The notes beneath the pieces are model-generated. The model saw only the letters and a list, made by a program, of their open reading frames with translations. It was not told where the DNA came from and did not search any database. Shown piece by piece: positions 1 to 18,024 of a stretch of DNA of 18,024 nt. Positions within the stretch are counted from its first letter, which is position 1, and the number at the start of each line of letters is the position of its first letter. The DNA is taken from assembly GCA_020217165.1 (NCBI GenBank), contig JAIWOE010000062.1, forward strand, positions 1 through 18,024, read 5' to 3'. The position numbers were made by a program, and so were the translations under genes. This stretch comes from Desulfovibrio sp. Lineage in GTDB: Bacteria > Desulfobacterota > Desulfovibrionia > Desulfovibrionales > Desulfovibrionaceae.

Positions 1-954
1 TACCTCCTGGGCAGTCCCTGCGACCTGCTTTTCTGCGACCACGACGTCAAGGACCTGGAAGCCCTGCATTTCGTCAGAACCCTCAAGGCTTCCCCCAGCC
101 TGCGGCGCATTCCCGTGGTCATGGTTACCTTGAAGAATGACAAGCACGACGTGCTGGATGCCGTGGCCGCCGGCTGCGCCGGCTACATCCTGCGTCCTTA
201 TTCCGACGAAACCTTCGAGCGCCACAGCCAGACGGCCCTGCAGCTGGCCAGCTTTAACGCCATTGAGCAGCGCCGGCTCAACGATGCCAAACTGATGCTG
301 GAAACCGGCGACTTTGACGAGGCCATTGAGGAATTCCAGGAACTGGCCGCCATGCAGAGCGAAGCCCAACGCTACTACGACCTCGGTTGCCGCCACCTGA
401 CCGAGGAACGCTATGGGCCGGCCATCATCGCCTTCCAGAAGGCCTTGCGTATCAATCATCTCTTCGTGCAAGCCTATGAGGGCCTGGCCGAGGCCTACAA
501 ACGCAAGGGCGACATCGCCATCAGCCAGCGTTTCCTGAAAAAAGCCGCGGAAATGTATGCGGAAGCCGACCACATGGAAAAGGTGAAAGAAATCTTCATC
601 GATATTCTCAAGGTGGACGAGCGGGCCGCCAATCCTTACAACACCCTGGGCGTGCGCCTGCGCAAAGCCGGCGACATTCCCGGCGCCATTCGCGCCTACA
701 CCCAGGCCCTGGAAATTACTCCCAAGGACGAGAACATTTACTACAACCTGGCCAAGGCTTGCTATTTTAACGAGGACACGCCCCAGGCTCTGCATTGGGT
801 CACCCAGGCCCTGCAGCTTAACCCGGTGTTCCCGGAAGCGCAGCAGATGTACCGCCGGCTCAAGGGCGAACCCTGGCCCGCCACGCCAGGCAGGGAGGTG
901 GTGCGGGCGGCCTCGGCCCTGTTGACCGATGATCAGCAACTCAGGGAAGAATGA
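1..954 (+). CDS. Receiver-domain/TPR protein, 5' end outside window
   Basis: The reading frame is open from base 1, so the gene starts upstream of the window. The first ~75 visible residues look like the second half of a CheY-like receiver: a hydrophobic strand ending in CDHDV (probable phosphoacceptor Asp), then IPVVMVT, then GCAGYILRPY, where the usual KP of receivers reads RP. The rest is helical tetratricopeptide repeats, for example from YYDLGCRHLTEERYGPAI and again from NPYNTLGVRLRKAGDIPG, ending in a short tail. Proteins of this build usually act as cytoplasmic protein-interaction or signalling adaptors. The stop overlaps the next start as ATGA, suggesting coupling. The family is clear, but no specific pathway can be named. 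The Lys-to-Arg change may weaken normal phospho-signalling. Confidence 0.8.
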   Translation, partial: YLLGSPCDLLFCDHDVKDLEALHFVRTLKASPSLRRIPVVMVTLKNDKHDVLDAVAAGCAGYILRPYSDETFERHSQTALQLASFNAIEQRRLNDAKLMLETGDFDEAIEEFQELAAMQSEAQRYYDLGCRHLTEERYGPAIIAFQKALRINHLFVQAYEGLAEAYKRKGDIAISQRFLKKAAEMYAEADHMEKVKEIFIDILKVDERAANPYNTLGVRLRKAGDIPGAIRAYTQALEITPKDENIYYNLAKACYFNEDTPQALHWVTQALQLNPVFPEAQQMYRRLKGEPWPATPGREVVRAASALLTDDQQLREE

Positions 955-1370
955 AGGCAGGGGATATGCCGGGGTATCTGGATGCAGTGGTGCGGCCGGA
1001 CCAGCACGTCAACCCCGTGCTGCGGCACCTGGGGGTGGTGGTCTCGCGGGTGAATCGGGACGAAGCCGTGCTGTCCTGCACCGTGACACCCGCCCTCACC
1101 CAGGGGGCCGGGGTGTTGGCCGGTGGCATCATCGCCACCCTGCTGGATGAGGCCATGGCCCACGCCGCCCTGGCCCGGCTGGGGGAGGTTCCCATCGCCA
1201 CAACGGAACTTTCGGTGCGCTATTTCGCCCCGGTCAAGTCAGGGGATAGCGTGCTGGCCCGCGCCTGGGTGTATCGCGAGGGCTCGCGCCTGGTGACCAT
1301 CGAGGCGGAGCTGGTGCGCGCCTCCGAAATCCTGTCCGCCAAGGCCGTGGCCACGTTTATGCGGGTGTGA
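951..1370 (+). CDS. PaaI-type hotdog-fold thioesterase
   Basis: A protein of 139 residues, the usual length for a single hotdog domain. The segment AGGIIATLLDEAMAHAAL matches the GG...T..D.A active-site helix of the PaaI/YbgC-like thioesterase superfamily. It is followed by strands such as TTELSVRYFAPVKSGD and LVTIEAELV that fit the hotdog sheet. These enzymes hydrolyse acyl-CoA or related thioesters in the cytoplasm; the substrate cannot be read from sequence. The start at 951 overlaps the upstream stop (ATGA) and has a purine-rich AGGGAAGA directly before it. An in-frame ATG at 966 is an alternative. No signal peptide or membrane segment is visible. Confidence 0.8.
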   Translation: MKAGDMPGYLDAVVRPDQHVNPVLRHLGVVVSRVNRDEAVLSCTVTPALTQGAGVLAGGIIATLLDEAMAHAALARLGEVPIATTELSVRYFAPVKSGDSVLARAWVYREGSRLVTIEAELVRASEILSAKAVATFMRV

Positions 1371-1379
1371 TGCCCTGTT

Positions 1380-1409
1380 TTGACTTGTTCGCCCCCTTTA
1401 CGCTATAAG
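1380..1409 (+). promoter_or_regulatory. Sigma70-type promoter
   Basis: TTGACT (1380-1385) and TATAAG (1404-1409) are separated by 18 bases, in the short gap after the thioesterase gene. Transcription would start near 1416, about 40 bases before the GTG at 1458. It probably drives the three overlapping genes that follow. Confidence 0.55.
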
Positions 1410-1457
1410 AAGCGGGTGTTGCTTTGACGTACCCACCCTCCGCACCTGGAGCCTGAC

Positions 1458-2270
1458 GTGTCCCGTGCCTGGATTCGGGCCAAAAAGATGGAATTCGCCC
1501 GCGATTTGTTGCGCGATTTCTGTCTGGCGACCCGCGACTTCACTGAAATTTTTGCCGTGTATGAAGCCACGGGCTCCATCGACTATCATGCTCTGCGCCA
1601 ACTGACCGGCTCTGTCATGAACAAGGGCATTCTCTGGCGGCTCAAGGATACCTCCCACCTGCTGCTGCGCAGCTCCTCATCCCCCCAGCCGCAGTACGCC
1701 GAAGACGCCCGGCTGGACAGCTTCCTGGATTGGGCCCTGGGCTACCTCTTTCATGAGGTGGTCAAGATCCGCGAGGATGCCCACCAGCACGAGAACTACG
1801 TCCCCTGGGTGCAAAGCCTGCAGGAGCAGACCCTCACCCCCCTGGAGCGCACTCACGTGGCGTCCATGGTGGATGTGCTCGGGCAAACCCGGGAGAGCCT
1901 GGCCCGGGAAATCGCACGGGTGCGGCGCATCATCGCCGAGTGCATTGCCCTGTTCCCCCACGTTTTGCGCAAGTACCGGGACAGCCCGTTGCTGGCGCGG
2001 TTTCTCTTCAGCCAGGAAGCGTTGGTCCAGGAGATCTTTGGGGACCAACGCGAGGTGCTGGTGGAAATCATGTATGAGGATGAACCCCAGCTGCTCTACC
2101 TCCTGGCCGCACAGAGCCTGCGCCAGGGAGGCTGGTGGGAGCCGGCCCGGCAGGCCCTGGCCCGGGCCCAGGCTCTGCGGCCGGACTGTCCCCTGGTATT
2201 GAAAGAATCCTCCTGCATGGACCGCCTGTGCGCCAAGCACCCCGCTGCCCGCCGAGGCGCCATCGCATGA
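1458..2270 (+). CDS. Conserved hypothetical helical protein
   Basis: I do not recognise this 270-residue protein. It starts with GTG at 1458, preceded by GGAG at a spacing of about six bases. It is soluble, with no signal peptide or membrane segment, and appears almost wholly helical. Its middle is rich in charged and aromatic residues (HEVVKIREDAHQHENY). The C-terminal part around LLYLLAAQSLRQGGWWEPAR and ALARAQALRPDCP reads like a single TPR-type helical hairpin. It ends in a Cys/Arg-rich tail. Its stop overlaps the ATG of the synthase-like gene downstream (ATGA), so the two are probably translated together, and a shared function is possible. The TPR-like tail suggests protein binding, but no function should be assigned. 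Confidence 0.75.
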   Translation: MSRAWIRAKKMEFARDLLRDFCLATRDFTEIFAVYEATGSIDYHALRQLTGSVMNKGILWRLKDTSHLLLRSSSSPQPQYAEDARLDSFLDWALGYLFHEVVKIREDAHQHENYVPWVQSLQEQTLTPLERTHVASMVDVLGQTRESLAREIARVRRIIAECIALFPHVLRKYRDSPLLARFLFSQEALVQEIFGDQREVLVEIMYEDEPQLLYLLAAQSLRQGGWWEPARQALARAQALRPDCPLVLKESSCMDRLCAKHPAARRGAIA

Positions 2271-3907
2271 GCCGTCCCCCTTCCCTGCCGGGGACGCAGC
2301 AGCCGGCAGCGGAGGGCGCGTTCCTGCTGCCCCACGGGCTGCCCCAGTACATTTGCGATGCCACCTTCCGCGAAGGCCAGCAGGCGGGCCGCAGTTTTAC
2401 CGTGGAGCAAATGGTGCGGTTGTACGACCTGCTGCACCGCCTGGGCGGGCCGGACGGCTTCATTCGGTCCAGTGAATTCTTCTGCTACACCCCCAAGGAC
2501 CGCCGCGCCGTGGAGGCTTGCCGCGCTCTGGGCCGCCCCTTTCCGCGTATCACCGGCTGGGCCAGGGCCACACGGCAGGATCTGCTGGCCGCCAGGGAGT
2601 TGGAGATGCAGGAAGTCAGCCTGCTCATGAGCGTCTCTCCCCAGCACATGCGGCACAAATTCGGGTGGACCGATGCCGAGGCCAGGACGAGGTATCTGGC
2701 CGTGTTGGATGACGCCCTCTCCCTGGGTCTGACCCCGCGTTGCCATTTTGAGGATGTCACCCGGGCCGACGTGCCCGGCTTCTGTATTCCCCTGGCCCGT
2801 GGCATCATGGACCGTGCCCGGGACAGCGGCCGACCCATCATCATCCGCCTGTGCGATACCCTGGGCCTGGCCATGCCCTATGCCGGCGCCGTTCTCCCGC
2901 TGGGGGTGGAGGCCCTGGTGCGCGCCTTTGTGGAACACGCCGGCGTGCCCGGGGCCTGGCTGGAGTTTCACGGCCACAACGATTTCCACCGCGCTCATGC
3001 CAACACCGTGGCCGCCTGGCTGGCCGGTTGCGCCGGTGCCAGCGCCAGCCTCCTGGGTCTGGGAGAACGTGCCGGCACGGCCAGCGTGGAAGGGCTGGCG
3101 GCGGAATACCGCCTGCTGGCTCCGGAGCGCGCCCGGGTGGATCTGCATGTGTTGGGGGAGCTTGCCTGCACCCTGGAGAGCATGGGGGTCTCCATCCCGG
3201 AGCAGCAACCTCTGCTGGGTGGCCGCGCCTTTGCCCACGTGGCTGGCCTGCATCTGGACGGCCTGCGAAAATCATCAGAAACCTATGAGGCCTTTGACCC
3301 GGGACTGGTGTTGGGCCGGCAGTCGCGCATTATCATCACGGACAAATCCGGCCGGGCCGGGGTGGCAGCCTGGCTGGAGCGGGAATTCGGCATGCCTGCG
3401 GCAGACAAGGAGCACCCCCTGGTCACGGCCCTGCTGCACGTGGTCACCCAGGCTGGGGAGCAGGGACGGGCGGCACCGTTCTCCAACGGCGAACTCAGGG
3501 CCATGGCTCTGTTGTTTCATCCGCCAGTGCCTCAGCAATCCTGGTATCATCTGTATGAAAAAGCCCTGTGTGCCATGGAACAGGCCATGACGCTGGTGCA
3601 TGCCTGCCAGGACGCCCTGTTGCTGGAGCCGTTACAGCAGGCGCGCCCCGTCTTTCATGGGCTACGCCTGTTGCATTGCACGGATGGTCATGGCACATGC
3701 AGAATTGGCAGGTGGGGATGCTGTACCTTGGACGAGGCCGTATTGACCGACCTGCCCCTCGGCATCCCGGGACAGGTGCTGCCTTGCCTGGAGCAGGGAC
3801 GCCTGGGGTGGGTCCTCGCCATGGCCACACCTGAGGGCGGGCGGCTGACCGCCGTGTGGGATCTGATGACGTTTTGGCCGCAGGAGGATGCATGCCCCGG
3901 AACGTGA
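2267..3907 (+). CDS. Isopropylmalate/homocitrate/Re-citrate synthase-like enzyme
   Basis: The first ~420 residues are a pyruvate-carboxyltransferase (HMGL-like) TIM barrel. DATFREGQQAG (residues 31-41) corresponds to the metal-binding D-x-T-x-R-D-G-x-Q motif. HGHND at 235-239 supplies metal-binding histidines. GLGERAGTASVEGL is the typical barrel-end signature. The family condenses acetyl-CoA with a 2-oxoacid. The pattern around RPFPRITGWARAT and TPRCHFEDVTRAD resembles the Re-citrate synthase branch known from anaerobes such as Clostridium kluyveri and desulfovibrios, which makes citrate from oxaloacetate, more than LeuA; this placement is tentative. Residues ~420-546 form an extension I do not recognise, with no evident LeuA regulatory fold. 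The start ATG at 2267 overlaps the previous stop. The gene overlaps rlpA by 16 bases. Confidence 0.75.
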   Translation: MSRPPSLPGTQQPAAEGAFLLPHGLPQYICDATFREGQQAGRSFTVEQMVRLYDLLHRLGGPDGFIRSSEFFCYTPKDRRAVEACRALGRPFPRITGWARATRQDLLAARELEMQEVSLLMSVSPQHMRHKFGWTDAEARTRYLAVLDDALSLGLTPRCHFEDVTRADVPGFCIPLARGIMDRARDSGRPIIIRLCDTLGLAMPYAGAVLPLGVEALVRAFVEHAGVPGAWLEFHGHNDFHRAHANTVAAWLAGCAGASASLLGLGERAGTASVEGLAAEYRLLAPERARVDLHVLGELACTLESMGVSIPEQQPLLGGRAFAHVAGLHLDGLRKSSETYEAFDPGLVLGRQSRIIITDKSGRAGVAAWLEREFGMPAADKEHPLVTALLHVVTQAGEQGRAAPFSNGELRAMALLFHPPVPQQSWYHLYEKALCAMEQAMTLVHACQDALLLEPLQQARPVFHGLRLLHCTDGHGTCRIGRWGCCTLDEAVLTDLPLGIPGQVLPCLEQGRLGWVLAMATPEGGRLTAVWDLMTFWPQEDACPGT

Positions 3908-4608
3908 CTGCGCTGATGCTTGTGCTCGCCTGCCTGGTCGCAGCGCTGACGGCCGGGTGCGGCGGTGGCGCGGCCACGGACAAGCAGCTCAGGGGCACCT
4001 ACAAGCCGTACACCATCCGCGGCAAGACCTATCGACCCCTGCTTTCGGCGGACGGGTTTTCCGAAAAAGGCCTGGCCTCCTGGTATGGTCCGGGGTTCCA
4101 CGGCCGGCGCACGGCCTGCGGCGAGGTCTACAACCAGCATGCCATGACCGCCGCGCACAAGATTTTACCCATGCAGACCATGGTGGAAGTGGAAAATCTG
4201 GAGAACGGGCGCAAGACCGTGGTGCGCATCAACGACCGCGGACCCTTTGTCTCCCAGCGCATTATTGATTTATCCCACGCCGCGGCCAAGGAACTGGGCA
4301 TCATCGGCACCGGCACGGCCCGGGTGCGCATTGCGGCAATCGGGGATGTGCCCAATTACCGCAATGGCGACTTCACAGGCACGTTCTACGTGCAGGTGGG
4401 GGCGTTCACGGTGCGGGAGAACGCCACTCGCCTGCTGAGGGCGCTGAAAACCGAAGGTCGCACCGATTCCCGGGTGGTGGAATCGGACATTGGCGGCCGG
4501 ATGTTCTGGCGGGTACAAATGGGAACGTGGCAAAGCCTCTCGGCGGCGGAAAACGCTCGCCGGGCACTGAACTCCCGGTTTCCTGGGGCGTTCGTTATTG
4601 CTGATTGA
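3892..4608 (+). CDS. rlpA: Septal ring lytic transglycosylase RlpA, SPOR-domain lipoprotein
   Basis: A 238-residue exported lipoprotein. The hydrophobic N-terminus ends in lipobox LTAGC with the lipidated Cys at residue 23. The double-psi beta-barrel RlpA domain follows: GLASWYGPGFHGRRTACGE, then PMQTMVEVENL and VVRINDRGPF, including the conserved Trp-Tyr-Gly, Glu and Asp-Arg-Gly-Pro-Phe residues. A C-terminal SPOR domain starts at TFYVQVGAF and runs to the end; it binds denuded septal peptidoglycan. RlpA enzymes cleave stem-less glycan strands in the periplasm during cell separation. AGGAGG (3882-3887) lies four bases before the ATG at 3892, inside the end of the upstream gene. The 3' end overlaps the convergent IHF/HU gene by 14 bases. 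Confidence 0.9.
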   Translation: MPRNVTALMLVLACLVAALTAGCGGGAATDKQLRGTYKPYTIRGKTYRPLLSADGFSEKGLASWYGPGFHGRRTACGEVYNQHAMTAAHKILPMQTMVEVENLENGRKTVVRINDRGPFVSQRIIDLSHAAAKELGIIGTGTARVRIAAIGDVPNYRNGDFTGTFYVQVGAFTVRENATRLLRALKTEGRTDSRVVESDIGGRMFWRVQMGTWQSLSAAENARRALNSRFPGAFVIAD

Positions 4609-4888
4609 GCTCGGCGCGGAACTTGCGCGAGAGCCGGAAGACAACCACCTTGCGCGGGGGCAGGGTGATGGTCTCGTCGGTCTGCGGATTGCGGCCCTTG
4701 CGCGCCTGCTTGTCGTAGGCCTCGAACTTGCCGAACCCGCTGATGAGCAGGGCATGGTCCTTCTTGATGGCCTGCTTCATGATCTTGAGCAGCGACTCGA
4801 CGATATTTTTGACTTCCGCACGATTGCGGTTGGTTTTTTCATAGATGGCATCAACGATTTCTGCCTTGGTCAATGTCTTGTCGCTCAT
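4595..4888 (-). CDS. IHF/HU family DNA-binding protein
   Basis: A 97-residue protein of the usual HU/IHF length. It begins TLTKAEIVDAIYEKT and contains the dimer-interface segment LLISGFGKFE. It has the DNA-intercalating beta-arm motif RKGRNPQTDE and the C-terminal stretch PPRKVVVFRLSRKFR. The RNP arm is shared by HU and IHF; the divergent N-terminus and arm look closer to IHF alpha, but this is not decisive. Such proteins bend DNA as dimers and shape the nucleoid. The start is the ATG at 4888, with AAGGA about seven bases upstream. An upstream TTG at 4903 has no comparable site. It lies 42 bases downstream of the HIT gene on the same strand, and its end overlaps rlpA on the other strand. Confidence 0.9.
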   Translation of the reverse strand: MSDKTLTKAEIVDAIYEKTNRNRAEVKNIVESLLKIMKQAIKKDHALLISGFGKFEAYDKQARKGRNPQTDETITLPPRKVVVFRLSRKFRAELNQQ

Positions 4889-4930
4889 ACGGAATCCTTT
4901 CAAGTCGCTGGTCGCTGTCTGTGAGGGGGC

Positions 4931-5356
4931 CTATGCCGCCGCGATGGCTGCGTGAATGCGTGCCGCCATGGCGGCCATGGCGTCGGGACTGTCGTAAGGG
5001 CGCTGGGGCCAAAGCGTCAGGCCGTCGTGGTCGAAGCGCGGAATCAGGTGAAAATGGGCATGCATGACCACCTGGCCGGCGGCGGGGTGGTTGTTCTGCA
5101 TCAGGTTGATGCCCTGGGCTCCCGTGGCCGCCATCACCCCTCGCGCCACACGGGAGAGGGCGTCCAGCAGGTCCCCCCCCATGGCCTGCGGGAGGTCCAT
5201 CAGCGTCACGTGATGCGCCGTGGGCACCACCAGCGTGTGTCCGGGATGCACGGGATTCAGGTCCAGGAACGCCAGCACCGAGTCCGTGCGCAACACGGCT
5301 TGACAGGGAATGATTCCCTGGATGATCTTGCAGAAAATACAATCGGCATCAAACAT
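4931..5356 (-). CDS. HIT family hydrolase (HinT-like)
   Basis: A 141-residue histidine-triad protein. The catalytic motif HAHFH is at residues 99-103, followed by LIPR. The N-terminal CIFCKI (Cys6 and Cys9) is typical of the zinc-binding HIT subset, and PVHPGHTLVVP is also characteristic. These cytoplasmic enzymes hydrolyse nucleoside phosphoramidates or dinucleotides. The physiological substrate is usually unknown and cannot be read here. The start at 5356 is supported by TAAGGA on the minus strand with a spacing of about eight bases. It is probably co-transcribed with the IHF/HU gene 42 bases downstream. Confidence 0.9.
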   Translation of the reverse strand: MFDADCIFCKIIQGIIPCQAVLRTDSVLAFLDLNPVHPGHTLVVPTAHHVTLMDLPQAMGGDLLDALSRVARGVMAATGAQGINLMQNNHPAAGQVVMHAHFHLIPRFDHDGLTLWPQRPYDSPDAMAAMAARIHAAIAAA

Positions 5357-5474
5357 GAACGCATTCCTTACTGCTCAAGGACACACAGCCCGGATGGCTG
5401 CCGTCATTACTCGGCCGGGCCTGTCGGCCCCACGTGCGGCAGAGGGTGGACGCCCCTGCGGCGCTGCAGCCATG

Positions 5475-5502
5475 TTTCTATCTGTTTTCTTTGGATTGTC
5501 AA
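5475..5502 (-). promoter_or_regulatory. Promoter of the HIT-IHF/HU unit
   Basis: On the minus strand a perfect TTGACA (5497-5502) is followed after 16 bases by TAGAAA (5475-5480). This predicts a start near 5468 and a leader of about 110 bases. The leader contains a GC-rich hairpin, GGGCC-tgtc-GGCCC, near 5416-5429. Confidence 0.5.
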
Positions 5503-5555
5503 GGTGTTAGAGTCAAAATTCAGTCCCATAGAAAACAGGTCATGGAATCTTACTT

Positions 5556-5566
5556 GTTGGTATAAC
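5556..5566 (+). promoter_or_regulatory. Possible extended -10 promoter for the radical SAM gene
   Basis: TTGTTGGTATAAC contains TATAAC (5561-5566) with an upstream TG in the extended -10 position. No good -35 is present at the right distance. It lies 77 bases before the ATG at 5644. Together with the minus-strand promoter it is the only signal I see between 5357 and 5643. Confidence 0.3.
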
Positions 5567-5643
5567 TGAATGTATGGCGTTGTTCAAGGCATTTTCCCGG
5601 CGCCATTCACTTTTTCCTGGGATTTTGCTTTCGGGAGGGCTCC

Positions 5644-6705
5644 ATGTCCGCGCTGATCCGCCGGCTTCCCTGGCCGGAGGCCCCGGCCGCGCGGGCCGGG
5701 CGGGGGGGGCGAATCTGGCCGGTGCTCCTGCCTTTTGCTGGCTGCCCGCGGCGGTGTCTGTATTGCCAGCAAGAACGCCAGACGGACACCCCCGCGCGCG
5801 ATTTGGAATCCGCCTTTGCCGCCATGCAGGAAGCCATGGCCGCCGCGCCAGCGGGACGGACTTGGGACGAGCTGGCTTTTTACGGCGGCAGCTTCACGGC
5901 ATTGCCCGAGGTGTGGATTGAGCGGTTTCTGCAGGCCGCCGCTGTCTGGAAACGCCAGGGGCGCATCCGCCGCGTGCGCTGTTCCACCAGGCCAGACGCC
6001 GTGGACGCCGCGAGCCTGGCCCGGTGGAAGGCCCTGGGCTTGGACGTGGTGGAGTTGGGGGTGCAGTCGTTTCAGGAGCATGCCCTGGCCGTATCCGGCA
6101 GAGGCTATGACGGGGAGACCGCCCGCCACGCTTGTGGTCTGGTGCGCCAGGCCGGCCTGGGCCTGGGCGTGCAGCTCATGCCCGGTTTGCCGGGGCAGCA
6201 GCCGGGGGAGGCTGGGCAGGATGTGGCGCAGGCCCTTGCCTTGCGTCCGGAGGGCATCCGTCTGTATCCATGCCTGGTGCTGGAGGACACGGCCCTGGCG
6301 GCCCGCTGGCGGCAGGGCCTGCATCGGCCGCGCCCCCTGGAGGCCATGGCCTGGACCCTCGGGCGGGCCGTGTTGCGTTGCTGGGAGGCGGGGGTGCCGG
6401 TGTGGCGCATGGGCGTGCTGGAATCACCCGCATTGGCCATGCACATCCTGGCCGGGCCGCGACACCCCGCCCTGGGTACCATGGCCCGCAGCCGCGCGAT
6501 TTTCTTGTGGATGCGCCGCCACATCCCTCGCCGGGAAGCCGCCCCTGATCCGCCGGTGCGGCTGATACTGCCGCGGCGCGCTTCGGGCGAGTTCTGGGGG
6601 GTGGCCGGGGAGATGCGTCCGCAGTATGCGCGTCTGGGCGTGCTTCCTCGCCACGTTGCGTGGCACGATGCAGAGACGGTGGAGATCATGGAGCGCATGG
6701 CGTGA
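5644..6705 (+). CDS. Radical SAM protein (Elp3/YhcC-like)
   Basis: A 353-residue protein. CPRRCLYC (Cys34, Cys38, Cys41) is the CxxxCxxC cluster motif that binds the 4Fe-4S centre and S-adenosylmethionine. It is followed by LAFYGGSFTALP, the GGSF variant of the SAM-binding GGE motif typical of Elp3-like radical SAM proteins. VVELGVQSF and GVQLMPGLPGQQPGE are further barrel motifs of that group. No acetyltransferase domain as in full Elp3 is present, so the closest match is the bacterial YhcC/TIGR01212-like or oxygen-independent coproporphyrinogen-oxidase-like group. Substrate unknown. The ATG at 5644 has GGGAGGG upstream. The stop overlaps the GTG of the next gene. Confidence 0.8.
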   Translation: MSALIRRLPWPEAPAARAGRGGRIWPVLLPFAGCPRRCLYCQQERQTDTPARDLESAFAAMQEAMAAAPAGRTWDELAFYGGSFTALPEVWIERFLQAAAVWKRQGRIRRVRCSTRPDAVDAASLARWKALGLDVVELGVQSFQEHALAVSGRGYDGETARHACGLVRQAGLGLGVQLMPGLPGQQPGEAGQDVAQALALRPEGIRLYPCLVLEDTALAARWRQGLHRPRPLEAMAWTLGRAVLRCWEAGVPVWRMGVLESPALAMHILAGPRHPALGTMARSRAIFLWMRRHIPRREAAPDPPVRLILPRRASGEFWGVAGEMRPQYARLGVLPRHVAWHDAETVEIMERMA

Positions 6706-7817
6706 ATATCTTATTGTTGGAGAGCCCCCGGTTTCTGCGCGTCTTGCAGTCCCTGGGCTGCAACGTGCTGTACCTGGGGCCGCATCCAAGTCCGGATGCC
6801 CGGGCCGGCCAGCAACTGACCCGCATGTGCCACCACCGGGAGCTGACGTCCATCCTCCAGGCACGCGGATTCACCCCGGATGCGGTGCTCTGGTGTGACC
6901 ACGGCTACCTGCCCTCGGTGCTGGGATTCGAGGCCCTGCCGTGTCCCGTCATCGGCCTGACCATCGACGACTACTGCAACCCCTGGCACATCCCCCTGTC
7001 CATGGCCTTTGACCTCGTGCTGGTGGCGCAGAAGGACTATGTTCCCCTGTTCGAGCAGGACACGGCGCCCCGGGAGGACACGGCGCCCCGGGAGGGCGCG
7101 ATGCCTCGGCAAGGCCGGCAGGTGGGGCGGCAGGTCAGGCAGGTCAGGTGGTCCCCCCTGTTCTGCGATGCAGACGTGGACCAAGACCCCGGCCTGGCGC
7201 GGGACATTCCCGTAAGCTTCGTGGGCACCCTGCGGCCGACGAACATTCCGCAGCGGCTTCCGTTTTTGGAAACATTCCGCAGGCATGCCCCCCTGGTGAT
7301 GCTCCAGGGCCGCTATGTGCCGGTATTCGCGCGCTCGCACATCGTCCTGAACCAGACCGCCGCCGGGGAGCTCAATTTCCGCATCTTCGAGGCCGCCGCC
7401 TGCGGCGCCGCCGTGCTCACCGAAGACACGGGCAACGGCCTGTACGACCTGTTTGTCCCCGGGGAAACCATCCTGCCGCCCTATCCCAGGGGAGATGCGG
7501 TCGCCGCCGCCGCCGTGGCCCGTCATTGGCTGGACCGACCCGAGGACCTGCGCCGCATTGCACAGCAGGGACAAGCCCTGGTGCTGGCCGAACATACCTT
7601 GCAGGTCCGGGCCCGGATGCTTCTGGACGACATCCGCCACCTGTCCCAGACCGGTGCGCCAGCCTGGCGCAGGCAGCACCAGGACCAGATACGCCGGAGC
7701 CTGGCCACGGCCTGCGGGTTCATCGCCGCGGAACTCACGCAGCCGCAGTTCCAGAAAATGCAGCAAACCTACCTCAACCTGGCCCAGGCGTATCCCGCCA
7801 TGTGGGGTCGCCTCTGA
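6702..7817 (+). CDS. CgeB-like GT-B glycosyltransferase
   Basis: A 371-residue cytoplasmic protein. The start is the GTG at 6702 that overlaps the preceding stop (GTGA), giving MNILLLESPRFL. The C-terminal half has ELNFRIFEAAACGAAVLTED and LYDLFVPGETI. These are the nucleotide-sugar binding signatures of GT-B glycosyltransferases in the Glyco_trans_1_2/CgeB group. The N-terminal half looks like the acceptor-binding Rossmann domain (DAVLWCDHGYLP, GLTIDDYCNPWHIPL). Donor and acceptor are unknown; in this group glycosylation of surface structures or flagellin is common, but nothing here specifies it. Between the domains is a low-complexity insert of about 30 residues, DTAPREDTAPRE followed by Arg/Gln/Val repeats. 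It is encoded by tandem DNA repeats and looks like a slippage product. Confidence 0.7.
   Translation: MNILLLESPRFLRVLQSLGCNVLYLGPHPSPDARAGQQLTRMCHHRELTSILQARGFTPDAVLWCDHGYLPSVLGFEALPCPVIGLTIDDYCNPWHIPLSMAFDLVLVAQKDYVPLFEQDTAPREDTAPREGAMPRQGRQVGRQVRQVRWSPLFCDADVDQDPGLARDIPVSFVGTLRPTNIPQRLPFLETFRRHAPLVMLQGRYVPVFARSHIVLNQTAAGELNFRIFEAAACGAAVLTEDTGNGLYDLFVPGETILPPYPRGDAVAAAAVARHWLDRPEDLRRIAQQGQALVLAEHTLQVRARMLLDDIRHLSQTGAPAWRRQHQDQIRRSLATACGFIAAELTQPQFQKMQQTYLNLAQAYPAMWGRL
7058..7093 (+). repeat. Two 18-bp tandem repeats inside the glycosyltransferase gene
   Basis: The unit GGACACGGCGCCCCGGGA occurs at 7058-7075 and 7076-7093 without a gap. The copies keep the reading frame and encode DTAPRE twice. 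Confidence 0.9.
7131..7148 (+). repeat. Two 9-bp tandem repeats
   Basis: CAGGTCAGG occurs at 7131-7139 and 7140-7148, in frame, in the same low-complexity insert. A degenerate GGCAGGTGG copy lies just upstream. Confidence 0.85.
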
Positions 7818-7869
7818 CGTGCAGTCCAATTTCCCTTGACTTGGAGAGGGTCAATTCGTACACCATGGG

Positions 7870-7884
7870 TGTTATTGATTAATA
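7870..7884. promoter_or_regulatory. Degenerate Fur-box-like palindrome upstream of the ABC operon
   Basis: TGTTATTGATTAATA matches 10 of 14 half-site positions of the 7-1-7 Fur model (TGATAATnATTATCA). It is an AT-rich island in GC-rich DNA, 27 bases before the substrate-binding protein start. A TTGACT at 7836-7841 may be a -35, but no convincing -10 was found. Confidence 0.35.
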
Positions 7885-7910
7885 ATACATAGCACCTCGG
7901 AGTGTACGCC

Positions 7911-9041
7911 GTGCGTTTCGTCTTCTTTTTCCGTCCCTTGGCCCTCCTGGTCATGGCAATGTTGCTGCAGACGGCCGCGGCTCAGGCCGGGACGCGCCAG
8001 ATCACCGATGCCCTGGGTCGGACGGTGGAGGTGCCCCGGGACGTCCGCCACGTCATCGCCTCGGGGTCCGGTTGTCTGCGGCTGCTGACGTATCTGCAGG
8101 GGCAGGACCGCATCGTGGGGGTGGATGATATCGAGGTCCGCCGCCGGCAGTTCGACGCCCGACCCTATGCCCTGGCCAATCCACAGTTCAAGGATTTCCC
8201 AGTCTTCGGTGAGTTCCGCGGTTTTGACCGGCCCGAACAGATTTTGATGCTGAATCCGCAGCCCCAGGTGATCTTCAAGGTCCACAACGCCGGGTTGGGC
8301 ACGGACCCCGAAGAGCTGCAGGCCAAGACGGGCATTCCCGTGGTGGTGGTGGAGTACGGCAACCTGGGCGCCAATCGTGCGGCATTCTATGCCACCCTGC
8401 GGCTCATGGGCGAGGTGCTGGGCCTGCAGCCCCGGGCCGAGGCTGTGGTGGCGTTCTTCGAGACGCGCATTGCCGACCTGCAGGCCCGGGTCAAGGACGT
8501 GCCGGATGCGGCGCGGCCATCGGTGTTCGTGGGGGGCATCGCCTCCCGCGGGCCGCACGGGTTCCAGTCCACGGAGCCGGAGTATCCGCCCTTTGCCTTT
8601 GTCCAGGCGCGCAACTTGGCTGCCGGCGAGAAGGGGTCCCAGGGGGCGCAAGGGGCCGGGGGAGTGGTGGAGGTGGCCAAGGAACAGATTGTGGCCTGGA
8701 ATCCCGACGTGCTGTTTCTGGACCTTTCCACCCTGCAGCTGGGCGATGCCGCCGGCGGCCTGCATGAGCTCAAGACAGATCCCGCCTACCAGACCCTCAC
8801 GGCCGTGCAACAGGGCAGGGTATATGGCGTGCTGCCGTACAACTGGTACAACCAGAATTTCGGTTCCATCCTGGCCAATGCGTACTTCATCGGCTCCCTG
8901 CTATATCCGGACCGCTTTGCCGACGTGGACCCCGCCGAGGAAGCCGATGCCATCTACACATTTCTGGTGGATAAGCCGGTCTTTGCGGACATGAACGCCC
9001 TGTTCGGCAATCGCGCCTTCATTCCCATTCCCCTGCGGTAA
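7911..9041 (+). CDS. Iron-type ABC transporter substrate-binding protein
   Basis: A 376-residue periplasmic protein of the FhuD/BtuF-like class (Peripla_BP_2). A signal peptide runs to about residue 26 (hydrophobic FVFFFRPLALLVMAMLL, then AQA|G). The mature protein opens with ITDALGRTVEVPRDVRHVI, the classic start of this family, followed by GVDDIE, VVVVEYGNL and WNPDVLFLDLS. Family members bind ferric siderophores, haem, cobalamin or metal chelates and deliver them to a FecCD-type permease; the ligand cannot be told from sequence. I prefer GTG at 7911, which has CGGAG eight bases upstream, over GTG at 7902, which overlaps that site. It heads an operon with the permease 4 bases downstream. 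Confidence 0.85.
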   Translation: MRFVFFFRPLALLVMAMLLQTAAAQAGTRQITDALGRTVEVPRDVRHVIASGSGCLRLLTYLQGQDRIVGVDDIEVRRRQFDARPYALANPQFKDFPVFGEFRGFDRPEQILMLNPQPQVIFKVHNAGLGTDPEELQAKTGIPVVVVEYGNLGANRAAFYATLRLMGEVLGLQPRAEAVVAFFETRIADLQARVKDVPDAARPSVFVGGIASRGPHGFQSTEPEYPPFAFVQARNLAAGEKGSQGAQGAGGVVEVAKEQIVAWNPDVLFLDLSTLQLGDAAGGLHELKTDPAYQTLTAVQQGRVYGVLPYNWYNQNFGSILANAYFIGSLLYPDRFADVDPAEEADAIYTFLVDKPVFADMNALFGNRAFIPIPLR

Positions 9042-9045
9042 CGGC

Positions 9046-10113
9046 ATGATGCAGCGTCCTGCCGCCGGCACGGCCGCGGAGTACCGCCGGCATCTCGGCA
9101 GAAAAATCCTGGTGCTGGCCGGACTGGCCCTGGCGGTGCTGGCCATGCTGGCCGTGTCCGTGGCGGTGGGGGCGGCCACCCTGCCCCTGGGGGAGGTGGT
9201 GCGCAGCCTGCTGGGGCTGGAGGTGCCGCGTCAGGTGGAGGTGATCGTCTGGAATATCCGCCTGCCCCAGGCCGTGGCCTGTCTGGTGGCGGGGTGCGGC
9301 CTGGCGGCGGCCGGGGCGGCCATGCAATCCATCCTCCGCAACCCCCTGGGGTCGCCCTTCACCCTGGGCATATCCCATGCCGCAGCCTTTGGAGCGGCGT
9401 TGTCCGTGATGTTTCTGGGTGGCGGAATGATGACCTCTAAGGGTGCCATCGCCATCACCAACCCCTGGCTCACCACCGCGGCGGCCTTTGCCTGCAGCCT
9501 GGCGGCGGCGGGTGTCATCGTGGCCATTTCCAGGCTGCGGGGGGCCTCGCCGGAGGTGATGGTGCTCACCGGGGTGGCCCTGGGGGCCCTGTTCACCGCC
9601 GGCACCATGCTGCTGCAATATTTTGCCGACGACGTGCAGCTGGCGGCCATGGTGTTCTGGACTTTTGGCGACGCTGCCCGGGCCTCCTGGAGGGATTGCG
9701 CCGTCATGGCCGGGGTCACGGGAGCAGTGCTGCTCTTCTTCCTGGCCAGCAGCTGGCAGTACAATGCCATCGACGCCGGTGACGAGACGGCTCGCGGCCT
9801 GGGCGTTCGCGTGGGGCGCGTGCGCATGGCGGGCATGCTGGCGGCCTCCCTGGCCACGGCGGTCATCATTTCGCTCCTGGGCGTCATCGGGTTCGTGGGG
9901 CTGGTGGCGCCGCACATGGTGCGGCGCGTCATCGGCGCGGATCATCGATTCCTGCTGCCCGGCGCTGCCCTGACCGGCGGACTGCTGCTCCAGGCCTCGG
10001 ACACCGCGGCCCGGCTGATGCTGGCGCCGCACGTGCTGCCGGTTTCTGTCCTCACGGCGTTTCTGGGCGCGCCTGCGTTCCTGGCCCTCATCCTTGGGAG
10101 GAGAATGTCATGA
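9046..10113 (+). CDS. FecCD-type ABC transporter permease
   Basis: A 355-residue integral membrane protein with about ten hydrophobic segments. It matches the FecCD/BtuC family: RLPQAVACLVAGCGLAAAGA, MQSILRNPLGSPFTLGIS, and the C-terminal GVIGFVGLVAPHMVRRVIG with DHRFLLPGAALTGG. The GLVAPHMVR loop contacts the ATPase. As a homodimer it forms the channel for siderophore-, haem- or cobalamin-type ligands delivered by the upstream binding protein. The start may be either of two adjacent ATGs, 9046 or 9049. The stop overlaps the ATPase start (ATGA), as expected for subunits made in fixed ratio. Confidence 0.9.
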   Translation: MMQRPAAGTAAEYRRHLGRKILVLAGLALAVLAMLAVSVAVGAATLPLGEVVRSLLGLEVPRQVEVIVWNIRLPQAVACLVAGCGLAAAGAAMQSILRNPLGSPFTLGISHAAAFGAALSVMFLGGGMMTSKGAIAITNPWLTTAAAFACSLAAAGVIVAISRLRGASPEVMVLTGVALGALFTAGTMLLQYFADDVQLAAMVFWTFGDAARASWRDCAVMAGVTGAVLLFFLASSWQYNAIDAGDETARGLGVRVGRVRMAGMLAASLATAVIISLLGVIGFVGLVAPHMVRRVIGADHRFLLPGAALTGGLLLQASDTAARLMLAPHVLPVSVLTAFLGAPAFLALILGRRMS

Positions 10114-10865
10114 TTGTTCAAGCAGATGCCGTCTCGTTCTCCTATGCAGGGCGTCCCGTGCTGCGGGAGGTGTCTTTCCACGCCGCCCCTGGCGAGCTGG
10201 TGGCCATCCTGGGACCCAACGGCGCCGGCAAGACCACACTGCTCAAGTGCATCAATGCCATGCATCGGCCCCTTGCCGGCACCGTGCTGGTGGAGGACGG
10301 CAACGTGCTGCGCATGACGCCGGCGGAGGTGGCCCGGCGGGTGGGCTACGTGGCCCAGCGTTCGGACACGGCGCGGCTGACGGTGTTCGACGCCGTGCTC
10401 CTGGGCCGGCTGCCTCACCTGCGCTGGAAGGCCGGGCCGCGGGATCTGCAGCTGGTGGAAGCCGTGCTGGCCCGCCTGCGCCTGGGCGGCATGGCCCTCC
10501 GCCACATCGACACCCTGAGCGGGGGCGAGCTGCAGCAGGTGTGCGTGGCCAGGGCCCTGGTACAGGAGCCGCGCCTGCTGTTGCTGGACGAGCCCACCAG
10601 TTCTTTGGATTTGAAAAACCAGCTGGAGGTGCTGCGTCTGGTGCGCCGTGCCGTGGATGAAGGCCAGGTGGCGGCGGTGATGACCATGCACGACCTGAAC
10701 GCCGCCCTGCGTTTTGCAGACAAGGCCGTGCTGCTCAAGGAAGGCCGGGTGCTGGCGGCCATGGCCGTGCAGGATATCACCGCCGAGGTGGTGGAGGCCG
10801 TGTACGGCGTGCCCGTTCTCATCCATCAGGTGAACGGGGTGCCGCTGGTGGCGCCCTGTCTGTGA
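10110..10865 (+). CDS. ABC transporter ATPase (FepC/BtuD-like)
   Basis: A 251-residue nucleotide-binding subunit with all core motifs: Walker A GPNGAGKT (35-42), signature LSGGE (136-140), Walker B LLLLDEP (156-162) and switch His194 in MTMHDLNAAL. The order and spacing fit the iron/cobalamin importer class. It energises uptake through the overlapping permease gene. No extra C-terminal regulatory domain is present. It is followed by the FmdE-domain gene after a short gap, so the operon has four genes. Confidence 0.93.
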   Translation: MIVQADAVSFSYAGRPVLREVSFHAAPGELVAILGPNGAGKTTLLKCINAMHRPLAGTVLVEDGNVLRMTPAEVARRVGYVAQRSDTARLTVFDAVLLGRLPHLRWKAGPRDLQLVEAVLARLRLGGMALRHIDTLSGGELQQVCVARALVQEPRLLLLDEPTSSLDLKNQLEVLRLVRRAVDEGQVAAVMTMHDLNAALRFADKAVLLKEGRVLAAMAVQDITAEVVEAVYGVPVLIHQVNGVPLVAPCL

Positions 10866-10894
10866 TGTTCATGTCTGTTCAGGAGGTCGTATCC

Positions 10895-11503
10895 ATGTCT
10901 TGCTCCATTCCGCAGGAAACCATTGACCAATGCATCGCATTCCACGGGCACAGCTGCCCGGGGCTGACCATCGGCATCCGCGCTGCGGAATATGCCCGGA
11001 CGCGTTTGAATCAGGATGGGGGGGCGGAGCTGGTCTGCGTGACGGAAACCGACATGTGCGGGGTGGATGCCATCCAGTTCCTCACCGGGTGCACCGTGGG
11101 CAAGGGGAACATGATCCACCGTGATTACGGGAAGATGGCGTTCTCATTTTTCGATCGGCGCACGGGGGAGGGCGTGCGGCTGCTGCTGCGGCCTGAATCC
11201 CGGCAGGATATCGATGCGGCCCTGGCCCCGCGCCAACGCGCCCTGGACGAGCAATACACCCCCGAAGGGGCCGCCGCCGTGGCTGTCTTGCGCCAGCAGC
11301 TGCAGGACCGCTTCATGACCTTGCCCCTGGACGCCATGTTCGAGGCCCAGCCCCTGCAGCAGGGACCACCGCGTCCGGCCAAGATCCTGGAAAGCTTGAC
11401 CTGCGAGGCCTGCGGGGAAAAGACCATGGAGTCCCGCACCCGGCGGTTTGCCGGGCAGACCCTGTGCATCCCGTGCTTCCAGGCGCGGGAACAGAAGATC
11501 TGA
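10895..11503 (+). CDS. FmdE-domain protein with C-terminal zinc ribbon
   Basis: A 202-residue cytoplasmic protein. The FmdE family core is clear: FHGHSCPGLTIGIRA from residue 16, then TETDMCGVDAIQFLTGCTVG and KGNMIHRDYGK. His17, His19, Cys21, Cys55 and Cys66 are candidate metal ligands. The C-terminus has a zinc ribbon with Cys170, Cys173, Cys191 and Cys194 (CEAC...CIPC). FmdE was named from a molybdenum formylmethanofuran dehydrogenase operon, but most family members lie elsewhere and their role is unsettled. Position at the end of a metal-chelate importer operon suggests handling of the imported metal or cofactor. I prefer ATG at 10895 (AGGAGG with eight-base spacing) over the upstream ATG at 10862. 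Confidence 0.85.
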   Translation: MSCSIPQETIDQCIAFHGHSCPGLTIGIRAAEYARTRLNQDGGAELVCVTETDMCGVDAIQFLTGCTVGKGNMIHRDYGKMAFSFFDRRTGEGVRLLLRPESRQDIDAALAPRQRALDEQYTPEGAAAVAVLRQQLQDRFMTLPLDAMFEAQPLQQGPPRPAKILESLTCEACGEKTMESRTRRFAGQTLCIPCFQAREQKI

Positions 11504-11529
11504 TGCTCCTTTTACAGAATTGATGGGCA

Positions 11530-11554
11530 GCGGGGGAGGGCAATGCTCCCCCGC
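11530..11554. terminator. Strong hairpin between convergent genes
   Basis: GCGGGGGAG (11530-11538) pairs perfectly with CTCCCCCGC (11546-11554) around a seven-base loop. It lies between the FmdE gene and feoA, which converge, so it could stop transcription from both sides. Neither side has a clear T-run, so factor-independent activity is uncertain. Confidence 0.5.
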
Positions 11555-11571
11555 GCCAGTTCCGGGGCGGC

Positions 11572-11901
11572 TCAACGCGTGGCCGACTCGGGAAGTTCCA
11601 CGACGATGCGGTCAGCCTCTTCCTTGCGCAGCGCCACAAAATATCCGCCAATGCGGACCTCAATGGGGTCCCCCAGGGTGGCCACGCGCACCACTTCCAC
11701 TTCCGCCCCAGGCAAAAATCCCAGGTCCAGGAGCCGTTGGCGCACGGCGCCGCTGGCGCGATGCCGTCGTACCCGGCAGCAGCAGCCGTGGGGGGCGTGA
11801 CGCAGGGTCAGGCCGGGGGCAGCGTCGTGTGGGCAGCCGCAGTGTGTCTCTGCGGCGGGGTGCTGGCCGCGGCGCCGTTTTCCAAACCGATTCCCGAGCA
11901 T
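11572..11901 (-). CDS. feoA: FeoA-domain protein
   Basis: A 109-residue protein. The C-terminal ~75 residues are a FeoA/SH3-like domain: [34 protein letters not shown], then [24 protein letters not shown]. FeoA is a small cytoplasmic partner of the ferrous-iron transporter FeoB; no feoB is in this window. The first ~30 residues form a Cys/His-containing extension (ETHCGCPH) that ordinary FeoA proteins lack. With HGCCC in the domain itself, this gives six cysteines. The start at 11901 is set by GGAGG with four-base spacing on the minus strand; a longer frame upstream would run through the promoter. The Fur-type site at its promoter suggests repression under iron-replete conditions. Confidence 0.85.
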
Positions 11902-11944
11902 GGTGCCTCCGAAAAAATTCCAGAAAGATATGGTTGACGAAATG

Positions 11945-11973
11945 ATGATAATGAAATTAATTCTCGGGGTCAA
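11945..11973 (-). promoter_or_regulatory. feoA promoter with Fur box in the spacer
   Basis: On the minus strand TTGACC (11968-11973), a 17-base spacer and TATCAT (11945-11950) form a near-consensus promoter. GATAATGAAATTAATTCTC (plus strand, 11947-11965) matches the 19-bp Fur consensus at 15 of 19 positions and fills the spacer. A bound repressor would block RNA polymerase. Confidence 0.7.
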
Positions 11974-12040
11974 CGGAAGGGTGGACGTCTTCGGGTGTCG
12001 GCCCGCTGGGAAACGGAGCGAAAAGTCACGCGCCTTTTAG

Positions 12041-12069
12041 TTGACAATGAAATTCAGTATCGGTAAAAA
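12041..12069 (+). promoter_or_regulatory. Iron-responsive promoter with Fur box in the spacer
   Basis: A consensus TTGACA (12041-12046), a 17-base spacer and TAAAAA (12064-12069) precede the small exported-protein gene. GACAATGAAATTCAGTATC (12043-12061) matches the 19-bp Fur consensus at 15 of 19 positions. It shares the GAyAATGAAATT core with the feoA site about 100 bases away. Confidence 0.7.
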
Positions 12070-12070
12070 C

Positions 12071-12127
12071 CCCCTCATGCCGCCATGGTGGCAGTGCGAG
12101 AGGGGCAAGGCGGCGACGTTGCCGCCT
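12071..12127 (+). other. Structured 5' untranslated leader
   Basis: Downstream of the predicted start (~12076) are two hairpins. One pairs CCCCTC (12071-12076) with GAGGGG (12100-12105) around a GCC...GGC inner stem. The other pairs AGGCGGC (12108-12114) with GCCGCCT (12121-12127). They precede a perfect AAAGGAGG site at 12171-12178. A role in mRNA stability is possible. No known riboswitch was recognised. Confidence 0.35.
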
Positions 12128-12184
12128 CGGCCGCGCCCACGGGGGGCGGGCCGGTGCCGTGTTCGATCTTAAAGGAGGGAACCC

Positions 12185-12499
12185 ATGCGGGTCTTGTTGT
12201 CCATGTTGTTCTGCGTTGCGTTGCTGTGCTCGGCCTCCCTGGCCTTTGCCCACACCCCCTTGTGCTCGTGCTTTGACAACGGTGACGGCACGGTGATGTG
12301 CGAGGGTGGCTTCTCCGACGGCTCCTCGGCCTCGGGCGTGAAGATGGTGGTGAAGGACGCTTCCGGCGCGGTGCTGGAAGAAGGCACGATGAGCGAAGTG
12401 AGCGAATTCACCTTCAAAAAGCCCGCGGGCGATTTCACCGTGCACTTTGAGGCCGGCGAAGGGCATGCCATCATCATCAAGGGCTCGGACATCAAATAA
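12185..12499 (+). CDS. Small exported protein, NikL-like
   Basis: A 104-residue protein. The signal peptide is clear (MRVLLSMLFCVALLCSASLA, cleaved after AFA). The predicted mature form starts HTPLCSCFDNGDGTVMCEG. An N-terminal His and three closely placed Cys could bind metal or form a disulfide. The rest looks like a small beta-sandwich (VKMVVKDASGAVLEEG, FTVHFEAGEGHAIII). It resembles the short periplasmic NikL-type proteins found next to DUF4198/NikK proteins in nickel or cobalt uptake loci, but no NikMNQO transporter is present here. The perfect Shine-Dalgarno and the Fur-type promoter suggest abundant expression under iron limitation. The function of the family is not settled. Confidence 0.75.
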   Translation: MRVLLSMLFCVALLCSASLAFAHTPLCSCFDNGDGTVMCEGGFSDGSSASGVKMVVKDASGAVLEEGTMSEVSEFTFKKPAGDFTVHFEAGEGHAIIIKGSDIK

Positions 12500-12554
12500 T
12501 TTTTTTTGCAGCATGAATGAGAAAGAAAGTCACAGTCAAAATCGAGGAGGATGC

Positions 12555-13379
12555 ATGTTGCGGCGCATGATGCTGGCTCTCGTGCTGGCCCTGGCCATTC
12601 CCGCCACGGCCCAGGCCCATTTTCAAATGCTGTACACCCCCGAAATCGCCCTGAACGAGGGCGGTGAGATGGTCCTGAAGATCGTCTTCACCCACCCCTT
12701 CGACGCTGGCCACACCATGGACATGGGCCCGGTGCAGGAGTTCTACGTGCTGCAGCAGCGTGGTTCTGAAGGCGAGCCCAAAAAGGTGGACCTGAAGCAG
12801 TACCTCAAGGAAATCAAATGGAAAGGTCACAGCAACGCCGCTGTGGCGTATGAGGCCGTGCTGCCCAAGACGGTGGTGCGCTCCATGGGCGACTATGTGT
12901 TCGTCCTCGTGCCGTCCCCCTACCTGGAAAAAGAGGAAGACGCCTACATCCAGCAGATCACCAAGCTGGTGGTCAACGTGGGTGGCGTTCCCGGCAACTG
13001 GTCGGCTCCCGTGGGTCTGCCGGCGGAAATCATCCCCTTTGACAAGCCGTATGCCAACTGGGCCGGTGGCGTGTTCCGCGGCCAGGTGCTTTCCGAAGGC
13101 AAGCCTGTGGAACACGCCGAGCTGGAAGTGGAATACCTGAACCATGAGCCGGACATGAAGGCCAACACGTTCAAGGAACAGGCCGCCGTGACGGCTCCCC
13201 ATGACAGCATGATGACCATGGGTGTTCTGGCCAATGCCCAGGGTGAGTTCACCATCGGCCTGGCCAAGGCCGGCTGGTGGGGCGTGTGCGCCTTGGGCGC
13301 CGGTCCTGAAAAGGAATACCAGGGCAAGGAACTGTCCCAGGATGCCGTGATCTGGGTCAAAGCGTTTGAAATGAAGTAA
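12555..13379 (+). CDS. DUF4198 (NikK-like) periplasmic protein
   Basis: A 274-residue exported protein. The signal peptide MLRRMMLALVLALAIPATAQA is cleaved before HFQMLYTPE, so the mature protein starts with His. DUF4198 features follow: an N-terminal beta-sandwich (EMVLKIVFTHPFDAGHTMDMG) with further His and Met, then a second sandwich (FRGQVLSEGKPVEHAELEVE) and a tail with GEFTIGLAKAGWWGVCALG. Family members are periplasmic and often sit with Ni/Co transport genes, where a metal-binding role has been proposed. Here the neighbours and the shared Fur-type promoter point to iron. GAGGAGG (12544-12550) lies four bases before ATG 12555. It is probably co-transcribed with the small exported-protein gene 55 bases upstream. 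Confidence 0.8.
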   Translation: MLRRMMLALVLALAIPATAQAHFQMLYTPEIALNEGGEMVLKIVFTHPFDAGHTMDMGPVQEFYVLQQRGSEGEPKKVDLKQYLKEIKWKGHSNAAVAYEAVLPKTVVRSMGDYVFVLVPSPYLEKEEDAYIQQITKLVVNVGGVPGNWSAPVGLPAEIIPFDKPYANWAGGVFRGQVLSEGKPVEHAELEVEYLNHEPDMKANTFKEQAAVTAPHDSMMTMGVLANAQGEFTIGLAKAGWWGVCALGAGPEKEYQGKELSQDAVIWVKAFEMK

Positions 13380-13397
13380 TTGTCCCGTGAGTCAGAG

Positions 13398-13443
13398 CGC
13401 CCCCGTTGCCCGGGCTCATGCGGGCGGCCGGGGCGTTCTTCTT
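13398..13443 (+). terminator. Rho-independent-like terminator after the DUF4198 gene
   Basis: CGCCCC (13398-13403) pairs with GGGGCG (13430-13435), with an inner GCCCG/CGGGC stem and an eight-base loop, followed by TTCTTCTT. It separates the exported-protein unit from the HD-GYP gene, whose own promoter was not found. Confidence 0.5.
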
Positions 13444-13501
13444 CCCTGCATCGGAATGCGCATGGCCAGTGCAGGCGTTCGCAGCCCAAGGAAACGCTGC
13501 C

Positions 13502-14260
13502 ATGTTATACGATAAGTTCTTGTACTTGCTGGATATTGGGGAGTTGGCCGCCCCGCCCTGCAAGTGCACCTGCACCTCCATTCACCAGTTTGCCGAGGCA
13601 CTGGGCTGCGCCATCGACGCCAAAGACCATCACACCCGTTGCCATTCGGAACAGGTGGCCGTGCTGGCCTACGCCCTGGCCCTGGAGCACGGCGCTACCC
13701 GGGAAGTCGCCAGCGCCATCCACATAGCCGGACATTTGCACGATCTGGGAAAAATTGCCGTTCCCGACCATATTCTGCTAAAACAAGGTCCCCTCACCCC
13801 TGAGGAGTGGGCGGTGATGAAACTTCATCCCGAAGTGGGGGCCCGCATCGTGGCCCCGGTAAAGGCCTTGAATGAGGAGCAGGGGATTGCGGACATGATT
13901 CTGCACCATCACGAACGCTTTGATGGCCAGGGTTATCCTCACGGCCTGGCCGGGGAGCACATCCCCTTTGGCGCGCGGGTGCTGGCTGTGGCGGATTGCG
14001 TCTCGGCCATGATGCAGGATCGGCCTTACCGCCACGGCGCCTCCCTGCTGGACGCCGCCCAGGAAGTGCGCACCCAGGCCGGCCGGCAGTTTGATCCCGA
14101 TGTGGCCCTGTGTTTCCACAACATCGTCAGTGTGTTCAAACGGCAGACCCCGCGCTGGGACGATTCGGATTTCTTTCTCCATCTTGCCTGTAGGCACGCC
14201 TGCCGCGAGGAACAGCGCGGACAGAACGGGCAGGCTGGCCACGCCGAGGAGGCTGCATGA
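13502..14260 (+). CDS. HD-GYP domain protein, putative cyclic-di-GMP phosphodiesterase
   Basis: A 252-residue cytoplasmic protein that is nearly all catalytic domain. It has TRCHSEQV (metal-ligand His48), HLHDLGK (His80-Asp81), the HHHERFDGQGYP motif (135-146) and VADCVSAMMQDRPYR. These are the conserved HD-GYP signatures for cyclic-di-GMP hydrolysis at a di- or tri-iron centre. The short N-terminus carries CKCTC, an extra metal- or redox-capable Cys cluster, and no receiver or PAS domain. ATG 13502 has AAGGAAA about seven bases upstream. Its stop overlaps the start of the metal P-type ATPase (ATGA), so the two are translationally coupled. This pairing suggests it controls, or senses metal for, the ATPase system. 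Confidence 0.88.
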   Translation: MLYDKFLYLLDIGELAAPPCKCTCTSIHQFAEALGCAIDAKDHHTRCHSEQVAVLAYALALEHGATREVASAIHIAGHLHDLGKIAVPDHILLKQGPLTPEEWAVMKLHPEVGARIVAPVKALNEEQGIADMILHHHERFDGQGYPHGLAGEHIPFGARVLAVADCVSAMMQDRPYRHGASLLDAAQEVRTQAGRQFDPDVALCFHNIVSVFKRQTPRWDDSDFFLHLACRHACREEQRGQNGQAGHAEEAA

Positions 14261-16458
14261 GCGCAATGATCACCATGGTGCACACCGTGCCTGGCCGGGT
14301 GCGGATCAGATGCGGCCACCACCTGCGGGAGGCCCAGGCCCTGGCCGATGGGCTGGCCGGGGTCAAGCACACCCGCGCCAACCCGGCCTGCCGCAGCCTG
14401 GTGGTGCTGTTCGATGCCGGGCAGCTCACCGCCGCGGGCATCCTGGAGGCCCTAGCTGACCTGGCTGGGACGGATTCCCTGATCGCCAACAAGCACCCGG
14501 CGCCTTGCCGGGATCGACAATCTCTGGACCACTGCGCCTGCCCCGCACGACGCATCGAGGAGCCGTCACTGCGGCCCCATGCGGTGCGTTTCGGGGTGCT
14601 CTCCGCCGCCGGCTTGTGGATGCTGGGCCGCAAGGTGTTGCTCTCGGCGGCGGCGCCCGGGCTGCTGTCTCCAGTGGGGGCGGCGGTGCTCTTCGGAGCG
14701 CTGCCGCTCCTTACACGCATGGTGCAGGACTTTAGGCGGGGCAAGGTCAGCCTGGAGTCGTTCCTGGGCGGGGCCATCGTGGCCGCGGCCGGGGCAGGGG
14801 AGGTGGCCACGGCCCTGGAGGTGTTGTGGATCAACACCGGCTCGGACCTGCTCACGGCCCACATGGCCCGCCGGTCCCGGCGCAGCATCAAGGCCATGCT
14901 CAAGGAAACCGCCCACCACACCTTCGTGGTGCGCGATGGGGTGGAAGTGGAGACGCCCACCGCAGCCCTGCAACCCGGGGATATCCTGGCCCTGCATGCC
15001 GGGGAACGCATTCCCGCAGACGGCCTGGTGATTTCCGGCGAAGCCCTGGTGGACAGCTCTTCCATGACCGGCCGTGCGGAGTTGGAAGCCTGCGGCGTTG
15101 GTGCCAGCGTGTACGCTGGCAGTGTGGTGCGGCGCGGGGTCATCCACGTGGAAGCCCGCTGCGTGGGGGAGGAAACCTACCTGGCGCGCATCTTTGACAA
15201 GGTGGAGGCCGGCCTCTCCCACCGTTCCGACATTGAACACATGGCCGATACCCTGGCCCGGCGGACCATCACCATCGGCTTCCTGGTCACGGCGGGCACC
15301 CTGGTGTTCACCCAAAGCCTGTGGCGGGCGTTCACCGTGCTGCTGGTGATGGCCTGCCCGTGCGCCACCTCCCTGGCGGCGTCCTCGGCCATCAATGCGG
15401 CCATCGCCGGCGGGGCGCGGGAACGGATCATCTTCAAGGGCGGACGTCCCCTGGAGCGCTTTGCCGGGGTGGATGCCGTGTGCCTGGACAAAACCGGCAC
15501 CCTCACCGGGGCGCGGCCGCACCTGGCCGCCATTCACACCATGGATGGCCTGGACGAACACGCCGTGCTGCAGCTGGCGCTTTCCGCCGAGGCGCACAAC
15601 CACCATCCCCTGGCCGAGGCCATCAAGGACCATGGCGCCTCCCTGGGCCTGGAGCCCCAGGGGCACGAGCGTTGTGAATATTTCCTGGGCCAGGGCGTAC
15701 ACGCCGTGGTGGACGGTCAGGACGTGCTGGTTGGCAACTACAAGTTGTTGCAACGGTTTGATATTCCCTTTCCGCAGGGGGATTTGCGGGTCAGCGCCAT
15801 GCAGGCGGACGGCCTGACCGTGCTGTTCCTGGCCCGGCAGGGCGCGGTGCAGGGCCTCTTTGGCGTGGCCAACCCCATGCGCCGGGATGCCGGCCTGGTG
15901 GTGGAGTATTTCCGGGACAACGCAGTGGACGTGCACCTGGTCACCGGCGACGAAGCCTTGACCGCCCAGGCCCTGGCGCAGGAGCTGCGCATTCCCAACC
16001 TGCTGGTGTCTGCCTTGCCGGAGGACAAGGCCCGGCTGATGGCCGAACTGCGTCGGCAGGGCAAACGGCCAGCCATGGTGGGGGACGGTGTGAACGACGC
16101 ACTGGCCATGGTGGAGGCGGAAGTAGGTGTGGCCCTGGGCTCCCATGGCAACGAGGCTGCCCTGGAGGCCGCGGACATCGCCCTCATGGGAGAGGACCTG
16201 GAAGGCGTGGTGCGGGCGCACCTGCTGTCTCAACGGACCATCCGCATCATCCACGAGAATTTCTGGCTCGCCACGGGCAGCAACATCCTGGGCGGCCTGG
16301 CCGGCGCCCTGGGGCTCCTGGGGCCGGTGGCGGCCGGGCTGCTGCACATCGGCCATACCTCGGCCGTGCTGCTCAACTCCGCGCGGTTAATGCAGGTGAA
16401 AAAAGCACATCCTGTAAAGAAACGTAAAACCACCCAGCCAGTAACACAATTTGCATGA
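14257..16458 (+). CDS. Heavy-metal P1B-type ATPase, ferrosome FezB-like candidate
   Basis: A 733-residue membrane pump. Residues 5-70 form an HMA-like domain with HTVPGRVRIR but no CxxC. A Cys-containing linker (CRDRQSLDHCAC) follows. About four membrane segments span roughly 106-190. Then come the actuator domain, two more segments with the intramembrane CPC (367-369), phosphorylation site DKTGT (Asp411), nucleotide-domain His450-Pro451, hinge GDGVND (609-614), and two final segments with HTSAVLLNSARL. The actuator loop reads TGR (271-273) where almost all P-type ATPases have TGE. Iron-linked neighbours and the PGR-type N-domain favour the P1B group (including P1B-6, FezB) that supplies metal to ferrosomes. 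A Cu, Zn or Co exporter is the alternative. The basic tail ends KKRKTTQPVTQ. Confidence 0.88.
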   Translation: MSAMITMVHTVPGRVRIRCGHHLREAQALADGLAGVKHTRANPACRSLVVLFDAGQLTAAGILEALADLAGTDSLIANKHPAPCRDRQSLDHCACPARRIEEPSLRPHAVRFGVLSAAGLWMLGRKVLLSAAAPGLLSPVGAAVLFGALPLLTRMVQDFRRGKVSLESFLGGAIVAAAGAGEVATALEVLWINTGSDLLTAHMARRSRRSIKAMLKETAHHTFVVRDGVEVETPTAALQPGDILALHAGERIPADGLVISGEALVDSSSMTGRAELEACGVGASVYAGSVVRRGVIHVEARCVGEETYLARIFDKVEAGLSHRSDIEHMADTLARRTITIGFLVTAGTLVFTQSLWRAFTVLLVMACPCATSLAASSAINAAIAGGARERIIFKGGRPLERFAGVDAVCLDKTGTLTGARPHLAAIHTMDGLDEHAVLQLALSAEAHNHHPLAEAIKDHGASLGLEPQGHERCEYFLGQGVHAVVDGQDVLVGNYKLLQRFDIPFPQGDLRVSAMQADGLTVLFLARQGAVQGLFGVANPMRRDAGLVVEYFRDNAVDVHLVTGDEALTAQALAQELRIPNLLVSALPEDKARLMAELRRQGKRPAMVGDGVNDALAMVEAEVGVALGSHGNEAALEAADIALMGEDLEGVVRAHLLSQRTIRIIHENFWLATGSNILGGLAGALGLLGPVAAGLLHIGHTSAVLLNSARLMQVKKAHPVKKRKTTQPVTQFA

Positions 16459-16475
16459 TAGTAATAATCATTGCA
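16457..16475. promoter_or_regulatory. Fur-box-like site at the end of the ATPase gene
   Basis: GATAGTAATAATCATTGCA matches the 19-bp Fur consensus at 14 of 19 positions. The adjoining GTTATCAT extends it, suggesting overlapping Fur hexamers up to 16483. It overlaps the ATPase stop codon and precedes the small HMA-like gene, so a second iron-controlled promoter is likely. TATCAT at 16478-16483 could be its -10, but no clear -35 was found. Confidence 0.6.
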
Positions 16476-16621
16476 GTTATCATGGGTTGTCAAGGATTCT
16501 CAGCGGGGCTAGCGTGGCAATGAACGTGCCGGATCAGGATGATTTGCGTCAGAGAATACATGGGTCCGGTGTCATCAACAGCGTCCACGGCGAGACCGCT
16601 GGGCCGCGAAAGGACAAGGCA

Positions 16622-16942
16622 ATGAATCCGAAAGACCTTCTCGTGCTGCGCCAGTATGCCACAGTGGCGCACCACATTCCGGGACGGCTGCGGCTGGTGT
16701 TTGATCCGGCCATCCAGAAGCACCCGTCCTTTGCCACGTTGCGGGAGTCCGTGGGCATGCTGGCCGGCGTCAAGGGGACGCGGGTCAACGTCATGGCCAG
16801 GACCATGGTGCTGGAATACCATCCGGACATCATCCCCTTTGCGGTGTTGCAGGACATCTTCGCGCACCAGTCTTCGGACGAGCATGTATTGCATTGCGCG
16901 TTGCAGCTTGTGTCTCCCGAGGCCCAGCGCTGCGTGCAGTAG
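16622..16942 (+). CDS. Small stand-alone HMA-like domain protein
   Basis: A 106-residue protein made of one ferredoxin-like domain. HHIPGRLRL (17-25) and GVKGTRVNVMA align with HTVPGRVRIR and GVKHTRANPA in the N-terminal domain of the upstream ATPase, so the two are paralogous. The CxxC of copper-type HMA domains is absent, so metal binding, if any, would use His residues; an RNA/protein-contact or membrane-recruitment role is also possible. AAGGA lies seven bases before ATG 16622. An in-frame ATG at 16520 would add 34 polar residues but has a weak ribosome site. The gap 16459-16621 otherwise holds only the Fur-like site. A FezC-like role is possible but not shown. Confidence 0.75.
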   Translation: MNPKDLLVLRQYATVAHHIPGRLRLVFDPAIQKHPSFATLRESVGMLAGVKGTRVNVMARTMVLEYHPDIIPFAVLQDIFAHQSSDEHVLHCALQLVSPEAQRCVQ

Positions 16943-16983
16943 GCAGTTCTTCACCCCCAGCATGGAAGAAGGAGAGAGGACGC

Positions 16984-17832
16984 ATGAACGAAATGGGCTT
17001 TCCCCAGTACGCCCCGCCGCCGGAACAGGCCGCCGCGGGGCCGATGTATGGGCAGGAACAGATGAACGCGCCGCAGCAGATGCCCGGCCAAATGCCCGGC
17101 CAGGCGCCCCAGGCCGCTCCCCAGGCCGCTCCCCAGGCCGAACCGGAAGGCGGCTGGCAGTACGGCAAGAAAAACGGCGGCGGCGAGGATGCCGCCAAGT
17201 CCTGCGGCGAGGATGCCGCCGTGGCCCAGGCACAGTACATGTACCAGGCTCCGCAAGCTCCCCAGGCCCCCCAAGCTCCCAAACATGAGCAGTACATGTA
17301 CCAGGCTCCCCCGGCGCAGGCGCCGCAATACGGCCAGCCGGCAGCCGCGCAATACATGTACGGTCAGCCCCAGGGCATGCCTACCTTTGTTCCCCAATAC
17401 GGCCAGCCGGCGGCTGCGCAGTACATGTACGGCCCAGGGCCGCAGCAGGGCGCTGCGCCGGGCCAGGCTGCCTATCAGGCTCCCTATCAGGCTCCCTATC
17501 AGGCTCCCTATCAGGGGCCGGGCCAGATGCCCCAGGCCCCTTCCCACAGCAGCGGTGGCGGGTGCGGGTGTGGCAAGCATGACGAGGCCGCCGGAGCGCA
17601 GGGCCTCGGGCACATGATGGGTCTGGTGAACGACATCATGAGCGGCCGTACGCCCAATCCCTCCTCCATGATGGGCATGCTGGAAAGCTGTTCCGCCCAA
17701 TTCTGGAAGGGGGCTGCCGTGGGCGCGGCCCTGGCCATCCTGCTTACCAACAACGCCGTCAAGGACGCCCTGGCCGGCATGGTCGGCGGCTTCATGGGTG
17801 CCGGCCAACCTTCCGCCCCTCAAGGAGAATAG
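16984..17832 (+). CDS. Pro/Gln/Tyr-rich repeat protein with hydrophobic C-terminus
   Basis: A 282-residue protein with two parts. Residues 1 to ~190 are low complexity, rich in Pro, Gln, Ala, Tyr and Met, with four QYMY motifs, two YGQPAAAQYMYG blocks, and runs of QAP and YQAP. A short SGGGCGCGKHDE links to the second part. This contains GLGHMMGLVNDIMSG, then a glycine/alanine-rich hydrophobic stretch, FWKGAAVGAALAILLTNN, and AGMVGGFMGAG. This build suggests a disordered surface or condensate-forming region anchored to a membrane, perhaps a ferrosome membrane. There is no signal peptide. The start at 16984 has GGAGAGAGGA upstream. It lies 42 bases after the HMA-like gene and 4 before the next. 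Not recognised as a named family. Confidence 0.8.
   Translation: MNEMGFPQYAPPPEQAAAGPMYGQEQMNAPQQMPGQMPGQAPQAAPQAAPQAEPEGGWQYGKKNGGGEDAAKSCGEDAAVAQAQYMYQAPQAPQAPQAPKHEQYMYQAPPAQAPQYGQPAAAQYMYGQPQGMPTFVPQYGQPAAAQYMYGPGPQQGAAPGQAAYQAPYQAPYQAPYQGPGQMPQAPSHSSGGGCGCGKHDEAAGAQGLGHMMGLVNDIMSGRTPNPSSMMGMLESCSAQFWKGAAVGAALAILLTNNAVKDALAGMVGGFMGAGQPSAPQGE
17110..17520 (+). repeat. Nested short repeats in the Pro/Gln-rich gene
   Basis: Tandem 12-mers CAGGCCGCTCCC lie at 17110-17121 and 17122-17133, and TATCAGGCTCCC three times at 17473-17508 with a partial fourth. Dispersed repeats include a 15-mer at 17182-17196 and 17206-17220, a 20-mer at 17233-17252 and 17290-17309, and a near-identical 38-mer at 17326-17363 and 17395-17432. 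All keep the frame, which suggests growth by duplication. Confidence 0.85.
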
Positions 17833-17836
17833 GATC

Positions 17837-18024
17837 ATGACCAAGCAGCATTATGCCATGTCTTCTTCCGTGGCCACCGTGGCTCCTGTTTCCCGCGTGG
17901 CGTTGGGCGCGGGGGTGTTCGGGGCCGTGTTGGGCGCCTCCGCCGGTCTGGCCGAAGGCATCGCCGGCTACCGCGCCGGCACCATGGACAAGCAACAGGC
18001 CGCCATGCACACCCTCAAGGAAGC
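17837..18024 (+). CDS. Small glycine-zipper membrane protein, 3' end outside window
   Basis: The gene starts at ATG 17837, with AGGA upstream, four bases after the previous stop, and is open to the window end. The 62 visible residues begin with a polar stretch (MTKQHYAMSSSVATVAP). A hydrophobic helix follows with GxxxG-type spacing (VALGAGVFGAVLGASAGLAE), then GIAGYRAGTMDKQQAAMH, which looks amphipathic. The glycine/alanine pattern resembles the hydrophobic stretch in the gene before it, and membrane proteins that pack or curve lipid layers. It could be a FezA-like or other ferrosome membrane component. No family was recognised with confidence, and the missing 3' part may hold more. Confidence 0.75.
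   Translation, partial: MTKQHYAMSSSVATVAPVSRVALGAGVFGAVLGASAGLAEGIAGYRAGTMDKQQAAMHTLKE

Follow-up and report, generated by a model that had tools for sequence, protein, structure and literature searches.

A predicted ferrosome-type (fez-type) gene cluster with two P1B ATPases in Desulfovibrio sp.

Gene content of the locus

The window, a stretch of 18,024 bases of Desulfovibrio sp. DNA that represents one whole contig, ends in a row of five reading frames on the plus strand. The first encodes a stand-alone HD-GYP protein (13502..14260; Pfam HD_5, 126 bits), which has the HD, HHER, and DGQGYP residues in its translation and is likely to be a cyclic-di-GMP phosphodiesterase. It overlaps by 4 bases with the gene of a P1B ATPase that bears a PGR domain at its N-terminus (14257..16458), hereafter called pump 1. 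These are followed by genes encoding a stand-alone PGR/HMA_2-type domain protein (16622..16942), a Pro/Gln-rich protein with a C-terminal hydrophobic membrane segment (16984..17832), and a glycine-zipper, MamC-like membrane protein, of which only the start (17837..18024) is present because the contig ends within the gene. The PGR motif was translated as HTVPGRVR in pump 1 and HHIPGRLR in the stand-alone protein, and D. magneticus-type FezB has HDIPGRMR.

On the other side of the pump 1 row from the contig end, the window encodes a Peripla_BP_2 protein (7902-9041; Pfam), followed by permease and ATP-binding genes (9046-10865) named by reading of the sequence, and, on the minus strand, a FeoA-domain protein (11572..11973; Pfam FeoA, 75 bits), given as its longest frame with a shorter start possible at 11745. 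Two accompanying genes on the plus strand encode a NikL-like small protein (12185..12499; NCBIfam NF058648, 48.8 bits, below its cut-off of 100) and a DUF4198 protein (12555..13379; Pfam DUF4198, 181 bits). The NikL-like gene was again found beside DUF4198 in loci L034, L037, L038, L042, L054, and L058. Genes in the compared genomes were called with a home-made gene caller; L065 had no gene calls and is absent from gene-content counts, and L050 and L126 are repeats of the contig of G024 and of L056, respectively.

Fur-like sites were scored as mismatches to a 19-base consensus. Two sites with 4 mismatches each were located between the FeoA gene and the NikL-like gene (11947..11965 and 12043-12061), and one with 5 mismatches between pump 1 and the HMA_2-type gene (16457..16475). 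In all 60 of 60 block shuffles of the window, the best site had at least 6 mismatches. A near-complete genome of the same genus (G001), in which the entire cluster is present, has equally good sites in the two corresponding intergenic regions; those in the gap after pump 1, ahead of the HMA_2-type gene, have 5 mismatches.

The first-pass annotation had described a PGR-bearing P1B ATPase, a stand-alone PGR domain, a Pro/Gln-rich protein, and a glycine-zipper protein in a row, and both frames and motifs were confirmed. The Fur-like site that it placed in the cluster likewise held, as the three sites beat every shuffle and are common to G001, and its adjoining FeoA gene and iron-type importer are borne out by the Pfam matches for FeoA and Peripla_BP_2, with the permease and ATP-binding genes assigned by reading. 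Its proposal to read past position 18024 could be followed in part: the window itself is the full contig, and the continuation lies on contig C173 of the same genome, which carries the other side of the cluster and whose minus strand opens with the final codons of a gene ending like the M. gigas-type glycine-zipper gene.

The two ATPases and the divided FezC

Phylogenetic analysis of the P1B ATPases was based on two trees, constructed without P1B-3, P1B-5, and P1B-7 references. In the first (104 rows), which omits five duplicate loci, eight gamma loci, several pumps of Cu and other types, and all proteins shorter than 600 residues, all 24 of 24 window-type rows were placed apart from FezB. In the second (50 rows, consisting of 47 rows of the first tree and three references), pump 1 formed a separate clade with support of 100/100, distinct from FezB and from all Cu, Zn, and Co pumps included. 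Grouping with such exporters, together with small proteins unconnected to fez loci, had been named in the first-pass annotation as the outcome that would speak against a ferrosome cluster. The CopA, CupF, ZntA, PbrA, CadA, and CzcP type references (16 rows) formed a block of their own (100/99) with pump 1 outside it. The second ATPase of the cluster, encoded on C173, belonged to the FezB clade, whose class we take to be P1B-6, together with D. magneticus-type and Shewanella/Vibrio ATPases (100/99), and carries the D-F-S-C motif.

The metal site of the pump 1 clade consists of CPC plus HxxH, and CPCAT, H697, H700, N707, and S708 are kept in 11/11 rows. The sixth-helix motif of pump 1 is A-C-P-C-A-T; that of FezB is D-[FY]-S-C in 20 of 23 rows, with A or V for S in the other 3. 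In the metal column of the eighth helix, pump 1 has His in 11/11 rows; CzcP has His there like pump 1, but S-P-C for C-P-C. Pump 1 was present in 45 of 288 Desulfovibrionaceae genomes, a family set that includes drafts, and its distribution followed that of the membrane protein A1: both were found in 43 genomes, one without the other in 2 and 2, and neither in 241. As judged from sequence, pump 1 is a second ferrosome-cluster P1B ATPase and not FezB, for which it had at first been taken; the FezB ortholog is the second ATPase, outside the window.

The stand-alone PGR protein gave an HMA_2 score of 21.5 bits, which, like all HMA_2-type scores in the window, is below the Pfam cut-off (30). Its family keeps H17, H18, G21, R22, R24, N56, and Y66 (HH.PGR.R, N, Y) invariant in 18/18 rows. 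Comparison by hhalign matched this protein with the N-terminus of FezC (91%, E 1e-6), and matched a 77-residue protein encoded on C173 with the FezC hairpin (98%, E 2e-13). The latter has two His 14 residues apart in 22/22 rows, as do 5/5 FezC types. A structure model gave no decisive match. By these profile alignments, the PGR/HMA_2-type protein and the 77-residue two-His hairpin protein correspond to the two halves of the D. magneticus-type FezC, the former being the counterpart of its N-terminal half. FezC binds haem (PMC10979944).

Membrane proteins, related loci, and signalling genes

The Pro/Gln-rich family adjoins FezB from Desulfovibrionaceae to Vibrio in a table compiled without L045, L050, and L057, and the C-terminus of the Pro/Gln-rich protein is related to A1 (97%, E 1e-10). 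A1 matched a related group from other Desulfovibrionaceae (87%); its comparison with the 86-residue small protein of the D. magneticus-type cluster gave 10.5% with four rows and no reliable match. The window piece of the glycine-zipper protein scored 26.2 bits against NCBIfam MamC (NF038051), and ten full-length relatives scored 30 to 60 bits; the best score of all was 62.1 bits, still below the curated cut-off of 100.

Next to FezB-type ATPases, the small families turn up again in loci of Shewanella, Vibrio, Photobacterium, and Marichromatium. In gamma and alpha proteobacteria, FezB is preceded by HMA_2, Pro-rich, glycine-zipper, and A1 genes; the comparison was with Shewanella, Vibrio, and D. 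magneticus-type relatives rather than with the proven genes of S. putrefaciens, R. palustris, and C. difficile themselves. Among the named gamma and alpha loci, FezB was found in 22/22, the glycine-zipper gene in 20, and HMA_2 was called in 13. This recurrence, together with the FezC matches, bears out the profile link between the small proteins and fez loci. The HD-GYP and Pro/Gln-rich proteins had been put forward as additions to the described set, but neither is peculiar to this locus: Pro/Gln-rich counterparts occur in gamma operons, and HD-GYP adjoins D. magneticus-type fez too. Among 14 Solidesulfovibrio-type genomes, the two-pump class was found in 5, the D. magneticus class in 7, and neither in 2 at the cut-off used, so that in these genomes one fez class seems to stand in for the other. 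Solidesulfovibrio alcoholivorans (L056) is a further carrier of the two-pump type.

In 8 of 14 genomes, across both fez classes, one orthologous HD-GYP gene is found at 0.6 to 6.8 kb from the fez ATPases; it is unlinked to fez in 5 of the 13 genomes having it. In G001, a SiaB-family kinase and SiaC exceed the Pfam cut-offs, and a SpoIIE-type phosphatase and a GGDEF protein adjoin. Of the 45 genomes with pump 1, 25 lack SiaC; in the 20 genomes with both, SiaC lies within 10 kb in 10, in three different gene orders, and more than 10 kb away or on another contig in the remaining 10. These linkage counts are raw and uncorrected for genome kinship.

Proposed working and comparison with known systems

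Ferrosomes are small membrane compartments that store iron in bacteria, and to our knowledge they have been proven in few species. Electron-dense granules occur in D. gigas. We consider it likely that the window captures one side of a fez-type cluster that builds ferrosomes and belongs to a class having two P1B pumps. The ferrosome reading, already offered by the first-pass annotation, is strengthened by the FezB ortholog on C173, the FezC halves, and the small genes beside FezB elsewhere; its basis, established at the sequence level, is gene content, recurrent order, FezB and FezC homology, and co-occurrence. Weighing the other way are the 86-residue protein, to which A1 showed no reliable match, the HMA_2-type scores below the cut-off, and the structure model. 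In the proposed working, Fe(II) would enter through FeoAB and other importers, and FezB would load it into a membrane vesicle. The functions of FezC would be split between the PGR/HMA_2-type protein and the hairpin protein, which could bind haem and pass electrons, and the Pro/Gln-rich, MamC-like, and A1 membrane proteins may shape or coat the vesicle. Gene linkage suggests that pump 1 may act at the same membrane, and we somewhat favor its being a second pump into the same compartment, with a different metal site. The cluster is probably controlled by Fur, which would repress it at plentiful iron; the fez genes of C. difficile are Fur-repressed (PMC12574912). Cyclic-di-GMP is added with less certainty as perhaps a further control, tentatively through the HD-GYP protein and, where present, SiaABCD.

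The HD-GYP and SiaABCD genes may equally be chance neighbors with no part in organelle control, as the unlinked HD-GYP orthologs and the genomes with a missing or distant SiaC suggest; the short distances of HD-GYP to fez ATPases in both classes and the three gene orders that bring SiaC close, kinship uncorrected, argue against coincidence. It is improbable that the whole cluster is a metal-efflux or resistance island whose pump 1 moves Cu, Zn, or some other metal out across the cell membrane, with fez genes adjoining by chance. Cu and Zn pumps do have the CPC motif (10/10 and 3/3 rows), and in NCBIfam pump 1 exceeds the cut-off of the general heavy-metal ATPase model only. However, pump 1 falls outside the block of exporter references, has His at the eighth-helix position occupied by Met in Cu pumps and by Asp in Zn pumps, and occurs together with A1 in 43 of the 47 genomes having either. 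It is similarly unlikely that there is no organelle and that the two pumps form, with the small proteins, a cell-membrane complex detoxifying iron by efflux. Vesicle and cell membrane are indistinguishable from sequence, and the cluster is known here from genes alone; against this, clusters homologous to this one give rise to organelles in D. magneticus, S. putrefaciens, and R. palustris, as Grant et al. in 2022 reportedly found. Organelles built by homologous clusters are also described in PMC12016538 and PMC12748827.

The two-pump ferrosome reading bears on how ferrosome membranes form, which metals enter, and what switches them on. The cluster provides an additional pump whose metal site differs and which is open to deletion, and FezC in separate pieces, each testable alone; it suggests cyclic-di-GMP as a ferrosome switch and the MamC-like protein as a candidate part common to ferrosomes and magnetosomes. 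Since the whole cluster is present in a near-complete same-genus genome, these questions can probably be answered in a cultivated organism. A bolder version appears doubtful: pump 1 as an undescribed P1B class serving only as second ferrosome pump, a two-pump iron organelle under cyclic-di-GMP, and common ancestry of MamC and the ferrosome glycine-zipper protein. If that ancestry holds, magnetosomes and ferrosomes would share a membrane-building part. Apart from the founding papers (Grant 2022 and Pi 2023), the titles and abstract openings searched mentioned neither a second pump nor a resemblance to MamC nor an adjoining HD-GYP gene.

A six-gene fez operon was reportedly described by Grant et al. 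in 2022 in Shewanella putrefaciens and Rhodopseudomonas palustris. The six genes of R. palustris are RPA2333-2338 (PMC12016538). The same small families with an unchanged gene order ahead of a single FezB, as seen in the Shewanella, Vibrio, Photobacterium, and Marichromatium loci, make the window cluster resemble this operon, to which it adds a second ATPase from another clade, the 77-residue two-His hairpin protein, and iron-import and signalling genes. With the D. magneticus-type cluster (L123) it shares the FezB clade, the HMA_2-type and hairpin parts of FezC, and the HD-GYP neighbor. In contrast, L123 has one pump, one fused FezC, and an 86-residue small protein without a reliable counterpart in the window cluster, and no glycine-zipper or Pro/Gln-rich gene was called beside it. 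The glycine-zipper protein resembles MamC of magnetosomes in spanning 74 to 91 of the 97 NF038051 positions in 10/10 loci, but all its scores in this comparison, made with the profile alone, are below the curated 100 bits. The SiaABCD cyclic-di-GMP pathway is resembled by G001 in the joint presence of its four types of gene; these differ from it in scoring below the SiaA, SiaB, and SiaC equivalog cut-offs, and in the Megalodesulfovibrio-type cluster FeoB lies between siaA and siaB.

Gene content of the cluster and its continuation

The window is an entire contig (C199) of a source genome with an estimated completeness of 87%. A row of plus-strand genes starts at 13502 with a gene for a stand-alone HD-GYP protein, the end of which is overlapped by 4 bases by the gene of a P1B ATPase (pump 1, 14257–16458). 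It is followed by genes for a 106-residue protein with the domain type of the pump 1 N-terminus and for a Pro/Gln-rich protein of 282 residues that has a membrane segment at its C-terminus. The last gene, for a glycine-zipper protein, is cut by the end of the window after 62 residues. Upstream of the HD-GYP gene, a FeoA gene, genes for NikL-like and DUF4198 proteins, and genes of an importer that includes a Peripla_BP_2 subunit were found. The three Fur-like sites (at 11947, 12043, and 16457) had 4, 4, and 5 mismatches, respectively, against at least 6 for the best site in 60 shuffles, and G001, a same-genus genome that is probably Megalodesulfovibrio gigas, had sites of equal quality in the same two intergenic stretches. 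Because of this gene content and Fur-like sites beyond those of the shuffles, the row of HD-GYP protein, PGR-domain ATPase, small proteins, and Fur-like site described in the first-pass annotation was borne out. The predicted sites suggest Fur control of the cluster.

Two other features of this region were observed. The NikL-like/DUF4198 gene pair (12185–13379) recurred at six loci (L034, L037, L038, L042, L054, and L058), adjoining FeoA/FeoB and fez clusters of both classes described below. Between the importer and FeoA, 10895–11503 encodes a protein that combines an FmdE domain with a zinc finger of the DksA/TraR type (Pfam).

Reading beyond 18024 located the continuation on C173, another contig of the source genome, which carries the genes from A1 onward and, at its end, the final codons of the gene for the glycine-zipper protein. 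The complete cluster was present in G001, a genome of two contigs. There, the glycine-zipper gene is followed by the gene for A1, a protein of 131 residues that combines a Tyr/Gln-rich head, one membrane segment, and a charged helix. Next come genes for a protein of 77 residues, a second P1B ATPase, a phosphatase of the PP2C type, FeoB, a kinase of the SiaB family, SiaC, and a GGDEF protein.

Two P1B ATPases in one cluster

A careful tree of 50 ATPases was divided into three blocks. In the first (23 rows, support 100/99), the second ATPase of the cluster grouped with D. magneticus-type FezB and the ATPases of Shewanella and Vibrio; the second (11 rows, 100/100) consisted of pump 1 and ten relatives; and the third (16 rows, 100/99) contained CopA, CupF, ZntA, PbrA, CadA, CzcP, and unnamed pumps of relatives. 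In a quicker 104-row tree, the 24 window-type rows also stayed together. Since the trees are unrooted, they do not give the block nearest to pump 1. The metal-site columns showed C-P-C-A-T and two His in the window type (11/11), and D-[FY]-S-C (20/23, with S replaced by A or V in three) and one His (23/23) in FezB. Among the exporters, Cu pumps had Met (10/10), Zn pumps had Asp (3/3), and CzcP had S-P-C with His. The separate block and the different metal-site residues therefore rule out pump 1 both as FezB and as an exporter of the tested Cu, Zn, or Co types. The earlier proposal of a FezB-type ATPase was not supported for pump 1, which fell outside the FezB and exporter blocks; the ATPase that joined FezB was the second one of the cluster.

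A third P1B ATPase was observed after FezB and the FeoA-triple gene at seven Desulfovibrionaceae loci (L036, L048, L062, L051, L063, L064, and L128); it is FezB-related, with A or V replacing S in D-[FY]-S-C. At four of these loci (L051, L063, L064, and L128), its neighbour is a divergent gene set that includes a further glycine-zipper gene and an HMA_2-type gene.

The window-type ATPase (E ≤ 1e-170) was found in 45 of 288 Desulfovibrionaceae genomes and A1 (E ≤ 1e-3) likewise in 45; the two occurred together in 43, each occurred without the other in 2, and both were missing from 241. Regarding the exceptions, the G015 locus meets a contig edge, G236 is a draft with 84% completeness, the A1 match of G187 was weak (7e-4), and G303 had no explanation; within the 43 paired genomes, the A1 match of G204 was also weak (3e-5). 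The window-type ATPase is a predicted fez partner. When both classes are counted, a FezB-type ATPase (E ≤ 1e-150) occurred in 184 of the 288 genomes.

In the 14 genomes examined of the Solidesulfovibrio-type genus, the class with pump 1 and FezB (two-pump class) was found in five species, the D. magneticus class in seven, and neither in two. One of the 14 genomes, presumably D. magneticus RS-1, carries a fez locus (L123) in the order 86-residue protein, ATPase, HMA_2-plus-hairpin protein, and HD-GYP, and its ATPase contains HDIPGRMR when a longer start is used. In another genus, G098 had a second FezB-type ATPase on a separate contig, scoring like the D. magneticus class; therefore, the two classes are not strictly exclusive.

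Small proteins and relatives across phyla

The earlier suggestion that the small proteins are linked to fez loci was supported by profile comparison. The stand-alone PGR/HMA_2-type domain matched the N-terminus of D. magneticus-type FezC (91%, E 1e-6), and the 77-residue family matched its C-terminal hairpin (98%, E 2e-13). Two His 14 columns apart were invariant in the 77-residue family (22/22 rows, two of which are one gene) and the FezC types (5/5). Haem binding has been shown for FezC of another species, a relative of the DUF4405 cytochromes (PMC10979944). Of twelve supposedly unrelated pairs of small membrane families, eleven scored below 3% and one (Pro-rich C-terminus versus 86-residue protein) 32%. 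A1 scored 10.5% against the 86-residue protein, 87% against a related group, and 97% against the Pro-rich C-terminus.

At all ten full-length loci, which come from three phyla, the glycine-zipper protein matched 74 to 91 of the 97 positions of the NCBIfam MamC model, with E values from 3e-7 to 2e-16 and every score below the curated cut-off. Over 34 relative genomes the model matched five places, four of them this protein, and it had no match in 14 control genomes. We take the glycine-zipper protein to be a putative distant relative of a magnetosome membrane protein, a kinship that is not proof of common function. The best match of all (62 bits) was a second one in G015, away from its fez cluster (L043, G015:C62:1246-1509).

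A public-genome scan with A1 as the query gave 42 named loci. Twenty belonged to Thermodesulfobacteriota, Deferribacterota, and a single genome labelled as Myxococcota; the window-type ATPase was seen in 18, and of the remaining two, L064 begins past the ATPase position and L065 has no gene calls. A gene for a protein of about 245 residues with three FeoA domains (e.g., L036, 13603–14340) lay directly 3′ of FezB in 16 of the 20 and was absent after FezB in G001. The other 22 loci were from Vibrio, Photobacterium, Shewanella, Marichromatium, Xanthobacter, and Pseudochelatococcus. In the fetched stretches of these 22, a full-length window-type ATPase was absent throughout; every locus had a FezB-type ATPase, split into two pieces at one of them, the glycine-zipper protein was present at 20, and an HMA_2-type gene was called in 13. 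Where all were called, the order was HMA_2 type, Pro-rich, glycine-zipper, A1, and ATPase, often joined by a PGR-type gene of about 120 residues (15 distinct sequences). The resulting six genes resemble the six-gene fez operon reportedly described by Grant et al. in 2022. Six fez genes are also given for R. palustris (PMC12016538).

The Pro/Gln-rich protein contained C-x-C-G-x-H at seven of 40 loci compared (the window at 17500–17600, L034, L039, L056, L060, L126, and L129, with L056 and L126 being one sequence) and lacked it at the others. This motif might bind metal.

Signalling neighbours and proposed function

In 14 genomes selected for having fez clusters, the HD-GYP protein of the window had one clear ortholog in 13 (at least 178 bits; next-best match of any, 146) and none in G011. 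The ortholog was 0.6 to 6.8 kb from the fez ATPase in eight genomes, including D. magneticus-type loci, and elsewhere in five. SiaC was found in 56 of 288 genomes, namely 20 of 45 with and 36 of 243 without the window-type ATPase. In those 20, its distance to the fez ATPase, read by hand from coordinates, was up to 10 kb in ten and 12 to 22 kb in three (G239, G270, and G271), and seven had it on other contigs. Such proximity would rarely arise under random placement in a 3 to 5 Mb genome, a comparison that ignores the kinship of the genomes. L034, L036, and L038 each had a gene order of their own. Cyclic-di-GMP control of the cluster, to which these neighbours point, is a tentative possibility.

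Cells carrying the cluster most likely build ferrosomes. Fe(II) would enter via FeoAB and be pumped by FezB into a vesicle, in whose membrane the small proteins would sit, and the two-His hairpin protein would handle electrons. Pump 1 would probably supply that vesicle too, either with a second metal or with iron when conditions differ; its action at the same compartment as FezB is slightly favoured.

Ferrosomes and FezB are already known. The literature searched, which did not include the founding papers, contained no mention of a two-pump class with its own ATPase clade, a split FezC, the MamC kinship, or cyclic-di-GMP neighbours.
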